This document shows, piece by piece, positions 1-64,000 of a stretch of 64,000 nucleotides of DNA; position 1 is the stretch's first letter, and every line of letters begins with the position of its first letter. The stretch spans positions 133,801 through 197,800 of the forward strand of contig PKTX01000006.1 in the NCBI GenBank assembly GCA_002868945.1, read 5' to 3'. Origin of the DNA: Desulfobulbaceae bacterium. Its GTDB lineage: Bacteria > Desulfobacterota > Desulfobulbia > Desulfobulbales > SURF-16. The notes under the pieces are model-generated. The model had not been told where the DNA came from and searched no databases. It was given only the letters and a program-made list of their open reading frames with translations. The translations under genes and the position numbers were made by a program.

Positions 1-702
1 GGTTATGGGCTGTAGCCCCTCATCATTTTCCAGGTCGGCGCGATTTTCCGCTGTCGGCCTGTTCAGCAGTTTCTCCGCCTTTTGCCAGTCCATATAGAGC
101 GGGCTGACCAGCCCTTCGTCATAGGCCCTTTTCAGGTGGCCGCTGAAATTGGCGCCGCAGAGGCGGCTGCCCGCTTCGGCCAGATAGTTCCAGACATGGG
201 AGGGCTGTCGTTCCAATCTGCTGTTGATCAGTTCGCCAAAATAGGTGATAACGCCGGTGGGGCTTGTTTCCCCCCAGGCGGTCAGACAGAGCAGGGCCTC
301 AATGCCTGCCGCCCTGACAAAGGGATCGACACGGTTGTCTTCAACCAGCTCCTGGATGGCGCTGATCTCGCCGTCACTGACTGCGGCCAGCAGCTGGCCC
401 AGGCTCTCGGTGACCACATCGCCGGTAAGGGCAATGGCCTTTGGTCCCTGTTTGAAAAAGGTGAGCAAGGGCGGTAGGGCCCGCGGTTCACGAAACTGGG
501 CCAGAAGAAACATGGCATAGAGAAAACCGTAGTCATGCCGACGCTGGGCCAGGCCGTCAATATCGCGGCCGGCCCGGTCAAGCAGGTCGATAAGGTGGGG
601 CGTGATCTCCTTTTGGCGGCGTGCCGCAGCCTGCAGGGCTGATGTGGGCAGGACGCCGGCCGTGGTTCGGGTGAATGTGGCGATGATCGTATCTATTTCC
701 AT
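1..702 (-). CDS. DUF1186 domain protein, 3' end outside window
   Basis: This gene is missing from the ORF track because it runs off the left edge without a stop. Reading the minus strand from the ATG at 702 gives 234 uninterrupted codons, beginning MEIDTIIATFTRTTAGVLP. The pattern of an N-terminal LPxxALxAAxxxxxEITPxLIxLL segment followed by HDYGFLYAMFLLAQFREPRA and repeated helical pairs matches the DUF1186 family of HEAT-like proteins, whose function is not known; many members end in a SEC-C motif that would lie beyond the edge. It follows trmO on the same strand with a 45 bp gap, so the two may be co-transcribed. The family call is from memory of the pattern and was not searched. Confidence 0.78.
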   Translation of the reverse strand, partial: MEIDTIIATFTRTTAGVLPTSALQAAARRQKEITPHLIDLLDRAGRDIDGLAQRRHDYGFLYAMFLLAQFREPRALPPLLTFFKQGPKAIALTGDVVTESLGQLLAAVSDGEISAIQELVEDNRVDPFVRAAGIEALLCLTAWGETSPTGVITYFGELINSRLERQPSHVWNYLAEAGSRLCGANFSGHLKRAYDEGLVSPLYMDWQKAEKLLNRPTAENRADLENDEGLQPIT

Positions 703-747
703 GGCAACCTCGCTGCCGGGCTGGTTTTTTGAGAGACCTCGCAGAGG

Positions 748-1455
748 TCATAAGGGCCGCACGCTCTTGACCATAATAGTCTTGCCGTGCACGGCAAAGC
801 GGATATTGACATCCCAGAGGGTGAGGCCATACTCACGCTCATCCTCATGATAGGCGGGCCGCGGGTCGTTTGTCAGGACCTGGCTGATTAATTGCTGCAG
901 GGGGCGGCCCTGTCGTTCTTCATAGTGTTGGCAGAAATCGAGAACCTCGGGAGCAAAGATGATGTCGAGCGAAGATGTGGGTGGTGGAGCAAAGCCGTTG
1001 TCGGCATCTGCCGGACTGTCGCTGTAGGGCACATAGGGTTTGATGTCCACAACCGGGGTCCGGTCAAGGAGATCGACGCCCGAGACATGAATGGTAACGC
1101 CGCTGCCCTCGGCGACAATCTCCTCCAGGCGAACCACGGAGCTGCCCAGGAAATTGGGGCGTTGCGGTGAGCGGCTGGCAAAGACGCCCACCCGTTTGTT
1201 GCCACCGAGCCGTGGCGGCCGCACCATGTTTTTCCAGCCGCGCGCCACGGCCTGGTGGAAGATAAAGAAGACCCATATATGGGAAAAGGCCTCCAGCCCC
1301 TGGACGGCCTCGGGCCGATTATAGGGCGGCAGCATCTCCAAACTGGCGGTGGCGGCCGGCACCAGACCGGCCTGGCGCGGGATGCCGAACTTGTCGGTGA
1401 AACAGGAGCGGACAATGGCGATGGGCTCCATGGTTATTGTTGCTGTGTGTTTCAT
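748..1455 (-). CDS. trmO: tRNA (N6-threonylcarbamoyladenosine37-N6)-methyltransferase TrmO
   Basis: This is a TsaA/YaeB-family protein (UPF0066), known in E. coli as TrmO, the SAM-dependent enzyme that methylates t6A at position 37 of a Thr tRNA. The core motifs are visible: PIAIVRSCFTDKFGIPRQ at the N-terminus, LEAFSHIWVFFIFH, the RPPRLGGN..GVFASRSPQRPN block and VDLLDRTPVVDIKPYVPYSD. The ORF track extends to 1572, but the ATG at 1455 gives 235 residues, the family length, and leaves the divergent mutY start free; an ATG at 1431 is a second option. It is transcribed divergently from mutY. Confidence 0.88.
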   Translation of the reverse strand: MKHTATITMEPIAIVRSCFTDKFGIPRQAGLVPAATASLEMLPPYNRPEAVQGLEAFSHIWVFFIFHQAVARGWKNMVRPPRLGGNKRVGVFASRSPQRPNFLGSSVVRLEEIVAEGSGVTIHVSGVDLLDRTPVVDIKPYVPYSDSPADADNGFAPPPTSSLDIIFAPEVLDFCQHYEERQGRPLQQLISQVLTNDPRPAYHEDEREYGLTLWDVNIRFAVHGKTIMVKSVRPL

Positions 1456-1516
1456 GGCCTGTAAAGTAACGGCTCTGCCGGCATTCGACAACGCTATTTT
1501 GACCGGCAAAGCAGTG

Positions 1517-2638
1517 ATGAACACCTCAATTCGTGTGAAGAGTATGCCATACCTGGAGCAAAACTTTAGCAAGCGGCTCTTGCGCTGGTTTCAGGAGAAC
1601 CAGCGCGATCTGCCGTGGCGCCGGACCTACCATCCTTACCATGTCTGGATTTCAGAGATCATGCTGCAGCAGACCCAGATGGAGCGGGTGGTTGCCTATT
1701 TCTCCCGATTTATCAGGCGCTTTCCCGATATCGCCGACCTGGCACGGGCTGATGAGGATGAACTCCTCAAGTTGTGGGAGGGGTTGGGCTACTACAGTCG
1801 GGCCCGCAACCTGCACCGGGCCGCCAGGATGCTGGCCGATCAGGGTGGTCGGCTGCCGGAGAGCTATGAGGAGCTGATCAAGCTGCCCGGCATCGGTCCT
1901 TATACGGCCTCGGCCATCATGGCCATTGCCTATAACCGGCCCCATACCGTGCTGGATGCCAATGTCGAGCGGTTCTTCGCCCGTCTGCTTGATATTGATA
2001 AACCGGTTAAAGACAAGGCTGTCATCCGCCAGATCCGCAGCCGTGTGGCAGAACTCCTGCCCCCGGCCCAGCCGCGTGCCTTTAATCAGGCCCTCATGGA
2101 GTTCGGCGCCCTGGTCTGCAAGCCGGGCCTTGCCAATTGCGGTATCTGTCCCTTTCAGAAGGGGTGCCAGGCCTTGCGGGCCGGCACGGTGGGGGAACGC
2201 CCGGTGCTGCCCGTGCGCAAGGCCACGGTTGCCATTAACATGGCCTGCGGTCTGGTTAAGCGCCGAGGCAGGTTTCTCATTCAGAAGCGGTGCAGCAATG
2301 ATGTCTGGGCCAATCTCTGGGAGTTTCCCGGCGGCTGCCTGGAGCCGGGCGAAAGTCCGGAACAGGCCGTGGTCCGCGAGTATCAGGAGGAAACCGAGCT
2401 GGGGGTGCGGCCCACCGCCAAGATCGCCACAGTGCGGCACTCCTATATGAATTACCGCGTCACCCTGCACGCTTTTTTCTGTGACTTGCTGGCCGATCAG
2501 GGGGAGCCGGCCCTGCATGCCGCCCAGGAGGCGCGCTGGGTGACCACGCATGAGTTGGATAACTACGCCTTTCCGGCCGGGCACCGCAAACTTATTGCCT
2601 ACCTGCAGGAGACAAGTCAGAGTTGGTCCGGAAGGTAA
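1517..2638 (+). CDS. mutY: A/G-specific adenine glycosylase MutY
   Basis: MutY removes adenine mispaired with 8-oxoguanine. The protein has the HhH-GPD glycosylase domain (PWRRTYHPYHVWISEIMLQQTQ, then LPGIGPYTASAIMAIAY and LDANVERF with the catalytic Asp), a C-X6-C-X2-C-X5-C [4Fe-4S] loop (CKPGLANCGICPFQKGC), and a C-terminal MutT-like recognition domain. That domain keeps an almost complete Nudix box (GGCLEPGESPEQAVVREYQEE). The ORF opens at 1349 inside trmO, so the start was moved to the ATG at 1517 (373 aa); an ATG at 1544 is also possible. The order and lengths of the domains are normal for the family. Confidence 0.93.
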   Translation: MNTSIRVKSMPYLEQNFSKRLLRWFQENQRDLPWRRTYHPYHVWISEIMLQQTQMERVVAYFSRFIRRFPDIADLARADEDELLKLWEGLGYYSRARNLHRAARMLADQGGRLPESYEELIKLPGIGPYTASAIMAIAYNRPHTVLDANVERFFARLLDIDKPVKDKAVIRQIRSRVAELLPPAQPRAFNQALMEFGALVCKPGLANCGICPFQKGCQALRAGTVGERPVLPVRKATVAINMACGLVKRRGRFLIQKRCSNDVWANLWEFPGGCLEPGESPEQAVVREYQEETELGVRPTAKIATVRHSYMNYRVTLHAFFCDLLADQGEPALHAAQEARWVTTHELDNYAFPAGHRKLIAYLQETSQSWSGR

Positions 2639-2731
2639 CGTGGCCAACAGGACTTGCATCTTGCGGCGCTGCTCAAAAAGGTATGCTTTGACGGGAGTTA
2701 TTTGCGGCCGGAGCCGCACAGGAAAGCAATC

Positions 2732-2770
2732 ACAAGGCCCCGCACCCGATGTTGTCGGGGGGGGCCTTGT
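2732..2770 (+). terminator. Hairpin downstream of mutY
   Basis: A perfect 10 bp inverted repeat (ACAAGGCCCC / GGGGCCTTGT) encloses a second short stem (CCCGA / TCGGG). It lies about 95 bp past the mutY stop. There is no good U-run after it, so it may be a weak or Rho-assisted terminator. Confidence 0.4.
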
Positions 2771-3387
2771 TGGTTGAGGAGGATTTTGGCCAGACCGATG
2801 GCTGGTTATGATCGATACCCGCGGCCAAAACCAGAGCTGATGTCTGTCCGGAAATGGCCCCTTCTCCCGATCTTCAGGAGTCTCGCAAGCTTGCTTACCT
2901 CGTCATGCTCAAAAAATAATGCTTGCGATATCAAACATATGTCTGCACGGTACGCCCACTTCTTTCAGGAGGACTTATTTTTTTGCACTCCTTGATCGTA
3001 AGCAGGTAAGCGAGCCTGCGCAATACCGAGTTGACCCCTTGCTGGACAGACACTAGCTGGCGGGATGTGTCCTATGGTGTGTGAGGCAAGATCTGCCTTG
3101 TCCAGTCTCGTATGGCCTCTTTCAGCACTCTTGACGGGTGAACCCTTCTTTTCCGGTAAAAAGCGATTTCCTTGCACGCCGTTGCCATATCTGGTCATGG
3201 CAATCAAATCTTATCGAATTCTCAGAAAATCTTGGTCCTGCCTGTGCCCCCTTTCTCACACGGAACGTGGCAAGATGGGGGAGAGCTGTGCGCTCTGATA
3301 ACCGGCGCCGTGTGCCGCCTCAGGCGTGACGCGATTGAACCGGGGTGTGTCGGCTGCACAGCAGATTGCTTGATGGAAATGGGGGCA
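2771..3387. other. Non-coding stretch with degenerate repeat fragments
   Basis: About 600 bp without a convincing gene; the short ORFs here lack ribosome sites and look like noise. It contains phrases such as GGAGTCTCGCAAGC and GGTAAGCGAGCCTGCGCAATACCGAG that resemble blocks of the repeat elements at 25.2, 46.4 and 54.9 kb, so it is probably decayed repeat sequence. Confidence 0.4.
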
Positions 3388-3612
3388 CTAGATCCCTGAC
3401 ACGGCCTTGAACCAGCTGCCGACAAAGTGGAGGATACCGCCGGCGCTCATGATACCGCCGACAAAGCAGCTGACCACCCAGGCCCCCAGCACGCCAACTC
3501 CCATGAAACCGGCTCCACAGGCGGATCCCTTCAGGATATCGGTGCCGATACCGTCGGTTACCAGACCTGCACTGTCGACCTTTGATTTGACTAACATATT
3601 CATTATTTTCAT
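3388..3612 (-). CDS. Small Gly-rich hydrophobic peptide, function unknown
   Basis: The 74-residue product has a short polar N-terminus (MKIMNMLVKSKVDSAG) and then a long stretch dominated by Gly, Ala, Val and bulky hydrophobics (FMGVGVLGAWVVSCFVGGIMS, ending WFKAVSGI), enough for one or two membrane spans, with two Cys. A strong Shine-Dalgarno (AAAGGAGG) sits 5 nt before the ATG, which is the best argument that it is a real gene. It is isolated by long intergenic stretches on both sides. The profile is like a small membrane protein or a bacteriocin-like peptide, but no known family was recognised and no maturation or immunity gene is adjacent. Confidence 0.6.
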   Translation of the reverse strand: MKIMNMLVKSKVDSAGLVTDGIGTDILKGSACGAGFMGVGVLGAWVVSCFVGGIMSAGGILHFVGSWFKAVSGI

Positions 3613-3955
3613 GCATCCCTCCTTTGGTTTGGATGAAGTTGATCTTCATTTCACAGTAAAGGAATTTAGGAAGGTCTGCAAGCAAATTTTTGCGTAAAAA
3701 CAATAAGTTAGCTATCAATTTGCGCTGTCAGGAAAGCCTGAATTGGCAGGGGTGAGCATTGGCGTCAGTCGCGGGTGTCGCAATTCTTAAAACCGCAGTT
3801 GGTAAGACGTGTCGATCTGTTGTTCGGCTGGGTTGGTCAGAAGGGGTGGCAGGGGAGCGGGACCGGGAACCGGCAGGGCCAGCTGTGCGGATGGAGTGGT
3901 GGAGTGGAAGAAGGCAGGTGCTTTGAGGGAAGTGGCGCAACTGGAGAGTAGCTCC
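3613..3955. other. Intergenic region with a 6-5-6 palindrome
   Basis: No gene was seen here. A perfect palindrome ATGAAG-TTGAT-CTTCAT lies at 3633-3649, just upstream of the ribosome site of the small peptide gene, and could be an operator or an mRNA hairpin. The rest is non-coding in all frames examined. Confidence 0.4.
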
Positions 3956-4411
3956 TCAGGCGTTGCTGCTCTTGGAGAGGGCTTTTTCGTTGCCGCTGTC
4001 GGCAAGGTCCCGGCCTGCCTCAAGCATGGCCTTGATATAGACCTCGCAATGCTGACAGCTCTCCATGCCCTTGCGGCAGGCCGATGATGTTCGTTGCCAG
4101 CAGGGAATGGAGCGGTCAATATAGGCCTCGCACCTTTCACGTTTGTCAGGCGGACATTTGGTGATCTGCCAACAAGGGGTGAGGTCGAGGAGCATTTTTA
4201 TGCCCGGAATACTGATGCCCTTGTCATGGATCAGGGCGCGCAGACAGCTGATCCATTCGATATCGTTGTTGGAGTAGTAGCGTTTGCTCTTCATGCGTGC
4301 CGGTTTGATGAGTCCCTCTTCTTCATAGATCCGCAGGGTTCTGGGATGGACGGAGAGGAGTTTGGCGGCAACACTGATCGGGTATATTGGCAGCCCATTA
4401 TCTACAGCCAT
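3956..4411 (-). CDS. MerR/HspR-like regulator with Cys-Trp tail
   Basis: A 151-residue regulator. The N-terminal half is a MerR winged-helix domain very like HspR (PISVAAKLLSVHPRTLRIYE, then RYYSNNDIEWISCLRALI and GISIPGIKMLLDL). The C-terminal half has two copies of a CW...C...C..Y pattern (CWQITKCPPDKRERCEAY and CWQRTSSACRKGMESCQHC), which suggests a metal or Fe-S site, though a structural role is possible. The start at 4411 was chosen because the extra 32 N-terminal codons of the ORF do not resemble the family and a GAGGA lies upstream of it. It lies 137 bp downstream of the multihaem cytochrome on the same strand, so it could sense redox or metal state and control that gene; this is inference. 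Confidence 0.8.
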   Translation of the reverse strand: MAVDNGLPIYPISVAAKLLSVHPRTLRIYEEEGLIKPARMKSKRYYSNNDIEWISCLRALIHDKGISIPGIKMLLDLTPCWQITKCPPDKRERCEAYIDRSIPCWQRTSSACRKGMESCQHCEVYIKAMLEAGRDLADSGNEKALSKSSNA

Positions 4412-4548
4412 AGAATGATCCTCTTGTATTGGCAACGCCGCGAGCCTGCCCGGGACCGCCCATAATAAGGGGGCCAAGGCAGGCGGGAGTTGATAATAAA
4501 AAACCAATGCGGCAGAGGGGACAGTGTACCCTCTGCCGCCTGTACCGG

Positions 4549-6006
4549 TTAATACCCAGCGAGATTAGCAAGGACCTCGGGATTTTCTTCTTCCTCGGCT
4601 AGAATGATATGACAGGTGTCGCAGTCCTGGCTGATGGTTTTGCCCGAGGCCGTGACATGGGAATCGTCATGGCACCTGAAACAGCCTGAATCATCCTTGT
4701 GCCCCAAGAAATTTCGATAGGTGTTCCAGCCAATGCGCATCTCCGGGAAGACATTCTCCGTGTAGGCCGCCTGTACGCCGGCGATGGCCTGCTCCAGGAG
4801 GGGCATCTGCTTTGCCACCAGCTCCGGATATTTCCGGCCATACCAGGTGCGCAGCCCGGTGGCGATGCTCTTCTTCGCCTCTTCCTGACTGGCATATTCC
4901 TGGGTGATTAAATCATACCCCATTTTTTTGATATAGGGGAGGTCTTGGGAAATTTCACCGTGGGACAGCTTATGGTCCAGGGCCTCATTCGGGCCGACAT
5001 AGATATGGGTAGGTCTGTTGTGGCAGTCGATGCAATCCATCAGGCGGCTGCCGGCGTCGTGCTCGTTTTCGCCGCGCGGCTCTGATGTGTATTCGTCGCT
5101 GCTAAAGACAAGCTGGGTGCCGTCCGCCTTGCTGAGCGTCACCTCGCTGATCTGCTCTCGGCCGCGGTCCGCATGACGATAGGTAATCTGGTTGTCCGGG
5201 GAGACGTGCCAGTGGATACCATGGGCTTCGGCCCCCCGATAGCCGCCGGAACCGATCTTCATGAGTAAAACGGTTTGGACATGGGTATTGTTTTCGTCCG
5301 GCAGGTATTTATCGATGGCCTTTAGTTTGTCGCCGTGGAACAGTTCGGGGCGATGGCACTCTTCGCAGGTTTCGCGGGCGGGCCGCAGACCGTGGATAGG
5401 GGTCTCGATGGGCCGGCTGAAATTACCGGTGGCCACGGCCAGTAATTGCCGGGAGCCGGAAATTTTCGATTTGACAAACCATTCGGCACCCTTGCCTATA
5501 TGGCATTCAACGCAGGCCACTCTGGAGTGAGGAGAATTTTTGTAGGCCGTGTGTTCCGGCTCCATGGCAGAGTGACAGAACTGGGCGCAGAATCCTACTG
5601 ATTCAGTAAAGTGGTAACCGGAGTACGAGGTCAGGGCAATGATGAAAATGTTGGCAAAGGTGAGGGCCGTAATCAGAAAGATCAGTTTCCTGAGCTTGGC
5701 AAAGCGGTCAGGAGAGGTGAACTGGTCCTTGAGATAGGCAAAGGTAAAGAGGCCGATATCCTCCTTGCCCTTGAAAAAAAAGATACCGATAAATATGAGA
5801 AGCAGGCCGGCGATAAAGAGTGGTCCGAGAACCAGATAGGTTATGAAGCCGAAATAAATGTTGTGGATTGTGCCATGCAGATCGAGAATGACCGAGACCA
5901 GCAGAATTGGGAAGGTAACGGTTGTGATGATGGCGCCTGTCAGGGAAACCTTGCTATGCTTCATGCCTTTCATAAATGCTTTAATACTGTCTGATAATTG
6001 AACCAC
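4549..6006 (-). CDS. NapC/NirT-family multihaem cytochrome c, membrane-anchored
   Basis: This is an inner-membrane quinol-linked cytochrome. Three hydrophobic segments near the N-terminus (SLTGAIITTVTFPILLVSVI, the ITYLVLGPLFIAGLLLIFIG region, and LIFLITALTFANIFIIAL) precede the haem domain. Six haem-type motifs are visible: an unusual CX3CH (CAQFCH) followed by CVECH, CEECH, CIDCH, CFRCH and CDTCH. The first CX3CH-S-x-M-x-PE pattern is normal for this branch. The ORF is drawn from a TTG at 6045, but GGGAGG lies 7 nt before a GTG at 6006, which is the better start (485 aa). Its natural electron acceptor cannot be read from the sequence. Confidence 0.88.
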   Translation of the reverse strand: MVQLSDSIKAFMKGMKHSKVSLTGAIITTVTFPILLVSVILDLHGTIHNIYFGFITYLVLGPLFIAGLLLIFIGIFFFKGKEDIGLFTFAYLKDQFTSPDRFAKLRKLIFLITALTFANIFIIALTSYSGYHFTESVGFCAQFCHSAMEPEHTAYKNSPHSRVACVECHIGKGAEWFVKSKISGSRQLLAVATGNFSRPIETPIHGLRPARETCEECHRPELFHGDKLKAIDKYLPDENNTHVQTVLLMKIGSGGYRGAEAHGIHWHVSPDNQITYRHADRGREQISEVTLSKADGTQLVFSSDEYTSEPRGENEHDAGSRLMDCIDCHNRPTHIYVGPNEALDHKLSHGEISQDLPYIKKMGYDLITQEYASQEEAKKSIATGLRTWYGRKYPELVAKQMPLLEQAIAGVQAAYTENVFPEMRIGWNTYRNFLGHKDDSGCFRCHDDSHVTASGKTISQDCDTCHIILAEEEENPEVLANLAGY

Positions 6007-6083
6007 CTCTTTTCCTCCCTTGGCCTCTGTCAGGTTGCTTTGCAAAAAAACAGGATCTCTCCTGCGCCTTCTTTTTGCGAAAT

Positions 6084-6112
6084 AGAATATCGGGCTTTAG
6101 AGAAAAAAACAA
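6084..6112 (-). promoter_or_regulatory. Candidate promoter of the multihaem cytochrome gene
   Basis: On the minus strand TTGTTT is followed after 17 nt by TATTCT, about 80 bp before the proposed GTG start. The -10 box is good and the -35 box is moderate. Confidence 0.4.
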
Positions 6113-6277
6113 TGTAATTTTAAGTATTTACGTGACAGTTTTGGCTGACAGGATTGCCGCGATTTCGATTGGCAGGATTGTGAAATGTTTGAATCTGGTC
6201 CTGTTGCGGAAATTTGTATTTCCGCTTACGGTCTGTCGGAGATGGATGCCCGCCTCCAGTCGGCAGCCATCTCGGCG

Positions 6278-8128
6278 CTACCCGGCAGCCAGACAGGAGC
6301 TGCTTTCGCAGAGAGGGGTATTGGTTCCATCTTCTGACAGTTTTTTTGTGCGGGAGCACTCAAAGATTATTTCCAGTTCCTCGCTATCCAAGGTCTCGGT
6401 TTGCAGTAGAGTTTCGGCCAGGTGTTTGAGAAAGGATCTGTGGCTCTGCAAGGTGGCGTGGGCAATCTTGTTGCACTCCGTCACCAGTCGGCGGACGGTC
6501 TTGTCGATCTCCCGGGCCGTGAATTCACTGAAGACCATCTGGCTCTCTCCCCCCAAAAAACCTTCTTCGGCCCGGCTGTAAGCCAGGGGACCAATCTGGT
6601 CATCCATGCCCCACTGGCAGACCATTTTGGTGGCAATCTGGGTGGCGCGCAGCAGGTCATCTTCGGCCCCGGATGTTTGTTGAGTCAAGGCGATTTTCTC
6701 GGCAGCCCGACCAGCGAGCAGAATGGTGATCCAATTGAGGAGATACTCCTTGTTATAGGTGTAGCGATCGGTAAGTTGCTGCTGTTGTGTGTGGCCCATG
6801 GCCTTGCCGCGGGGAATAATGCTGATCTTCTGAATGGGATCGGTGTTGGGAAGCAGGCGGGCCAGAATGGCATGACCGGCCTCGTGATAGGCCATGGTGC
6901 GGCGCTCATCCGCGTTGATAACCATGCCCTTTCGTTCGGCACCCATCATGATACGTTCGATGGCGGCGTGGAAGTCCGATTCATAGATGCCATCCTTGTC
7001 GTTGCGGGCGGCAATAAGGGCAGCTTCATTGACCAGATTTGCCAGTTCGGCGCCGGTAAATCCAGGAGTTTTTCTGGCGATTTCCGCCAAATCAACATCC
7101 CGGGCCAACTCCACCAGGGTGGCGTGCACGGCGAGAATCTTCAGGCGACCCTTGAGATCGGGTGGATGGATGGTGATCTGCCGATCAAAGCGTCCCGGTC
7201 GCCTGAGGGCCGGATCAAGGATGTCGGGCCGATTGGTGGCGGCCAGAACAATGGTGGTGTCATACCGGCTGAAGCCATCCATCTCCACCAGGAGGGCGTT
7301 CAGGGTCTGGCCCCGTTCGTCTTGACCGCCCACACCACTGCCCAGGCTGCGGTGGGCGCCCACCGCATCAATTTCATCAATGAAGATAATACAGGGGGAA
7401 TTTTTTTTTGCCTCCTTAAACAGGTCACGGACGCGGGAGGCACCGACACCGACAAACATCTCCACAAAATCCGAACCGCTGATGCTGTAAAAAGGGACCT
7501 GCGCCTCTCCGGCAATGGCGCGGGCCAGCAGAGTTTTACCGGTGCCGGGCGCTCCCTGGAGAAGAATACCTTTGGGGCTGCTGGCTCCGAGGCGGGAAAA
7601 AAGTTTGGGGTTCTTCAGAAAATCAATAATCTCCTGGAGCTCCTCCTTGGCCTCCGGGATACCGGCCACGTCACGGAAGGTCACCTCGCGTTCACCGGGG
7701 GCCAGGCGCACCACCTTGTCTCTGGCAAATTCGCTGGTGGATTCTTCCTGGCGTTGCGAACGGGGCTGGCCCCAGGCGATGGCCATTATCATCAGGGTAA
7801 AGCCGGCAGCCAGAAAGGTGACGATGAGTTGCCAGAGGGCCAGGGGGCGCGGTTCAGCACTCATCTCAATGCGGCTTGCGTCCAGCTCGGCCATAAAGGC
7901 GGCAATATCCGGGATAAAGCTGGCGAGCCGGCGATTATGCTGGTCGACAAAAATTACCTCATTGCCGCGCAGATGAATTTTCCGTATTTCATTCTGCTCC
8001 AGGCTGTTGACAAACTCGGAATAGGATACGTTGGGTAGACGGTGTTCTATGTGCCAGATGAAAATGGCAAAAGCGCCAAGACAGGTGATGATGATGGTGG
8101 CAAAGGAGATATAGAAACTTCGAGCCAT
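6278..8128 (-). CDS. ftsH: ATP-dependent zinc metalloprotease FtsH
   Basis: FtsH is a hexameric membrane AAA+ protease that degrades misfolded membrane proteins and regulators. Visible features in order are an N-terminal membrane helix ([17 protein letters not shown]), a periplasmic loop, a second helix ([19 protein letters not shown]), Walker A GAPGTGKT, Walker [10 protein letters not shown], the SRH region ([21 protein letters not shown]) and the zinc site HEAGH. The ATG at 8128 gives 616 aa, a normal length; the upstream 13 codons in the ORF are not needed. The C-terminal tail is rich in Ser, Thr and Cys and not conserved. A 7 bp-stem hairpin (GCGGAAA/TTTCCGC, 6206-6225) lies downstream but lacks a U-run. 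Confidence 0.96.
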
Positions 8129-8281
8129 GTTGGCACCCGTGTCAAATTGAAGCGGTAAGGGAGGCACAACCCGGTGCGGGCCACCGGATTGAATGATCGG
8201 GGATCGGAACGAGTGGGCGGCGCAAAAGGACCGGAGGCATGCCGAGTCTGTCTGGTCTGCGGGGCGGCATCGGTAATGACA

Positions 8282-8503
8282 TTACCAGAGGGCGATCATG
8301 CAGCGGATGGAGACGATGGCCAGACAGAGCAGGGCGCCTGTTGAAAAAAGCAATCCGGCCAGGAAGACGGTGCTGAGACAGGCCATGGTAATTTCTGACG
8401 CCAGGTTGGCCGGGGGGCGCGGATCCATGGTGGCATGGTGTCGCCTGTGGCGGGCCTTGGCTATTGCTATGGCGATGACCTGTCTATATGGGAGTGATTT
8501 CAC
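8282..8503 (-). CDS. Small membrane protein upstream of ftsH
   Basis: A GTG at 8503, with GGAGG 4 nt upstream, opens a 73-codon frame. It has a basic N-terminal half (KARHRRHH) and a C-terminal stretch long enough for one membrane span (CLSTVFLAGLLFSTGALLCLAIVSI). It precedes ftsH on the same strand with a gap of about 150 bp. A perfect palindrome GGTAATG-A-CATTACC (8272-8286) overlaps its stop codon. No family was recognised. The ribosome site and membrane pattern support a gene, but the evidence is modest. Confidence 0.45.
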   Translation of the reverse strand: MKSLPYRQVIAIAIAKARHRRHHATMDPRPPANLASEITMACLSTVFLAGLLFSTGALLCLAIVSIRCMIALW

Positions 8504-8791
8504 AGCTCCTCCGTGCATCCCTCTGGCGCATGTCTCTTGTGGGCAGCGCGAATTCATGCCTGAGATAGTGTGCGGTTCCACTCTTTATTGTAGGGCGGAC
8601 GACCTGCAAATGCAACAAAATAAAAACAGAAAAACAAGTAGATAGCTCACAGCCACAGGTGGTAGAAATGCGAGAGGCGGGCGTGTGGAGAAAAAGCGGA
8701 AATTGCGGTGTAGCAAAAACGTGCAAATGACAGATATCCCTTCCGTGCTGTTGTTTGTCTGGGGCAGGCGCTGCGGCGGCGCAGAGGGGGA

Positions 8792-9772
8792 TCAGGTGCT
8801 CTGGTCATCATGCCGGGCAAAGAACTTCTCGGCCATTTGGCCGGCCTCGGCCACGGAGTGGCTGTTCTGAATGGCCATGGCCAGATGGTGGCCAAAGGGA
8901 TAGTTTTTGCTGAAATAGTGGCTGAACTCCTTGAGGCGGCCCAGCTGCCGCCGGGGTGGGAAACGCTCTGTAAGCAGCTCCACAAAGCGGCGGTAGAGGG
9001 TGGGCCGATGGATGAACGGCGCTGGCGGACCCCCATAAAGGGCGTGGCTGATCTCGGCAAAGAGCCAGGGCCGCGTGGGAGCGGCGCGGCCGATCATCAG
9101 GCCGTCGGCACCGCTCACCTCCAGACAGCGGGCGGCATCCGTCACCGTGAAGATACCGCCATTGGCCAGCACCGGAATAGTCAGCCAGCCCTTGACCTTG
9201 CCGACCCAGTCCCATCGCGGCTTGCGGCTGAAGGGCTCCTTGTGCAGGCGGGCATGGACGGTGAGGTAGTCAAGCCCTTCCCCCTCCAGCATCAGGCAGA
9301 AGTCGCGCAGCCGCTCTTCGTCGAGGCTGTTGCCCAGTCTGATTTTGGCGGAGAGGGGCAACCGGGTGGCCTGGCGCGCCGCTGCCACCACCTTTCTGAC
9401 CTGCCTCTGGTCCTCGGCCAGTTTGGAGCCGGCGCCGGTGCGGCGAATGGTGGGAGCCGGGCAGCCCAGATTGAGATCCACAGCATCGGCGCCCAGGCGG
9501 TGCAGAGCGGCCATGGCAGCCGGTACATCAACAGGGTCGGCCACCAGCATCTGGTAGGAGAGGGGGTGCTCCAGGCCACTTGTGATCAAAAAGGGGTCAT
9601 GCATCGGGTTGCCGCTGGGCAGCTTGCGGGCGCCGAGCATCTCGGTGGAGAGTAGGCCGATGCCGCCCAGTTCCGCGATCAGGGTGCGCAGGGCCGAGTG
9701 GCTCAGGCCCACCATGGGCGCCAGTACCAGGGGCGGGCTGATGCGGAGACCGCCCAGATCCAGTTCTTTCAT
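8792..9772 (-). CDS. tRNA dihydrouridine synthase (Dus family)
   Basis: A flavin enzyme that reduces uridines in the tRNA D-loop. The TIM-barrel Dus signatures are present: LAPMVGLSHSALRTL, then DLNLGCPAPTIRRTGAGSKL with the catalytic Cys, SAKIRLG, TVHAR, IPVLANGGIFT and GLMIGRAA. The start is placed at the ATG at 9772 (326 aa), which overlaps the stop of the upstream Fe-S protein gene in an ATGA arrangement and so is probably translationally coupled. The Pro-rich extension in the ORF track is read-through into the neighbouring frame. The subfamily resembles DusB more than DusA or DusC, but this was not tested. Confidence 0.9.
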   Translation of the reverse strand: MKELDLGGLRISPPLVLAPMVGLSHSALRTLIAELGGIGLLSTEMLGARKLPSGNPMHDPFLITSGLEHPLSYQMLVADPVDVPAAMAALHRLGADAVDLNLGCPAPTIRRTGAGSKLAEDQRQVRKVVAAARQATRLPLSAKIRLGNSLDEERLRDFCLMLEGEGLDYLTVHARLHKEPFSRKPRWDWVGKVKGWLTIPVLANGGIFTVTDAARCLEVSGADGLMIGRAAPTRPWLFAEISHALYGGPPAPFIHRPTLYRRFVELLTERFPPRRQLGRLKEFSHYFSKNYPFGHHLAMAIQNSHSVAEAGQMAEKFFARHDDQST

Positions 9773-10920
9773 GTCTGGGCCTCCCGGCGGCTCAGGGGGC
9801 GGTGGGGGGCCAGCAGAGCGGCGATTTTTTTCTTGAGACGCCAGCGCTGCCAATAGGTGAGGGGTGAGCGGCTCACCCGCACCCGGTCTGCCAGGGTGGC
9901 CTGTGGCGCAAAAACAAGGTCAAGGAGGTGGTGGCAGGTCAGGCGTTTGCCTAAAAAATGGCTGCAGCCGGCGCAATAAGTGATGACCGGTCGCTCCTGT
10001 GCCTCCTGGCGACGCAGCTCGGTCCAGGTTTGGGCCAGATCACGATCAAGGTAGCCCACGGCACCGCCCTCGCCGCAGCAGAGGGTCTTGGGGCCATGAT
10101 GTTTCATCTCCTGCACCGATAAACCGGTTTCGCTGATCAGTCGGCGAGCCGCGCTATGGATCTCGGTGGCAAAACGAACACCGCACGGATCATGAACTGT
10201 TACGCAGGCTTCCCCTTCGGCCCGGTGCGGCGCACTGAGTCGTTCATAGATGGTCTGCACCTCAAGGCGGCCATATTCGCTGAACATGCGATGGCAATTG
10301 GGACAGGCCACCAATACTTTGCGGATGCCCTTCTCCTCTAAGAAGCCATGCAGGCCGGAGAACATGTTCTGGAAATAGTCGAGACGGCCCAGGTCGTGGG
10401 AGGGCTTGGTGCAGCAGTCCAGCACCACGCCCAGATTGGGGATTTGGCGGCGAAGCTGATCAATCACGTCCAACACCCGCTGCGGTCTGCTGCCCGGCAG
10501 GGCGCAGCCCGGGAAAAAGATGGTGTCACAACCCTCCGGCAGAGCGTAGGAGGAAAGCAGAGACGAACTGCCCCATTTCTCATAGGCCAGTAGGGAGCGG
10601 TACCGAGTCTGCATTTCCTCTTGCCGGTGCGCCACCTGACAGCGCTGGGCCATGCAGAGGGCGGCAGGATCAACATCCTTGGGGCAGACTGCTGTACAGA
10701 GGCGACAGAGACTGCAGTGAAAGGCGAGATTGTTTGTCGGATTGTCCAGAAAGAGTTGGGCCAGGCGGCGGGGACTGCCATGACGGGTCAAGAAGCGGCA
10801 CTGCTTGACGCAGATGGAGCAGTCCACGCAGGTATCTGCCACGGCCCGGGCCCTGTCGGTAAAGTTGTTGGCCATGGGCAGGGCGAGGGCGGATTTTTTG
10901 TTAATGGTTTGCTGTTTCAT
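9769..10920 (-). CDS. (Fe-S)-binding protein with two CCG domains (HdrD/GlpC-like)
   Basis: The N-terminal part has two ferredoxin-type clusters (CVDCSICVKQC and CSLCRLCTAVCP). The rest has two cysteine-rich CCG domains (PGCALPG, LDCCTKPSHDLG, CPNCHRMF; then DPCGVRF, TLCCGEGGAVG, CAGC), as in HdrD, GlpC and LutA, which pass electrons at unusual Fe-S centres. There is no FAD or membrane subunit beside it, so the partner is unknown. The start is ambiguous: ATG at 10920 (383 aa, used here) or ATG at 10875; neither has a good Shine-Dalgarno. It is coupled to dus downstream by a 4 nt overlap. Confidence 0.82.
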   Translation of the reverse strand: MKQQTINKKSALALPMANNFTDRARAVADTCVDCSICVKQCRFLTRHGSPRRLAQLFLDNPTNNLAFHCSLCRLCTAVCPKDVDPAALCMAQRCQVAHRQEEMQTRYRSLLAYEKWGSSSLLSSYALPEGCDTIFFPGCALPGSRPQRVLDVIDQLRRQIPNLGVVLDCCTKPSHDLGRLDYFQNMFSGLHGFLEEKGIRKVLVACPNCHRMFSEYGRLEVQTIYERLSAPHRAEGEACVTVHDPCGVRFATEIHSAARRLISETGLSVQEMKHHGPKTLCCGEGGAVGYLDRDLAQTWTELRRQEAQERPVITYCAGCSHFLGKRLTCHHLLDLVFAPQATLADRVRVSRSPLTYWQRWRLKKKIAALLAPHRPLSRREAQT

Positions 10921-11120
10921 GATACAAAGAGAAGAGTGGCGGCAGATTTTTTTAGTAAGGAGCTCTCCGTAAACGGCCCGTGCGGCCGATCCCGGCGCTG
11001 TTTCAAAAATGTTCATCATATCAGGGAGATGTCGGAGCTCGTTTTTTCTGGCTCATTGATCGCCAAGGCGCCGCTCTCTTTTTGTACAGACCCTCGTCAA
11101 CCTCAGGAGAAAAACACATC

Positions 11121-11540
11121 ATGCAAAGATCAGCATACCTTTTTTTGGCATTCATCGCCTCCCTGGTGGGGCTTGTCTGTCTGTGCGGCCCGGCTGCGGC
11201 AGAAAGCGATATTGTCGCCCAGCTCAGTGACAGGACCTTTCTGGTCGTGGAGGCGGCCCGGGGCAAGGCAGTGGAAAAGAAATACCATGCCTATTTCAGA
11301 GGGGATGGGACCATGACCATGAAGTATAACCCCAGCCACTCGAAATCGGTGAAATGGCAGGTGCCCCAGGCGGATACCCTGTGCATTACTGCCAGGCGGG
11401 AAAAACAGACGGGTAGCGATTATATAACCAGATGCGGCCGCCTGCGCAAGGAGGGCGAGACCAGCTGGCGTTGGGATGATGACAAGGGCGAGCGGCGTGC
11501 TGTTTTTCGGCTGCTTGGCCGCGGTGATCGTCTGCCCTGA
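11121..11540 (+). CDS. Small exported protein, function unknown
   Basis: A 139-residue protein with a clear signal peptide (MQRSAYLFLAFIASLVGLVCLCGPAAAE). The mature part is basic and rich in beta-strand patterns (HAYFRGDGTMTMKYNPSHSK, SWRWDDDKGERRAVFRL) and contains two Cys. The ATG at 11121 is preceded by CTCAGGAGAAAAACACATC, so the longer ORF start at 10980 was rejected. The pattern of a short fold describing how a signal reacts to salts or acids is like other small periplasmic proteins of unknown role. It is monocistronic between two minus-strand operons. Confidence 0.65.
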   Translation: MQRSAYLFLAFIASLVGLVCLCGPAAAESDIVAQLSDRTFLVVEAARGKAVEKKYHAYFRGDGTMTMKYNPSHSKSVKWQVPQADTLCITARREKQTGSDYITRCGRLRKEGETSWRWDDDKGERRAVFRLLGRGDRLP

Positions 11541-11614
11541 TCAGGGCGACAAGGGATGCATGAAGATCCGGCGGCCCTAGGTCTTGCTCCGACCTTTTTG
11601 GCGGTCCATGCCGC

Positions 11615-12466
11615 TCAGCCATGCTGTTTCCTGCTTAGCAGGCGACCGGTCATGGTCAGCAGATAGCCGAGGCCGGCGATCATGACAATGGTGGCGCCAC
11701 TGGGCAGGTTGGGGCCGTAGCTGACGGCCAGCCCGGCCGTTACATAGAACATGGAAAGCAGGGTGGAGATGATCATCATCTGCCAGAGGCGTGACGAGTA
11801 TTGGCCGGCCACCGCCGCAGGCAGGGAAAAGAGGGCGATGACCAGGACAATGCCGACAATGCGGATCATCAAGACAATGGTCAGGGCGGTCAGGCAGAGG
11901 AGCAGCAGATAATAAAAACGAGTGTTGACGCCGCGCAGCCTGGCAAACTCCTCATCAAAGCAGACAGCCAGCATTTTGTTGTAAAAGAGGATACCCAGGG
12001 TGACTACACAGCTGTCCAGGGCGACGATGGTCCACAGGTCCTGGCGCGAGATCATCAGAATATTGCCGAACAGATAACTCATGGGGTCGATATAGCCCGG
12101 TGTCCTGGCCATGAACATGATACCGGCGGCCATGCCGGTTACCCAGAGGGCCGAAATGATACTGTCCTCCCTCTCTTGGGCATGAATGCTGATAAGGCCG
12201 ATAATAAGGGCGGCCGCCAGGGCTGCGATAACGGCGCCGGTCATGGGTGTCAGCCAGGATATGTCGTAGCGGCGGCTGAAGAAGAGGGCGGCGCCGATAC
12301 CGCCCAGCACGCAGTGGGCAATGGCACCGGCAATATAGGTGATCCGTTTAATGACCACATAGGAGCCGATGACTCCGAAGGCCACCGAGGCCAGCAGTCC
12401 GGCAATGAGGGCATAGCGCAGAAAGGTGATGGAGGGGTCGGTAAGGGTGCTAAGAAATTCGTTCAT
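11615..12466 (-). CDS. znuB: Zinc/manganese ABC transporter permease (ZnuB-like)
   Basis: An ABC-3 family integral membrane permease (283 aa) with about eight hydrophobic segments; typical motifs are GSYVVIKRITYIAGAIAHCVLGGIG near the N-terminus and RIVGIVLVIALFSLPAAVA in the second half. It is the third gene of a znuA-znuC-znuB operon and overlaps the ATPase gene by 17 bp. Metal specificity (Zn2+ or Mn2+) cannot be settled from the permease alone. The His-rich loop of the binding protein argues for zinc. Confidence 0.88.
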   Translation of the reverse strand: MNEFLSTLTDPSITFLRYALIAGLLASVAFGVIGSYVVIKRITYIAGAIAHCVLGGIGAALFFSRRYDISWLTPMTGAVIAALAAALIIGLISIHAQEREDSIISALWVTGMAAGIMFMARTPGYIDPMSYLFGNILMISRQDLWTIVALDSCVVTLGILFYNKMLAVCFDEEFARLRGVNTRFYYLLLLCLTALTIVLMIRIVGIVLVIALFSLPAAVAGQYSSRLWQMMIISTLLSMFYVTAGLAVSYGPNLPSGATIVMIAGLGYLLTMTGRLLSRKQHG

Positions 12467-13217
12467 GGGTGTGGCCTCGCGCTGAACAGCAATGATCGTG
12501 GCGTACCATTTTCAGATCGCCGCCGTAAATATCCTGAATAACCTCACCGGTGACTTCGCTGGTGGGGTGGACTTTGACAAATCGATTGACACAGATGACC
12601 CGGTCAATGAGCTGCGAGACAAAACCAAGGTCATGGGTGACGGTGATCACCGTGATCGTGGCGGCCAGATCGTGGAGGATCTCGAGGAGCTGGTTCTCCA
12701 CGGCTGGATCAACATTGGCGGTGGGTTCGTCAAGCAGCAGCAGTTCCGGCTCACAGGCCAGGGCCCGGGCAATAAGAACCCGTTGCCGCTGGCCGCCCGA
12801 CAGGGCGCCGAACGGCCGTCCGGTCAGGTCACCTACCCCCATCTCATCCAGGGCATGCCGGGCGACCTCCTTGTCCTTTCTGCTGTAGAGGCCGAAAAGG
12901 GAATTGCCGAGCCGCCCCATGAGCGCCACATCAAGCACACTCACGGGATAGCGCTGGTCATACTGGAGAAACTGCGGCATGTAGCCGATTCTGGTGCGGG
13001 CCTTGAGCGGCGTCGTGCCCAGCACGGTGATGGTGCCCTTGTCCGGTTGCAGGAGGCCGAGGGCCAGCTTGATCAGGGTGGATTTGCCGCCGCCGTTGGG
13101 GCCCACCACGCAGATGGATTCGTGGCTCTGGGCACTGAAGGAAACATTGCTGAGCACCTCGATGTCGTCAAAGGCAAAGGAGACATTGTCAAAGGTGAGG
13201 ATGGGGTCGTTTGCCAT
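12450..13217 (-). CDS. znuC: Zinc/manganese ABC transporter ATPase (ZnuC-like)
   Basis: A 255-residue ABC ATPase with Walker A GPNGGGKST, Q-loop MPQF, signature LSGGQRQR, Walker B LLLLDEPTA and switch His (TVTHD). The start at ATG 13217 fits family length. It ends in a His/Cys-containing tail (HDHCCSARGHTH) that could bind the transported metal. It is transcribed after the binding protein with a 50 bp gap and overlaps the permease gene. Confidence 0.92.
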   Translation of the reverse strand: MANDPILTFDNVSFAFDDIEVLSNVSFSAQSHESICVVGPNGGGKSTLIKLALGLLQPDKGTITVLGTTPLKARTRIGYMPQFLQYDQRYPVSVLDVALMGRLGNSLFGLYSRKDKEVARHALDEMGVGDLTGRPFGALSGGQRQRVLIARALACEPELLLLDEPTANVDPAVENQLLEILHDLAATITVITVTHDLGFVSQLIDRVICVNRFVKVHPTSEVTGEVIQDIYGGDLKMVRHDHCCSARGHTHERIS

Positions 13218-13267
13218 GGTTGCCTTGCTGTGGAGGTGGGCGGGCCGCATAAAGGAAGGACCCGGAT

Positions 13268-14230
13268 CTACTTTTCTGCCGGGGTCAAGGCCGCGGCAAT
13301 TTTTGTTGCCATTTCCCGGAAATTGGCAAAGGGATCAGCCGCCAGCGGGTCCAGGGTGACAATGCGGCCGCCGATGGCCTGGGCAATACGACTGGCGGCC
13401 CGCCTGTCGAACTGGGGCTGGACAAAGATTACCTTGATTCCTTCGGCTCGGGCCAGCTTGATTATCCTGGTCAATTGGCGGGGTGAGGGGCTTTTACCTT
13501 CAATCTCCACGGCATGCTGGACCAGGCCGAAGCTGTCGGCAAAATAGCCGAAGGAGGGATGAAAGACCAGAAAGCCGCGGCCCTGAAAGGGGGCCAGGGT
13601 ATGTTTCAGTTCCTGCTCCACCTGCCTCAGTCGCGCCAGAAAGCCAGCAAGATTGTCGGCAAAGAGCTGGCTCTGTTCCGGCCGGCGCCTGCTCAGGGTG
13701 GCGGCGATGTTTTCGGCCATGCCGGCCAGGGGCTGGATGCCGAGCCAGATGTGTGGATCCGTCTCCTGGTCATGGTGATGGCTGTGGTCGTCATGGTTCA
13801 GGGCCCGCTTGGCAAGACCGCTGCTGCAATCCACCACCTGCAGATCATTCCGGCGGCCGCTTAAACGGGGCAGAAGCTCCCTTTCAAAGGGCATGCCCAC
13901 CGTAAAGTAGATATGGGCCTTGCTGAGAACGGCCATCTGGCGCGGCGTGGGCGAATAGGTGTGCGGGTCACGGCCCGGCGGCAGCAGGGTGCGGCTCCTG
14001 ATCTGCTCCCCGCCTATTTGTGCCACGACAAAGGCAACCGGCGCCAGCGAGGTAAAGACCTCGATTTTGTCATGCCCCTGGGCCCGGCCCTGTGAGGGAG
14101 ACGACAGGACACCGCAAAAGAGCAGGCAGCCAAGGAGAATAATTTTTGCAAAGTCGCTGGCTGCCGGGTAGCGGTAACATCTTTTCAGAGATTGCATGGC
14201 ATGGGATACGCTGTGGGTGGTTTGAGTCAT
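13268..14230 (-). CDS. znuA: Zinc/manganese ABC transporter substrate-binding protein (ZnuA-like)
   Basis: A periplasmic cluster A-I (ZnuA/TroA) binding protein. There is a signal sequence (IILLGCLLFCGVLSSPSQGRAQG), the first ligand region LLPPGRDPHTYSPTPRQM, an acidic His-rich loop (NHDDHSHHHDQETDPHIW) typical of zinc transporters, FHPSFGYFADSFGL and a final D in TLDPLA. The start at 14230 gives 320 aa; an ATG at 14197 would give a more ordinary leader and cannot be excluded. It is the first gene of the znuACB operon. No Zur-type box was confidently recognised. Confidence 0.9.
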   Translation of the reverse strand: MTQTTHSVSHAMQSLKRCYRYPAASDFAKIILLGCLLFCGVLSSPSQGRAQGHDKIEVFTSLAPVAFVVAQIGGEQIRSRTLLPPGRDPHTYSPTPRQMAVLSKAHIYFTVGMPFERELLPRLSGRRNDLQVVDCSSGLAKRALNHDDHSHHHDQETDPHIWLGIQPLAGMAENIAATLSRRRPEQSQLFADNLAGFLARLRQVEQELKHTLAPFQGRGFLVFHPSFGYFADSFGLVQHAVEIEGKSPSPRQLTRIIKLARAEGIKVIFVQPQFDRRAASRIAQAIGGRIVTLDPLAADPFANFREMATKIAAALTPAEK

Positions 14231-14250
14231 TGCCGCCAGTGGTTGGAGAG

Positions 14251-14267
14251 TTATTCAAGATACCCTT
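14251..14267 (+). repeat. Solo end of the TCAAGATACCC repeat family
   Basis: TTATTCAAGATACCCTT matches one end of the elements at 25.2 and 46.4 kb. It is a lone end, upstream of znuA. Confidence 0.4.
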
Positions 14268-14316
14268 ATATTTTGGCTACATAAAAGAGGGACCCGCCGG
14301 CTGCGGGGCGTCTGGG

Positions 14317-15663
14317 CTATCCCTTGTCGACAATATGGCCCACCAGGTCATAGGGGTGGGCTTCGCTGATCTTGACGGTGACAAGGTCCCCGCTGTTGCA
14401 GTGGCCGTCGGCAATATAGACGCAGCCGTCGATCTCCGCGGCCTGAAAACGGCTGCGGCCCTCCAGGAGCAGCTCGGTCTCCTGACTGACCCCCTCCACC
14501 AGCACCTCAAGCTCTTGCCCCACATACCCTTGGTTGATCTCCGTCGCTATCTGTGACTGGATGCCCATCAGGTAGTCGGCCCGGTCCTGTTTGACCTGTT
14601 CGTCAATTTGATCGTTCAGCTGTTCCGCGGCGCAGCCTTCTTCATTACTGTACGTGAAGACACCGACATTGTGAAGTTGGTAGGTACGCAGAAAGTCGGC
14701 AATCTCCTCGACATCAGCGTCGCTTTCACCGGGAAATCCGACCATAAAGGTGGTACGGATGGCGGCAGTCGGCACCTTGGCGCGGATGCGCTCAATAAGG
14801 GCGTGCAGGTGGTGTTTGCCGAATGGTCGCCGCATCCTTTTCAGCACCCCTTCCGCAACATGCTGCAGGGGGATGTCAAGATAGCTGAGCAGGCGCTCCT
14901 CCGCGGCCATGAGAGCCAGAAGCTCGTCGCTCAGTCGCCCCGGGTAGAGATAGAGCAGGCGCAGCCAGGGAATGGCGGAGTGCTCTATGAGCTGTTCAAG
15001 GAGCTGGTGCAGGGCAGGGCCGCTGCGCAGGTCCCTGCCGTAGGCGGTGAGGTCCTGGCCCACCAGGGTGAGTTCCTTGATGCCCTGGCTGTCAAGCTCT
15101 TTCACCTCTTGGACGATATCTGCAATGGCACGGCTGCGCAGCGGACCGCGGATGGAGGGGATCATGCAGTAGGCGCATTTGTTTGAGCAGCCCTCGGTGA
15201 TCTTCAGGTAGGCGCGATGGCTCGGGGTGCTGAGCAGGCGCGGCGTCTGACTATCCATGACATAGCTCGGAGGCGCCACATGGAAGTGCGCTGCCCGGTT
15301 CGTCCGGTCGGCAAGATATGTGACAATATTGCGGAAGGTGTCGGTGCCAATAAAGAGATCCACTTCGGGAAGTTCCCGGCACAGGGCCTGGCCGTAGCGC
15401 TGCACCAGGCAGCCGCATACCACCAGGCGGCTGCCCGGATGACGCTCTTTGACGGCAATGAGCTGCATGATGGTGTCAATGGCCTCTTCCACTGCGGGCT
15501 GGATAAAGCCGCAGGTATTGACCAGCAGAATGTCAGCCGTCTCGGCAGCGTCGCAGATGGTGTAACCGGCCTCGCTGAGCAGGCCGAGCATGACCTCGCT
15601 GTCCACCCGGTTTTTGGGGCAGCCGAGGCTGATGGGAAAGATGGTCATGGTGTGCTGTGTCAT
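14317..15663 (-). CDS. rimO: Ribosomal protein S12 methylthiotransferase RimO
   Basis: RimO is a radical SAM enzyme that adds a methylthio group to Asp of ribosomal protein S12. The 448-residue protein shows the MTTase N-domain with three Cys (SLGCPKN, VNTCGF, VCGCLVQRYG), the radical SAM motif CSNKCAYCMIPSIRGPLRSR, and a C-terminal TRAM domain. The sequence LGCPKNRVDSEVMLG is diagnostic of RimO rather than MiaB. Its ATG overlaps the TGA of the upstream phosphorylase gene (ATGA), so the two are probably coupled. A modest GC hairpin followed by a short T-run lies downstream (14293-14307). Confidence 0.95.
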   Translation of the reverse strand: MTQHTMTIFPISLGCPKNRVDSEVMLGLLSEAGYTICDAAETADILLVNTCGFIQPAVEEAIDTIMQLIAVKERHPGSRLVVCGCLVQRYGQALCRELPEVDLFIGTDTFRNIVTYLADRTNRAAHFHVAPPSYVMDSQTPRLLSTPSHRAYLKITEGCSNKCAYCMIPSIRGPLRSRAIADIVQEVKELDSQGIKELTLVGQDLTAYGRDLRSGPALHQLLEQLIEHSAIPWLRLLYLYPGRLSDELLALMAAEERLLSYLDIPLQHVAEGVLKRMRRPFGKHHLHALIERIRAKVPTAAIRTTFMVGFPGESDADVEEIADFLRTYQLHNVGVFTYSNEEGCAAEQLNDQIDEQVKQDRADYLMGIQSQIATEINQGYVGQELEVLVEGVSQETELLLEGRSRFQAAEIDGCVYIADGHCNSGDLVTVKISEAHPYDLVGHIVDKG

Positions 15664-16388
15664 AAATCGGCCAGAAGGCTGGCGAGGCGCTCAAAGAGGA
15701 CGCGACTCTTTTTTTTGAAGTTTTTGCCGGTAAAACCAGGCTGCCAATTCTGGTGGTAGAGTTCATCGGAAACCAGCATGACAGCGGCAAGTTCGATATC
15801 ATGGAAGGCGGCCACCGTGCAGAGGGCGGAAAATTCCATATCAACGGCCAGGATACCGGCGGAGGCCATTTTTTTTATCGTGCTGGGCAGTTCCCGGTAG
15901 GGGGCGTCAGTGGTCCAGATGGGACCTTCGTTAACCTGCAGACCGGCAGCGGTCAGGCTCGCGCCCAGGGCACTCCGTAATGGGACGTTGGATTCCGCTT
16001 CTCTGGTTAGCGGATAATGGGCGGAAACGCCTTCCTCACTGCGCCCCCAGGTGGGCAGGAAGATATCTCCCACCTGCAGCATCGGATTCAGGGCGCCGCA
16101 CCAGCCCAGCACCACAACTTTGCGGCAGCCCAGGGCAATGAGTTTTTCCAGGGTCATCACGGCCATGGGTGCACCCACGGACGGCCCCACCCAATAGGAG
16201 GGCTTGTCGGCCTGCTCCAGGGCGGTCAGCCGGCAGTGGAAGAGGCTATAGTTCCGGCCGCCTTTTTTCTTGGCAACAGTGGCGGCATAGTGGGCCTCAT
16301 GCGGGTTGATCAGCAACAGCACCGGTCCGGCAATGTGGGGGTCGCCGGCCAAGGCTCTTGCTTTTATAAGGGGCTCTTCTGCTGCCAT
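15660..16388 (-). CDS. Nucleoside phosphorylase (PNP/UDP family)
   Basis: A 242-residue protein of the PNP_UDP_1 superfamily, which cleaves N-glycosidic bonds of nucleosides. The family pattern is seen in VGPSVGAPMAVMTLEKLIALGCRKVVVLGWCGAL (phosphate and base site), DIFLPTW, and VDMEFSALCTVAAFHDIELAAVMLVSDEL, where the Glu after VDM is the usual ribose ligand. The exact substrate (uridine, purine nucleoside or methylthioadenosine) is not clear. The ATG at 16388 was preferred to the ORF start. It is coupled to rimO by a 4 nt overlap. Confidence 0.85.
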   Translation of the reverse strand: MAAEEPLIKARALAGDPHIAGPVLLLINPHEAHYAATVAKKKGGRNYSLFHCRLTALEQADKPSYWVGPSVGAPMAVMTLEKLIALGCRKVVVLGWCGALNPMLQVGDIFLPTWGRSEEGVSAHYPLTREAESNVPLRSALGASLTAAGLQVNEGPIWTTDAPYRELPSTIKKMASAGILAVDMEFSALCTVAAFHDIELAAVMLVSDELYHQNWQPGFTGKNFKKKSRVLFERLASLLADL

Positions 16389-16626
16389 TGCTCTTTTCTG
16401 GTGAAACTGGCTGATCTGGATAGCCATACCGCAGAAAGCCACGGCAGGACAAAGGAGGGTAGTCTCTCCACTATGGTGGACCTGAGTATACCAGGAAACA
16501 CAGGAAAATCACGGAGATTAGCCTGCCGTGGCAGTGCTACTGCCTCGGCGCGGCTGGCCGGCCCTGCAGGTTGCTGCATAGAGGCGGATGTCTGGGTGGC
16601 TTGTCGGCCATGCTCTCTGCTGAGAG

Positions 16627-19266
16627 TCAGGGCGATACGACAAAAATCTCCGCAATTATCTTCTCCAGATCAACGATGCGGAAGGGTTTGACCAGCATGG
16701 CAACAAAACCATGGTCGCGGTAATGGGCCATTACCGGATCATTGGAGTAGCCGCTGGCCACCACCACCCGGGCCGTGGGATCCATTGCCAGGATTTTGTC
16801 CACCGCCTCCCGGCCACCCATGCCGCCGGGGATGGTCAGGTCCATGATAACCAGATCAAAGGGGGTTCCCCGGGTCATGGCCTCTGCATAGGCGGCCAAT
16901 GCGGCGGCACCATCTGAGGTGGTGTGGGGCTCGTGGCCCAGGGCCGTGAATATTTCCATGGCCAGGGAGCGGATCATCTCCTCATCATCCATAATCAAGA
17001 CCTTGAGGCGGCTCGGGCCGGCCGGGCGCTCCATGGGAGTGGTCGGCCGGCAGTGTTCCGGTCTGCCTGCCGGTAGCTTGAGGGTGAAAACAGTACCCTG
17101 CCCCGCTTCTGAACTGACCTGGATAATACCGCCATGTTTTTTGATGATGGAGTGGCAGATGGCAAGCCCTAGACCGCTGCCCTTTTCCTTGGTGGTAAAA
17201 TAGGGGTCGAAAATCTTGTCGAGCAGGGGCTGCTCCATACCGGGACCATTATCACGTATGGTGATCCGGACACAGTCGGAGGAGAAATCCGGCTCTCGGC
17301 AGTTGTCTGCCTCGATTTCGATAAGGTCCCCTTGTTTCTGCATGGCCTGACGGGCATTGAGGACGATATTCTGGATGACTTGGCCGATCTGGCCCGGATC
17401 AATTTCCACCGGCCAGAGATCAGGCGGCGGATTAAAGGAAAGGGCAATAGGAGTGCCGCGCAGGACAAAACCGGCATTGTCGTGAATAATCTCAACGAGA
17501 TCAGAGGGCTGACACACCGGCTCACCGCCCTTGGAAAAGGTGAGGAGCTGTTGGGTGAGATTGCGGGCCCGCAGACAGGCCTTTTCCGCCTCCGTCAGAA
17601 GCTGATCAACATGGGCATGGTCGTTACGCTGCAGGCGGGCCAGGTTGATATTACCCAGGATGGCGGCCAGCAGGTTGTTGAAGTCGTGGGCAATACCGCC
17701 AGCCAAGACGCCGACCGACTCTAGTTTTTTTATTTTGAGAATCTCCTGCTCCATGCGCAGTTTCTCACTGATGTCGCGGAAGACAAGGACCACACCCACC
17801 ACCTCGCTGGTCAGGTTGCGGATGGGAGCGGTACTGGCGGAGATGTGCCGCCTGGTGCCATCTCTGGCCACCAACATGGTATCGTGGGGCAGTTCAATCT
17901 GAATACCTTTACGCAGTACCGCGGTACTCGGGTCGGGGCTCAGTTTGCCGGTCTCCGTGTTGATTGTTTTGAAAATATCGACCAAGGGTCGGCCGGCGGC
18001 CTCGGTCTGGCTCCAGCCGGTAAGATCCTCGGCCACCCGGTTGACCAGGATAACGGAGCCCCTGTCGTCCGTGGTGATCACTCCCTCGCCGATGCTGCGC
18101 AGGGTGATGGCCAGCTGTTCTTTTTCCGCTGCCAATTCCCGGGCCGCCTCTTTCTGGGCCTCAATATCGCGAACCACGGCCAACACACAGTGGCGGCCGC
18201 CGAAATCAAAGGCGCGCAGCGACACATCCACCCAGAACAGTTCACCGTTGCGGCGCCGGGCATGCCACTCAAAACGTTGCGGGCGCCGACTTTCCACCCC
18301 GGCTACTCTTTTGGCGGCCTCCTCCATGGTGTAGGGGTGATAACCGGCGCTGATATCGCCGACAGTCAACTGCAGAATTTCCCTGGGATCGTAGCCGTAC
18401 ATCTCCGCCACCGTGTTGTTTGCCTCCAGAATTTTACCGGTGCCGGCATCCTGGATGAAGATGGCATCACCCGGCGCATTGAAGACGGCCCGGTATTTTT
18501 CCTCGCGGCTGATGAGGGTGGCCACCATCCGGATGATATCCTCTTTCATGGTGGCCAGTTCAAGGATGAAACGACCCCTGACACGGGCCTGCAGATCACC
18601 GTTGCTGAGCTGGTCGGCAAAGTGGCTGAGACGTATGATGGGACGAATGAGGAGAAGATGAATGGCCAGGGTAAAAAGGGCGGCAATGGCCAGCACCACG
18701 GCCAGGACGACAACATTAATTTTGACGAAGAGATCGCGGGGCGCAAAGAGTTCCCGGCGGTCCATGGCCAGACCGATATAGCTCTGCCAGGGCTGATAGT
18801 AATGGACAACGCCGATGCGTTTGCGTTTTCCCACCTTGTACTCGATGGTGTCGATATCCGGCTCTAGTTTGTCCATGAAGAGGCGGTAGTCCGCAGAGGT
18901 GCTGTCCGGGAGATCAGCCGGGATAATGAGGTCGCCCTCCCTGCTTACCACAAAAATGGAGCCGGTCTTCTTGTATTGATAGTTTCGCAGAAAGGTATAG
19001 GCCTCGTCTTTGATTTCCTGCCGGTGACTGCGCGAGTCTTCCAGGCCGACCCGGGCCAGGGTCTGATAGCGCTGGTTTATCGGCTCAAGGCAGGACTGCA
19101 TTTTGTCGTGCAGGTTTTCCAGGCCAAACTGGTAAGTGATGGAGTTGATGATCTTGACGCCCTAGACGAGTAATGGCAGGGAGACAGTGGCAATAAGCAG
19201 GATAATGGCGGCCAGGAAAAGGCTGCGGATCGATTTGAAGGGATATGGCGCCGTTAATCTGGACAT
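16627..19266 (-). pseudogene. PAS hybrid histidine kinase interrupted by an in-frame amber codon
   Basis: The ORF track starts at 19101, but in-frame translation upstream from the ATG at 19266 gives MSRLTAPYPFKSIRSLFLAA and a complete first membrane helix, broken by TAG at codon 35 (19162-19164), after which GVKIINSITYQFGLENL runs straight into the ORF. The full protein would be 879 residues: membrane helix, periplasmic sensor, second helix (VVVLAVVLAIAALFTLAIHLLL), HAMP, two PAS domains, HisKA (GGIAHDFNNLLAAIL), HATPase (NGPGM, GSGLGL) and a receiver with VIMDLTIPGG. The ATG lies 1 nt after the stop of the binding-protein gene, confirming that this is the native start. Possible readings are a recent nonsense mutation, a sequencing error, or suppression. 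Confidence 0.8.
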
Positions 19267-19267
19267 C

Positions 19268-20263
19268 TTATTGCACGACTATATCAACGGCATCAAGAGC
19301 GGCCAGGGAGACGTGCAGACCCAGTCGCCTTGCCGCCGCCAAATTGACAAAGGCCAGCTGCATGGCCGGCCTGGGGCTGCTCTGCTCTATGGTGGTTCTA
19401 CCGCTAAAGATATCAGCGGTAATGAGGGCACCCTGTTCGCCGCAATAGCGAAAGGGGTTGTAGAGGCCGGCGACGATGTTGCCCTCCTGGACAAAGGTGG
19501 CGAGATCCTGTTGGTCAATGTCCAGGGTAAAAGAGGTGATGACCGGCAACTTGCTGCTTGCCAGTTCCTGGCGGAGTGTGAAGCTGCCGACTATGCCGCC
19601 ATAGGCCTCGATTTTATGTTCCCTGAGCTGCATCAGGACCGTGTCGATACCGGCGGCCAGATCAAAGAGGTGCAGGTCAATATCATACCGTTGGGCGGTC
19701 GGTAGCTTCTGGTAGCCACTTTTGAAAATCATATCCGCCGGAATGCGGGAATCATAGATATAGGCATATCGGGTCATGCCCGGCAGGAGCAGGCGGCAGA
19801 GGCGCAGAATCTTTTCCGGCGGATACATGAGATAGAGACCGGTGAGGTTGGTGCGCGGTTGCTTCGTTACTGAGGGGAGCATGGTCTGGGCCACGGACTT
19901 GAGCACCGGCAAGAAGAGCTGCATGGTTCGGCTCTCTTTCAGCAGGGGCCGGGCATACATGGATACCCAGCCGCAGGTGACAATCAGATCAGCTCTGTCC
20001 CGCCACTGTTTTACGGCGGCGACAACCTCGGGGATGGATGTGGTATCGGCGCTTCTGGTGATAATATCGATATACTCCACCTGGCGCCCTTCCTGGAAGC
20101 CCTGTTGCGACATGGTGGTTTTAAAGCCGTCAAGAACCGTGGTGAAGTGGGAGGCGGGGATGGGATAGCGGATAAAGACTATCCTTTTTAGTTGTGCGTG
20201 GGCGGCAGAGGCCTCCATGAGACAGAGGAGGATGACCCACGCCATCAGGAGCAGGCGGCGCAT
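19268..20263 (-). CDS. ABC-type substrate-binding protein (DUF534/TrpX-like), sensor partner
   Basis: A 331-residue exported protein with a signal peptide (LLLMAWVILLCLMEASAAHAQ). The fold pattern of LKRIVFIRYPIP, DLIVTCGWVS, TNLTGLYLMYPPEKILRLCRLLLPG, ARRLGLHVSLAALDAVDIVV matches the ABC_sub_bind family. No transporter genes follow; instead a hybrid histidine kinase begins 1 nt after the stop, so this protein probably delivers a ligand signal to that kinase. AAGGAG lies upstream of the ATG, and a consensus-like promoter lies at 20310-20339. Confidence 0.82.
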   Translation of the reverse strand: MRRLLLMAWVILLCLMEASAAHAQLKRIVFIRYPIPASHFTTVLDGFKTTMSQQGFQEGRQVEYIDIITRSADTTSIPEVVAAVKQWRDRADLIVTCGWVSMYARPLLKESRTMQLFLPVLKSVAQTMLPSVTKQPRTNLTGLYLMYPPEKILRLCRLLLPGMTRYAYIYDSRIPADMIFKSGYQKLPTAQRYDIDLHLFDLAAGIDTVLMQLREHKIEAYGGIVGSFTLRQELASSKLPVITSFTLDIDQQDLATFVQEGNIVAGLYNPFRYCGEQGALITADIFSGRTTIEQSSPRPAMQLAFVNLAAARRLGLHVSLAALDAVDIVVQ

Positions 20264-20309
20264 GCGGTGACTCCTTGCAGGGGTGGCAGGAGAGAATTGT
20301 TCGTAAACG

Positions 20310-20339
20310 AGTATAGTTTTTTCGTGTTCCTCCTGTCAA
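20310..20339 (-). promoter_or_regulatory. Sigma70-type promoter of the binding-protein/kinase operon
   Basis: On the minus strand TTGACA and TATACT are separated by 18 nt, about 47 bp before the ATG. The match to consensus is close, and it lies just after the atp terminator. Confidence 0.7.
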
Positions 20340-20391
20340 TACCTTGGTGCAGGTGCTGTTTTGGTGATGGCGAGGCGCCATAAAAACAAAA

Positions 20392-20425
20392 AAAGGGGCC
20401 GTGGAATATTTTCCACGGCCCCTTT
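20392..20425 (-). terminator. Intrinsic terminator of the atp F0 operon
   Basis: A perfect 15 bp stem (AAAGGGGCCGTGGAA / TTCCACGGCCCCTTT) with a 4 nt loop is followed on the minus strand by TTTTGTTTTT. It is 50 bp past the atpE stop. Confidence 0.92.
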
Positions 20426-20473
20426 GGCTCAACATATATAACCCCGGGGAGCTTGGCACCCCGGCAGGATATC

Positions 20474-20818
20474 TTACATCATATCCTTGAGGGGGTTGGC
20501 GTAGAGCAGGATCAGGGAAATTACCAGACCGTAAATGGTCAGAGACTCGATAAGGGCCATACCAAGAATCATGGTAACGGTGATTTTACCGGAGGCCTCG
20601 GGGTTGCGGGCAGTACCAAGACAGGCACCCTCACAGGCGGAACCCATACCAACACCACAACCGAGGGCAGCAAGGCCAACGGAAAGGGCGGCGGCAATAC
20701 ATACCAGAGCCATGTTGGAAACACCACCGGCAGCAGCGGCAGCACCATGCTCGGCAGCCATGGAGCCAGTGGCCATGCCAAGAACCATCAGAGCAGTCAT
20801 AATACTAACTTTTTTCAT
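20474..20818 (-). CDS. atpE: ATP synthase F0 subunit c
   Basis: Proton-translocating ring subunit (114 aa). It is longer than the usual 75-90 residues because it starts with a signal-like leader ([25 protein letters not shown]), as in several deltaproteobacteria. Two hairpin helices follow, with the loop ARNPEA and the ion-binding Glu in [22 protein letters not shown]. Compared with sodium-type rings, the Ser and Tyr around the Glu are present, but the helix-1 Gln is replaced by Met (GVGMG), so proton use is more likely; this is inference. AAGGAGG precedes the ATG. It is the last gene of the operon. Confidence 0.95.
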
Positions 20819-20967
20819 TTTTTCCTCCTTAAGGAAAGTAAATAATATTTTTGGCCTTCTTCCGTTTGGTAAACAACCACATGGTTGTTGAATTTCTAAG
20901 GTAAAAACTCCTGCGTCACTGTTACGCCGTCAAAATTTGTCTTTCTGGTAATCAGCCAAGGAGGCGA

Positions 20968-21705
20968 TTAGTGGGCGTGCTCCAGAGAACCCTTGAAGTA
21001 GATGACGGTGAGCAGCACGAAAACCATGGTCTGGACAAAAGAAACCAGCACACCGAGACAAAGAATGGGCAGCGGGCCGAAGTAGGCACCGGCCAACAGG
21101 AATAAAATGGCCAGCAGGGTCTCTTTCGCCATGATGTTACCGAAAAGACGAATGGAGAGAGAGAGGATGCGGGCCAGATTACTGATGAGCTCAATGGGCA
21201 GCATCAGCGGAATGAGCACCGGCATGGGGCCGGTGAAGTGATTGATGTACTTGACGCCGTGGGTACGCAGGCCCAGATAGTGGTGGTACACCCAGACTAT
21301 CAGGGTACAGCCCAGGGTGATGTTCAGGTTGGATGTCGGCGACATGAAGCCAGGCATCAGCCCCATGAGATTGGCCACCAGGATATAGAGGGCAAAGGTG
21401 GTGATGAGCGGAAAGAGTTTTCTGGCGTGTTCGGCACCCAGGTTTTCGGCGTAGAAATTTTCAATAAAACCGAGAATGGCTTCCCAGAAGTTCTGGCCGG
21501 CACCGGGGATCATTTCCATCTTGCCGACAGTGATTTTGGCAACCACAATGAGAAAGAGCATGACAAAGAAGGTGTAGCTCATGTGTGGCGTGGTGAAGGT
21601 CTCGATGCTGAGGGTGGTGTTCAGCATACCTTCGGGCAGGCCGTGCGGCACGGGCAGGCCCAGCATCTGCAGGATTACGGAAATAAATAGTATCGGATGT
21701 TCCAT
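20968..21705 (-). CDS. atpB: ATP synthase F0 subunit a
   Basis: A 245-residue membrane subunit that forms the ion half-channels beside the c-ring. The conserved SLSIRLFGNIMAKETLLAI helix carries the essential Arg, and NLMGLMPGFMSPTSNLNITL is the usual family block. GAGGAG lies 5 nt before the ATG. It lies between atpI and atpE. The F1 genes and subunit b are not in this window, so the F0 operon is split from F1, a layout seen in several deltaproteobacteria. Confidence 0.95.
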   Translation of the reverse strand: MEHPILFISVILQMLGLPVPHGLPEGMLNTTLSIETFTTPHMSYTFFVMLFLIVVAKITVGKMEMIPGAGQNFWEAILGFIENFYAENLGAEHARKLFPLITTFALYILVANLMGLMPGFMSPTSNLNITLGCTLIVWVYHHYLGLRTHGVKYINHFTGPMPVLIPLMLPIELISNLARILSLSIRLFGNIMAKETLLAILFLLAGAYFGPLPILCLGVLVSFVQTMVFVLLTVIYFKGSLEHAH

Positions 21706-21746
21706 TTCTACTCCTCTCTCCTAAAAAAATAGAGGTGGATAACGGG

Positions 21747-22193
21747 CTAAATAAGGCTCCCATACCCCTTATCCACAATTTCGGGGTCACTCTTTTTTTT
21801 TGACCCAGAATACCTTTTATAATCATGTATGGCGGTGGTGCCGATGCTTAAAGCCACGGAGGACAGGCCGACAAGCAGACCGCCTATGGCCAGGTGGCCA
21901 TATTTAATAACAAAATAGAGCAGCAGGGCCAGGGCGGTGAGCCGAGCATAATATTTCAATAAAAACGTCGCCTTGACCGCTTTTAAGGATCCCTGCATGG
22001 CCCGGATGATATCGCGTTTCATCAGCATGAAGCTGATATTGGCGATGAGGCCGCCTGCCAGCACTGATTTGGCGGCCAGGCCACTGAAAAAAAGCCAGGC
22101 GCCAAGGCCCATGATCGCGGTGAACAGCCAGTTGAGCCGCTCCACCCTGGCAATGGAGATGTCGGCACTGTCCAGGTCAATCTTTCGGGTCAT
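21747..22193 (-). CDS. atpI: ATP synthase subunit I (AtpI-like)
   Basis: A 148-residue membrane protein of the ATP synthase I family, thought to help c-ring assembly or ion supply. It has four hydrophobic segments (WLFTAIMGLGAWLFFSGL, SVLAGGLIANISFMLM, LTALALLLYFVIKYG, IGGLLVGLSSVALSIGTTAI). The start at 22193 was chosen because AAGGAG lies 7 nt upstream; the longer ORF is a frame read-through. It overlaps atpZ by 17 bp. Confidence 0.8.
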   Translation of the reverse strand: MTRKIDLDSADISIARVERLNWLFTAIMGLGAWLFFSGLAAKSVLAGGLIANISFMLMKRDIIRAMQGSLKAVKATFLLKYYARLTALALLLYFVIKYGHLAIGGLLVGLSSVALSIGTTAIHDYKRYSGSKKKSDPEIVDKGYGSLI

Positions 22194-22419
22194 CCTTCCA
22201 CTCCTTGCGCGTTGCAAGGTCGTACAGATTCTTAAAGGCCGCCGCCACGCCAAAGGCCAGACCGATTAAGGTCGGCCACGGCTCATACTTACTGCCGAAA
22301 ACCTTCGTGTCCAGGTAATATCCGACACCCACTCCGATAAAAATACACATGGAAATGGTCATGCCGATGGTGCCGAAATCCCCCACAAGCTTGATGATAT
22401 ACTTGCGTGTCTCACCCAT
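22177..22419 (-). CDS. atpZ: AtpZ/AtpI-type F0F1-associated small membrane protein
   Basis: An 80-residue protein with two membrane segments (IGMTISMCIFIGVGVGYYLD and PWPTLIGLAFGVAAAFKNLY), the pattern of the AtpZ family found at the head of many F0 operons. The GVGYYLDTKVFGSKYEPWPTLIG core is typical. The ATG at 22419 is preferred to 22452. It is the first gene of the atpZ-I-B-E set and lies about 220 bp after hemL on the same strand. Confidence 0.8.
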   Translation of the reverse strand: MGETRKYIIKLVGDFGTIGMTISMCIFIGVGVGYYLDTKVFGSKYEPWPTLIGLAFGVAAAFKNLYDLATRKEWKDDPKD

Positions 22420-22638
22420 GGAAATTCCGGTCTGTTGACACTGATGCACCATTCACTTTTGCGGGATTCTTTGCTCCTGGCATTCTTAACGATAATCGAT
22501 GCAGCTTTAGCATGGCCACTGGTCTAAGTCAATTCATTTTTATGCGATAATGACGTTGTCGGATAGGTATATATACAGATAAGTGTCACCGATTTTTTGT
22601 ATATGTCATTGTTTTTGCGATACTTCTCTTGGAGATTG

Positions 22639-23928
22639 TCACTTCTTGAGTGAACTGAATACTGATTCAGCAACCTCCAGGGTTTTGGCCAGGTCTGCCT
22701 CGGAATGGGCTGCGGAAATGAAGGCCCCCTCAAACTGTGACGGTGCCAGGTAGACCCCCTGGTCAAGCATGGCGCGATAGTAACGGCCATACATGTCGGT
22801 GTCCGCGGTCATGGCGGAGTCGAAGTCAAAAACAGGTCCGGCGGCAAAAAAGGCGGTCATCACCGAGCCCTGGCGGTTGAGGGTGGCGTGTTCCAGGTAT
22901 TTTTGGCAGAGGGTGGAGAGGCCGTTCGCGAACTTTTCCGCCTTGGCGTCAAGGGCCTCGTAAAAGCCGGGTTTGCCCAACTCCTTCAGGGTAGCGGCGC
23001 CGGCTGCCATGGCCAGGGGGTTGCCGGACAGGGTGCCGGCCTGGTATACCGGGCCATCCGGGGCGATCTGGTCCATGATCTCCGCCTTGCCGCCATAAGC
23101 ACCCACCGGCAGGCCGCCGCCGATGATCTTGCCCAGACAGGTGAGGTCCGGTGTGATGCCGAACTTGGCCTGGGCGCCGCCATAGCTGAGACGAAAGCCG
23201 GTAATGACCTCGTCAAAGATCAGGACAATGCCCAGTTCCTCGGTGAGGGCCCGGACCTTTTGCAGGAAGCCCGGCTCAGGCGGCACCACACCCATGTTGC
23301 CGGCCACGGGCTCCATGATCACACAGGCGATATCCAGGGATTCATCCCGCAGGGTCTTTTCCAGGATCTCTTCATTATTATAGGGGATGGAGACGGTGTT
23401 CTTGACGATGTCGTCCGGGACGCCGGGGCTGCCCGGAATACCCAGAGTGATGACGCCGGAGCCTGCCTTGACCAGAAAGGAGTCGGCATGGCCGTGGTAA
23501 CAGCCGTCAAATTTCACCACCACCTTTTTGCCGGTATAGCCGCGGGCCAGGCGCAGGGCGCTCATGGTGGCCTCGGTACCGGAGCTGACGAAACGCACCT
23601 TGTCAACCGAGGGCAGGGCCTTGGTGACCAGTTCGGCAAGCTCCACTTCCACCGGTGCCGGGGCGCCGAAGCTGGTCCCGTTTTCCAGGGCTTCCTTGAT
23701 GGCCGTGACCACAGCCGGGTGGTTGTGGCCCAGGATCATCGGTCCCCATGAACAGACAAAATCTATATATTCATTGCCATCCGCATCATACACCTTGGAG
23801 CCGGCTGCCTTGGTGATAAAACGGGGGTCACAGCCCACGGATTTGCAGGCTCGCACCGGGCTGTTGACGCCGCCGGGGATGAGTTTGCGGGCCTGGGCAA
23901 AGAGTTTTCTTGAGATGTCTGTTTTCAT
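22639..23928 (-). CDS. hemL: Glutamate-1-semialdehyde 2,1-aminomutase
   Basis: A PLP enzyme of the C5 pathway that converts glutamate-1-semialdehyde to 5-aminolevulinate, the first committed haem/corrin precursor. The full-length protein (429 aa) shows [55 protein letters not shown] and the PLP-Lys region [29 protein letters not shown] gives a strong ribosome site before the ATG. It is driven by a consensus-like promoter at 24009-24038 and is followed by the atp F0 genes. Confidence 0.97.
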
Positions 23929-24008
23929 AATATCTCCTTGTCAAAAAAAAGTTAGCCACGCTGGGCACTTGGCGGGGTCTCCATATGGCGGGATTGCAAA
24001 GCGATGGA

Positions 24009-24038
24009 ACTATAGCATGCCGCTTAGTTGGCTGTCAA
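24009..24038 (-). promoter_or_regulatory. Sigma70-type promoter of hemL
   Basis: On the minus strand TTGACA and TATAGT are separated by 18 nt, about 80 bp before the hemL ATG. Both boxes are near consensus. Confidence 0.7.
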
Positions 24039-24200
24039 AGCGATAGTGAAATTGTCATGGCCTGGAAAAATGAATTTAAACTCCGGTGCTGCCGTGTTAA
24101 AATGCGCCATTGTTCCTAGCTTGCTCTCCATCACCAGGTCTGGCCGGCACTCTTTCCCGGCCTTCGGTATGAAAGGTCTATTAGGATAACTTGCATAATG

Positions 24201-24251
24201 AGATATTTCGGAGTCTCCGAGACTCCGAAACAGCACGTATTCAAGATGGCC
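24201..24251 (+). repeat. Truncated copy of the TCAAGATGGCC repeat with a hairpin
   Basis: TTTCGGAGTCTC-C-GAGACTCCGAAA forms a 12 bp hairpin and is followed by TATTCAAGATGGCC, the right end shared with the elements at 25.2, 38.2 and 46.4 kb. It lies in the 405 bp divergent gap between hemL and the HDOD gene; apart from this and the hemL promoter nothing else was seen there except an imperfect hairpin at 24275-24304 in the HDOD leader. Confidence 0.6.
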
Positions 24252-24333
24252 TAAAACCCCCCGAACCGTAGTTTGAGCAGTGCCGCAACCAGCGGTGCTG
24301 CTCATACAGGTACGATAAAACGAGTATATTGTT

Positions 24334-25185
24334 ATGCCGCCATCCCTAGTTGAACGTCTTGATGCCATCGAAGATCTGCCCACCATTCCTCATACCATGC
24401 AGGCCGTTCTCTCCAGCCTTGATTCCGTGTCCGCCTCAGCTGCCAGACTTGAGGGGATTATCAAGGAAGATCCGGTCCTCACCGCCAAGGTTCTCAAGGT
24501 TGCCAACTCGGCGGCCTATGGTGCCGGCACGGAAATCTCCAGTCTGTCACGGGCCATTGTGACGGTGGGCTTTGATGAGGTACGCAATATTGTCATCGGT
24601 CTCTCCCTCTCCGGTCTCTTCTGTGACGATCTCGGCTTTGATGAGTTTAATGCCGTGGATATCTGGCTGCACTCCATCGCTGTTGCCACCTGTGCCAAGA
24701 TGATAGCCCAGGAGGTCGATGGTCTTGATCCGGAGGAGATCTTCACCGCGGCCATGCTGCATGATATCGGCCGTATCCTCTTTTGCCTCTACTTCCCGGA
24801 TGAGCTGCGCGATGTGCTGGCAACGGTCCATAATGACAATATCTCCCTGAACGAGGCCGAGGAGCAGTATGGTCTGGCCCACAGCGAGATTGGTGCCTAT
24901 CTGGCCTATCGCTGGCAACTGGGCGGTTTTATGGTAAACGTCATCCGCTATCACCACCATCCCCTCAAGGCCGGCGAATATACGGCTGCCGCCGCCGCCA
25001 TTAATCTGGCCGATGCCATCAGTATCCAGCTGCAGATCGGCTGGACAGGACTGGGTCCCTCCCCCAAGGTCAAGGTGGCCAAGGTACTCGGTCTGGACAG
25101 TGACAAGATTAAACAGATCGCCAGGGCGTTCAATGCTGAAAAAGAGCAGATCGTCAGCGGCTGGTCCAGTGTTATCAGCACCTGA
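24334..25185 (+). CDS. HDOD domain protein
   Basis: A 283-residue single-domain HDOD protein, a degenerate HD-type fold used in bacterial signalling. The pattern is clear: LPTIPHTMQAVLSSL, IIKEDPVLTAKVLKVANSA, SLSRAIVTVGFDEVRNIVIGL, then FTAAMLHDIGRI, HSEIGAYLAYRW and IRYHHHPLKA. The HDIG and HHH residues remain, but HDOD proteins usually lack catalysis. A second paralogue lies at 58.1 kb. The gene stands alone between repeat copies, so its signalling partner is unknown. Confidence 0.88.
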   Translation: MPPSLVERLDAIEDLPTIPHTMQAVLSSLDSVSASAARLEGIIKEDPVLTAKVLKVANSAAYGAGTEISSLSRAIVTVGFDEVRNIVIGLSLSGLFCDDLGFDEFNAVDIWLHSIAVATCAKMIAQEVDGLDPEEIFTAAMLHDIGRILFCLYFPDELRDVLATVHNDNISLNEAEEQYGLAHSEIGAYLAYRWQLGGFMVNVIRYHHHPLKAGEYTAAAAAINLADAISIQLQIGWTGLGPSPKVKVAKVLGLDSDKIKQIARAFNAEKEQIVSGWSSVIST

Positions 25186-25205
25186 GGCGCTGCCGCTTGC
25201 CTGGA

Positions 25206-25261
25206 CGAGACTCCGAAATATCTCCAGGGTATCTTGGCTAATTAGATATTTCGGAGTCTCG
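25206..25261 (+). terminator. Long hairpin after the HDOD gene
   Basis: A perfect 18 bp inverted repeat (CGAGACTCCGAAATATCT / AGATATTTCGGAGTCTCG) with a 20 nt loop begins 20 bp past the HDOD stop. It overlaps the repeat element that follows, so it is part of the repeat and may also stop transcription. Confidence 0.5.
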
Positions 25262-25392
25262 TTTCGCTCGTTTACCTGTTTGAGTTTGAGAAGCAGAGAA
25301 AATAAAAATCGGAGCATATCGAGCATATGTGAGGATTTTTATTTTCGTAGCGACGAAAAAATCGGGCAAAATAGCAATTATTCAAGATGGCC
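25227..25392 (+). repeat. MITE-like element, family 1, copy A
   Basis: A 166 bp element with imperfect terminal inverted repeats (GGGTATCTTGG.TAATTAG at the left, AATTATTCAAGATGGCC at the right). Near the right end is the family hairpin TTTTCGT-AGCG-ACGAAAA. It has no coding capacity. Other copies are at 24201 (partial), 38233 and 46436 (reversed). It occupies most of the gap between the HDOD gene and lptF. Confidence 0.72.
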
Positions 25393-25550
25393 TCCATTAT
25401 TCACGATACCCTTTATCGGAACGAAAAAGATCTTGTGTCAGGCGCTTCCGTGTCGGGCATGCCTGAAAAAGGCAGCAGCCTCCCATGGTCGGCTGCGGCG
25501 CTCGGCACGGGCAAGCAGCGCTTATTTTTTTAACGGAGCAGATTTTTCCC

Positions 25551-26741
25551 ATGCGTCATAAACAGGGTTATCCCTATCTCCTTAACAGCTATCTCATCAG
25601 AGAGATGCTGGGGCCGTTTTTCGCCAGCCTGCTTATCATTAACGGTATCTTTTTCTTCGGACGCCTGATCCCCTTCCTGGAAGTTGTTCTTGACCTGGGC
25701 GTCGGCCCTGCTGATTTTATCCGTCTTTTTGCCTATCTCTTTCCCAACATGATGCTCTACAGCATTCCCATGTCGAGCATGTTCGGCGTGGTGGTGGCCT
25801 TTACCAGACTGTCCAACGATGGTGAGATCATGGCCATGAAGGCGGCCGGCATCAGTCTCGGCCAGATGCTGCCCGCCGTCCTGGCGGTCTCCCTGGCCAC
25901 CGGCCTGTTGAGCGGCTACAGCGCCCTGGTGCTGACGCCTGCCGCGGATCAGGCCATGGAAAAGATGATGTTCAATCTGGTGAAGGAAAAGGTGAGCAGC
26001 GGCGTCAAGTCGAGGACATTCAGCGCCGGCGTGGATAAATACGTGATTTATGCGGATAAGGTCGATCGCCGCACCGGTGAATGGTCCGGTGTCTACCTGG
26101 CTGACATGACCCTGGAGAAGAGGCCGATGGTCACCCTGGCCCGACGGGGCCATATCAGCTCCGATCAGGAGAATATGTCCTTGTCATTGATGTTGGAGGA
26201 CGGCAGCATCCATCGGGCCGAGGGCGCCACCACCCAGACCGTTCTCTTTGAAAAATATGAACTGCAGATCCCCATTCGGCTACCCATGGGCATGGAGCGG
26301 AAAAAGGGGCGGCTGAGCAAACGCAGCATGAGTCTGGCCGAGCTCCGGGAGGTGGCTGCCAAGCTTGGCCCAGACTCGGAGCATGGCCTTTCCTATCGCC
26401 TGGAATATCAGAAGCGGCTGGTCTTGCCGGTGGGCTGCTTTGTCCTGAGTCTGCTCGGTTTTGTCTATGGTCTGGAGGCCGGTGTCGGTCGCCGGGCCGT
26501 CGGCATCCCCCTCAGCCTGCTCACCTATGTCTTTTACTGGTTGTTCTTCTCTCTTGGTAATTTTTTGGCCGAGGGTCGAATCCTGGCGGTGGCGCCGGCC
26601 CTGTGGCTGCCCAACGTTTTGTTTGCCTTGCTGGCCATCTTTCTCTTTATTCTGGCGCTCAGTGAGAAATCCCTCTTTGCCGGCAAGAGGTTGGCCACCC
26701 TTCTGACCTTCTGGCAGAAAAAGAGCGGTGGGGAAGGATGA
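25551..26741 (+). CDS. lptF: Lipopolysaccharide export permease LptF/LptG family
   Basis: A 396-residue LptF/G-type inner membrane component of the LPS exporter LptBFG. Membrane segments appear at both ends (FFASLLIINGIFFFGRLI, AVLAVSLATGLLSGY; and LPVGCFVLSLLGFVYGL, LLTYVFYWLFFSLGNFL, ALLAIFLFILAL), flanking a periplasmic beta-jellyroll domain. EIMAMKAAGISLGQM is the coupling helix typical of the family. The start at ATG 25551 has an upstream AACGGAGC; the longer ORF is not needed. LptF is favoured over LptG but not proven. No lptG or lptB is next to it. Confidence 0.87.
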   Translation: MRHKQGYPYLLNSYLIREMLGPFFASLLIINGIFFFGRLIPFLEVVLDLGVGPADFIRLFAYLFPNMMLYSIPMSSMFGVVVAFTRLSNDGEIMAMKAAGISLGQMLPAVLAVSLATGLLSGYSALVLTPAADQAMEKMMFNLVKEKVSSGVKSRTFSAGVDKYVIYADKVDRRTGEWSGVYLADMTLEKRPMVTLARRGHISSDQENMSLSLMLEDGSIHRAEGATTQTVLFEKYELQIPIRLPMGMERKKGRLSKRSMSLAELREVAAKLGPDSEHGLSYRLEYQKRLVLPVGCFVLSLLGFVYGLEAGVGRRAVGIPLSLLTYVFYWLFFSLGNFLAEGRILAVAPALWLPNVLFALLAIFLFILALSEKSLFAGKRLATLLTFWQKKSGGEG

Positions 26742-26804
26742 TACATCCGGACCGTGGCACGGGACAGGGGCGACGAGTCTTGCACTGGCCGGCGCTGTGG
26801 CGGC

Positions 26805-27902
26805 CTAGTTCATCCCTAACATGAGGGCGGCGTTGATGCCGCCGAAGCCGGAGTTGCAGGTGAGAAGGGTCGGGGAGAGCAGCTGCTGGGGGCGATTGCT
26901 TAAATGCCCAGGGAAGGCCTCGGCAATCCGCAGACCGACTGTCGGGGGGATTTGCCCGGCTTCCAGGGCCTTGACGGCCAGACACGCCTCCATAACGCCG
27001 GCAGCCCCCAGGCAGTGCCCCATGGCGCCCTTCACCCCGTGTAGCGGCGGTGGCATCTCTCCCCACATGTTGCGCAGGGCTCTGATTTCCATGGTGTCAT
27101 TATAGAGGGTGCCGGTGCCGTGGGCATTGATGGCCCCCACCGCCTCTGCCCCGTTTCGGGTGGCCTGGCGCAGTGCGGCAGTCAGGCCGCTGGCCCGGCG
27201 ACAGGGGGCGGTGATGTGGCCGGCGTCGCAGGCCAGACCCCAGCCGCGGATAGTGGCCCGGTCGGCTCGGCGGTGGCGCGGCACTGTTTCCTGAGCGGCC
27301 AGGAGCATGAGGCCGATACCCTCGCCCAGACAGAGGCCGTCCCTGGTTTTGTCAAAGGGGCGGCAGGGACCGTGGGCCAGGGCCTGCAGTTGGCTAAAAC
27401 CGGCCAGGACAAAACGGCTGAGAATATCAACACCCACCACCAGAACCTGATCGGCCTGATCGGCGGCGATCATCTGGCTGGCTTGGATAAGGGCGACAGT
27501 GCCGGAGGCGCAGGCCGCACTGACCGTGGAACAGGGCAGGACGGCGTCGAGCCTGTGGGCAATCATCTCCGCAACCTGCCAGGCAAATCCGCGGCCTGGG
27601 ATGCGGAAGTCGCTCAGGGGTTCGTCGGCCGCGCCCTTGGTGGTGGCCACCACCAGATGAAGGCGATCGCGGCACCAGGCGCCACGGAAGTGGCTCAGGC
27701 CGAGATCAAGCAGGGTTGCCAGGCGCCTGCCGGTGCCCAGTTCGTTGCCCAGGGCCGCAATGCGGCCCACCTGGCAGTTGAGACCCTCCATCCGCAAAGC
27801 AGTGAGGGCGCTGCCGCCGGCCATGAGCTCCTGCCAGCATTGGTCAAGGTTGCCGGCCGCACAGACGAGAGCGCTGTCCATAATGACAACTTCTCTGCTC
27901 AT
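26805..27902 (-). CDS. Beta-ketoacyl-ACP synthase (FabF-like), lipid cluster
   Basis: A 365-residue condensing enzyme, the last gene of the lipid locus. The full Cys-His-His triad is present: Cys in TVSAACASGTVALIQA, His in INAHGTGTLYND and His in GVKGAMGHCLGAAG. The N-terminal part is shorter than in FabF. Its ATG overlaps the TGA of the preceding gene by 1 nt (TGATG) behind an AGGAG, so it is coupled to the Cys-less ketosynthase-like protein. Such an active/inactive pair is known from type II polyketide systems (KS plus chain-length factor); applying that here is inference. Confidence 0.88.
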   Translation of the reverse strand: MSREVVIMDSALVCAAGNLDQCWQELMAGGSALTALRMEGLNCQVGRIAALGNELGTGRRLATLLDLGLSHFRGAWCRDRLHLVVATTKGAADEPLSDFRIPGRGFAWQVAEMIAHRLDAVLPCSTVSAACASGTVALIQASQMIAADQADQVLVVGVDILSRFVLAGFSQLQALAHGPCRPFDKTRDGLCLGEGIGLMLLAAQETVPRHRRADRATIRGWGLACDAGHITAPCRRASGLTAALRQATRNGAEAVGAINAHGTGTLYNDTMEIRALRNMWGEMPPPLHGVKGAMGHCLGAAGVMEACLAVKALEAGQIPPTVGLRIAEAFPGHLSNRPQQLLSPTLLTCNSGFGGINAALMLGMN

Positions 27903-28711
27903 CACATCATCTCCTGGTGGCGGAACGTCATCGTCACCCGGCCATAGTCGGCCTTGACCTGCCAGCTGCTGGGGAGATCATTGTTCTGCAGGCGGGTCGA
28001 CAGGCTTTCAGCCGCAGCCAGGGGGTGATGGACCTCCTGCCTGAAGGAGGTGCTCTCCGGGCCTGCTATCGTTTGACGCGCCGATCCGGCAGGGATTGTG
28101 ATGCTTTCCCGGCGTTGCAGACGTGCCTCTGCCGGGCATGGTATTTCCTCGATATCTATCTCTTTGAGACGGCAGCTGCCGTGGCGGCCCAGGAGCCAGA
28201 CCACGGCCCCGGCCGGCCAATGGCAGCACTCTTGTGGTTGCATGGCGTGGCGGGCATCCGATAAGAGGGGTGCATAGGTTTCGGCCTGGAGCACCACGGC
28301 ATGATCTATTACCTGGTCCTGCAGGGCCAGCCAGGCACTTTCCAGGGCGCGGAAAAAGGGCCAGGCATAGGAGGTCAGGGTCAGGTTGGGGCCGTATATG
28401 TGATGGCGTCGGGCAATATAACCGCAGACGGCATTGAACACCGAATGGGAGAAGAGGGTGGGCGAAATGGGTTGCTGATGGATGAGGTCGGCAAGCACGG
28501 CAAAGTTGGTGCGCATGGGACCAAAGGCCGTGCCCAGATAGATGCCGGTGCGACCACCATCCAGCTCTCTGATCGGCGCCAGGCAGTGTTCGGCGGCCAT
28601 CACGGCCAGTTGGATGAACTCCTCGGCCCGTCGCAATTCCCCTGCCATGTGGGTGGGGATACGGAGGTAGGTCTGGCGCAGGCTGGTGATGGCCTGGATG
28701 GCAATGCTCAT
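27902..28711 (-). CDS. Ketosynthase-like protein lacking catalytic Cys (chain-length-factor-like)
   Basis: A 269-residue protein resembling the Ketoacyl-synt_2 N-terminal domain of aryl-polyene loci: GIYLGTAFGPMRTN followed by SPTLFSHSVFNAVCGYIARR and HHIYGPNLTLTS. The position of the nucleophilic Cys in true ketosynthases (xACASG) is here TLTSYAWPFF, without Cys, and the C-terminal His motifs are absent. It is therefore probably a non-catalytic partner. It is coupled at both ends, by ATGA to the upstream full ketosynthase and TGATG to the downstream one. The ORF extension to 28810 lies inside the upstream gene and was dropped. Confidence 0.75.
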   Translation of the reverse strand: MSIAIQAITSLRQTYLRIPTHMAGELRRAEEFIQLAVMAAEHCLAPIRELDGGRTGIYLGTAFGPMRTNFAVLADLIHQQPISPTLFSHSVFNAVCGYIARRHHIYGPNLTLTSYAWPFFRALESAWLALQDQVIDHAVVLQAETYAPLLSDARHAMQPQECCHWPAGAVVWLLGRHGSCRLKEIDIEEIPCPAEARLQRRESITIPAGSARQTIAGPESTSFRQEVHHPLAAAESLSTRLQNNDLPSSWQVKADYGRVTMTFRHQEMM

Positions 28712-29922
28712 GAAGCACCCTCCAGAATCAGGGCGGCATTGCCGCCGCCAAAGGCCAGGGAATGGCTGAGGCCAAGACGTCCTGCCAGGGGAACCTCTTC
28801 GCCTTGGCAAAGGGGTTGGACGGGGAGGGCCGGATCCGGCTCATGACAACCGATTGTGCCGAAGGTTGCGCCTTCCTGCAGGGCACGCAGGGTAAGGACC
28901 GCCTCAATGCCACCGGCCGCGCCCAGGGTGTGACCGGTGGCCCCCTTGGTGGAGAGCAGAGGTGTGGTGCTGAAGCCGAGATTTTTCAAGGCGGTGGTCT
29001 CGGCCAGGTCATTGGCCGTGGTGCCGGTGCCATGGCCGTTGATCAGGGCGATGTCGTCCAGGTGCAGGTTAGCACAGCGCAGGGCGCTGCGGATGGCCTG
29101 TTGCAGGCCGCGGCCTTGGGGGTGGGGGGCGGTGGGATGGTAGCCGTCGGCACCGGCGCCATAGCCCAGCAGCCAGCCCTGGGCCTCGGCGCCTCGGCGT
29201 CGCCGGTCCGTCTCTCTTTCCAGCAGGAGGATACCGGCGCCTTCGCCCAGGTTGAGGCCGCGGCGTCCTGTGGCAAAAGGGGTGCAGGGGGCGTCCGAGG
29301 TAAGCATCAGGCCGGCAAAGCCGTGAAAGGCCAGGCGGGAGAGTTCATCGGCGCCGCCGCAGATCACCAGGTCGCAGAGGTCGTGGCGCAGCCAGCTGGC
29401 GGCCAGGCCAATGGCATCGGTACCTGAGGCGCAGGCATTGGTCACCACGCTGGTCGGGCCGCGGCTGCCGAGGATCTCCTGCAGGGCAGTGGCCAGATTT
29501 TCATTGAGGAAGCGGTGTAAGGCCTTTGCCGCCGGCCTTTTACCCTGCTGCCAGGCCAGAAAGTAGTCGTCATCGTGAAAGTGGCAGCGTACCGTGGTGC
29601 CCAGGGCAATGCCCAGGCGTAGATGGGTCAGATCCTCCGCTTTGATGGCGGCCGATGTCAGGGCCTCCAGGCAGGCCTGCAAGGCCAGGAGAAGGGTGCG
29701 GTTGTCGATGTCCGGCGGCCGCCCATGGAAGGGTGAGGACAAAAGAAGGGGAGCCGTACAGGCAAAGACGGGCTGTGGTTCAATGCAGGCAAAGGGCGGC
29801 GCCACAGGGCGGGGGAACTCGTCGTGCCAGAGGTTCCGCCACACCGTGGCCAGATCAGGCCCGGCGGCGCAGCAGCAGCCCATGCCGCTGACGGCAATGG
29901 GGTGTTCAGTGTTCAGCGGCAT
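28708..29922 (-). CDS. Beta-ketoacyl-ACP synthase (FabF/KAS II type), lipid cluster
   Basis: A 404-residue complete ketosynthase. It has N-terminal IAVSGMGCCCAAGPDLATVW, active Cys in VVTNACASGTDAIGL, His in INGHGTGTTAND and LSTKGATGHTLGAAGGIEA. It lies about 120 bp after the acyl carrier protein and is coupled to the Cys-less homologue. Two active condensing enzymes in one locus suggest either two chain-length steps or KS/KS alternation. The substrate is unknown. Confidence 0.9.
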   Translation of the reverse strand: MPLNTEHPIAVSGMGCCCAAGPDLATVWRNLWHDEFPRPVAPPFACIEPQPVFACTAPLLLSSPFHGRPPDIDNRTLLLALQACLEALTSAAIKAEDLTHLRLGIALGTTVRCHFHDDDYFLAWQQGKRPAAKALHRFLNENLATALQEILGSRGPTSVVTNACASGTDAIGLAASWLRHDLCDLVICGGADELSRLAFHGFAGLMLTSDAPCTPFATGRRGLNLGEGAGILLLERETDRRRRGAEAQGWLLGYGAGADGYHPTAPHPQGRGLQQAIRSALRCANLHLDDIALINGHGTGTTANDLAETTALKNLGFSTTPLLSTKGATGHTLGAAGGIEAVLTLRALQEGATFGTIGCHEPDPALPVQPLCQGEEVPLAGRLGLSHSLAFGGGNAALILEGAS

Positions 29923-30044
29923 GGCGGTGTGCTGGGTGAAGGTGCTGATATGCTGAGGGGCTTGACAACAGCGTCACCGCATGGCGCGCAAAGAATGGCC
30001 GGCGGCGTGGCACTGCTCTGCTGGCTGACAGACAACATGGCAGC

Positions 30045-30296
30045 CTAGCCCTGGTGTGCGGCAATATAGTCGGCCAGGGTCTGCACCGAGGTAAAGGCCT
30101 TCTGGCCTTCATTCATATCCTTGATCTGGACGCCGAAATGCTTGTTTACCTGGACCACCAGTTCCACGGCATCCAGGGAGTCGAGGCCCAGCCCGTCACC
30201 AAAAAGGGGTTCGTTGTCATCAATGGCCGCTGCTGTTGTCTGCAGGCGCAGGTCACGGACCAGCAGCTCCTTGATTTCCTCTTTTAAATCACTCAT
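30045..30296 (-). CDS. Acyl carrier protein
   Basis: An 83-residue acidic carrier. The phosphopantetheine Ser is in GLGLDSLDAVELVVQV, and the preceding helix and the acidic helix II are normal. It is dedicated to the locus by position: it starts 2 nt after the LpxL-type acyltransferase and precedes the ketosynthases. The N-terminus MSDLKEEIKELLVRDL and the length are typical of secondary-metabolite ACPs of aryl-polyene type as well as of fatty acid ACPs. Confidence 0.92.
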   Translation of the reverse strand: MSDLKEEIKELLVRDLRLQTTAAAIDDNEPLFGDGLGLDSLDAVELVVQVNKHFGVQIKDMNEGQKAFTSVQTLADYIAAHQG

Positions 30297-30298
30297 TC

Positions 30299-31183
30299 TT
30301 ATTGCTCCCAGATGTCAAAGAAATTGTACCACTGGTACGGATATTCCCGGACATATTTTTCCAAGGCCCGGCTGTAGCGTGCAGCGCAGCGGGCCAATTC
30401 CTCTTGTTTGTCTCCATGGCCGTAATCGGGCTGGAGGATGTCCCACACCTTCAGGACCTGATGGGTTCTATCATGTTTGGCGGAAAAGGCAATAAGCACC
30501 GGGCTGCCGGTGTTGGCCGCCAGGCTGTACGCCGCCACCGGCAGCCGGATGGCAGAGCCGAGAAAGGCGGTCTCCACCGTGGGTCCGCCGGCCGCCCGGT
30601 CGCCCATGATCAGGACAACATCTCCTTGGTTAAGGGCATTGACCGCTTCAATCATGCCGCCCATAAAGCCGTTGACATCAATAATGTTGAAGTCGCGTTT
30701 ACGGCCCAGTTCAAAAAAGTGCTTGCTGACCGCCGTGGTGTCGTGGGCCATCATGATGTAGACACTGCATGGCAGGCTGGCAAGATGGGCCATGGCGGTC
30801 TGCCAGGTGCCGACATGGGCCAGCAGGATCACGGCGCCGCGGCCTGAGTTGACGATGTCCAGCAAGGTGTCGAGCCCCGCAAAGGTGCCGTGCAGGCGGG
30901 CCCGCGGCTTGAGGCCGAGCCAGCTGCGGTCTATGAGCATTTTGCCCATGCCGATCAAGATATGGTAGACGGCCCACCATCTCTGCCACGGCGTCTGGCC
31001 GGGAAAGCGGCGGCTCAGGTAGGGGTGGAGCTGCCGGTGCGGTGTCCTGCTGACGGCGGCATAGACCAGGATCAGCAGGTAGAGAAAGAGATAGGCGGCC
31101 CGCTGCCCCCCCACCAGGATCAGGCCGTAGAAGAAGAGGTGGCCAAGGTGTTCACCCTTATTTTTCAGGATCTGTAATGCCAT
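30299..31183 (-). CDS. LpxL/HtrB-type acyltransferase, lipid cluster
   Basis: A 294-residue membrane-associated acyltransferase of the lysophospholipid/lipid A family. The catalytic HX4D-like region is AVILLAHVGTWQTAM (H, with the usual acidic residue replaced by Gln in this window of residues), followed by NQGDVVLIMGDRAAGGPTVETAFLG. Homologues in aryl-polyene loci have a similar form. The start at ATG 31183 is preferred to a GTG at 31249. It probably transfers the finished acyl chain from the ACP. It is followed 2 nt later by the ACP gene. Confidence 0.85.
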   Translation of the reverse strand: MALQILKNKGEHLGHLFFYGLILVGGQRAAYLFLYLLILVYAAVSRTPHRQLHPYLSRRFPGQTPWQRWWAVYHILIGMGKMLIDRSWLGLKPRARLHGTFAGLDTLLDIVNSGRGAVILLAHVGTWQTAMAHLASLPCSVYIMMAHDTTAVSKHFFELGRKRDFNIIDVNGFMGGMIEAVNALNQGDVVLIMGDRAAGGPTVETAFLGSAIRLPVAAYSLAANTGSPVLIAFSAKHDRTHQVLKVWDILQPDYGHGDKQEELARCAARYSRALEKYVREYPYQWYNFFDIWEQ

Positions 31184-31308
31184 ATTCGTCCAGCTCTTTA
31201 TACCCCACAAAGGCGAACGAAAAAAGAGAGGCCTTCTTTTTTTTGGCACGCCGGGTCCGGCTGCATGGCCGAAAATGGAAAAGGACGCGCTGCCGGTCGG
31301 GCAGGTGC

Positions 31309-32493
31309 CTACTTGTCGCGGCGGGCCTTGGCCGGAATGCGACCGCCTCTCTGGATGGCCAGGGCCACGACATAACTGAGCACGGCCACCAACAGCCCGA
31401 GAAGCGGGCCGACAAGCAGGGAGCCCAGCAGGTATTCCCAGAGGCGATAGCCGAGCTGGTGGACCAGGGTCTCCACGGTGAATTGTTCGAGAAAATGGCC
31501 GAAGCGCAGGTAATAGCCGACCTGAATGGCGATAAAGGGCACCAGGGGCGGCATGCAGAGCTGGCTGGCCGCTATTGCCGCCATTTTATTGAGATGGAGC
31601 CTGTGGCTGGCATAGATGATGGTAATGGTGTGGATACCGATGAGCGGCAAGGTCCCCAGAAAGATGCCGAGCCAGACTGCCGTGGCAATCTGCAGAGGGG
31701 TGGTGTGCTGGCGCAGCAGGCTCTTGAAGAGCCGGATCGGATGGAGCAGCAGGCTGGGGCCCGCCTTTTTCGGGGCGGGCAGCAGTTTTTTGTGGGGCCA
31801 GGGCCAGAGGGCGCGCAGCACCAGAAAGGTGTGCAGCAGGCTGAGGCGGGCATTGTCACGCAGCTGATGAAAGTGACTGATGCGCTGCCCGGCCGGCGGA
31901 TAGTAGACGTCAATATCGCTACTGAGCAGTGGCACATTGCCCCAGGCCAGTCGCACCAGGGATTCGATCTCAAAATCATACCGTCTGGTGCGCACGCCGA
32001 GACGGCGCAGCTCCGCCACCGGATAGAGTCGCATGCCGCTTTGGGTGTCAGGCAGGCTGAGTCCTGTTTCCAGACGCACCCAGAAGTTGGAAAAGGCGCG
32101 GCCAAAGAGGCTGGCAACAGGCACATGGGCGCCGTCCATGCGCCTGTTGCCGATGACCAGGGCCGGCCAGGCGTGTTTGGTCATGGCCAGCAGGCGGTGG
32201 CCGTCGGCAGGATCGTGCTGGTCGTCGGCATCCAGGCTGAGGATGGCCTGGAAGCCATGCGTCTGGGCATAGTCGGCACCGGTGAGGATGGCAGCACCCT
32301 TACCGCGATTTTGTGGAAGGCGTACCACCGGACAGGCCAGCTTGGCGGCGTCCACCGGCGGCTGTGAACCGTCATCCACCACCAGGGTCTGCCAGTTGTC
32401 GGCCAGGGCGGCAGCCACCACCCGGCCCAGGGTGCGGCCATGGTTGTAGGAGGGAATAACCAGCAATACCTGGTCCTGGCGCAGTGCCGCCAT
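31309..32493 (-). CDS. Glycosyltransferase family 2 fused to DUF2062
   Basis: The N-terminal ~230 residues are a GT2 domain of the dolichol-phosphate-mannose type (LLVIPSYNHGRTL, TLVVDDGSQ, QNRGKGAAILTG, LSLDADDQHDP with the metal DxD). The C-terminal ~150 residues are a DUF2062 membrane domain (LQIATAVWLGIFLGTLPLIGIHT, MPPLVPFIAIQVGYYL). It begins 1 nt after the B12 radical SAM gene. Its presence suggests that the product of the locus carries a sugar, or is placed on a lipid-linked sugar. Confidence 0.88.
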   Translation of the reverse strand: MAALRQDQVLLVIPSYNHGRTLGRVVAAALADNWQTLVVDDGSQPPVDAAKLACPVVRLPQNRGKGAAILTGADYAQTHGFQAILSLDADDQHDPADGHRLLAMTKHAWPALVIGNRRMDGAHVPVASLFGRAFSNFWVRLETGLSLPDTQSGMRLYPVAELRRLGVRTRRYDFEIESLVRLAWGNVPLLSSDIDVYYPPAGQRISHFHQLRDNARLSLLHTFLVLRALWPWPHKKLLPAPKKAGPSLLLHPIRLFKSLLRQHTTPLQIATAVWLGIFLGTLPLIGIHTITIIYASHRLHLNKMAAIAASQLCMPPLVPFIAIQVGYYLRFGHFLEQFTVETLVHQLGYRLWEYLLGSLLVGPLLGLLVAVLSYVVALAIQRGGRIPAKARRDK

Positions 32494-32494
32494 G

Positions 32495-33754
32495 TCAGTT
32501 CCTCCAGCTCCTGCTGCTCTCCCTGTCGAGGTGGGAGCGGTAGGTGTTGTCGGCCACCTCCTTGTCGATGACCTGCAGGAAGAGGCGGCTCATGCGCTGG
32601 GCCTGCGGGATGTCACGGTAGAACATCTCCCAGGCATAGTGGTACATCTCCTGCAGTTCAGCCGCGCTCATCTGTTTGGGTTGATAGACCACTTCGGCGG
32701 TGGTGTAGCGCTGCCAGTCGCTATGGAGGATGCGGCCCTCCTGACGCATCTTGGCGGTGGCCGGCGTGTGGGGAAAGGGCGTCAGGATGGAAAATTCCGC
32801 CATGTCCACATCGATTTCCAGGAGAAAATCCACCAGCCTCTTGATGTAATCGACATCCTGATTGTCGGTGCCCAGCAGGACGGCGGCCTCGACGCCGATG
32901 CCGAATTCCTTGAGGCGGCGCACCTTGTGGCGGATATGGTCCGAGGTGTCGAAAATCGCCTGATAAACGTACCAGCAGCCCGCCTCAGCAGCCTTGGCCA
33001 GGACCTCGTCATCGTCCAGGATGGGGTGGCTGATCCACTTCTTCTTTAAGGGGATGAGGGCCTCAAAGAGCTCCAGGAGCCACTCCTTGTCCTGGGCCAG
33101 GGAGTTGTCCACCAGAAAGAGACGGTTGTTGTCAATGGATTGCAACTCTTCGACAACCCGTGCAATGGGGCGAGGCCGGAAGGTACGACCGCCGAGATAA
33201 CCGGTGCAGCAGGGAAAACAGTTGAACTTGCAGCCGCGCGAGGCATGGGCCAGATCCACCATGGGGACGCCGCGATAGACATAACGCTGCCGGTTGAGAA
33301 TGTCGCGGCGGGCCGGGCCCACCGCATCAATGGGCGGATGGTCATGGAGGAAATCATAGCGTCGCTGCAGGCGGCCCTGTTGCCAGTCGGTCAGGGTGCG
33401 GGCCAGGCGGCCGTTTTCCACCTCGCCCAGAAAAACGGCATCCACGGCCGCCTCCACCTCGTCGGCATGCAGCATGGTGGCAATGCCGCCGGCAATCACC
33501 TTGATGCCGCGGGCCCGATAGAGCGCGGCAATCTGCAGGCCCCTGGGGATTTGACAGGTGAGCATCATGGAGATGAGCACCAGGTCGGTGGGCTGGGTGT
33601 GATCAAGGCTGTCGACGTTTTCATCAATAAAGGTAACGTCATATTCGGTCGGAATGGCGGCAGCCAGGCAGACCGGCCCGTGGGGCGGCAGGTGAAATTC
33701 TGTCTGTTCCGGAATCTTCGGCCAGCTGGGATATATCAGGGTGAGTTTGGTCAT
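32495..33754 (-). CDS. B12-binding-type radical SAM protein, lipid cluster
   Basis: A 419-residue protein with an N-terminal Rossmann-like domain resembling the cobalamin-binding domain (LTLIYPSWPKIPEQ, LVLISMMLTCQIPRGLQIA, VIAGGIATMLHADE, DAVFLGEVENG) and a radical SAM core with C-X3-C-X2-C (SRGCKFNCFPCCTGYLGG). The classical B12 DxHxxG is not evident, so cobalamin binding is uncertain. Similar proteins carry out methylation, cyclisation or C-C bond formation on lipids and natural products. It overlaps the half-ketosynthase gene by 4 nt (ATGA). Confidence 0.85.
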   Translation of the reverse strand: MTKLTLIYPSWPKIPEQTEFHLPPHGPVCLAAAIPTEYDVTFIDENVDSLDHTQPTDLVLISMMLTCQIPRGLQIAALYRARGIKVIAGGIATMLHADEVEAAVDAVFLGEVENGRLARTLTDWQQGRLQRRYDFLHDHPPIDAVGPARRDILNRQRYVYRGVPMVDLAHASRGCKFNCFPCCTGYLGGRTFRPRPIARVVEELQSIDNNRLFLVDNSLAQDKEWLLELFEALIPLKKKWISHPILDDDEVLAKAAEAGCWYVYQAIFDTSDHIRHKVRRLKEFGIGVEAAVLLGTDNQDVDYIKRLVDFLLEIDVDMAEFSILTPFPHTPATAKMRQEGRILHSDWQRYTTAEVVYQPKQMSAAELQEMYHYAWEMFYRDIPQAQRMSRLFLQVIDKEVADNTYRSHLDRESSRSWRN

Positions 33755-34257
33755 GAGGTGGGCAGCAGGTGAAAGGAGGCGGTGGGAGCCGCTTGTTGGC
33801 TAGAGGGGACAACGTCAAGCTCGCCGTAGACGATAAGGGCTGCCTTCCCCAGGTGGAGCTGCCAGCGCCGCGCCTCTTGGCGGGCCCGGGCCAGGGGGTC
33901 CTGGTCCAGCAGGGCATAGACCGGGCCGCTGATCCGATAGTGGCCGGCCGCCTCTGCTGCGGCAATATTGGGCAGGGTGTAGCCGAAAAGGGCCGGGCTC
34001 GCAAACTCGATGCCGTCGGCTAAGGTGACGGCATATTCAAGGTCGGTGGCCAGGGAGCCGTAGCGACTGGCAATGATAAGGGCGTTGTCCCGGTCTGGCC
34101 TGATCGTGCCGGTGTCACCCGTCAGGTGGCCAGCCTGGTGCAAGACCCTCCCCACCTCCAGCACGGCCAGCTGGCTGATCAGGTCCATGCGCAGCCAGCG
34201 CTCCGGCAGGGTGACGATGATCTTTTTGTCGTTTTCGTTCAGCGTTAAAGGTTCCAT
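33751..34257 (-). CDS. Half-size ketosynthase-like protein
   Basis: A 168-residue protein. From about residue 55, the text DNALIIASRYGSLATDLEYAV and FASPALFGYTLPNIAAAEAAGHYRISGP follows the pattern of the N-terminal half of a ketosynthase or chain-length factor (RxGxxxTD, then SPxLFxYTLPN, then GxxGPxxxL), but no Cys-His-His residues are present. It is sandwiched between the two radical SAM genes with a 46 bp gap upstream and a 4 nt overlap downstream. It may be a scaffold or an evolutionary remnant. The family identification is by eye and not certain. Confidence 0.6.
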   Translation of the reverse strand: MEPLTLNENDKKIIVTLPERWLRMDLISQLAVLEVGRVLHQAGHLTGDTGTIRPDRDNALIIASRYGSLATDLEYAVTLADGIEFASPALFGYTLPNIAAAEAAGHYRISGPVYALLDQDPLARARQEARRWQLHLGKAALIVYGELDVVPSSQQAAPTASFHLLPTS

Positions 34258-34303
34258 AAGAGGTGGTCGCAGGCAGGGGGCAGGGGCTAGGGGCCGGAGT
34301 CGG

Positions 34304-35338
34304 TCACTTCAGCCAACAGGTGGGATCGGCGGCCAGGTGATCGCCGGTGACCTGGAAGGCGTTGCCCCGACAGCCGTAACAGAAATCGCCGTGGCGGCAT
34401 TGGCCGCACTGGCCCTTGATGGTCTGGCGAATGTTGCGTAACTCCTTGATAACATGGCTGCTGTGCAGGATTTCTGCCAGAGGGGCGTGACGGATGTTGC
34501 CGGTGGCAATAGAGACGCCGGGGCAGGGCTGCACATCGCCGATGGCGGTTATGGTACAGGAGTATTCGTGCCGGGCGCAATGACTGCCGGCCAGGGGGGG
34601 ACGCGGCGTCCAGCTGTGGCCGAATTCCCGGTAGTCAATGGCGGCCAACTCCTCGAAAAGTCTTTTTAAGGCCGCCGGCGCCACTTCCAGGTCGTCATGG
34701 GCCAGGGCGCGGCCCTGGCTGGTCAGCACCTCGAAATAGGGGATGATGTTACGCCTGCGCGCCCAGCGCCAGAGATCCGGCAGTTCCTCATAGTTGTGGC
34801 CACAGATAATGGTCTCAATGCCCAGGGTGTGGTTGTCATCCGGATAACCGGCGGCCTGCAGGGCACTGAGACCTGCGGCGATGGCTTGAAAGGTGCCGGG
34901 CTTGGCGGCCAGGGCGTCCTGGACCTCGGGCCGGCGGCTGTTCATCTTCATGGAGATGGCCACCTGGCGCTGGTAGAGGGCCTCGGCCATGGCAGGGTTA
35001 ATCAGGGTGGCATTGGTGAAGAGATCCACCGCCAGGTGGCGGCTGCGGATATAGTCGATGACAGTGAGCAGATGCGGATAAAGCAGAGGCTCGCCGCCAC
35101 CGAGAATGATGATTTTTTTGGCGCCCAGGTCAGCGGCCTGGTCGATCACCGTGCTGATCTCGCTGAGGCTGAGTTCGTCGGCCAGGGCCTGGCCGGATGA
35201 GGCATAACAGTAGATACAGCGCAGATTGCAGAGCCTGGAGAGCTCCAGTTCCAGAGAGAGCAGACCCTTGTCTGCCTTACAGCGGGCGATTTCCTCGGGG
35301 CTGAATTCCAGGCCCCAGTATTCCTTTGTGCAACCCAT
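34304..35338 (-). CDS. SPASM-domain radical SAM protein, lipid cluster
   Basis: A 344-residue enzyme with the radical SAM motif LSRLCNLRCIYCYASSG, a GGGEPLLYPHL glycine motif and a C-terminal SPASM-type Cys cluster (CARHEYSC, QPCPGVSIATGN, CGQCRHGDFCYGC). SPASM enzymes usually act on peptides but some act on small molecules; no precursor peptide is seen here. A 90 bp gap separates it from the ligase gene. Its role in the locus is probably an oxidative or C-C bond-forming step. Confidence 0.88.
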   Translation of the reverse strand: MGCTKEYWGLEFSPEEIARCKADKGLLSLELELSRLCNLRCIYCYASSGQALADELSLSEISTVIDQAADLGAKKIIILGGGEPLLYPHLLTVIDYIRSRHLAVDLFTNATLINPAMAEALYQRQVAISMKMNSRRPEVQDALAAKPGTFQAIAAGLSALQAAGYPDDNHTLGIETIICGHNYEELPDLWRWARRRNIIPYFEVLTSQGRALAHDDLEVAPAALKRLFEELAAIDYREFGHSWTPRPPLAGSHCARHEYSCTITAIGDVQPCPGVSIATGNIRHAPLAEILHSSHVIKELRNIRQTIKGQCGQCRHGDFCYGCRGNAFQVTGDHLAADPTCWLK

Positions 35339-35427
35339 ATTGTCTTGGTCCCTGGGAGGAAAGAAGTTGAGGGGAGGCTATAAAAACTGCCATCTTCTTA
35401 CTGCCCATCACCTTATTTCTCAATGTC

Positions 35428-36732
35428 TCATTTTCTTTCCGGGCGAAAATCAAAAAACTTTTTGGTTTTATGGCCGCCTGCCATGGTTTTTTCAACCTCT
35501 TCCAAGGCATGTTGTTCCACGGTGAGGCGGACGCGCAGCTGGGCCTGGAGGAGGGCCTCCACCTCTTTCTTGTCCAGGGGCAGGCGACTGCCGATCACCA
35601 CGGTGACCAGATCTGAGAGATCATAGGCGGCCCGCACCTCGATATAGGACGCTTCAATGGCCGGTATCTGCTGCAGGGTCTGGAAGATGACCTCCGGATA
35701 GATGGTGGTGCCCCGCACCTTGAGGCGTTGAGCCAGGCGGCCCTCAATGGGGCCGATACGGGGGGTCTGCCAGCCGCAGGGGCAGGGGGCGCGATGCACC
35801 CTGCTGATATCGCCGGTGCGCAGACGAATCAGCGGAAATCCTTCAACACCCAGCGGCGTTACCACCAGTTCTCCCGGCTCGCCGTCGGCAACCGGTTTGC
35901 CCTGTTCGTCGATAATCTCCACCAGGCTCAGCTCCGGATGGACATGACCGCCTCTGCCCTGCCGGCATTCACTGATACCGGTTTCCAGCTCCGTGGCCCC
36001 GTACGAGACATGGATGGGCGCACCCCAGGCCTCGGTCAACTCCCGGCCCAGGATGGTCAGGGTGAAATCGGGACGGCGAATCGGTTCGCCGATGGTGATA
36101 AGCGATTCAATACCCATCCGGCGCGGCTCATAGCCATGTTCACGGCCCCAATCGGCGATCTGCAGGAGAAAGCTGGGCACGCCGATGAGGCCGGTGGGGC
36201 GCAGCTGCTGGATGAGCTGCCACTGCCGGGCCAGTTGGCCGGCGCCGCTGCGGATGGCGCCGGCGCCGAGTTCCACCAGGCCCGAGTAATAGGCGAGGCC
36301 GGCGATAAAGCAGCGATCCAGGGTGACGCAGACCAGAAAACGGTGGCCGGGGCGTACCCCTGCCCCCCAGAAGGCAATGGCCTCGTTTACGGCCAGTCTG
36401 GTCAGATCGTTGCGGGTGTAGGGTACCTGTACCGGTGTACCGGTGGTGCCGGAGGTCAGGGCAATGTCGACAATATCCTGCTCAACAACGGCCTGGAAGA
36501 GATGTCCGTCATTATTGAGATCCTGGCGCGAGGTCAGGGGCAGATGACGTAAATCCGCCAGGCTGGTGATGTCAGCCGGGCTCATGGCAAGCTTTGTCAG
36601 TTTTTCACGGTAAAAGGCGCCATGCATGGCCTGTTTGATATGGCGGCGCAGCAGGGCGGTCTGCTGCGCGGCAATCTCTGTCTGGTCGGCGCGGCGCCAG
36701 GCCAGGGCCGTATCAAGGGTGTTCTGTTTCAT
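35428..36732 (-). CDS. Phenylacetate-CoA-ligase-like AMP-forming acyl ligase
   Basis: A 434-residue adenylating enzyme of the PaaK type. The P-loop is ALTSGTTGTPVQVPYT; the A5-type motif is SYGATELETGISEC; and the hinge region is LIRLRTGDISRVHRAPCPCGW, ending in MAGGHKTKKFFDF with the C-terminal Lys. It probably activates an aryl or acyl acid for loading on the ACP or CoA. Its ATG overlaps the stop of the acyltransferase gene (TAATG). Confidence 0.88.
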   Translation of the reverse strand: MKQNTLDTALAWRRADQTEIAAQQTALLRRHIKQAMHGAFYREKLTKLAMSPADITSLADLRHLPLTSRQDLNNDGHLFQAVVEQDIVDIALTSGTTGTPVQVPYTRNDLTRLAVNEAIAFWGAGVRPGHRFLVCVTLDRCFIAGLAYYSGLVELGAGAIRSGAGQLARQWQLIQQLRPTGLIGVPSFLLQIADWGREHGYEPRRMGIESLITIGEPIRRPDFTLTILGRELTEAWGAPIHVSYGATELETGISECRQGRGGHVHPELSLVEIIDEQGKPVADGEPGELVVTPLGVEGFPLIRLRTGDISRVHRAPCPCGWQTPRIGPIEGRLAQRLKVRGTTIYPEVIFQTLQQIPAIEASYIEVRAAYDLSDLVTVVIGSRLPLDKKEVEALLQAQLRVRLTVEQHALEEVEKTMAGGHKTKKFFDFRPERK

Positions 36733-37466
36733 TAACGGTGGCGTGCCAGTTCACGGCCGATGGTGCGTCGGCTTTCCTGGCATAATTTTTTAATGGCCCG
36801 GCGTTTGTCCAGCGTGCGGTCAGGCCGGAGGGGTGGCAGCAGGATGACCTGGGGGCGGGCCGGAGACAACAAGCGGCAGCACGGCGCCAGAACCTTGTCT
36901 GTATCAACAAAACAGACCGGCACCACCGGACAGCCCGCCTCATAGGCCAGGCGAAAGGCGCCGCGTTGAAATTCCCCCAGCATACCGTCCCGGGAGCGAT
37001 GTCCCTCCGGCCAGATGATCAGGGAGCAGCCCTCAGCCAGCAATTTGTGGGCCTGGTCGCTGATGGCCTGCCAGCCGCGGCGGGTATCGACATAGTGGGC
37101 CGCCAGCATCATCCAGCGAAAGACGGGAATGTTAAAGGGCCAGGAGGTAAACATGCCATATTCGCTGTCAACCACCCCGAAACAGTAGGGATCAACGGAG
37201 GAGAGGTGGTTGGCCACATAGATAACCGGCCGCGGCAGCGTACCGGCTCGGTCATCGAGCCGCACAGGGGCCATGAAGGGGATGAGGCGGCAGACCGTCC
37301 AGCCATATCTGGTAATACCACGTCGGAAAAAGGTTGCCGATGATTTTCCCGGCCGCATCAGGGTTGTCAGGGAAAAGAGCGGGATGGCCACGGCAAACAG
37401 CAGCGTGACCAGCGCAAAGAGGGGCCAGAAGTAGAGGTTAAGGAGTATTTTTTTTACAGGCCGCAA
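36732..37466 (-). CDS. PlsC-type 1-acylglycerol-phosphate acyltransferase, lipid cluster
   Basis: A 244-residue membrane-anchored acyltransferase, the first gene of the locus. There is an N-terminal hydrophobic segment (LYFWPLFALVTLLFAVAIPLF), the catalytic NHLSSVD (HX4D), and the PEGHRSRDG motif for phosphate binding. The only usable start in frame after the upstream stop is TTG at 37466 with a weak AAGAAG. It probably esterifies the product of the locus to a glycerol phosphate or similar acceptor. Confidence 0.85.
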   Translation of the reverse strand: MRPVKKILLNLYFWPLFALVTLLFAVAIPLFSLTTLMRPGKSSATFFRRGITRYGWTVCRLIPFMAPVRLDDRAGTLPRPVIYVANHLSSVDPYCFGVVDSEYGMFTSWPFNIPVFRWMMLAAHYVDTRRGWQAISDQAHKLLAEGCSLIIWPEGHRSRDGMLGEFQRGAFRLAYEAGCPVVPVCFVDTDKVLAPCCRLLSPARPQVILLPPLRPDRTLDKRRAIKKLCQESRRTIGRELARHR

Positions 37467-37615
37467 CTTCTTGGTAACTCAGCAAGGCATGGGGTGGCGG
37501 GAAGATGAGAGGTGATCATGGTCTCCCGGGTGGTTTCGTCCGGCGGTGCGGAACGGCGAAGCGTAGATCGGCTCAGTGGGCCGGGCTGCTTGCCGCAAGA
37601 TGAGGTACTGCTGGA

Positions 37616-37644
37616 TAGTTACAGTAAAAAAAATATTATGGCAA
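37616..37644 (-). promoter_or_regulatory. Weak candidate promoter for the lipid locus
   Basis: On the minus strand TTGCCA and TAACTA are separated by 17 nt, about 150 bp before the first gene of the locus. No better promoter was seen in the 363 bp divergent gap, so regulation of the locus remains open. Confidence 0.3.
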
Positions 37645-37721
37645 CCATGAAGCATATTTGCCGCAGCTCGCAATTCCGCCAGCAAATAAGTGGTGGCGCT
37701 TTTCGTCCCATCTGAAGCGTC

Positions 37722-37751
37722 TTGACACAACGGTCTAGCCTTTGCTAAATT
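37722..37751 (+). promoter_or_regulatory. Sigma70-type promoter of the PilZ gene
   Basis: TTGACA and TAAATT are separated by 18 nt, with the ATG about 80 bp further on. Confidence 0.6.
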
Positions 37752-37829
37752 GGCCTGACTAAAAAATGCTCTGGCTGGCCCGTTGGGCCGATAGGGCGGG
37801 GGATTTGTTTTACAATACCAGGGGGCATA

Positions 37830-38162
37830 ATGCAGAATCGAGAACCGAGAGTTGAATTTCAAATGGTTTCCACCATTGCCGACGGCAATATGCTGTTTGA
37901 GGGAATGGTCAGCAACATATCCAGGAATGGCCTTAAGGTGGTTGATCTGCCGACCAAGTGTAGAATGAAGGCCAAGGAGTACAAGGCGGTGATCAGCGCC
38001 AAGGGCCGCAATTATCGCCTCTCCCTCTATCCGGTCTGGATGGAAAAGAACGGTATGCACATCGAGGTTGGCTTTAAGATCGTTACCCCCACCGCTGACT
38101 GGTATTTGCTCCTTAAGGAGCTTGATCCGCCGGAAAGAGATATCTGGGGATTTCGCGACTGA
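37830..38162 (+). CDS. PilZ-domain protein
   Basis: A 110-residue protein with a PilZ pattern for cyclic di-GMP binding: an N-terminal NREPRVEF that serves as the RxxxR switch in loose form and NISRNGLKVV as the (D/N)xSxxG box. GGGGG lies about 5 nt before the ATG. The gene is divergent from the lipid locus and convergent with the dikinase-like gene, so its target is unknown. Confidence 0.72.
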   Translation: MQNREPRVEFQMVSTIADGNMLFEGMVSNISRNGLKVVDLPTKCRMKAKEYKAVISAKGRNYRLSLYPVWMEKNGMHIEVGFKIVTPTADWYLLLKELDPPERDIWGFRD

Positions 38163-38232
38163 TTGCAACGATATGGTTCACGATGCCCTCACGTCAGCTA
38201 AAAGCGGCCGCCTGCAGCAGACCCCTCTTGCA

Positions 38233-38308
38233 GGTATCTTGAATTATTAGATTTTTATTTTCGTAGCGACGAAAAAATCGGACAAAAAAGCAATTGTTCA
38301 AGATGGCC
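38233..38308 (+). repeat. MITE-like element, family 1, copy C (short form)
   Basis: A 76 bp copy with GGTATCTTGAATTATT at the left and CAATTGTTCAAGATGGCC at the right, and the TTTTCGT-AGCG-ACGAAAA hairpin. It lies in the convergent gap between the PilZ gene and the dikinase-like gene and its right end touches the stop of the latter; it could act as a two-way terminator. Confidence 0.72.
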
Positions 38309-41300
38309 TTACATGGGCAGGATGTGCACCTCTTCTTTGATGGCATGTCTGCCCTTGACAAAGAGGCCCTTGCGGCCGTCAATGGAGATCCAGTCGCCGA
38401 AGCGGATGGTGTGTTCATTGATGACGCAGCGTTCCTCGGTCTCATACACCTGCATGGACTGGCACCCCACCACGCAGGTCTTTTCCAGGCGCAGGGTGAT
38501 CACCGAGGCATGTGAGGTCTGGCCGCCGCGGGCCGTGAGCAGGCCGTCGGCCAGGGATATCTCTCTGATGTCCTCGGGCACGGTGTCCTGTCTGATCAGA
38601 ATAAGGGGTGCCTCGGGATCCCGGCGGCGCAGGGTGTTGATATTTTCCACCGTGAAAACGGCCCGGCCGGCAAGGGCGGAGCCGCTGACACCGATGCCCT
38701 TGCCCAGTATTTCCCGGGCAAAGTGGGGGCCGCCCTCAAAGACGTGGAAGCGTTCCTGCTTCTTGATGGTAATCATGTCGCGGGTCTGGAGAATGTAGAG
38801 CTGCTCTTTTTCCGGCCCCTCAAAGGTGAACTCCAGCTCCTGGGGATTCCAGCCCTTTTCATAGACCAGGTTTCTGGCAATGGTCAACAGCTCCTGGTAG
38901 ACGGCCGGTGCCTTTTTCTCCAGGCTCTCTGCCGGGGGACGGCCGTCGATTTCGGCCTGTTCCACCGAGATGGGCAGGGCCGTGACCAGGCCGCTGACAA
39001 TATCTTCACCCTGATCACCGGCGGCATAATCGCCCCAGAGCGCCACCCGCCGCACCTTGCGGTAGGGGTGGGCGGTAAAGACCACGCCGCTGCCCGCTGT
39101 TTCATCACGGTTGCCGAAGACAATGGCCTGGACAATGACAGCCGTGCCCCAATCATCGGAAACCCCCATGAGATTACGATAATCCCTGGTCTTGGCCGCG
39201 TCCCAGGAGGAGAGCACCATCTCAATGGCGCCAATGAGCTGCAGCCAGGGGTCATCCGGAATGCCGATGCCCAGGCTGCGTACCTTCTGCTGATATTTGA
39301 GGGCCAGCTCCCGCATCTGGTCCGGTGAGAACTGGGCCTTCTTGGTGATGGAGTATTTTTGTTTGCTCTCATCCATCAGGGCCTGGAAGGTGTCGCGCTC
39401 CACGCCGCAGGTCATGGCCCAGGATTGCAGAAAACGGCGATAGTTGTCCCAGGCCAGGTATTTTTTGCGGCCCGAGGAGGCCATGGCCTCGGCCAGTTCC
39501 TGGTTGAGGCCGATATTGTGGATGGTGGCCATCATGCCGGGCATGGAGATGGAGGCGCCGCTGCGCACCGAAACCAGCAGAGGATTGGCCGGATCGCCAT
39601 AGGTCTTGTCGGCCTGGTTCTCCAGCTGCTCCAGGGAGGAACGGATGCGGCGCAGCAGGTTTTCGCGGGCCCGGCCGTAGCCGCGCACCACCTGCCAGCA
39701 GCGGAAGACCTCGGTGGTGATGATGAAACCCGGCGGCACCGGTTTCCGGTCATGGGCCAGCTGGCTGAGGTTAAAGCCCTTATTGCCGAGCAGCACCATG
39801 TTTTTGGCGGTGGCGCTGCTGTCGCCGATATGGTGGATGATCTTGTCGGGGTTGTAGCTCATCAGCAGGTCGAGCTGCGTCTCGTCAAGGCTCTCCTTCT
39901 GTCTCTCCAGGGTGTGGTAAATGGTGGAGATGAAGTTGTCCAGGTGCTGCAGGCCGAAGGTAGTGGCAATACTCTCGCGCATAAAGGCCTCGGAGAGCTG
40001 GTGGATGTTGTTGATGGCCGCATCTTTCTCGCTGGGGCTCTGCAGCATGTTGCGATATTTGGCCAGCAGGTTGGTCGGGCCGATTTGGGGGATGATGATG
40101 GTCAGATTGTTTTGATGGATATTGGTGTAATAGGCGTAGATGACGTCCTTGACCCCTTCGGAAAGGCCGCGAAAGATATCGAGATACTGGGTGTATGAGA
40201 AGCGGGCCAGGGCCAGAGAGCTTGCCAGCAGGGCGACATAGGTCTCCAGACGACGGCTGGTGATGCCGTCGATCTTCAGGGCCCGCAAGTAGAGGCGTAG
40301 ACATTTTACCACCCGGATAAAGGTGGATTTGGTGATAAAGCTGCTTTCCACCAGGCCGGGCAATCGTTCCAGGTAGATGTTGGCCATGTTTTCCAGACGA
40401 AAGGTGAGGCTGAGGGCGTCGAATTTCTTTTCCCGGTAACGGCCGTAGACCGAGGGAATATCCACGGCAATATGGCGTTTGTGGAAGATGTCCTCCCGAG
40501 CTTCAAAGGTCTCGTTGCTGAGAATGATCCCTTTGAGTTTCTCCAGGTGGGTCAGGAGGGAGTTGAGGCATTGAAAGGTGTCACACAGGGCCAGATCCTC
40601 AAGCAGGGGCTGCAGTTCCGGAAAGCCGCTGTTCACCGCCTCTTCCAGTTGGTGGCGAATCTCCTGGAAGCCGAGGTTGTACTTCTGGTCGAGTAGCTTG
40701 TACATCTCCACCAGCAGCCGGAAACGGTTACGTTCGTTCTCGCTGAGATCGATCTGCAGGTTGAGAAAACCGTCCAGGCGCTTGGTGTCAAGCAGCAGCA
40801 GGTCCTCCTCCCGTTTAATCTTGCTGAGCTGGAAGATGCGTTTGGTCAGCCTGTGGAGCTGGTCCACAAAGAGGCCGGAGGTCTGCACCTGGGCAAGAAT
40901 CTCCTCGGGCAGGTAATCCTTGAGGTGCGATTTGTCCAGGGTATGCCAGAAGCGCATGATGGCCTGGATGAAACCGACAATGAGGTTGGAGCTCTCCACA
41001 TGACTCTGCTTGCGCAGGAAGTGGATGAGGATGTCTTTGCGTTTATGGGTTTCGTCCAATTCGGTGGAGACGTCGCGTAAGCGCCCTTCGGCGCCGATTT
41101 CGTTGAAGAAGACGGGCATCAGCTTGCAGAACTGTTTCACCAGGTTGTAGACCGGCTCAATGGGGTGATTGAGCAGACTGGTGATGTCGCGCTGGAAGAG
41201 ATCGGTGTCCTTGACGCAGGTGCCGGAGAGGTTGATGTTGATGATCAGGGCCGAGAAAAGGGTGGCGCACCACTTGGGCTCCTGCATGATGAGATGCAGC

Positions 41301-42547
41301 CAGGCCCTGATATTGGCCAGGTGGGCCGGGTTGGTGATGGGCTGCCACTCCTCGTCAACGCCGGAGACATTGGCGTACTGGAAGCCGAAGCGTACCGTCT
41401 CCCAGAGAAAGGTCTCGGCCAGCCGGCTGGACCCACGCTTGAACACCTCCGTACCCAGGACCTGGATGCACTGCAGGGCGGTGTGGGGATAGCGCCGGAC
41501 ATTGTCCTTTAAGAGCTGCATGGTGGTGAGCAGGAAGCTCTCAATCTCTTCAAAGGATTGCCGGTGGATGAGATGGACCAGGCTGCGGTTGATCTCCCGC
41601 AGGCTCTCCTCGTGGATGAGATAGAGCCCGGAGGTGTTCATGATCTTAAAGAGAAAGATCAGTTTACGGTTCTCGGTGAAACGGTCCGGCGAGCCTTCAT
41701 CTTCCGGAGCCGGAGTGGCGATGAGCCGATCAGGGATTTCCTTGTAGAGGCGGACAATGTCCATATGGGCCGGCAGGGCCAGCATTGCCTCCAGGGTCTG
41801 GGGCGCCGAGTAGTCGACCAGCTCTTCCAGGCCTTGCAGGTGGTTGCGGATTCTGTCATGGCTGATGGCGCTAAAGAGCTCACCCGCCTTCCAGTTGCTG
41901 CACATGTCACCGCACTCCTCCTGGAACCAGGGCAGGGGGTCCTCAACCGACAGCCAGTAGTGGTAGTTGAGGGCGAGGACCTTGTGGAACAGGGCTGTGG
42001 TGGCGGTCAGGTCAAAGTGATTGTCCCGGGCCGCGTTCAGCAGGTTGGTGGCCATTTTTTTCATGGGGTGATGGCCCTGGACCATGAACATGATGGCCTG
42101 GTCGTCAAGTTCGGCCATTTGCCGGAAAAAGCGGTCAAGGGCCTCCTGGTACTCGGCAAGCTGCGGCCTGATCAGTGATAGAAATCTTTCCACATAGGCC
42201 AGCAGTGATTCCATGGCCAGGCCGCGCAGCTCCTCGTTACGGGCCTCGGCAATAACCTGGAAAAAGAGGGTGGTGAACTGACGGAAGGCGGCCGGCCCCT
42301 GTTCGCTGCGGCAGTAAATCTGGCTGTTCTTCAGGACAAAGGTGCGCAGTTTGGGCAGCAGCAGGTTCCAGTTGCGAAAGGGGTGGCTGATTTCCAGGAG
42401 CAGCTCTTCGATACTTCTGTGGATGCCGCGATACTCTTTGACAAGCTCGCAGAGCAGCAGGTTGTCCGGCGAGATCTCCACATGATCCACGGCGGTTTCC
42501 TGGAGATTGGCCTTAAGGGCGTCGGATGTTTCAGAGAGATTGGCCAT
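38309..42547 (-). CDS. Large PEP/pyruvate-dikinase-like protein without the C-terminal barrel
   Basis: A 1412-residue protein. From about residue 915 it has a nucleotide-binding domain of the PPDK type (LLGNKGFNLSQLAHDRKPVPPGF, SVRSGASISMPGMMATIHNIG), then a phosphohistidine swivel domain (LTARGGQTSHASVITLRLEKTCVVG) with the phospho-His at residue 1346. The protein ends about 66 residues later, so the PEP/pyruvate TIM barrel of true PPDK and PEP synthase is missing. The first ~900 residues are helical and not recognised. The order nucleotide domain then His domain resembles rifampicin phosphotransferase and, in part, glucan dikinases. The neighbours (gap, a glycogen-synthase-like enzyme) suggest central carbon or glucan metabolism; substrate unknown. 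Confidence 0.8.
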   Translation of the reverse strand: MANLSETSDALKANLQETAVDHVEISPDNLLLCELVKEYRGIHRSIEELLLEISHPFRNWNLLLPKLRTFVLKNSQIYCRSEQGPAAFRQFTTLFFQVIAEARNEELRGLAMESLLAYVERFLSLIRPQLAEYQEALDRFFRQMAELDDQAIMFMVQGHHPMKKMATNLLNAARDNHFDLTATTALFHKVLALNYHYWLSVEDPLPWFQEECGDMCSNWKAGELFSAISHDRIRNHLQGLEELVDYSAPQTLEAMLALPAHMDIVRLYKEIPDRLIATPAPEDEGSPDRFTENRKLIFLFKIMNTSGLYLIHEESLREINRSLVHLIHRQSFEEIESFLLTTMQLLKDNVRRYPHTALQCIQVLGTEVFKRGSSRLAETFLWETVRFGFQYANVSGVDEEWQPITNPAHLANIRAWLHLIMQEPKWCATLFSALIININLSGTCVKDTDLFQRDITSLLNHPIEPVYNLVKQFCKLMPVFFNEIGAEGRLRDVSTELDETHKRKDILIHFLRKQSHVESSNLIVGFIQAIMRFWHTLDKSHLKDYLPEEILAQVQTSGLFVDQLHRLTKRIFQLSKIKREEDLLLLDTKRLDGFLNLQIDLSENERNRFRLLVEMYKLLDQKYNLGFQEIRHQLEEAVNSGFPELQPLLEDLALCDTFQCLNSLLTHLEKLKGIILSNETFEAREDIFHKRHIAVDIPSVYGRYREKKFDALSLTFRLENMANIYLERLPGLVESSFITKSTFIRVVKCLRLYLRALKIDGITSRRLETYVALLASSLALARFSYTQYLDIFRGLSEGVKDVIYAYYTNIHQNNLTIIIPQIGPTNLLAKYRNMLQSPSEKDAAINNIHQLSEAFMRESIATTFGLQHLDNFISTIYHTLERQKESLDETQLDLLMSYNPDKIIHHIGDSSATAKNMVLLGNKGFNLSQLAHDRKPVPPGFIITTEVFRCWQVVRGYGRARENLLRRIRSSLEQLENQADKTYGDPANPLLVSVRSGASISMPGMMATIHNIGLNQELAEAMASSGRKKYLAWDNYRRFLQSWAMTCGVERDTFQALMDESKQKYSITKKAQFSPDQMRELALKYQQKVRSLGIGIPDDPWLQLIGAIEMVLSSWDAAKTRDYRNLMGVSDDWGTAVIVQAIVFGNRDETAGSGVVFTAHPYRKVRRVALWGDYAAGDQGEDIVSGLVTALPISVEQAEIDGRPPAESLEKKAPAVYQELLTIARNLVYEKGWNPQELEFTFEGPEKEQLYILQTRDMITIKKQERFHVFEGGPHFAREILGKGIGVSGSALAGRAVFTVENINTLRRRDPEAPLILIRQDTVPEDIREISLADGLLTARGGQTSHASVITLRLEKTCVVGCQSMQVYETEERCVINEHTIRFGDWISIDGRKGLFVKGRHAIKEEVHILPM

Positions 42548-42696
42548 TGGCTTGCAAAGCTGAGGAGGTGAGAGGTTGAGAATTCTGAATTCAGAACTCA
42601 GGAGTCAGAAAACAGAGAAAAGCCTAAAATAAGATGTTCTGACTCGGGGGAAAAGTCGCCATGTCACGAATGATCTTCTTGGTATCAACAAGAGAG

Positions 42697-42776
42697 GACA
42701 AGTCGGCAAGGTGGGCGAGAAGAAGAAAAGGCACGTCACGTGCCTTTTCTTCTTCTTTCTCAAGTTCCGACTTGTC
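42697..42776. terminator. Nested inverted repeat downstream of gap
   Basis: An inner stem of 15 bp (AGAAGAAAAGGCACG / CGTGCCTTTTCTTCT, loop TCA) sits inside an outer 10 bp pair (GACAAGTCGG / CCGACTTGTC). It lies just after the gap stop codon (minus strand). The T-rich downstream arm on the plus strand and A-rich arm on the minus strand make a strong hairpin in either direction. Confidence 0.8.
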
Positions 42777-42787
42777 GTCTTCCTGTT

Positions 42788-43792
42788 TTAAATCATTTTC
42801 TGGTTGTCCATGAGCTGAATCAGGTCAAGGACACGGTTTGAATAACCCCACTCGTTATCATACCAGGAGAGGATCTTCACCATGTTGCCGATCACCTTGG
42901 TGGAGTCGGCGTCAACAATGGAGGAATGCTGGTTGCCCTGGTAATCAATGGAAACCAGCGGTACATCGCTGTAGCCCAGGTAGCGATTGGCGGCCTCCTT
43001 CAAGACCTGATTGACCTCGGAGAGCGTCGTCTCCTTTTCCACCTCCATAACCGCATCAACGATGGAGACATTGGGAGTGGGCACCCGAATGGCCAGGCCG
43101 TCGAACTTGCCCTTGAGCTCGGGCAGGACCAGGGAGACCGCGGCCGCGGCGCCGGTCTTGGTGGGGATCATCGACATGGCCGCGGCCCGGGCCCGGCGCA
43201 GATCACCATGCGGGAAGTCGAGCAGGCGCTGATCGCCGGTATAGGCGTGGACAGTGGTCATCAGACCCTTTTTGATGCCGAAGCGGTCGAGGATCACCTT
43301 GGCAAAGGGTGCCAGGCAGTTGGTGGTGCAGGAGGCATTGGAGACCACGTGATCAGAGGCCGGATCATACTCATGGTCGTTGACCCCCATGACAATGGTG
43401 CGCAGGTTGCCCTTGGCCGGCGCCGAGATCACCACCTTTTTGGCGCCACCTTCAAGATGGGCGCCGGCGGCCTCGTCGGTGCAGAAGAGCCCGGTTGATT
43501 CCACCACATATTCGGCCCCGCTTTTGGCCCAGGGGATCTCGGCGGGCAGGCGGTGGTTGGTGATGGCAATGTGGCGGCCGTTTACCTCAATGCCGCTCTC
43601 CGTGGCGCAGACGTCCTGGTTGAAGATGCCCATGACGGAATCATACTTGAGGAGGTGGGCCAGGGTCTTGTTGTCGGTGAGATCATTGATGGCCGTTACT
43701 TCCATATCGGCAAATTCGGGATAGAGGGCCATGGCCCGAAATATGCTGCGGCCGATACGTCCAAAACCATTGATACCAATTTTTATTGTCAT
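42788..43792 (-). CDS. gap: Glyceraldehyde-3-phosphate dehydrogenase, type I
   Basis: A 334-residue glycolytic enzyme that oxidises G3P to 1,3-bisphosphoglycerate. Visible features are the NAD fold GINGFGRIGRSIFRAM, the catalytic Cys in SNASCTTNCLAP, TVHAYTGDQRLLD with the active His nearby, and SWYDNEWGYSNRVLDL at the end. GGGAGG lies 7 nt before the ATG. A strong nested hairpin follows the stop. The gene is downstream of the unknown helical protein by 185 bp. Confidence 0.97.
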   Translation of the reverse strand: MTIKIGINGFGRIGRSIFRAMALYPEFADMEVTAINDLTDNKTLAHLLKYDSVMGIFNQDVCATESGIEVNGRHIAITNHRLPAEIPWAKSGAEYVVESTGLFCTDEAAGAHLEGGAKKVVISAPAKGNLRTIVMGVNDHEYDPASDHVVSNASCTTNCLAPFAKVILDRFGIKKGLMTTVHAYTGDQRLLDFPHGDLRRARAAAMSMIPTKTGAAAAVSLVLPELKGKFDGLAIRVPTPNVSIVDAVMEVEKETTLSEVNQVLKEAANRYLGYSDVPLVSIDYQGNQHSSIVDADSTKVIGNMVKILSWYDNEWGYSNRVLDLIQLMDNQKMI

Positions 43793-43976
43793 ACAAACCT
43801 CCCGGAAGAATTTTTTCAGAGCACCTTGTTGGCACGGCGCTTCTGCGTATCGTAAAGGTATGGAAAATCGGGTGACCCTTTGGGGAAGGGGAAAATAACG
43901 AGAGCAACAGACAGATCTGTCCCTCTCGTCATTATAGACGCAGGCGGCGCTGAATTGAAATGAGATTTTTATTTCT

Positions 43977-44708
43977 TCAGGAGCTGGTCATCCGGTCACG
44001 GTCGCTGATCATGGTGCGGATCAGAAAGGTGCGGCGGCGGGCCTCGGCCAGAGAGGAGTTGAGCTGCAGGGCCTTTTCGTAGGCGGCCAGGGAATCGTGC
44101 AGCCATTGAGCGTCAAAATAGCTTTTGGCAGCGGCCAGATAGCCGTGTTCGGCTTGATCCGGAAAGAGCTCGCTGAAAATCTCCGTGACGCTTTCGCCCC
44201 AGAGCAGTCGGCCGAGCCTTTTTTCCTCGATAAGGAGACGAAGGAGGAGGACGTTCTGGCTCTGGTCGGGCAGCAACAAACGGAGCAGGAAGTTGACCCG
44301 GCAGAAGAGGAGGGCGAGGTTGTCCAGCTCGTGGCCGGCCTCCTTGAGGATTTTGCGTCTGAATTTTTCGCGGCTCAGGCCGCCATGCAACAGTGGCGCC
44401 GTGCTCCGGCTCAGTTCTTCAGCGGCCGGGCCGTAAAAGCGATAGAGGTAGATATTCTCCTTGAGCTTCATGGCCTCGTGAAAGATGGAACCGATCACCC
44501 GGTCGAGGTGGCGGCCGGTGGGATTGGCGCTTTCCCTGAAAAGATGATGGCAATGATCCTTGAGCTGCCAGAGGGGGCCCTTGCGGCTCTCATTGCCCAC
44601 CAGGCGGGCCAGGGCGTCGAAGCTGATGGTGCCTTTGCTGATCTGGCCCTGGTACAGTTCGACAAAATCTTCATAGGTGCGCGCCACCCTGCTGTAGAAG
44701 GTGCGCAT
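43977..44708 (-). CDS. Helical protein of unknown function after the glycogen-synthase-like gene
   Basis: A 243-residue cytoplasmic protein, mostly helical, with a basic middle part and a C-terminal TPR-like helix pair (YLAAAKSYFDAQWLHDSLAAYEKALQLNSSLAEARRR). No family was recognised. The ORF could also start at a GTG at 44783, which would overlap the glgA-like gene by 13 bp; the ATG at 44708 (GAGGCG some 10 nt upstream) is used. Its tight position after the glycogen-synthase-like gene suggests a joint role. The function is not inferred. Confidence 0.7.
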   Translation of the reverse strand: MRTFYSRVARTYEDFVELYQGQISKGTISFDALARLVGNESRKGPLWQLKDHCHHLFRESANPTGRHLDRVIGSIFHEAMKLKENIYLYRFYGPAAEELSRSTAPLLHGGLSREKFRRKILKEAGHELDNLALLFCRVNFLLRLLLPDQSQNVLLLRLLIEEKRLGRLLWGESVTEIFSELFPDQAEHGYLAAAKSYFDAQWLHDSLAAYEKALQLNSSLAEARRRTFLIRTMISDRDRMTSS

Positions 44709-44770
44709 ATGAAAGTCACGCCTCTGTTCAAACCACCTGTTGGCAGGCTCCGGGGTTCGGCCGGCTACTC

Positions 44771-46357
44771 TTACTCTTTGCACAGGGCCTCCCGGTAGAG
44801 TTCCTGGTAGCGCAGCATCACCTTGTCCCAGGTGTATTGCTCGGCAATGGTCTGCACCGCCCTTTTCTGCATGGCCCTGATCTGTTGAGGTTTGCTGTGA
44901 TAGACCGCCAGAGCCCGTTTAATGGCCGCAATCAGTGCCGTGGTCGAGTGTTGCCGGTAGGCAAAGCCGGTCTTGTTGTCCAGCACCTTCACCAGACCGC
45001 CTATGTGATGGACAATGGGCAGGTTGCCGAAAAGCTGGGCAATATAATCGGTGAGGCCACACGGTTCATACTGGGAGGGGATAATGAAGAAATCACCGGC
45101 CGCATAGATCTTGTTGGCCAGAAGCGGATCATAGCCCTCAAGGACACAGATGCGGCCGCTATGGGCATTTTCCCGGGTCAGGGAGATGAGGGCCTGGGCA
45201 ATGCGCCGGTCACCGGAGCCTTGGATGAGAATCTGAAAATCCTTTTGGGCCGGCAGTAAGCGGTGCAGGGCGGCCACCAGCTTATCCATGCCCTTCTGGC
45301 CGGAAAAACGACCGACCACGGTGAGCAGGGGCAGCTCGGGCCTGGCTTCCAGATAGCCATGCTGCCGCACGGATTTTATTTTTTTGTGGGCCAGCATCTC
45401 TTCCAGTTGGCGGCGGCAGGCGGCCTTGCCGGCCAGGTCCCCCTTGCCCACCGAAAAGGGGGCGGCCAGACCGAGGCGGTCCGGCTCCGTGGTGTCGAAA
45501 TCAGCCGGGTTGATACCGTTGGTGATGCCCTCAATCTTGATGCCGCGACTCATGAGAAAATGGCCGAGCCAGCCGGTGAGTTCATCCTCGTCCGATTCCC
45601 GCAGTTCGCGGGCGTAATTTTCGCTGACCGTGTTGAGCTTGCAGTAGCGCGAGGCCGCCACAAAGGGGTCAAAAGCACCGTCAAGCAGGTTTTTGTTGAT
45701 AAAGTTGCGCGGCAGTCCGGTGATGGCCTGGGCATAGGGCAGGTCGGCCACCTCCTGATGGTAGCCGAGACCGGCATTGTGGATGGTGACCACAAAACCG
45801 GTGTTGCGGAAAAAGTGGCGAAAACCGTCGATTTCCCGGGCCATGGGAGGGACCAGGGCTGTGTGGCCGTCATGGCAGTGGATAATGTCGGGCCGTTCGT
45901 GGCGCTGGATGAGGTAGCACAGCGCCGCCTTCTGGAGCAGAACATTCATGGCAAAATAATCATAATGGCCGCTGCCGGCGGCTTTGAAGGGGTCGAGCTC
46001 CTCTTCGGCCTCGGTGTAGGTGTAGACCCCCAGTTTTTCGCGGAAACGCAGGGCGTCGACCAGATAGATGGTCACCTCGCCGCGGCCGACGCTCTGGGTC
46101 TTTTTACCCCAGATGACCACCTCTTCCTGGCGATCCTGATCCGCATAGTTCATGGTGGTGAGCAGCGAGGTCTTGATGTTGAAGCCAAGGAGTTTGGGGG
46201 TAAGAAAGCCGTAGCAGGGCAGGATCACCGAAACCCGGGCCACCTTGCCCAGGGCCTCGGCCAGTTGCCGGCAGACATCCTTGACGCCGCCTGCCCCGGC
46301 CAGCCCGTCATACTCGCGGCTGACAAACCAGATATTTTTTATCTTTCTATTGGCCAT
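44771..46357 (-). CDS. glgA: Glycogen/starch-synthase-like glycosyltransferase (GT5)
   Basis: A 528-residue GT5-type enzyme. N-terminal part: IKNIWFVSREYDGLAGAGGVKDV, PCYGF; C-terminal GT-B domain: VVGRFSGQKGMDKLV, IIPSQYEPCGLTDYIAQ and HHIGGLVKVLDN. The KxGGL motif that binds ADP-glucose has Gly in place of Lys (AGAGGVKDV), and the protein is somewhat longer than bacterial GlgA (~480), so substrate or activity may differ. Start at ATG 46357; there is no clear Shine-Dalgarno. The symbol marks family similarity only. Confidence 0.78.
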   Translation of the reverse strand: MANRKIKNIWFVSREYDGLAGAGGVKDVCRQLAEALGKVARVSVILPCYGFLTPKLLGFNIKTSLLTTMNYADQDRQEEVVIWGKKTQSVGRGEVTIYLVDALRFREKLGVYTYTEAEEELDPFKAAGSGHYDYFAMNVLLQKAALCYLIQRHERPDIIHCHDGHTALVPPMAREIDGFRHFFRNTGFVVTIHNAGLGYHQEVADLPYAQAITGLPRNFINKNLLDGAFDPFVAASRYCKLNTVSENYARELRESDEDELTGWLGHFLMSRGIKIEGITNGINPADFDTTEPDRLGLAAPFSVGKGDLAGKAACRRQLEEMLAHKKIKSVRQHGYLEARPELPLLTVVGRFSGQKGMDKLVAALHRLLPAQKDFQILIQGSGDRRIAQALISLTRENAHSGRICVLEGYDPLLANKIYAAGDFFIIPSQYEPCGLTDYIAQLFGNLPIVHHIGGLVKVLDNKTGFAYRQHSTTALIAAIKRALAVYHSKPQQIRAMQKRAVQTIAEQYTWDKVMLRYQELYREALCKE

Positions 46358-46435
46358 TTTTTTAGAAGGTAAGAATTCAGAAATGAGAATTGTAGAATGG
46401 AGAAGTGAAAATGCTTCCAAGTAACTTCATCATAA

Positions 46436-46627
46436 GGCCATCTTGAATAATTGCTGTTTTGCTCGATTTTTTCGTCGCTACGAAAATAAAAATCCTCACA
46501 TATGCCCGATATGCTGCACCCCAAGGGCACCCGGAGTGTCGCAGGCTCCCTTACCTCTTTCAGGGCGCGCTTTTTATTTTCTATGCTTCTCAAACTCGAA
46601 CAAAATATCTAATAATTCAAGATACCC
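46436..46627 (-). repeat. MITE-like element, family 1, copy D (long, reversed)
   Basis: A 192 bp reversed copy: GGCCATCTTGAATAATT at the left, the TTTTCGT-CGCT-ACGAAAA hairpin, an inserted block GCACCCCAAGGGCACCCGGAGTGTCGCAGGCTCCC (split here from a longer shared stretch), and AATAATTCAAGATACCC at the right. The inserted block matches the 240 bp element at 54.9 kb in reverse. It lies in the 412 bp gap upstream of the glycogen-synthase-like gene, where no gene was seen. Confidence 0.7.
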
Positions 46628-46769
46628 ATAACTGCTTGAAATTGCGTGTTTCACATTCTTCTGTTTCGGGCGCTATTTTTAGCAACAATTGGACGAAAAG
46701 TTACGCAATGATAAATCGCCGCCGCCGGCGGCGTGGGCCGCTGACTTCTGTATCCTGAATTCTGCTGTT

Positions 46770-47843
46770 CTATTCCTCACTGTCCGGGATCAGTTCGCCG
46801 GCCTGCTGGCGCAGGAGATGATCGGCCAGGGTCAGACAGACCATGGCCTCGCAGACCGGCAGGATGCGGGGGATGGCGGAGATGTCGTGGCGGCCGCCGA
46901 TCTTGATTTCCACCGGTTCATTGTCCAGGTTCACCGTCTGCTGGGGCTGGCCGATGGAGGGGATGGGTTTCACCGCCACCCGGCTGACAATGGGATCGCC
47001 GTTTGAGATGCCGGCCAGAATGCCGCCGGAGTTGTTGGAGCTGAAGCCCTCCGGCGTCAGGGCATCGTTATTTTCGGAGCCCTTCATCAGGCTGGCGGCA
47101 AAACCGGCGCCGATCTCCACGCCCTTGACCGCGCCGATGGACATCAGCGCCCCGGCCAGGTCGGCGTCCAGCTTGTTGAACACCGGTTCGCCCAGGCCGG
47201 CCGGACAGCCGGTGGCGGTGATCTCCACAATGCCGCCCAGGGTGTCGCCCTCTTTGCGAACCTCGGCAATACGCTCCTCCATCCGTGCCGCTGCCGAGCT
47301 GTCCGGGCAGCAGAGACGATTTTCCTGCAGGGCCTGCGGGTCGAAATTTTCCGCCATGATGCCGCCCAGGGCCAGGGTGTAGGCCAGCACCTTGATGCCC
47401 TGGAATTGCAGGAGCTTGCGGGCCACGGCACCGGCCGCCACCCGGGCCGCCGTCTCCCGGGCCGAGGCCCGGCCGCCGCCGCGATGGTCGCGGATGCCAT
47501 ATTTGCAGAAATAGGAAAAATCGCCATGGCCGGGCCGGAAGATCTCCTTGAGGTGGTCATAGGACTTGGAATGGGCATCCTTGTTGAAGATCACCAGGGT
47601 CAGCGGGGTACCGGTGGTCAGTCCATCAAAGATACCGGAGAGGATCTCCACCTTGTCCGGTTCCTGGCGGGGACTGGTGGCACCCCCCTTGCCGGGCCGG
47701 CGGCGCTCCAGGTCCTGTTGGATCTCTTCGGCGCTCAGGGGGATACCGGCCGGGCAGCCGTCAATGGTTGCGCCGATGGCGGTGCCATGGGATTCTCCCC
47801 AGGTGGTGACCCTGAAGATCTGACCAAAAGTATTTCCTGCCAT
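46770..47843 (-). CDS. aroC: Chorismate synthase
   Basis: The last enzyme of the shikimate pathway; it removes phosphate from EPSP using reduced FMN. The 357-residue protein begins MAGNTFGQIFRVTTWGESHG and has RRRPGKGG, HRGGGRASARETAARVAAGA and DPIVSRVAVKPIPSI. It is downstream of aroK by about 36 bp on the same strand, so the two form an aroK-aroC operon. Confidence 0.97.
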   Translation of the reverse strand: MAGNTFGQIFRVTTWGESHGTAIGATIDGCPAGIPLSAEEIQQDLERRRPGKGGATSPRQEPDKVEILSGIFDGLTTGTPLTLVIFNKDAHSKSYDHLKEIFRPGHGDFSYFCKYGIRDHRGGGRASARETAARVAAGAVARKLLQFQGIKVLAYTLALGGIMAENFDPQALQENRLCCPDSSAAARMEERIAEVRKEGDTLGGIVEITATGCPAGLGEPVFNKLDADLAGALMSIGAVKGVEIGAGFAASLMKGSENNDALTPEGFSSNNSGGILAGISNGDPIVSRVAVKPIPSIGQPQQTVNLDNEPVEIKIGGRHDISAIPRILPVCEAMVCLTLADHLLRQQAGELIPDSEE

Positions 47844-47879
47844 GATAATTTCCTTCGTTCTTTTTGCGGCAATGGCCTG

Positions 47880-48431
47880 CTACGTATGCATGGCCCTCTG
47901 CCGAATCTGATGAAAATGGTGCATGATGCTGTCGACAATATCCTCCAGGTCGCCGGTGGCGTCAAGTTCTAGATGGCAGCCGGCGGCATAGAGGGGGGTT
48001 CTTTCCCGGAGGATGTCGGCGGCTTCGGCGTAAATATCCTGGCCGCTTAACGACGGCCGCTGCCTCTCTGTGGCCGTGTCTCCGGCCAGGCGCCTGCAGA
48101 TGGTTTGGATGTCCGCCTTGAGCCAGACCACGAAATTACTCTTTTTGATGGCCGGCCAGATGTCTTGATGCAGAATGGCACCGCCGCCGCACGCCAGAAC
48201 CTGGCCCGGCCTGCCGGTCAGTTCCAGGAGGGCTTGTCGTTCCCGGGCCCGGAAGAAATCCCAGCCCTGCTCCGCCACCATATCGGCAATGCTGCCGCCG
48301 GCCTGCTGTTCAAGGCGCTGGTCCACATCTATAAAGGGGCGCGCCATCTTTTCGGCCAGCAGACGCCCGACACTGCTCTTGCCGGTGGCCCGATAGCCGA
48401 TGAGGCTGATATTTTCAGTGCTTTCTGTCAT
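47880..48431 (-). CDS. aroK: Shikimate kinase
   Basis: A 183-residue enzyme that phosphorylates shikimate. It has P-loop IGYRATGKSSVG, the shikimate-site DVDQRLEQQAG, and CGGGAILHQ. The ORF is extended to 48737 in the track, but the ATG at 48431 matches the family start. It is the first gene of aroK-aroC. The 308 bp divergent gap to the next gene shows no other feature. Confidence 0.93.
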   Translation of the reverse strand: MTESTENISLIGYRATGKSSVGRLLAEKMARPFIDVDQRLEQQAGGSIADMVAEQGWDFFRARERQALLELTGRPGQVLACGGGAILHQDIWPAIKKSNFVVWLKADIQTICRRLAGDTATERQRPSLSGQDIYAEAADILRERTPLYAAGCHLELDATGDLEDIVDSIMHHFHQIRQRAMHT

Positions 48432-48739
48432 GGGTTGGAATCCTGGGCCTCTCGGTGCCTGCCTGAAACCGTGCACGGCAAGGGGCAGGCCTTTGCATCT
48501 TGCCGGGGGACATTGCAACGGCCTGTTGTGGCCGGCCGCTTGCCAAGGCGACACGAATCTTTTTCTTGTCCTTGTACCATAAAACAAGAGAAAAGAGACC
48601 TGCCGGAAAGCATCTCTTTGTCGGTGGCCGGTGCGGCCGGTCAGAGAATGGTTGTGCTGGCGGATAACTTTAGGTAATTTGAAAAAATGGCGAGTCCTCC
48701 GCATCTGTTGTTCCGCATACCTTAAAGAAATTACCATTT

Positions 48740-50563
48740 ATGAACAAGCCTGTTGCCAATTTTAATCACGATCTCCCTGCCGCCCAGTTGTTAAGGGATG
48801 ATGAGGTTATTCTCCTGGTGGATGATGATCGCATGATTCGTGAGTCCATCGCCGAGTTTCTGCGGGAAAACGGTTTGCCGGTGATCGAGGCGGACTCAGC
48901 CGCTGCCTTGCGGCAGCGCCTGGGTGAATTCAACGTGGCCCTTGTTCTTCTTGATATAGGCCTGCCCGACCAGCCCGGTTCAACGCTGATTCCGGAGTTG
49001 ATGGCTGCTGAGCCGGATCTGGCCATTATCATGCTCTCCGGTGTTGCCGATATCCAGGTGGCCATCGACTGTATTCGCAGTGGTGCCGAAGATTACCTGG
49101 CCAAGCCGGTGAAGTTTAATGAGATACTTGTCGTTATGCGTCAGGCCTTGACCAAGCGGCGCCTTGTTTATGACAACAGGAAATATCAGGAGGACCTGGA
49201 GCAGGCCAATTTCCGCTTCCAGCTCCTCCATCAGCTCTCCCTGAAGATCAACTCGGTCTATCTGACCACCACCGAACTTGACAAGGTTCTCCATGCCATT
49301 CTGGTGGGTATCACCGCCAATGAGGGCCTGCGGTTTAATCGGGCCTTCCTCGCCCTTTTTGACGAGGCCCAGGAGTATCTGCAGGGTCGGTTGGCCATTG
49401 GCCCCAGCTGTCGGGATGAGGCAGCCCATATCTGGGCCGAGATGCAGCAGAAGGAGATCAGTTTTTTTGACATGCTGGGCGGGCTTCATGATTGCGCGGC
49501 CCACGACAATACCTTGAATAATATTGTTGAGCGCTTGCATGTGCCGGTCAGCAATGATCAGCATATCCTCATCCGCTCAGCCATGGAACGCCGCAGTTTT
49601 CTGGTGGGCAACGGCCAGGCTGCGGTGCCGGTGGATCAGGACCTTTTGGAGCTTCTCGGCCAGGGTACTTTTGTTATTGTGCCCCTCTTTTCGCCCCGGG
49701 CCGCCCTGGGGGTGATTGTGGCTGATAATTACGTGACCGGCAATCCCATCAGTGACAATGATCTCTCCATGTTGGAGCTTTTTGCCAGCCAGGTCAGCCT
49801 GGCCATCGAGCACAGTAAGCTGCACAGTGAAATGCAGCATAAGATCGTTGAGCTGGAGCAGCTTAATCACGAGCTGGACAAGAACAAGGACCTGCTGGTT
49901 GAGGCGGAGCGCTATTCTGCCTTGGGGCAGATGGCCGCCCAGATGGTCCATGTCCTTCGCAACCCCATCACCTCCATCGGTGGCGTTTGTCGCATTCTCT
50001 TGAAAAAGGTCTCTGATCCGGAGTGGAAACGTTATCTTGATGTGGTTGTCAGTGAGACGGCCCGGCTGGAGAGTACCCTGGGTGAGCTCTTTGATTTTGT
50101 CAGCCTTGCGGAGCCGGATAAGTCGGTGAAAAGTCTCTATCCCCTGATCAGGAAGACGGTGTTGCTGGTCCAGCCTACCATGCTCAAGCACAATATTACC
50201 TGGCAGGTGGATCTTGATGACAGCCGGGAGGTGCTGGTGAATATGGACAGCCGCCAGATCCGGCAGATGTTTCTGCATATCATACGCAACGCCTTGGAGG
50301 CCATGGAGCAGGGTGGGCAATTGCAGGTGACTGCTGAGGTGGTTGACGGCTGGGTCGTGGTGCGCATCTCTGATACGGGCCTGGGCTTGTCTGATGCCAG
50401 CCTGACCCGGGCCCGGGATCCCTTTTTTACCACCAAGACCTATGGCAGCGGCATGGGGCTTGCCATGGTGGACCGTATCGTCGAAAGTCATGGCGGCACT
50501 TTTATGCTCAGTCGCAAGCAAGAGGGTATGGAAGCTGTTGTTGAATTGCCCCTGGCAGGCTGA
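48740..50563 (+). CDS. REC-GAF hybrid histidine kinase
   Basis: A 607-residue cytosolic signalling protein. A receiver domain comes first (LLVDDDRMIRES, Asp in LVLLDIGLPDQPG, AKPV), then a GAF domain (residues ~170-370), a HisKA dimerisation helix with phospho-His 404 (MVHVLRNPITSIGG), and an HATPase (RNALEAMEQGG, DTGLGL, GSGMGLAM). The kinase lacks membrane spans. It lies 47 bp before a FliK-like gene on the same strand, which may mean a link with motility, but this is weak evidence. Confidence 0.88.
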   Translation: MNKPVANFNHDLPAAQLLRDDEVILLVDDDRMIRESIAEFLRENGLPVIEADSAAALRQRLGEFNVALVLLDIGLPDQPGSTLIPELMAAEPDLAIIMLSGVADIQVAIDCIRSGAEDYLAKPVKFNEILVVMRQALTKRRLVYDNRKYQEDLEQANFRFQLLHQLSLKINSVYLTTTELDKVLHAILVGITANEGLRFNRAFLALFDEAQEYLQGRLAIGPSCRDEAAHIWAEMQQKEISFFDMLGGLHDCAAHDNTLNNIVERLHVPVSNDQHILIRSAMERRSFLVGNGQAAVPVDQDLLELLGQGTFVIVPLFSPRAALGVIVADNYVTGNPISDNDLSMLELFASQVSLAIEHSKLHSEMQHKIVELEQLNHELDKNKDLLVEAERYSALGQMAAQMVHVLRNPITSIGGVCRILLKKVSDPEWKRYLDVVVSETARLESTLGELFDFVSLAEPDKSVKSLYPLIRKTVLLVQPTMLKHNITWQVDLDDSREVLVNMDSRQIRQMFLHIIRNALEAMEQGGQLQVTAEVVDGWVVVRISDTGLGLSDASLTRARDPFFTTKTYGSGMGLAMVDRIVESHGGTFMLSRKQEGMEAVVELPLAG

Positions 50564-50610
50564 GGGATGCCGAAAGATGCCTCGCCGGCCAACCATTACC
50601 GGGATCGGTC

Positions 50611-52437
50611 ATGAAGATAACCGATATATTGAGCCATATCCAGAAGGGTGGCGCAGGCTCTGAAACAGGCAAAGCCGCCCCGCTCATCAAGCCGGTGCAA
50701 CCGGTGGGGCAGGCCGGGAAGTTGCAGCTTGTGCCGGGCCAGCTTCTTCAGGGCGAGGTGGTGGGCGAAGATGTGCATGGTCAGGTGCTGCTGAAGCTGG
50801 CCGGTGAGATCATCTCGGCCCGGGCCCCCGTCACCCTGGAGGTGGGAGAGCAGTTGTGGTTTGAGGTCAAGGAGGCCGGCGACACACCCCTGCTCTCCCT
50901 TGCCGCGCGCAAGGGCGCGGTGCAGGAGCTGCTCAGGGACATCATGGCGCTGCGCCCCTTGCTGGTCAAGGCCCCCTCTGCCGCCTCGGCATCGTCTGCC
51001 GGAGCGCAGCCCCAGGCCTCGGCCTCGGCCTCTGCGCCTGGTCAAGATCAGGCTTCCCTCCAGGGAGCGGTGCCGCAACCAGGCCAGGCTGCAACGGCCC
51101 CGGCCGCTGAAGCCGCATCTCCGCCCGCTCCGGTGCTGGCGGCAGACGGCACTCTGCCGCCGGAGGCCGCTCGTCTCATCAGGGCCTTGGACCTCCATGG
51201 CCAAGGGGCAGCCCGCGCCGCGCCGAGTGGCTCCGACCAGGGCGATACGACACGGCCGTTTGCTCTGATCAAGACGATCAGTGCCATGGTCCGGCAGGGT
51301 ACTATTCCTCCTGAACTTCGGGACACGGCAGCCTTTCAGGGGGTGATCAGGCCGCAAGAGGCGCCCCTGTCGGCCCCCTCCTCCGGCTCCCCGGAATCTG
51401 CTGTCGCGCCCCCCATGGGAGAAGAGGGGAGAGCGGCCGGGTCGTCGGCGGGGCCGGCTGGTCGGCCGGCGGCCGAGGCCTCGGGCGAGTCGAGCGCGCC
51501 CCGCCTTGCTCCGCAGACCATCAGGCTTCTCTCTGCCCTGGTGGCTGTTGCCGGCGTCAAAATGGGCAGCGGCGGCCAGGTGCAGCCGGTTCCTGACCCG
51601 GAACAGAATCTGGCCGAAATGATCAACCAGATCAGCCGGGCCGACAAGATCCCCCTCCCTCTACAAAAGCTTGGCCCTCTGCAGGCCTTGATGAGCGGGG
51701 CACTGCCGGGTGGTGATGCCGACCGGGAGAGCGCGGCGTGGCAGAGCTTGAGCCTGGCGGCAACAGAGCTTGGCACGCCGGAAGCCCTGGCCGCGGCCCG
51801 ACAGGCCCTGCCCTTGCAGTTTGCCGCGGCGCAGCAGGGGGCCGAGCCCCTGCCGAGCCAGCTTCGTCTGTTGGCCTCGCTCATGGGGCTTGGCCCCAAG
51901 TCGGTTGTGGAAGAGAGCCGTCAGGATATCGAGACGATGTTCAACCGCCTTGTCGAGGGCCAACGGCCGGAGGTGGCCGCGAAACTCTCCTCTTTTTTCG
52001 AGGGCCATGCCCGGCTTAATGGTGAGGCGGCTCCATCCGGGCAGGCCAATTTTTATCTGATCCCCTCTCTTTTTACCGGCCAGACCGGTTGGGGAGAATG
52101 GCTCTGGAGCAGAGAGCAAAGCGCTGACAACCCCGAGGCCGGCGGCCAGGAAAACCTGCTCTTCTTTCTGGAGATGAGCAATCTTGGTGCCCTGACCATT
52201 CAGGTGATGTTGCAGGACAAAAAGATACGGGGCCAGATCGCCATGGCGGACAAGGAGGGGAGTCTGCTGGTTGCCTCCCTGCTGCCCAAGCTTCAGGAGC
52301 GCCTGGAGGCCTTCGGCTACCAGGTCATGGATTTTTCCTGCACATGTCAGCCCCTCAACATCATGCAGGAACTCAAGGAGAATCTGCAACAGCAGGCCGG
52401 CGCCGGTCCCGTTTCTCTCCTGGATATCCAGGCCTGA
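50611..52437 (+). CDS. FliK-like flagellar hook-length control protein
   Basis: A 608-residue protein in three parts: an N-terminal ~110-residue domain, a long Ala/Pro/Ser/Gln-rich low-complexity linker (residues ~130-320), and a C-terminal domain at about 505-590 (LLFFLEMSNLGALTIQVML, GSLLVASLLPKLQERLEAFGYQV) that looks like the Flg_hook fold. Length and layout match FliK, which measures hook length and switches export. No other flagellar genes are in this window, so the call stays moderate. Confidence 0.6.
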   Translation: MKITDILSHIQKGGAGSETGKAAPLIKPVQPVGQAGKLQLVPGQLLQGEVVGEDVHGQVLLKLAGEIISARAPVTLEVGEQLWFEVKEAGDTPLLSLAARKGAVQELLRDIMALRPLLVKAPSAASASSAGAQPQASASASAPGQDQASLQGAVPQPGQAATAPAAEAASPPAPVLAADGTLPPEAARLIRALDLHGQGAARAAPSGSDQGDTTRPFALIKTISAMVRQGTIPPELRDTAAFQGVIRPQEAPLSAPSSGSPESAVAPPMGEEGRAAGSSAGPAGRPAAEASGESSAPRLAPQTIRLLSALVAVAGVKMGSGGQVQPVPDPEQNLAEMINQISRADKIPLPLQKLGPLQALMSGALPGGDADRESAAWQSLSLAATELGTPEALAAARQALPLQFAAAQQGAEPLPSQLRLLASLMGLGPKSVVEESRQDIETMFNRLVEGQRPEVAAKLSSFFEGHARLNGEAAPSGQANFYLIPSLFTGQTGWGEWLWSREQSADNPEAGGQENLLFFLEMSNLGALTIQVMLQDKKIRGQIAMADKEGSLLVASLLPKLQERLEAFGYQVMDFSCTCQPLNIMQELKENLQQQAGAGPVSLLDIQA

Positions 52438-52642
52438 ACAAGGGGATGGCTCTCTTCAAGAAGAATATTTGAACGAGAATTCAGAATTCAGGAAACAGCC
52501 CGTTCCTGGCTTGCTCATTTGGGCCCCTGCATTCCTTCATGTTGAGGGAAAGGGTGCCGTGGCACTGGAAATCTGCCTGGCATCAAGAAGATAGCACAAG
52601 CTGGAAAGCTGAGAAACCCAAAGAGCAATTGGTCAAGATGGC

Positions 52643-54151
52643 CTATTGCTCTGGGTCATCAGGGGCTGCCATGGGTTGATCCTTTTTGGCCGCCCCGTTT
52701 TTTTCAGGTGCCTTGGGGCGGCTGGCAGAAAGAAATACAGCCGCTATGCCGATGCTTAAAAAGCAGATGTAGGAGTAGCGCAGGGCCTTGATGAAGTTGT
52801 CGGCCTGTTGGCCGCTGTAATCCTTCATGTCCAGGCCGCCGCTGAAGTGGCCGAAAAAGAGGGCAAAGGCGAGACTGACCAGGGCAATGCCCATCAGCAT
52901 GCCCAGGGTTCTGGCCGTGGCCAACAGGGCGGCAACCGTGCCGATATGGGGCTCGCCGATGCTGCGCAGGGCAGAGGCGCTGTTGGGCGAGAGGAAAAGG
53001 GCCAGGCCCACTCCGAAAAAACCGAGACGGCCAGCCACCCAGATCGGGGCGCTGCTGCCGGTCAAGGTGGTAAAGGAGTAGAGGCCGATGGCGCAGACAA
53101 GAAGCCCGGCGGTGGCCACGATCCTCGCCTCGATATAGTCGGCCAGCCAGCCGGCCAGCGGCGCGGTCACCAGGGCAGTGACCGGAATGGCCAGCATGAC
53201 GAGACCGATGCGGGAGGCGGGCAGACCCAGTACCCTGTCCAGATAGAAGGGGGTCAGGATAAGGACGGAAAAAAGACAGAGAAAGGCCATGGTCGCGGTA
53301 CTCACCGCAATGAGTAGCGCCTTTTTGCGCACCAGGGCGGCGGGAATAATGGCACTAGGCTGGCTGTGGTCGCCGGCAGCGGCCAGGGTGGAGAGAAAGC
53401 TTTCCCGGCGTAAGAAAAAAAAGAGGGCAAGGGCGCTTACCGCAGTGCCGCCTGTCAACAGAGCCAGCGATCTTTGCGGGTCAGCGGCGTGGCTGAGGGT
53501 GGAGGTGGCGATCACCAGGAGAGCGACCCACCAGAAGCCGCCCTGCCAGTCAAAGGGCTCCTGACGGGACGGCGGCGTCTCCCTAGGCAGAAAGGTCTTG
53601 GCCAGCAGACCCACTGCAATGCAGATGGGGGCGGGCAGCATAAAAAGGGTACGCCAGGAGTAATATTCGATGAGAAAACCGCCCAGGACCGGGCCGGTCA
53701 TCAGGCCCAGGGAGGTGGCAATGCCCATCAGGCCGAGGCTGCGGCCCAGTTGGTCGGAGCCAAAGGCTGTTTTGATGATGGCCGGGCCATTGGCCATCAT
53801 CATGGCGGCCCCCAGGGCCTGAACAAACCGAAAAAGGATCATGACGGGCAGGGAGTGGGCCAGGGAGCAGAGAAAGGAGCCCAGGGCAAAGATGAGCAGA
53901 CCGGTGGTATATACCCTTTGCCGGCCCAGACGGCCGGAAACATGGCCCCAGAAAAGCATGGTGGCCGAGGTGGTGAGGAGATAGATGAGCACCACCCCTT
54001 CGGTGTGGGCCAGGGGGCTGTGGAATTCCGCCATGATGGCCGGCAGGGCAATATTGACCATGGAAGAGTCCATGGTGGCAAAAAAGACACCGGTGGCCAC
54101 CATGGAAAAATAGAGCCATTTGGGGGGAGTGGAAGTCATATAAAGGAACAT
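52643..54151 (-). CDS. MFS drug transporter, EmrB/QacA-type (14 TM)
   Basis: A 502-residue DHA2-family exporter. MDSSMVNIALPAIMAEFHS is the classical first helix motif, WGHVSGRLGRQRVYTTGL is motif A, and GPVLGGFLIEYYSWRTLFMLPAPI is motif C. About fourteen hydrophobic spans are seen. No membrane fusion or regulator gene is beside it. ATG at 54139 is an alternative start. It is convergent with the FliK-like gene. Confidence 0.88.
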   Translation of the reverse strand: MFLYMTSTPPKWLYFSMVATGVFFATMDSSMVNIALPAIMAEFHSPLAHTEGVVLIYLLTTSATMLFWGHVSGRLGRQRVYTTGLLIFALGSFLCSLAHSLPVMILFRFVQALGAAMMMANGPAIIKTAFGSDQLGRSLGLMGIATSLGLMTGPVLGGFLIEYYSWRTLFMLPAPICIAVGLLAKTFLPRETPPSRQEPFDWQGGFWWVALLVIATSTLSHAADPQRSLALLTGGTAVSALALFFFLRRESFLSTLAAAGDHSQPSAIIPAALVRKKALLIAVSTATMAFLCLFSVLILTPFYLDRVLGLPASRIGLVMLAIPVTALVTAPLAGWLADYIEARIVATAGLLVCAIGLYSFTTLTGSSAPIWVAGRLGFFGVGLALFLSPNSASALRSIGEPHIGTVAALLATARTLGMLMGIALVSLAFALFFGHFSGGLDMKDYSGQQADNFIKALRYSYICFLSIGIAAVFLSASRPKAPEKNGAAKKDQPMAAPDDPEQ

Positions 54152-54341
54152 TTTTGGCAGGGCGCTGCTCTGTTACCCTACTGTGCATGACAAAAGGCGT
54201 CTGCCGGGAATCTTCTTTAACTGTTTTTTTCTGTACGGCCGCCTGCTATAATCATGCGCCGTGTCTTCCTGTTTTGGGCCGATCAATCTCATCAGACACT
54301 ATACCCCAATAAAAAAATATAACGATAAAGGATACCTAGCT

Positions 54342-54854
54342 ATGCGAGGATTTTACCAGATCGGGCGATACTCTCTGACCTCTTTTTTTCTTTTTTGTCT
54401 CGTGGTCTTGCCCATAACGGCAGCCGCTGCGGCCGCTAAAATGCCCCATTTTAATCTTACCGACGTTGCCAGCGGCAGCAAGGTTGACAGCAGTGCCTAT
54501 AGCGGCAAGGCCAAGCTGGTGGTTTTTTTCGCCACCTGGTGCATGCCCTGTATGCAGGAAGTGCCCACCCTGATGAGCCTGCAGGAGGAGTATGGCGAGC
54601 ACGATTTCACCGTTGTCGCCATTTCTGTTGATAATCGCCGCGAAAATGTTGAGAAATTTGTCACCAGAAACGAGGTGAATTATCCTGTTTTGATGTTTGA
54701 CCGGCGGGTGGTGGATGATTTCGGTGGTATTCCCGGCCTGCCCACCACCTTTGTGGTGGACCGCAACGACAATGTTCTGAAAAAGTATCCGGGCCTGGTG
54801 CCCCATGCCCTGCTGGAGCGGGAAGTCAAGCAGATCATCGGCCTGACGCCATAG
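54342..54854 (+). CDS. TlpA/ResA-type thiol-disulphide oxidoreductase
   Basis: A 170-residue exported thioredoxin-like protein. There is a signal peptide (SLTSFFLFCLVVLPITAAAAAA), the AhpC/TSA-like fold (MPHFNLTDVASGSKV), and the active-site WCMPC in FFATWCMPCMQEVPTL, then cis-Pro in GLPTTFVVD. AAAGGA precedes the ATG and a perfect -10 box TATAAT lies at 54247-54252 (no clear -35). It probably reduces periplasmic thiols, for example in cytochrome c maturation. Confidence 0.9.
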   Translation: MRGFYQIGRYSLTSFFLFCLVVLPITAAAAAAKMPHFNLTDVASGSKVDSSAYSGKAKLVVFFATWCMPCMQEVPTLMSLQEEYGEHDFTVVAISVDNRRENVEKFVTRNEVNYPVLMFDRRVVDDFGGIPGLPTTFVVDRNDNVLKKYPGLVPHALLEREVKQIIGLTP

Positions 54855-54855
54855 C

Positions 54856-55095
54856 AGCCCGTTGAAAAACGTAGCGAGCGCAGCTGAGGCTAGGAAGGAT
54901 GAGGCGAAAAATGCGCGCCCGCAGGAGGTAGGGGAGCCTGCGACACCCCGAGTACCCTTGGGGTGCAGTTTGCGTGTGGGTTAGGAGCATTTCGGAGTCT
55001 CGCTCCGCTCGCTTGGCTCAAGCCGAATTTTGACGCCGCATCGGCAGATAGCGAATAAAGAGAGACCTTCGAGCGCAGTAGTTTTTCAACAGGCT
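54856..55095. mobile_element. 240 bp MITE-like element with 15 bp terminal inverted repeats
   Basis: The ends AGCCCGTTGAAAAAC and GTTTTTCAACAGGCT are inverted repeats with a single mismatch. The element has no coding capacity and lies 1 bp after the thioredoxin stop codon. Inside it are the blocks GGAGCCTGCGACACCCCGAG...CTTGGGGTGCAG (shared, in reverse, with copy D at 46.4 kb) and ATTTCGGAGTCTCG (shared with copy A). No clear target duplication was seen. The source transposase is not in the window. Confidence 0.7.
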
Positions 55096-55141
55096 GAGAG
55101 CCTGCGGGGCGGAATTGCCATAATTGTCAAGGCTCCTGCCC

Positions 55142-55170
55142 TTGACAAGGGTGGAGTGATTCGGTAGACA
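55142..55170 (+). promoter_or_regulatory. Candidate promoter with an overlapping inverted repeat
   Basis: TTGACA and TAGACA are 17 nt apart. The -35 lies in a perfect 9 bp inverted repeat (TTGTCAAGG 55124-55132 / CCTTGACAA 55140-55148), which could be a regulator site. Confidence 0.45.
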
Positions 55171-55203
55171 AAGAGCGAACCTTTTTGATGGAAAGTCGAA
55201 AAT

Positions 55204-55219
55204 GCTCGAATATTCGAGC
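55204..55219 (+). promoter_or_regulatory. Perfect 16 bp palindrome in the leader of the small secreted protein
   Basis: GCTCGAATATTCGAGC lies between the proposed promoter and the ribosome site, 28 bp before the ATG. It is a likely operator for a dimeric regulator. Confidence 0.5.
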
Positions 55220-55246
55220 CGCAAAAAACCTCAAAGGAGACTCATT

Positions 55247-55450
55247 ATGAAGAAAGTTTTAGCTCTTGCAATGGCCATGGCCTTCACCGTCAGCACTGCA
55301 TCCGTAAGTATGGCTGCCTATGTAAAGTGCACCGTTAAAAATGTCAGCGGTGATACCGTAACCATGGAGTGCAAAAAGGCCGATCGCTTGAACGCCGGCG
55401 ACAGTGTCACCGTAAAATCAAAGAGAAAAAGGGCTATTGAGGGTTGTTAA
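55247..55450 (+). CDS. Small secreted protein, function unknown
   Basis: A 67-residue precursor with a signal peptide (MKKVLALAMAMAFTVSTASVSMAA) and a 43-residue mature part (YVKCTVKNVSGDTVTMECKKADRLNAGDSVTVKSKRK) with three Cys and a Gly-Asp-Xaa-Val pattern that suggests a small OB-like beta barrel. I recall similar short proteins in other deltaproteobacteria but no function. AAAGGAGA precedes the ATG. The gene has its own promoter, a palindromic leader and a strong terminator, which indicates separate and probably high expression. Confidence 0.75.
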   Translation: MKKVLALAMAMAFTVSTASVSMAAYVKCTVKNVSGDTVTMECKKADRLNAGDSVTVKSKRKRAIEGC

Positions 55451-55483
55451 GGCCTTCTCTCCGCCACTTTTATCGTTATTTGT

Positions 55484-55524
55484 AAAAAGCCGCCATTCCT
55501 GCAGCAGGGATGGCGGCTTTTTTT
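55484..55524 (+). terminator. Intrinsic terminator of the small secreted protein gene
   Basis: AAAGCCGCCATTCCTGC / GCAGGGATGGCGGCTTT forms a 16-17 bp stem with one mismatch and is followed by TTTTTTT. Confidence 0.92.
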
Positions 55525-55559
55525 GTAGGATGGCGCAGGTTTTGCGCTCCTTTGCTACA

Positions 55560-55588
55560 TTGACAGGCAAAAGGAAGTTGACTACTCT
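55560..55588 (+). promoter_or_regulatory. Candidate promoter of spmAB
   Basis: TTGACA and TACTCT are 17 nt apart, about 50 bp before the GTG start. The -10 match is weak. Confidence 0.35.
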
Positions 55589-55636
55589 CTCGTGGTCAGT
55601 GAACTGTTTTTTTGATCAGGTGAGGACGATAAATCC

Positions 55637-56935
55637 GTGAAACAGAAACCCTCGGCAATCAATGCCATCTGGCTGGCCATGGTGGTGCTTGCCACCCTGA
55701 CGGCTGCCTATACCGGGAGAATGGAGGAGGTGACCCAGGCCTCCTTTGATTCGGCCAAGGCCGGTGTCATGCTGGCCATCGGCCTCATCGGGCCCATGGC
55801 GCTGTGGCTGGGGATCATGAAGGTGGCGGAGAGCGGTGGTCTGATGCGGGCCATTGCCCGGGGCGTGCGGCCGCTGATGATCCGGCTCTTTCCTGATGTG
55901 CCGGCCGAACATCCGGCCATGTCGGCCATGATCATGAACATGGCGGCCAATGCCCTGGGTCTGGGGAATGCGGCAACGCCCATGGGCATCAAGGCCATGC
56001 AGGAGCTTGATAAGCTGACCGTGGAAAAGGGCACGGCCAGTAATGCCATGTGCCTCTTTCTGGCCATTAACACCTCCTCGGTGACCCTGCTGCCGCTGGG
56101 GGTGATCACGGTACGGGCCGCGGCCGGTGCCACGAGTCCGGCCGCCATTCTGGTGCCTTCCCTGTTGGCCACCATCTGTTCCACCAGCGTCGCCATTATC
56201 ATGGCCAAGCTGCTGGCCTCCCGGGAACAACAGCAGGTCGTGGCGCCGACACCGACACCGGCAGCGGAGCCGGAGCCGGCCGACAGCCCCAGTGGTGAGT
56301 TGGTGCCGCCCGGACCGCTGGGCCGGAGCCTGATATGGGCCGTGCTCGGCCTCTTTGTCGTGGGCATGCTCTATCGTTTCAGTCAGAATCCGCCGGACTC
56401 TCTCTTCGGCCCCGCCACCCTGGCCGCCTTTTCCACCTGGCTCATCCCCATGCTGATCTGTGGCCTCCTTATCTATGGCTACCTGCGCGGCGTCAAGGTC
56501 TATGAGGAGCTCACCACCGGGGCCAAGGAGGGCTTTAACACGGCGGTGCGCATTATCCCCTTTCTGGTGGCCATCTTTGTCGCCGTCGGCATGTTCCGGG
56601 CCAGTGGCGCCATGGATATCTTGATCAGCCTCTTTACACCGCTCACCTCACTGATCAATATGCCGGCCGAGTCGCTGGCCATGGCCCTCATGCGGCCTCT
56701 GTCCGGCAGCGGTGCCTTTGGCATCATGAGTGAGATCGTCAGTCAGGATCCAGATTCCTTTCTCTCCTTTCTGGTCTCCACCATGCAGGGTTCCACCGAG
56801 ACCACCTTTTACGTGCTGGCCGTTTATTTCGGCAGTGTCGGCATTACCCGGAGCCGCCATGCCCTGGCCGCCGCCCTCTGTGCCGACGCGGCCGGGGTGC
56901 TGGCCGCAGTGGCGATCTGTAATTGGTGGTTTTAG
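55637..56935 (+). CDS. Fused SpmA-SpmB (nucleoside recognition/gate domain) membrane protein
   Basis: A 432-residue protein in which two Gate-domain halves are fused. The N-terminal half resembles spore maturation protein A (NAIWLAMVVLATLTAAYTGRMEEVTQASFDSAKAG, MIMNMAANALGLGNAATPMGIKAMQEL), and the C-terminal half SpmB (YEELTTGAKEGFNTAVRIIPFLVAIFVAVGMFRASG, MRPLSGSGAFGIM, STETTFYVLAVYFGSVG). A Pro-rich linker joins them. The start is GTG. In bacilli SpmA/B act in spore dehydration; this fused form occurs in non-spore formers and its cargo is not known. Confidence 0.87.
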   Translation: MKQKPSAINAIWLAMVVLATLTAAYTGRMEEVTQASFDSAKAGVMLAIGLIGPMALWLGIMKVAESGGLMRAIARGVRPLMIRLFPDVPAEHPAMSAMIMNMAANALGLGNAATPMGIKAMQELDKLTVEKGTASNAMCLFLAINTSSVTLLPLGVITVRAAAGATSPAAILVPSLLATICSTSVAIIMAKLLASREQQQVVAPTPTPAAEPEPADSPSGELVPPGPLGRSLIWAVLGLFVVGMLYRFSQNPPDSLFGPATLAAFSTWLIPMLICGLLIYGYLRGVKVYEELTTGAKEGFNTAVRIIPFLVAIFVAVGMFRASGAMDILISLFTPLTSLINMPAESLAMALMRPLSGSGAFGIMSEIVSQDPDSFLSFLVSTMQGSTETTFYVLAVYFGSVGITRSRHALAAALCADAAGVLAAVAICNWWF

Positions 56936-56948
56936 AAGGGCAGGATTG

Positions 56949-57039
56949 AGAAAACAGAAAACAGAAAACAGAAAACAGGATTCAGAATTCAGAATGCCGG
57001 ATGCAGCAGTCAAGGGAGTTCGATCCATTCTGAATCCTG
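56949..57039. repeat. AGAAAAC simple repeat with a 13 bp inverted repeat
   Basis: Four tandem AGAAAAC units are followed by CAGGATTCAGAAT (56976-56988), repeated inverted as ATTCTGAATCCTG (57027-57039). It lies between convergent genes and may act as a terminator. Related CAGAATTCAG phrases occur at about 42.58, 46.37 and 52.47 kb. Confidence 0.55.
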
Positions 57040-57062
57040 ATTTCTGCATTCTGACTTCTTGT

Positions 57063-57983
57063 CTATAATTCTATTTCCATGCCCTCGCGGGCAAAGAAGA
57101 TGCGGGGTTCATCGGCGGAGCCGTCCTGGCAGTAGATGTCGGCCAGGGCGTCGTACTGATCGTCGGTGCGGATCGGTTCATGGTGGAAAAGGGCCAGGGA
57201 CTTGACCTTGGCCCGCTTGGCCTGGGCAATGGCAAATTCAATGGAGCTGTGCCCCCAGCCCTGTTTGCCGGCCGCATACTCCGCGGCAGTGTACTGGCTG
57301 TCATGGATGAGCAGGTCTGCTCCGGCAATAAAGTTTTCAACGGCCTGGTTCTGCTCGGCCGCCACCTGGGCCCCTTCCTCGGCCATCATCTCATCATAGG
57401 CCGGATCCTGCGGGTCGCTGACAAAGACATTGGCAAAGGGTTCGGTGTCATAGGCCGTGCAGAAGACCTTGTCCTTGTATTCAAAGCGATAGCCCAGACA
57501 GAGGATGGGGTGGTTGAGGTACTTGGTGGTGAGTTTGATGCCGTCGCCCAGGTCGAGGCTGCCCTCCTTGAGGGGGAAGTATTTGATCTCGGCGCCCAGT
57601 TCCACCTCCCGTACCGGAAAATAGCGATAGGTGAGCTGGCCGCCGACGATCTTTTCCAGGGTGTCCTTTTCATAGGAAACCGGGCCGCATACCTTGACCT
57701 TGGTGCCGGGGATATAGAGGGGCGTGAAAAAGGGAAAGCCCATGATGTGGTCCCAATGGGTATGGGTCAGGTATATTTCCGTCTTGATGGGGCCGTTGGG
57801 CAGGTCATGGGCCATCATATAGTTGCCCAGTTCCCGCAGGCCGGAACCGGCATCAATAATGATGAGGCGATTAAGCTCAGGGAAGCGGAGCTCGATGCAG
57901 GCGGTGTTGCCGCCATATTTCATGGTGAGCGGGCCGGGACAGGGGATGGAGCCGCGCACGCCCCAGAATTTTATTTTCATCAT
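57063..57983 (-). CDS. Metallo-beta-lactamase-fold hydrolase
   Basis: A ~306-residue MBL-fold protein with the metal motif THTHWDHIMGFPFF, FWGVRGSIPCPGPLTMKYGGNTAC and IIIDAGSGLRELG at the N-terminus, and IHDSQYTAAEY and GHSSIEFA later. It belongs to the group often linked with signalling proteins (cAMP phosphodiesterase-like). The ATG at 57983 has AAGG 7 nt upstream; the ORF starts two codons earlier. It lies 72 bp after an HDOD gene on the same strand, which suggests a shared signalling role. Confidence 0.83.
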   Translation of the reverse strand: MMKIKFWGVRGSIPCPGPLTMKYGGNTACIELRFPELNRLIIIDAGSGLRELGNYMMAHDLPNGPIKTEIYLTHTHWDHIMGFPFFTPLYIPGTKVKVCGPVSYEKDTLEKIVGGQLTYRYFPVREVELGAEIKYFPLKEGSLDLGDGIKLTTKYLNHPILCLGYRFEYKDKVFCTAYDTEPFANVFVSDPQDPAYDEMMAEEGAQVAAEQNQAVENFIAGADLLIHDSQYTAAEYAAGKQGWGHSSIEFAIAQAKRAKVKSLALFHHEPIRTDDQYDALADIYCQDGSADEPRIFFAREGMEIEL

Positions 57984-58060
57984 GGCCATACCTTGAGGGA
58001 GTCTGCATTCGCAGGTGTCGATGTGGGGTGCTGTCTGTTCATCTGCCGCACGGACACGAG

Positions 58061-58945
58061 TCAGCGGCTAACCTGGAGAAAGACCTGGGCCTTTTGGACC
58101 TCCAGCTCCACGGTTTTGTAGAGGGCGGCAACCGCATGCCAGTCGTGGCCGCTGTCATCGATAATCTGCTGTACCTGGGTCGGTTCCTGAAAAAGATCGC
58201 CGGCTGAGCCGATCTCAAAGAGGTTGGCATAGAGATTGGCCAGGGCCACGGTCTTGACCAGGGGTCTGTTGGCCTCGGTGGCCTTGAGCGGTGTGTGGTG
58301 GTGCCAGAGCGTTTCAATCATGTTATCATTGAGCTGCCATTTGCGGGCAATAATTCTGCCGGTGGTCCGGTGGTCAAAGCCGAAGATCATGGTCTCGGCC
58401 CGCAGCAGTGAGCAGCGTTGCAGGTTGCAGAGCTCCAGGACCTTGCGGTAATCATCAGGGAAGCAGTTGCTCAAGGGGATCTTGCCGAGGTCGTGGAGGA
58501 GGCCGGCCACAAAGAATTCTTCCCGCTGGGCCAGGGGGATGTCGGCCAGGCCGGCAATGGATTTGGCCGTGGCACCGACGCAGATGGAGTGGGCCAGGAA
58601 TTGATCCATGGAGAGGCACTCCATGCCCTCGCGGCCGACGCTGCCCAGAATGGCCGTGGACAGGGCCAGGTTCTTCACCGTATTGATGCCCAGCATGATA
58701 ATGGCCCTGGTCAGTGTGGTGATCTGGTTGGGCAGTGAATAGTAGGCCGAGTTGATCAGCTTCAGGACCTGGCCGGTGAGGACCGGATCAAGGGAAATGA
58801 CGCGGTTGAGATCATTGGGCGAGGTGGTGGGTTGATTGCAGACCTCAAGAACCTTGGTGACCGTGGTCGACAGACTGGGCATCCGGTCGATATATTTACG
58901 AATTTTATCGAGGTATTGTTGAGTGACGACGTTGATTTCTGGCAT
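58061..58945 (-). CDS. HDOD domain protein
   Basis: A 294-residue HDOD protein, the second in the window. It shows MPSLSTTVTKVLEVCNQ, VISLDPVLTGQVLKLINSAYYSL, LTRAIIMLGINTVKNLAL, FFVAGLLHDLGKI, FDHRTTGRIIARKW and ETLWHHHTPLK. HD and HHH residues are kept although most HDOD proteins are thought to be non-catalytic. It precedes the MBL-fold gene by 77 bp on the same strand. Confidence 0.88.
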   Translation of the reverse strand: MPEINVVTQQYLDKIRKYIDRMPSLSTTVTKVLEVCNQPTTSPNDLNRVISLDPVLTGQVLKLINSAYYSLPNQITTLTRAIIMLGINTVKNLALSTAILGSVGREGMECLSMDQFLAHSICVGATAKSIAGLADIPLAQREEFFVAGLLHDLGKIPLSNCFPDDYRKVLELCNLQRCSLLRAETMIFGFDHRTTGRIIARKWQLNDNMIETLWHHHTPLKATEANRPLVKTVALANLYANLFEIGSAGDLFQEPTQVQQIIDDSGHDWHAVAALYKTVELEVQKAQVFLQVSR

Positions 58946-59279
58946 ATATCTCGTTGGGGGACACTGGGGCGAGTTGGCCTCATTTTAATATGGTTATTGA
59001 AGACCGGTCAAGAAAAGCAACAGAGAAAGACAAAAAGGGTGGGAGCAAAAAAAAGTCTCGCGCAACGCTTTTTTCATTGCCTTGACCTCTTACACCTGCC
59101 GCCGCACGCTGTCGGGGCGTTAAGTCAAACGTGGCCACTGCAAATAAAAGGCGAAATTTCGAGATGTTAACCACCTCGGGAAGTTGGCTTGCACAAGAAA
59201 AAGCCTTTTACTCGGCAACTCTTTACGGTAAAGAGACCGGGAACCCCTTTCTCTATAACAAAAAAGACAAGAAAAAATA

Positions 59280-60926
59280 ATGGCTGAAAAAAGATATGGC
59301 ATCGGCATTGATACCGGCGGCACCTATACCGATGGTGTTTTGGTTGATCTGGCTGACAACTCCGTGCTGGCAACGGCAAAAAGTCTCACCACCCACTATG
59401 AATTAAGTCGCGGCATCTCCCTGTGTCTGCGAGATATCTTGACCACCAGCAAGGTCAAGCCCCAGAATGTTGATCTGGTGGCGGTCTCCACCACCCTGGC
59501 CACCAATGCCGTGGTGGAGAACAAGGGCGACAAGGTCGGCTTGATCGTTGCCGGCTTTGCCAAGCATTTCAGTCTGCCGGTGGTCTCCACCCTCTATATC
59601 GGCGGCGGTCACAACCTGCAGGGCGAAGAGGAGGAACCCCTGGATATGGAGGCCCTGGTCCAGGCGGTCAGCGATCTCCGGGATAATGTCGACGCCTATG
59701 TGGCCTGTGCGTCCATGAGTATCAAAAATCCCACCCACGAGATGGTCATGGCCAAGGCCATCAGCATGATAGATCCCCAGCCCGTCTTCATGACCCATGA
59801 GGTCTCCCAACGGCCCGGCGTCAAGGAAAGGGCGGCCACTGCCGTGCTCAATGCCAGATTGCGGCCGGTGATGGAGGATTTTCTCATGGGCATGCAGGAC
59901 TCGCTGGTGGCCCTGGGACTGGCCCGCAACGTCATGATCATCCGCGGTGACGCCACCCCCATGAATATCGTTGACACACCGCGCCAGGCCGCCTCCACCG
60001 TGGCTTCCGGGCCCGCGGCCACGGCCTGGTACGGCCTCAGTTTCTCGCCGGATGATGATGCGGTGATTGTTGATGTGGGAGGCACCACCACTGATATAAC
60101 CATGATCCGTGCCCGTAAACCGAGCATCACCGAGGAGGGCAGTCTCATCGGCGGCTGGCAGACCCATGTGGATTCAGTGAAGATGTCCACCGTGGGGGCC
60201 GGTGGTGACAGCCATGCCGTGGTGGATAAGAAGGGGGACCTGGCGGTCGGACCCGGTCGGGTCATGCCCCTGGCCATGGCCACGGACGTGCCGCCTGTCA
60301 AGGAGTGGCTCGGCAAGGGCCTCAAATCGCGCCTGGTGGTCATCTCCCCTGATCTCACCGAAAAAGAGGCGGGCCATGATCCGGTGCTGGAGCATCTCTT
60401 CCGGCACGGTCCAGCCACTGCCGCCGGTCTGGCCGGTCATTTTGATATGGCGGAGATTACCCTGGTCAGCCATCTGCGTGATCTGGTCAAGATGCAGCTT
60501 GTCTATGAGACCGGCTTTACCCCCACCGATGCCCTGCATGTCCTGGACGAACTGGAGCTGGGTGATGGCCGTCGGGCCAGGGAGGGGGCCGACATTCTGG
60601 CGACCGAGTGCGGTTTGACGGCTGCGGATTTTGCCCGGGAGGTGCTGCGGCGCTTGGCCGAAAAGGTTGAGGTGGCTATTCTCGACCATATTCTCACGGA
60701 AGAGACAGGCAAGACGCTCTCCGGTTTTTATCCCGGCTATATGCAGAGCCCGGTGCTCGATGTGCGTTTTCACGTCAAGATGAGCCTGGTGGGCATTGGC
60801 GCGGCAGCCCGTTTTATTCTGCCCCGGGTTGCCGAACGGCTGGGGACCATGGTGGTTTTCCCGGACCACTATGAGGTGGGCAACGCCTTGGGCGCTATCC
60901 TCATGGCCGGGGCTCACAAGGAGTGA
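59280..60926 (+). CDS. Hydantoinase/oxoprolinase (HyuA) family protein
   Basis: A 548-residue ASKHA-fold ATPase of the hydantoinase/oxoprolinase family. The phosphate motifs are GIGIDTGGTYTDGVLVD and VIVDVGGTTTDITMI; STTLATNAVVENKG and VASGPAATAWYG are typical family blocks. Family members open 5-oxoproline or hydantoins, or activate thio/acetone carboxylases with a HyuB partner; no HyuB is present and the length is short for 5-oxoprolinase, so the substrate is unknown. There is no strong ribosome site. It is followed 4 nt later by a 62-residue ORF. Confidence 0.82.
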   Translation: MAEKRYGIGIDTGGTYTDGVLVDLADNSVLATAKSLTTHYELSRGISLCLRDILTTSKVKPQNVDLVAVSTTLATNAVVENKGDKVGLIVAGFAKHFSLPVVSTLYIGGGHNLQGEEEEPLDMEALVQAVSDLRDNVDAYVACASMSIKNPTHEMVMAKAISMIDPQPVFMTHEVSQRPGVKERAATAVLNARLRPVMEDFLMGMQDSLVALGLARNVMIIRGDATPMNIVDTPRQAASTVASGPAATAWYGLSFSPDDDAVIVDVGGTTTDITMIRARKPSITEEGSLIGGWQTHVDSVKMSTVGAGGDSHAVVDKKGDLAVGPGRVMPLAMATDVPPVKEWLGKGLKSRLVVISPDLTEKEAGHDPVLEHLFRHGPATAAGLAGHFDMAEITLVSHLRDLVKMQLVYETGFTPTDALHVLDELELGDGRRAREGADILATECGLTAADFAREVLRRLAEKVEVAILDHILTEETGKTLSGFYPGYMQSPVLDVRFHVKMSLVGIGAAARFILPRVAERLGTMVVFPDHYEVGNALGAILMAGAHKE

Positions 60927-60929
60927 GTC

Positions 60930-61118
60930 GTGCACTGCTCGTTTGATAAAGATCAGGGGCAGGGCAACGGCCTCACCGAGTTACGCCTGAAGATCGATGC
61001 GGATCTCTACCGCGCCTTTCAGCGCTGTAGTTGGATTATCATCCATGAGACGGGCCGCAATCAGCTGGATGTCATGCAGGAGATGGTGGAGGATTTCCTG
61101 CGCAAACACGGCTGTTAG
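60930..61118 (+). CDS. 62-residue protein coupled to the HyuA-family gene
   Basis: A GTG start with AAGGAG 6 nt upstream, overlapping the end of the HyuA-family gene region by position only (4 nt gap). The product (LRLKIDADLYRAFQRCSWI, ETGRNQLDVMQEMVEDFLRKHGC) has a strand-helix-helix pattern like a ribbon-helix-helix or small regulatory subunit. No function was recognised. The tight spacing and good ribosome site support a real gene. Confidence 0.65.
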   Translation: MHCSFDKDQGQGNGLTELRLKIDADLYRAFQRCSWIIIHETGRNQLDVMQEMVEDFLRKHGC

Positions 61119-61613
61119 CAGAAAGAGGCGCGTCACGACTTCAGGGCATATCCCTATTACGGTTCCCCATTCAGCACTGTCCTTCGACAGGGGATGGGAC
61201 CGGTCCCTGAGCCTCTCGAAGGGGCACGGCTCCCTGCTCGCTCAGTTCTGCAATGGGGATAAACAGCATGGGTACTGATCCGGATACAATATTCGAGCTA
61301 TAAAAGTTAAAAGCGGACTTGACCCCTTTTGCACTGTCTCAAGTGCCTTGAACCTGATGGATGACTGGTGCGGTGCAAGTTGCCGACACATGAGATCGAA
61401 ATACCGGGTGCTGGGAAAGAAGCCTTGATCACCGCAGGAGAACGCGACAAGTATTAACCTTCTCAAGATGGAGAAAATGGTTTTTCCATCACAAGGGAGA
61501 ATACTATCTCTTGACAAGGGCCTTTTGATGGATGACCCCTCTATCAGGATTTGCTCAAATCCACATGAAACGTCGAAGGGCCTCTAATATCGGCTCCCTC
61601 TAGGATCGGATAT
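61119..61613. other. Non-coding stretch with REP-like palindrome, left flank of the AT-rich island
   Basis: No convincing gene. It holds an imperfect ~42 bp palindrome at 61181-61222 (CCTTCGA...GGGACCGGTCCC...TCGAAGG), which resembles REP-type repeats found widely in bacteria, and an AACTTGACCCC-like phrase near 61316 seen next to REP-associated elements. It ends where the AT-rich island begins. Confidence 0.45.
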
Positions 61614-62192
61614 TTATTCATGACGACCATCGTCACGAGCTAAATAGCGAACAAGACAGGAATGCAACAAAAGCCAAGTTTTGAAATTTAAGCGTGCTTC
61701 AATATTTGAATGATCAATTAAGCACTGTTTTTCGATTGAATTTATAATTGTTAAATCTATAAAAAAATCATTATCTTCACTGTCCCATCTGGGTATAAAA
61801 ACTCTTTTATAAAATTTATATTTTTTAAAATTACCAAGAATGTCGTCCGGTATATCCTGAGGTATTGGGATAAGAGGTGTAATATGTGTTAAGTGAGGTA
61901 TTTTTAATGAAGAATTTTGTGATAAATCCCTAGCTAAATCACAGGTGTTTCCTAATATAACCCAATAAGAAAATTCTTCATCAATTATTGCTACATCTCC
62001 ATCACTGTCAATATAGACAGGGTCACTTTTTAATGTGATAATGTCGCCTTGGAATAATTCCGCCCCGTCAACATCAGGGACAAAAAAATGATGGAATATT
62101 GATCCATCATTTATTAATTCCTTAATCTGTTTTCCTAATTCATTAAAATCATAAATAGGTGGCCAGCGGCCAAAATTTTCGGCAATATTCAT
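61614..62192 (-). CDS. Unknown protein, third gene of the AT-rich island
   Basis: A 192-residue soluble protein, acidic, with base use much richer in A and T than its neighbours. The segment ELFQGDIITLKSD...VAIIDEEFSYWVILGNTCDLARDL resembles the QGDI...VxxxCDI pattern that I recall from small uncharacterised proteins in accessory regions; this is not a named family. Its ATG overlaps the stop of the middle gene (ATGA), so the two are coupled. Function unknown. Confidence 0.65.
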   Translation of the reverse strand: MNIAENFGRWPPIYDFNELGKQIKELINDGSIFHHFFVPDVDGAELFQGDIITLKSDPVYIDSDGDVAIIDEEFSYWVILGNTCDLARDLSQNSSLKIPHLTHITPLIPIPQDIPDDILGNFKKYKFYKRVFIPRWDSEDNDFFIDLTIINSIEKQCLIDHSNIEARLNFKTWLLLHSCLVRYLARDDGRHE

Positions 62193-62587
62193 GTCCTTCT
62201 GTTGACCATGATTTTTTTTGTTTTGACTGGGATCTGGCTAAAAAACAGGTCAGCTTCTTTTTCAGCCTCATCATCTCCTTCAAGAAAGGCTATTTGATTT
62301 AGAATGTTAAAAGATGCAGCTATGTCATTTGTCGAACCATTAGGTAAAGTAACCGATGTTTCTACATCAGACCAGGTTGGGCTGTCAGATGAATATAACT
62401 TATTGATGATATAACTATCGCTCCCTCCCTTTGTCTCCGGGAGGCACGTGCGTGCCGTTGGTTGAAAAATAGAGCCACTATTGAGCAGAATGGCGCCACA
62501 AACTACCAGTGTTTTAGTCATATCAGAAATGGAGTATTGTGAACTTTGGTTTTGTAAAAAATTGTCATAAAGTTCTGTATTATACAT
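62189..62587 (-). CDS. Unknown protein, second gene of the AT-rich island
   Basis: A 132-residue soluble protein without recognised domains. It has a hydrophobic stretch (MTKTLVVCGAILLNSGSIF) too short and mixed for a sure membrane span, a Ser/Thr-rich middle and a basic C-terminus (KTKKIMVNRRT). Its ATG overlaps the TIGR04255-type gene by 8 bp and its TGA overlaps the next start. AT-rich like its neighbours. Confidence 0.6.
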   Translation of the reverse strand: MYNTELYDNFLQNQSSQYSISDMTKTLVVCGAILLNSGSIFQPTARTCLPETKGGSDSYIINKLYSSDSPTWSDVETSVTLPNGSTNDIAASFNILNQIAFLEGDDEAEKEADLFFSQIPVKTKKIMVNRRT

Positions 62588-63308
62588 TATCGTACTCCGG
62601 ATTAAGTGTTTCTAAAAATTCAGGTCTCAATAAGTCAAAAAAAACCTTTAAAGAAATTTCATGCTGCTTATCTATTAATGTGACCAGTTCTACAAAAGGT
62701 ATGCTGTCTTTAGGCTCTGCAAAAGTGTCAGTATCAATTATAGAGCCAATGTATTGTTTTTCATCTCGCCGTATAGTTGTATTGTTTTGTATGTTAACTC
62801 TAGTTGTCAATTCATCATGTTCAAATATTGTGCTAATTGTTGTTTGCTTAGCAACAAGCGGTTGATCATTTAGTTTAATTGACAACGTTATCTTTTCGAA
62901 AATATCAGTTTCAAAAAAGTCGATATACCTAATTCCTATTCTCTTAAAAGATTTAACAATCCCTGATTTTTCTAGTTGCCGAATAATGTGTTGTAGAAAA
63001 GGATAAAAATTCTCTTTCCAGCCGACATAATCTCCCGAGGTGCCAAGAGAGATTACGCTTGGGCCAACACTTAATCGATAGCCCCCAGAAACTGATTGAT
63101 AGCAGGGGGCAAATTTCAATTGGGGATCATTACGCCTTATTTCTTCTGGAATCTCAGCGATCGGCAACTTTTTGAAATTTGAGAACTCTTCACGAACTAC
63201 ACTGAACAACATGCCCAGTACAGCATCGGGTGGGATTTCACTCTCAAATCGAAATTCCACGACAGCGTCAATTATTGGATCAGGTGTTATTTTTGTCGGC
63301 CTTGGCAT
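62580..63308 (-). CDS. TIGR04255-family protein, first gene of the AT-rich island
   Basis: A 242-residue protein whose N-terminal pattern (PRPTKITPDPIIDAVVEFRFES), middle block (FAPCYQSVSGGYRLSVGPSVISLGTSGDYVGWKENFYPFL) and RIGIRYIDFFE match the sporadically distributed family TIGR04255, of unknown function and often found in accessory DNA. The ATG at 63308 is preferred to the GTG at 63317. A promoter-like TTGCAA-17-TATAAA lies just upstream. It heads a three-gene coupled operon. Confidence 0.75.
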   Translation of the reverse strand: MPRPTKITPDPIIDAVVEFRFESEIPPDAVLGMLFSVVREEFSNFKKLPIAEIPEEIRRNDPQLKFAPCYQSVSGGYRLSVGPSVISLGTSGDYVGWKENFYPFLQHIIRQLEKSGIVKSFKRIGIRYIDFFETDIFEKITLSIKLNDQPLVAKQTTISTIFEHDELTTRVNIQNNTTIRRDEKQYIGSIIDTDTFAEPKDSIPFVELVTLIDKQHEISLKVFFDLLRPEFLETLNPEYDNV

Positions 63309-63322
63309 GAGGTGCACACTTG

Positions 63323-63351
63323 TTTATAGAAATTTTATCGGCATGTTGCAA
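63323..63351 (-). promoter_or_regulatory. Promoter of the AT-rich island operon
   Basis: On the minus strand TTGCAA and TATAAA are separated by 17 nt, 15 bp before the proposed ATG. The very short leader fits the absence of a good Shine-Dalgarno. Confidence 0.5.
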
Positions 63352-64000
63352 CAGAGCTCAAAAGTTAATTTTCGTTACGATACCAAACAATCTAATCATT
63401 GTGAATCGGATTGTGAATGAACATTCAGAGCAAAAGCCATTTCGGGAGAAGTTGTAATATTCCGGGGACATAATATCAATTAGCCGAGTGAGCAATCAAG
63501 AGATAAGGGGGCAGGTTCACTTTTGTCTTTTGTCTGGTTCCATCATGCCGGGTTTGGACATATTCCGGAGACATAATACCAGTTCTTGGCATCCCTTCGG
63601 AAATTGCTGGTTTGACCGGGGTGTATAATCGTGCACGCTACTGCGTAACCAAGAACCTGACAACCTATTTCCTGCTGTTGGTGGTGTTTGTGTGTGTCCT
63701 GCTAAGCAGAACGAAGAAACAGTGCGGCGCGATTGCGACCCATAATGGCCGGTGCCGAAAAAATTCTATAGAGCCCGCAGGGCACCTTATTACAGTTCCC
63801 ATCCAGCCCTGAACTCGTAGTGGCTCGGCAAAGGGATTTGAATTGCACCCCAAGGGCACTTCCGCTGGGCGCAGCATGTCTGAACACCCGCATATTCAAC
63901 GCATCAGCAAACAGTTGTAAATTTGGTTATTGAAATTCCCAAAATGGATCATTGGTCCATTCATTCGGCATACCCATATGAGCCCGGCTGACTTCCGGAA
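63352..64000. other. Non-coding right flank of the AT-rich island with repeat debris
   Basis: No convincing gene. ATATTCCGGGGACATAATATC (about 63458) and ATATTCCGGAGACATAATACC (about 63559) are two copies of a 21 bp direct repeat of a kind often seen beside insertion sequences. CACCCCAAGGGCAC at about 63845 matches a block in the 46.4 and 54.9 kb repeats, and TTATTACAGTTCCCATCCAG (63787) resembles CTATTACGGTTCCCCATTCAG at 61154 on the other side of the island. Confidence 0.45.

Follow-up and report, generated by a model that had tools for sequence, protein, structure and literature searches.

The eleven-gene operon at positions 26805-37466 of the window, i.e., the whole stretch of 64,000 nucleotides analyzed here, comes from a bacterium of the sulfate-reducer type. 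It belongs, in compacted form, to a cross-phylum family of lipid clusters that are of the aryl-polyene type and carry radical SAM enzymes, and it probably builds a membrane glycolipid. The comparisons establish its membership in this cluster family, its collinearity with the other members, purifying selection on its genes, the pattern of gene loss, and the co-occurrence of the locus with a dedicated ketoreductase. A sequence-only reading of this DNA had found no close match among named pathways. That view did not hold, since larger collinear relatives are widespread and the gene content of the loci described in Desulfotalea and Kuenenia places them in the same class. Judged by sequence, the compact operon is a variant of a cluster type already described, not a locus without relatives.

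Genes of the operon

All eleven genes lie on the minus strand, and each is an open frame at the place and in the order given by the sequence-only reading, whose family calls were likewise upheld by profile matches. Its description of the run as almost gap-free stands in part: genes overlap at four junctions (PlsC/ligase and Cys-less ketosynthase/KS3 by 1 base; half ketosynthase/B12-fold radical SAM protein and KS1/Cys-less ketosynthase by 4), but there are also gaps of 89, 46, 59 and 122 bases. Two starts were corrected, that of the Cys-less ketosynthase to near 28711 (not 28810) and that of KS3 to near 27902. A promoter/terminator scan returned 8 sites against 3.4 expected and 14 against 9.0 expected, with no site that would decide the matter of co-transcription; no RNA family or tRNA was found within the window. 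The operon is real beyond chance, in that its eleven-gene order recurs in four genomes. For all eleven genes dN/dS is 0.05-0.42, in two comparisons with the corresponding loci L047 and L048.

The first gene (36732..37466) encodes a PlsC-type 1-acylglycerol-phosphate acyltransferase (PF01553, 75.7 bits; NHLSSVD motif), with 26% identity to ApeD (E=2e-7). The next product is a FlxY-like acyl/aryl-acid ligase (35428..36732), a relative of 4-coumarate-CoA ligase with TSGTTGTP and YGATE motifs, which matches the FlxY model NF053551 over its full length at 389 bits; the cut-off of this model is 520 bits. A radical SAM/SPASM protein follows (34304..35338; PF04055 and PF13186), with CNLRCIYC and a C-terminal Cys set. 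The second radical SAM protein, B12A (32495..33754), has a B12-type fold whose closest solved structure is AprD4 (6fd2). B12A is the most conserved product of the operon, at 57-86% across phyla, and is not a TIGR04072 protein (36 bits against a cut-off of 360). Both radical SAM proteins retain CxxxCxxC.

Downstream of B12A lie a GT2 glycosyltransferase with a C-terminal DUF2062 (31309..32493; PF00535 and PF09835), 37% identical to the N-terminal half of ApeJ (E=7e-35), and an LpxL-type acyltransferase (30299..31249; PF03279), 24% identical to the C-terminal half. In a motif tally, HX4Q replaces HX4E in the LpxL-type proteins of the whole locus family, and acyltransfer by this protein is therefore uncertain. 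The acyl carrier protein (ACP; 30045..30296), with a DSL motif, is 46% identical to ApeE and matches NF006617 at 72.4 bits (cut-off 70).

Four genes encode ketosynthase (KS) proteins. KS1 (28708..29922; PF00109 and PF02801; 35% to ApeO) and KS3, the last gene (26805..27902; PF00109 and PF02801; 50% to L159:5817-6884), retain the Cys-His-Lys-His set, as Cys164, His297 and Lys326/His331 in KS1 and as Cys131, His261 and Lys291/His296 in KS3. The other two lack both the active Cys and the C-terminal lobe. One of them (27902..28711; PF13723, 37.5 bits) is a chain-length-factor-like (CLF) protein, Cys-less and truncated at its C-terminus; it matches ApeC (6qsp_B) weakly in sequence (E=0.15) and is the probable partner of KS1. 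The second is a half ketosynthase (33751..34257), i.e., a Cys-less N-terminal KS/CLF lobe, whose AF2 model (pLDDT 95) matches the N-terminal halves of ketosynthases in Foldseek, among them 7f28_C and ApeC 6qsp_B. Its gene adjoins that of KS3 in most relatives outside the Desulfobulbaceae, and it is the probable partner of KS3.

Full-length relatives and the compact form

Larger collinear clusters of 20-28 kb occur in Desulfobulbaceae relatives, Nitrospirota, Geobacteraceae, Omnitrophota, Planctomycetota and others; full-length examples are those of G068 (L031 and L159) and G004 (L029), and L053, L061 and L115. Halodesulfovibrio and Desulfuromusa kysingii likewise have larger loci of the family (L101, L097). 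The larger cluster is an aryl-polyene-type lipid pathway to which further radical SAM enzymes and a desaturase resembling CrtI have been added. A 500-aa protein of the full loci, taken from its length for an ammonia-lyase, proved to be the CrtI-like oxidoreductase. In the genus-mate G068 the order is ApeR-CrtI-ApeR-PlsC-LIG-SPASM-hKS-B12A-TIGR04072-GT2-LpxL-ACP-KS1-CLF-KR-ApeP-LolA-MMPL-ApeI-TE-KS3-rSAM. That is, this locus holds counterparts of all eleven window genes in the same order, and removal of three blocks and the tail yields the exact order of the window. B12A is 71-75% identical in loci of the Desulfobulbaceae type and 57-65% across phyla. Compared with the full loci, the window form lacks TIGR04072, the CrtI-like gene, two ApeR-like ketosynthases, a second ACP, the ketoreductase (KR), ApeP, ApeI, the thioesterase (which precedes KS3 in full loci), LolA, MMPL and a further radical SAM gene.

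The compact eleven-gene order is also found in G094 (L047), G105 (L048) and G109 (L060 and L140, on two contigs), so that the form is known from four genomes of one family. A CrtI of the locus type (E 1e-30), an ApeP-type dehydratase (E 1e-6) and an MMPL exporter (E 1e-30) had no match in any of these four genomes, whereas all three are present in 4/4 full-type genomes. The absence of ketoreductase, dehydratases, LolA and MMPL from the operon, pointed out in the sequence-only reading, was confirmed, although an orthologue of the full-locus ketoreductase lies elsewhere in the window genome (contig C74, positions 20708-21421, 66% identity). Such unlinked orthologues, 59-66% identical, occur in three of the four compact genomes (the window genome, G094 and G109); none was found in G105, which counts against our preferred explanation. 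Across the family, the orthologue is present in 7/8 genomes with a type I locus and 0/14 without one (Fisher p=5e-5, uncorrected for phylogeny).

A TIGR04072 gene lies directly downstream of B12A in 69 of 83 relatives and is missing from the window operon. In the B12A tree, the compact loci form a clade (100/98) nested among loci with an adjoining TIGR04072, and the full copy of G068 sits on another branch. The compact loci occupy one common chromosomal site, beside an aminotransferase gene. An in-place origin from the G068 copy finds no support, given the different branch and the lack of common neighbors in the flanks compared. Thus, the history was not a simple in-place deletion within the genus.

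Proposed pathway and alternative products

In the pathway we propose, the FlxY-like ligase would activate a starter acid for loading on the dedicated ACP. Two pairs, KS1 plus its truncated, Cys-less partner and KS3 plus the half ketosynthase, would condense malonyl units as ApeO:ApeC does; these pairings are suggested by gene order, truncation and fold. The unlinked dedicated ketoreductase (orthologue in 3/4 genomes) may reduce the beta-keto group, and dehydration, if any, would need housekeeping FabZ. The AprD4-fold and SPASM radical SAM proteins may then alter the chain or its sugar anaerobically. By homology, the GT2-DUF2062 and LpxL-type proteins correspond to a split ApeJ and, with the PlsC-type enzyme, would join sugar and acyl groups on an inner-membrane lipid. 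Glycosylation, as in the earlier reading, is plausible on the same match to the two halves of ApeJ. Since the genome as a whole has lost the MMPL exporter, the inner membrane probably retains the product. For the cluster family as a whole, we tentatively suggest that a novel anaerobic polyketide-type glycolipid may be made, with radical SAM enzymes tailoring the ACP-bound chain; the window would then hold the minimal set, i.e., the eleven genes plus the unlinked ketoreductase, with the product in the inner membrane.

A genuine aryl-polyene or flexirubin-type pigment, built by elongation of an aryl starter into a conjugated polyene with housekeeping FabZ as the dehydratase, is an unlikely product. 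Its case is that the ACP, the KS/CLF pair, the ApeJ-like pair and the ApeD-like acyltransferase match the E. coli cluster, that the ligase resembles FlxY, and that the ketoreductase is retained in trans. Against it, the genome lacks an ApeP-type dehydratase, an MMPL exporter and an aromatic ammonia-lyase, the ligase is not ApeH-like, and the E. coli cluster has nothing that corresponds to the two radical SAM proteins. The lack of an ammonia-lyase and a ligase score under the FlxY cut-off weigh against the glycolipid pathway too. Loss of many full-locus genes could also mark a decaying remnant with no present function, but four genomes keep all eleven frames intact and in one order, every gene is under purifying selection, catalytic motifs are retained and a dedicated ketoreductase is kept in trans; decay is scarcely credible.

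The remaining alternatives turn on work by Rattray et al. 2009 (PMC2649909), who described a ladderane-like locus in Desulfotalea psychrophila. The larger cluster matches that locus by gene content, and theirs is the report for a member of the Desulfobulbaceae to which the sequence-only reading had referred. Their extracts held no ladderanes, and C31:8 and C31:9 hydrocarbons were found (PMC2649909). Their idea for that locus, supply of a polyunsaturated chain for C31 hydrocarbons, is disfavored and very improbable for the window operon. OleA is present in the window genome, but no tie to the window-type locus was found, OleA occurring in 15/25 genomes with the locus and 85/121 without. Moreover, the CrtI-like and dehydratase genes are lost, and a better candidate exists elsewhere in the window genome, at the separate locus C8, where a ketosynthase, two CrtI-like genes, a ketoreductase, a FabA-like dehydratase and a FabI-like reductase are joined directly to OleA. 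Synthesis of a ladderane-like or otherwise cyclized fatty acid is just as improbable. The full relatives, like Kuenenia, carry TIGR04072 "rSAM_ladder_B12" (607 bits in L029) and CrtI-like genes, and a TIGR04072 paralogue (372 bits) lies elsewhere in the window genome; the operon itself has neither gene, and Kuenenia genes in a heterologous host gave no new fatty acids. Cyclization, as proposed in the earlier reading, finds no support in the missing TIGR04072, in the ladderane-free Desulfotalea extracts, or in the fold of B12A, nearest to AprD4, a deoxygenating enzyme and not a cyclase.

Clusters termed "ladderane-like" have been detected, and are expressed, in many non-anammox phyla (PMC9902471; PMC2649909). 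The compact form, which is naturally trimmed to ~11 kb and needs a single ketoreductase besides, offers expression and deletion work a much smaller target than do the loci of 20-28 kb. It also sets apart the core that is kept in every case (ligase, two radical SAM proteins, two KS pairs, ACP, GT2 and acyltransferases) from dispensable parts (TIGR04072, CrtI and export), and therefore narrows the chemistry attributable to the core product.

Comparison with ladderane, flexirubin and aryl-polyene clusters

With Kuenenia-type clusters, the operon shares the grouping of non-canonical Cys-less FabF, radical SAM, phenylacetate-CoA-ligase-like and glycosyltransferase genes. Their TIGR04072 rSAM_ladder_B12 has its sole member in the window genome at a second locus, C7 (L021); a phytoene-desaturase-like oxidoreductase of the locus type is absent, with distant CrtI paralogues at C7 and C8. 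C7 combines an ACP, a thioesterase, GT2, KS/CLF, TIGR04072, other radical SAM, CrtI-like and LolA-like genes; it also has two methyltransferase genes and one for a membrane protein. Its content is nearer to Kuenenia kuste3335-3352, and its genes are distant paralogues of those in the window operon (B12A 31%, KS1 40%).

The Chitinophaga flexirubin (flx) cluster shares with the operon the FlxY-like ligase; in Chitinophaga, FlxY is a 4-coumarate-CoA ligase. The window ligase scores 389 of the 520 bits set for FlxY, and the genome has no match to PF00221 for a tyrosine/aromatic ammonia-lyase. The descriptions of flx genes that were consulted include no radical SAM proteins. In the full relatives, LolA- and LolB-like proteins match flexirubin models.

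The aryl-polyene cluster of E. coli CFT073 (apeA-R) is linked to the operon by direct homology of its proteins to the ACP, KS1, GT2, LpxL and PlsC proteins, which bears out the resemblance seen earlier. Shared are the ApeE/F-type ACP, the ketosynthase with a Cys-less truncated chain length factor (ApeO/ApeC), the GT2 and LpxL pair, i.e., the halves of ApeJ split over two genes, and the ApeD-type acyltransferase. Absent from the operon are an ApeH-type acyl-ACP synthetase (at E 0.01 the ligase does not match ApeH), the ketoreductase ApeQ (the full-locus ketoreductase having its unlinked orthologue on contig C74), the dehydratases ApeP and ApeI, and ApeK-N, with the ApeM/ApeL/ApeN export function lacking in that MMPL is absent genome-wide and LolA from the operon. 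What the operon has and the E. coli cluster lacks are the FlxY-like ligase, the second KS/half-KS pair and both radical SAM proteins. The larger relatives come closer still to the E. coli cluster, additionally matching ApeR, ApeP, ApeI, ApeK, ApeL, ApeM and ApeN.

Make-up and conservation of the operon

The eleven genes, at 26805-37466 on the minus strand of a 3.7-Mb genome in 83 contigs, run in the order PlsC-type acyltransferase, FlxY-like ligase, SPASM radical SAM protein, half-KS (a lone N-terminal ketosynthase lobe), B12-fold radical SAM protein (B12A), GT2-DUF2062, LpxL-type acyltransferase, ACP, KS1, a Cys-less, CLF-like KS, and KS3. Four of the junctions overlap, and the remaining gaps are 1, 2, 46, 59, 89 and 122 bases. 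The neighbors are ordinary, namely a PEP-utilising enzyme and GAPDH upstream, and LptF/LptG-like permease, HDOD and aminotransferase genes downstream. Elsewhere in the window, a 7-base unit, AGAAAAC, is repeated in tandem 4.3 times at 56941-56994, and the G+C content of 62001-64000 is 0.40, compared with 0.52-0.65 in the rest; this stretch, at the contig end, is possibly acquired DNA.

The identical order is found in G094 (locus L047), G105 (L048) and G109 (on two contigs, L060 and L140), which belong to one family together with the window's genome, G000; the same aminotransferase gene adjoins all four copies. Compared with L047 and L048, every operon gene has a dN/dS of 0.05-0.42. The compact operon is maintained. 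Catalytic motifs are likewise kept: Cys-His-Lys-His in KS1 and KS3, CxxxCxxC in both radical SAM proteins, DSL in the ACP, NHxxxxD in PlsC, and the P-loop in the ligase. The LpxL-type protein (30299-31249) carries HX4Q, whereas ApeJ and LpxL carry HX4E. HX4Q recurs in nearly all LpxL-type proteins of the locus family (the window and about 55 loci); the altered catalytic acid is thus shared across the family.

The predicted structure of the half-KS (pLDDT 95) matches the N-terminal halves of ketosynthases, among them 7f28_C, a free-standing chain of 198 residues, and ApeC (6qsp_B), the chain length factor of the aryl-polyene system. Since its gene also lies directly 3' of KS3 in most loci outside the Desulfobulbaceae, we infer that there are two KS pairs, each with one truncated partner: KS1:CLF and KS3:half-KS. 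The B12A model (pLDDT 90) is closest to AprD4, a radical SAM diol dehydratase, and next to cobalamin-dependent methylases. B12A scores 36 bits against TIGR04072 ('rSAM_ladder_B12'; cut-off 360), and its B12-binding Pfam score is under the cut-off.

A cross-phylum family and the origin of the compact form

B12A is 57-86% identical to proteins of Desulfobulbaceae relatives, Nitrospirota, Geobacteraceae, Omnitrophota, Elusimicrobiota, Acidobacteriota, Planctomycetota and others. A few of these MAG assignments may be wrong, e.g., that of L114: its B12A and that of the Omnitrophota locus L112 are nearly identical. The cluster that recurs around B12A, in an order that varies by lineage, comprises an ApeR-like KS, CrtI-like oxidoreductase, ACP, PlsC, ligase, SPASM, KS3, half-KS, B12A, TIGR04072 protein, GT2, LpxL, ACP, KS1, CLF, KR, ApeP, LolA, MMPL, DUF3261, ApeI and thioesterase. 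In a second locus type (L034-L040, from families f11 and f12 of the order), B12A is 56-61% identical and the TIGR04072 position is taken by another radical-SAM-sized gene of about 455-470 aa. Two Acidobacteriota homologues (L090, L109) have no other cluster gene within 10-kb flanks, and thus B12A may be used outside the cluster too.

The full locus of the genus-mate G068 ends in ACP-KS1-CLF-KR-ApeP-LolA-MMPL-ApeI-thioesterase-KS3-radical SAM. If the G068 order is stripped of its 5' block (ApeR-CrtI-ApeR), of TIGR04072, of everything from KR to the thioesterase and of the 3' tail, what remains is exactly the order of the window, where KS3 directly follows CLF. TIGR04072 adjoins B12A in 69 of 83 relatives; besides the compact loci, it is missing there in L034-L040, three Acidobacteria, L100 and L126. 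Because the compact clade is nested (100/98 support) among loci with an adjacent TIGR04072 in the B12A tree, gene loss is the simplest reading of its origin. The full copy of G068 itself lies on a different branch, so the history of the locus involved transfer or an old duplication.

Among 22 family genomes, the four of full type (G068, G085, G035, G050) each have a locus-type CrtI (E 1e-30), an ApeP-type dehydratase (E 1e-6) and an MMPL exporter (E 1e-30), and none of these three was found at these thresholds in the four compact ones, all judged in drafts 84-99.99% complete. Four others (G080, G097, G016, G057) carry a different, more distant locus, with MMPL matches of just 26-27% and, in G097, a weak dehydratase match. 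A KR orthologue (59-66%) is linked to the locus in full-type genomes and unlinked in G000, G094 and G109. It occurs in 7/8 genomes with a window- or full-type locus (including a contig-edge copy in G085) versus 0/14 others (Fisher p=5e-5, uncorrected for phylogeny). This co-occurrence suggests that the compact pathway still includes keto reduction.

Proposed function and other lipid loci

Alongside the family membership, collinearity, selection, gene losses and KR co-occurrence demonstrated here, we propose that the ligase would prime chain building on the ACP, that the radical SAM enzymes would tailor the chain, and that the resulting glycolipid would be assembled at the inner membrane by a pathway that has no dedicated exporter. 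The ligase scores 389 bits against FlxY (cut-off 520), the flexirubin-cluster enzyme that is a 4-coumarate ligase in Chitinophaga (PMC3992019). A coumarate starter made via aromatic ammonia-lyase is unlikely, since no such enzyme was found in the G000 genome.

Rattray et al. 2009 (PMC2649909), who described the same kind of locus in both Desulfotalea and Kuenenia, put forward an anaerobic route to PUFA; they found no ladderanes in Desulfotalea, but C31 polyunsaturated hydrocarbons. OleA is not tied to the window-type locus (15/25 genomes with it versus 85/121 without). A separate G000 module (L155, contig C8, 1031-10984) looks like the Ole-type polyunsaturated hydrocarbon route that those authors sought: its OleA (436 bits) adjoins KS, two CrtI-like FAD oxidoreductase, KR, FabA-like dehydratase and FabI-like enoyl reductase genes, and is followed by an alpha/beta hydrolase that is OleB-like by position. 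The module genes are interspersed with two small ORFs unrelated to lipids (23S IVP, PDDEXK_3).

Another radical-SAM lipid locus (L021, contig C7, 236-16467) holds ACP, thioesterase, GT2, KS, CLF, a TIGR04072 protein (372 bits), two methyltransferases, SPASM, further B12-type radical SAM proteins (one BchE-like, 244 bits), a small membrane protein, LolA-like, KS didomain and CrtI-like genes. Loci of its type are also found in G094 (L147) and G109 (L148, L149).

Relation to known systems

The Kuenenia locus is linked to the window-type family through TIGR04072 and published gene lists, and the gene content of kuste3335-3352 is nearer to L021 than to the window operon. No new fatty acids appeared when candidate genes from Kuenenia were expressed, although many of the proteins were insoluble (PMC4790861), and the function of 'ladderane' clusters in non-anammox phyla is not known (PMC9902471). 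Compared with the aryl-polyene cluster of E. coli CFT073 (gene functions as assigned in PMC8253772), the window and the full loci show gene-by-gene protein matches; the two halves of ApeJ from that cluster correspond to separate GT2 and LpxL genes in the window-type family.

Follow-up and report, generated by a model that had tools for sequence, protein, structure and literature searches.

The window analysed here, 64,000 nucleotides of Desulfobulbaceae DNA, ends with three small overlapping minus-strand reading frames whose base composition sets them apart from the rest, and the question was what such a set of genes does. An initial annotation, made from the letters alone, had guessed at a compact defence or toxin-antitoxin (TA) module. 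The genes (g1, g2 and g3 in operon order) and the features around them are the following.

62580..63308, minus strand: g1, 242 aa, TIGR04255 family; proposed stabiliser or gatekeeper of the antitoxin (NCBIfam TIGR04255, phrog_5464, AlphaFold2)
62189..62587, minus strand: g2, 132 aa; proposed antitoxin (same slot in relatives; C-terminal tail tracks toxin class)
61614..62192, minus strand: g3, 192 aa; proposed toxin of a new family with predicted MazF-like fold (phrog_4575, Foldseek, PemK profile)
61613..63443, minus strand: the unit transferred as a whole, comprising the three genes and ~135 bp in front of g1 (DNA comparison)
63309..63443, minus strand: conserved stretch without coding sequence in front of g1, probably the promoter region (common to L015 and L069; promoter-like matches weak)
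63457-63481 and 63560-63584, no strand: pair of imperfect direct repeats of 25 nt, just beyond the unit (88% identical)

The ORF coordinates bear out the overlaps that had been reported, 8 bp between g1 and g2 and 4 bp (ATGA) between g2 and g3; g1 could also start at an in-frame GTG, at 63317. The sharp contrast in base composition is also real: the GC content is 35.6% in the module and 57.5% in the window, and across the first 61 kb of the latter the minimum for a stretch of 1,695 bp is 50.7%. The window ends with its contig, 557 bp beyond the unit.

The borders of the unit were defined by DNA comparison. The 1.83-kb interval 61613-63443, which runs from the g3 stop codon to ~135 bp upstream of g1, was 91% identical to L015/L068 (one assembly) over exactly this length and 89% identical to L069 (Desulfofustis sp. 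PB-SRB1). The borders were sharp, and no similarity to these copies was found in the flanks on either side. Since identity is confined to this interval and the flanks are unrelated, the comparison indicates that the three genes and the upstream region move as one unit and were transferred as a whole. Between copies, dN/dS was 0.08-0.20 over all three genes (g1, 0.08-0.11; g2, 0.16-0.20). This is purifying selection, and all three are thus being maintained as functional proteins. Upstream of g1 there were 15 matches to promoter consensus sequences as compared to 7.4 ± 3.2 in shuffled sequences; with this modest excess the single shared promoter that had been claimed is plausible, rather than established.

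The repeat debris noted at the flanks was found as well, TTACRGTTCCC phrases at ~61158 and ~63789 accompanying the direct repeat at 63457/63560. In Desulfofustis the unit is bracketed by an 87-bp direct repeat (GGACAGACCACGTTTTCCCC..., L069:5383-5469 and 7725-7811, 91% identical), which resembles mobile-element debris; comparable repeats adjoin the copy in the window. This pair had prompted the idea of an integron cassette, which was set aside on the debris-like look of the pair. In L015, a genome of the window's family, a transposase-like gene (IS91-type by eye, L015:4311-5606) lies ~450 bp upstream of the unit.

The head gene had been described as TIGR04255-type, and g1 is a member of this family, scoring 131.3 bits against NCBIfam TIGR04255 at a cut-off of 30; it also matches phrog_5464. 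Linkage of the three genes in other genomes, which the initial annotation had named as a test, was found in several bacterial groups and in phages. Scanning of genome contigs with a g1 profile yielded 40 loci, g3 being detected with profiles from earlier seeds only. At 34 of the 40, found by g1 alone, g1 was followed by g2 (~95-133 aa) and then by g3 (~170-225 aa), in that order; the third gene was of the QGD...SNTCD type and encoded ~200 aa. The remaining six comprised four with a shorter SNACD-like third gene, one contig end and one different third gene. Records with the linked trio come from Desulfobulbaceae, Bacteroidota, Pseudanabaena, Lentisphaerae, Omnitrophota and Nitrospinaceae; the trio is also present in Dobby and VW-6S, two phages of Pseudomonas, as well as in IMG/VR contigs and on one Phocaeicola plasmid. 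Conversely, a TIGR04255 gene adjoins eight of the nine phrog_4575-family matches in the order and phylum samples, the ninth match being a 60-aa fragment. g1 is the constant third component of three-gene modules.

The presence of relatives in phage genomes would also fit decayed prophage genes for structure or morphogenesis. We find this explanation barely credible: the phage copies are carried as cargo next to genes for structure or lysogeny, most relatives lie on chromosomes and have intact, overlapping frames, and the low dN/dS speaks against decay. A known prophage structural block, named in the initial annotation as an outcome that would refute its guess, is ruled out by genomic context, the genes having accessory positions in Dobby and VW-6S. 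In Dobby the set lies directly before the portal gene and downstream of the integrase. Hotspots of defence genes have been described next to the portal gene in P2-like phages of E. coli and, in P2-related phages of Vibrionaceae, between cI and integrase (Rousset et al., PMC9122126). The positions in Dobby and VW-6S suggest that the module may be used against phages. Some annotations of these phage copies are faulty. The XerC integrase annotated in VW-6S (VW6S_17, L025:4908-5048) is the C-terminal part of the module's 105-aa g2; in Dobby the TIGR04255 gene (HOU64_gp01, L024:1090-1854) is annotated from 1483 only, so that about half of it is lost, and the g2 annotation is likewise shortened.

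If g1 is the constant part, the third gene is where the modules differ. TIGR04255 loci were sampled regardless of their neighbours, and the gene two places downstream was compared with Pfam. The matches among the 25 loci were PIN (four), HEPN (three), PemK_toxin (two, in L044 and L045; best E-value 4e-14), HicA_toxin (one, 3e-4) and DUF7689 (four). The 40 genes upstream of the same TIGR04255 genes belonged mostly to metabolic and housekeeping families, and none of the slot's toxin domains was among the 25 families listed of 48. Of 87 non-redundant loci in a wider set, 78 had a third gene belonging to one of nine classes, and several of the nine that did not run off the contig; the class profiles were partly built from the same loci, and the independent evidence is therefore provided by the Pfam counts. 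By this comparison the third slot of TIGR04255 modules is a toxin slot, and since recognised toxins fill this slot in sister modules, the early guess of a TA module is well supported.

Three loci showed where such toxins may be exchanged. L042, L044 and L045 have close g1 genes (53-91% DNA identity by 60-bp block), and a recognisable likeness extends into the N-terminal parts of their g2 proteins. Beginning with the second half of g2, L044 and L045, both of which carry PemK, held 79-93% identity, whereas L042, whose third gene is of the TQDCD type, dropped to background (~35-57%). Thus, as judged from the aligned DNA, the toxin swap point between L042 and L044/L045 lies inside g2. When toxin class was mapped on a g1 tree of 84 proteins, 17 changes were counted as compared to a minimum of nine and a mean of 36 in shuffled data, indicating that the classes are inherited but have been repeatedly exchanged. 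By these comparisons TIGR04255 serves as a reusable chassis, and different pairs consisting of an antitoxin tail and a toxin are joined to it by recombination.

Two segments of g2 were distinguished:

62462..62512, minus strand: residues 26-42 of g2, its most hydrophobic stretch of 17 residues; may be a segment that depends on g1
62192..62239, minus strand: C-terminal tail of g2 (region of SQIPVKTKKIMVNRRT), proposed to bind the toxin (tail type specific to third-gene class)

Searches of g2 and g3 against Pfam, NCBIfam, PADLOC and PDB sequences gave nothing informative. The g2 tails, however, could be sorted by the gene that follows: KTKKIMVNRRT-like tails stand alongside g3 of the window type, NDxFWDLI-like tails alongside most majority-type g3, GKSLGEFI alongside the SNACD-type third gene, and PRTPLGxxLxxLRxxA...GxxLL alongside PIN toxins. 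The PIN-type tail is common to L057 and to L041/L048/L062 despite their distant g1 proteins. On this sequence evidence g2 is probably the antitoxin of the unit. An alternative is that g2 is itself the effector and that g3 and g1 restrain or trigger it; g2 would then be a small peptide, active on membranes, whose N-terminal segment is hydrophobic. In 48 of 51 g2 proteins the most hydrophobic 17-mer does fall within residues 1-45, but its hydrophobicity is barely above that of shuffled sequences (median 1.55 as compared to 1.25, weak protein by protein), and in the PIN class the stretch is not evident. As, in addition, the tails vary with the third gene and recognised toxin domains occur in the third slot and not in the second, we consider this role highly improbable, and the membrane-toxin reading was rejected on the hydrophobicity values.

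For g3 the sole useful sequence lead was a weak match to phrog_4575 in PHROGs (E=1e-6). Single-sequence searches of phylum genomes, viral contigs, phages and plasmids yielded nothing new, and profiles were needed. Among g3 and its 43 relatives there were no Pfam matches beyond chance and none to PF02452, a family for which the window's own genome also gave no match. The best-conserved residues are QGD (48-50), N82, C84, D85, P106 and P134, most of them in two motifs:

62043..62051, minus strand: QGD motif at residues 48-50 of g3 (among 43 relatives the G never varies, and Q and D are each conserved in at least 90%)
61938..61949, minus strand: NTCD motif at residues 82-85 of g3 (among 43 relatives C and D never vary, and N is conserved in at least 90%)

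The AlphaFold2 model of g3 was moderate (pLDDT 69, pTM 0.68). In the input for structure prediction, rows from database matches were left out, and the two phage rows came from viral contig loci carrying the same genes. Nearly all leading Foldseek matches of the model were MazF, Kid or CcdB toxins, with a probability of ~1, a TM-score by target of 0.6-0.7 and E-values from 2e-3 upwards (none below 0.001). Profile-profile comparison of the full g3 set with PemK gave P=5.5e-4, with the core aligned collinearly, whereas unrelated pairs gave 0.06-0.8; the support from the PemK profile is nevertheless weak, since subsets of g3 alone reached just 0.03 and 0.16. Predicted fold and homology of the slot together support g3 as a putative MazF-fold toxin of an unrecognised family. 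The pair known for MazF is Arg/Thr. The conserved residues of g3 differ from this pair, and its chemistry may therefore differ. Toxicity of g3 would probably be exerted by RNA cleavage.

What g1 contributes was approached through its fold. The AlphaFold2 model was excellent (pLDDT 95, pTM 0.91) and depicts an alpha/beta protein seemingly made up of two halves that resemble each other. The nearest solved folds in a fold search, AdoMetDC and TATA-binding protein, were remote (TM ~0.3), and comparison with viral predicted structures gave one nameless match (TM 0.5-0.6). No homology to SecB was found: when the g1 profile was compared with SecB and with SecB-like proteins, the probability was 0.1-0.2% (98.7% in the control of SecB to SecB-like), and SecB was absent among the 50 fold matches listed.

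Within a TA module, g1 might act as a DNA-binding autorepressor or regulator and not as a stabiliser of the antitoxin. In the omega-epsilon-zeta system omega is the regulator. Autoregulation is common among TA operons, g1 is the first gene of its operon, and the DNA-binding saddle of TATA-binding protein is among the remote matches. We nonetheless regard this role as unlikely in view of the TM-scores of ~0.3, the N-terminal part of g2, which goes with g1 in L042/L044/L045 and so suggests protein-protein contact, and the acidic nature of the family (mean net charge -4.6; window g1 -9), which argues against DNA binding without excluding it.

The reading that we favour, with moderate confidence, is a three-component TA system in which g3 would act as the toxin and g2 as its antitoxin, with g1 dedicated to stabilising or gatekeeping. 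The module is arranged like the toxin-antitoxin-chaperone (TAC) systems, and on this ground g1 is proposed to stabilise g2, and the C-terminus of g2 to block g3. The block would be exerted by the toxin-class-specific tail. The N-terminal part of g2 would depend on g1, which would stabilise or hold g2 through this part and thereby do the job of the SecB-like chaperones of TAC systems. If g1 were titrated or g2 destroyed, e.g. by a phage product, or if the two no longer bound each other, g3 would be freed and growth would stop. As g1 is unrelated to SecB, its role as stabiliser of g2 is suggested by analogy.

In TAC systems a SecB-like chaperone protects the antitoxin, and an extension of the antitoxin confers chaperone dependence; such chaperones serve several unrelated TA families (PMC5105189). 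CmdTAC acts against phages, a phage capsid protein drawing the chaperone away (PMC11618068). Like the TAC systems (M. tuberculosis HigBA1-SecB(TA), HicAB- and MqsRA-type, CmdTAC), the unit consists of three small genes, with a constant third component joined to several unrelated TA pairs (PMC5105189). TIGR04255, however, is not SecB-like; it is the larger protein, and its gene stands at the head of the operon. Moreover, the C-terminus, which in TAC antitoxins bears the chaperone-addiction extension, is toxin-specific in g2; no such extension was found there, and the part of g2 that goes with g1 in L042/L044/L045 is N-terminal. Because SecB homology and a C-terminal addiction extension were both looked for and found lacking, the unit was not filed as TAC.

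One constant protein with varied effectors downstream could also be a defence system in which TIGR04255 senses phage and directly activates a nuclease effector, g3, with g2 as adaptor and without a true antitoxin. The positions in Dobby and VW-6S match the described phage-defence hotspots, yet most of the effectors belong to classical type II TA toxins (PIN, PemK, HEPN, HicA), which normally require an antitoxin, and the g2 tails match the toxin class. We judge direct activation quite unlikely, and retain the three-component TA system. A wider proposal, to which we give slightly less than even credence, is that TIGR04255 represents a second, non-SecB class of dedicated TA stabilisers or sensors, a general chassis that phages and bacteria would employ for abortive defence, with MazF-like, PemK, PIN, HEPN, HicA-like and DUF7689 effectors swapped via the antitoxin C-terminus.

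The unit shares with type II TA systems its small overlapping genes in one operon, its horizontal mobility and its sporadic occurrence (TIGR04255 in 5 of 58 relatives and in 32 of 395 phylum genomes, the window's own genome counted). A recognised toxin family is present in sister modules; the g3 of the window has the MazF-like predicted fold and the weak profile match. MazEF/PemIK (PF02452) is similar in that the g3 model resembles MazF and that PemK_toxin occupies the same slot in L044 and L045, but g3 is longer (192 as compared to ~115 aa), lacks a Pfam match and has QGD and NxCD motifs of its own, and the unit has a third component. The toxin domains of VapBC (PIN), HEPN and HicAB systems, which are two-gene systems in their classical versions, fill the third slot of sister modules but are absent from the window's module. 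In the networks of hyperpromiscuous antitoxins of the PanA type (PMC10440598) one protein family is likewise combined with many toxins; the shared part in those networks is an antitoxin domain, whereas here it is a separate protein, TIGR04255. PD-lambda-2 is also three-component, TA-like and anti-phage, its third component being needed for defence and not for toxin neutralisation, but it consists of other protein families, and TIGR04255 is not noted there (PMC9519451).

The view that the system is undescribed has held up. PADLOC 2.0.0 (5027 models) gave no match for g1-g3 or for the majority-type g3. In the searched literature, which covers neither bioRxiv nor many subscription journals, no description of the module was found and no paper names TIGR04255 or DUF7689. 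As far as we found, the kind of third component and the toxin family of g3 are both new, three-component TA systems as such being already known. The comparison gives TIGR04255, a family without described function, a putative role as the constant part of a three-component TA system, and makes it testable whether SecB is the sole protein able to act as a dedicated third component. L042, L044 and L045 are natural, ready-made swap pairs.

The same reading predicts, besides a new MazF-fold toxin family, more candidate toxins among DUF7689 and the unnamed third genes. DUF7689 is a candidate toxin family; its members in L043, L046, L047 and L058 have a conserved CIAWA motif and stand behind a HEAT-like g2. 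Another module class (L020, L021, L051-L055, L097 and L108) combines a GWDG-like motif in g2 with an unnamed third gene, which had no Pfam match in L052, the one tested. TIGR04255-headed sets with a HEPN-like third gene were observed at L022:4917-6686 and L023:3974-5424, the latter in Sulfurimonas phage SNW-1, near the genome end that carries regulatory genes.
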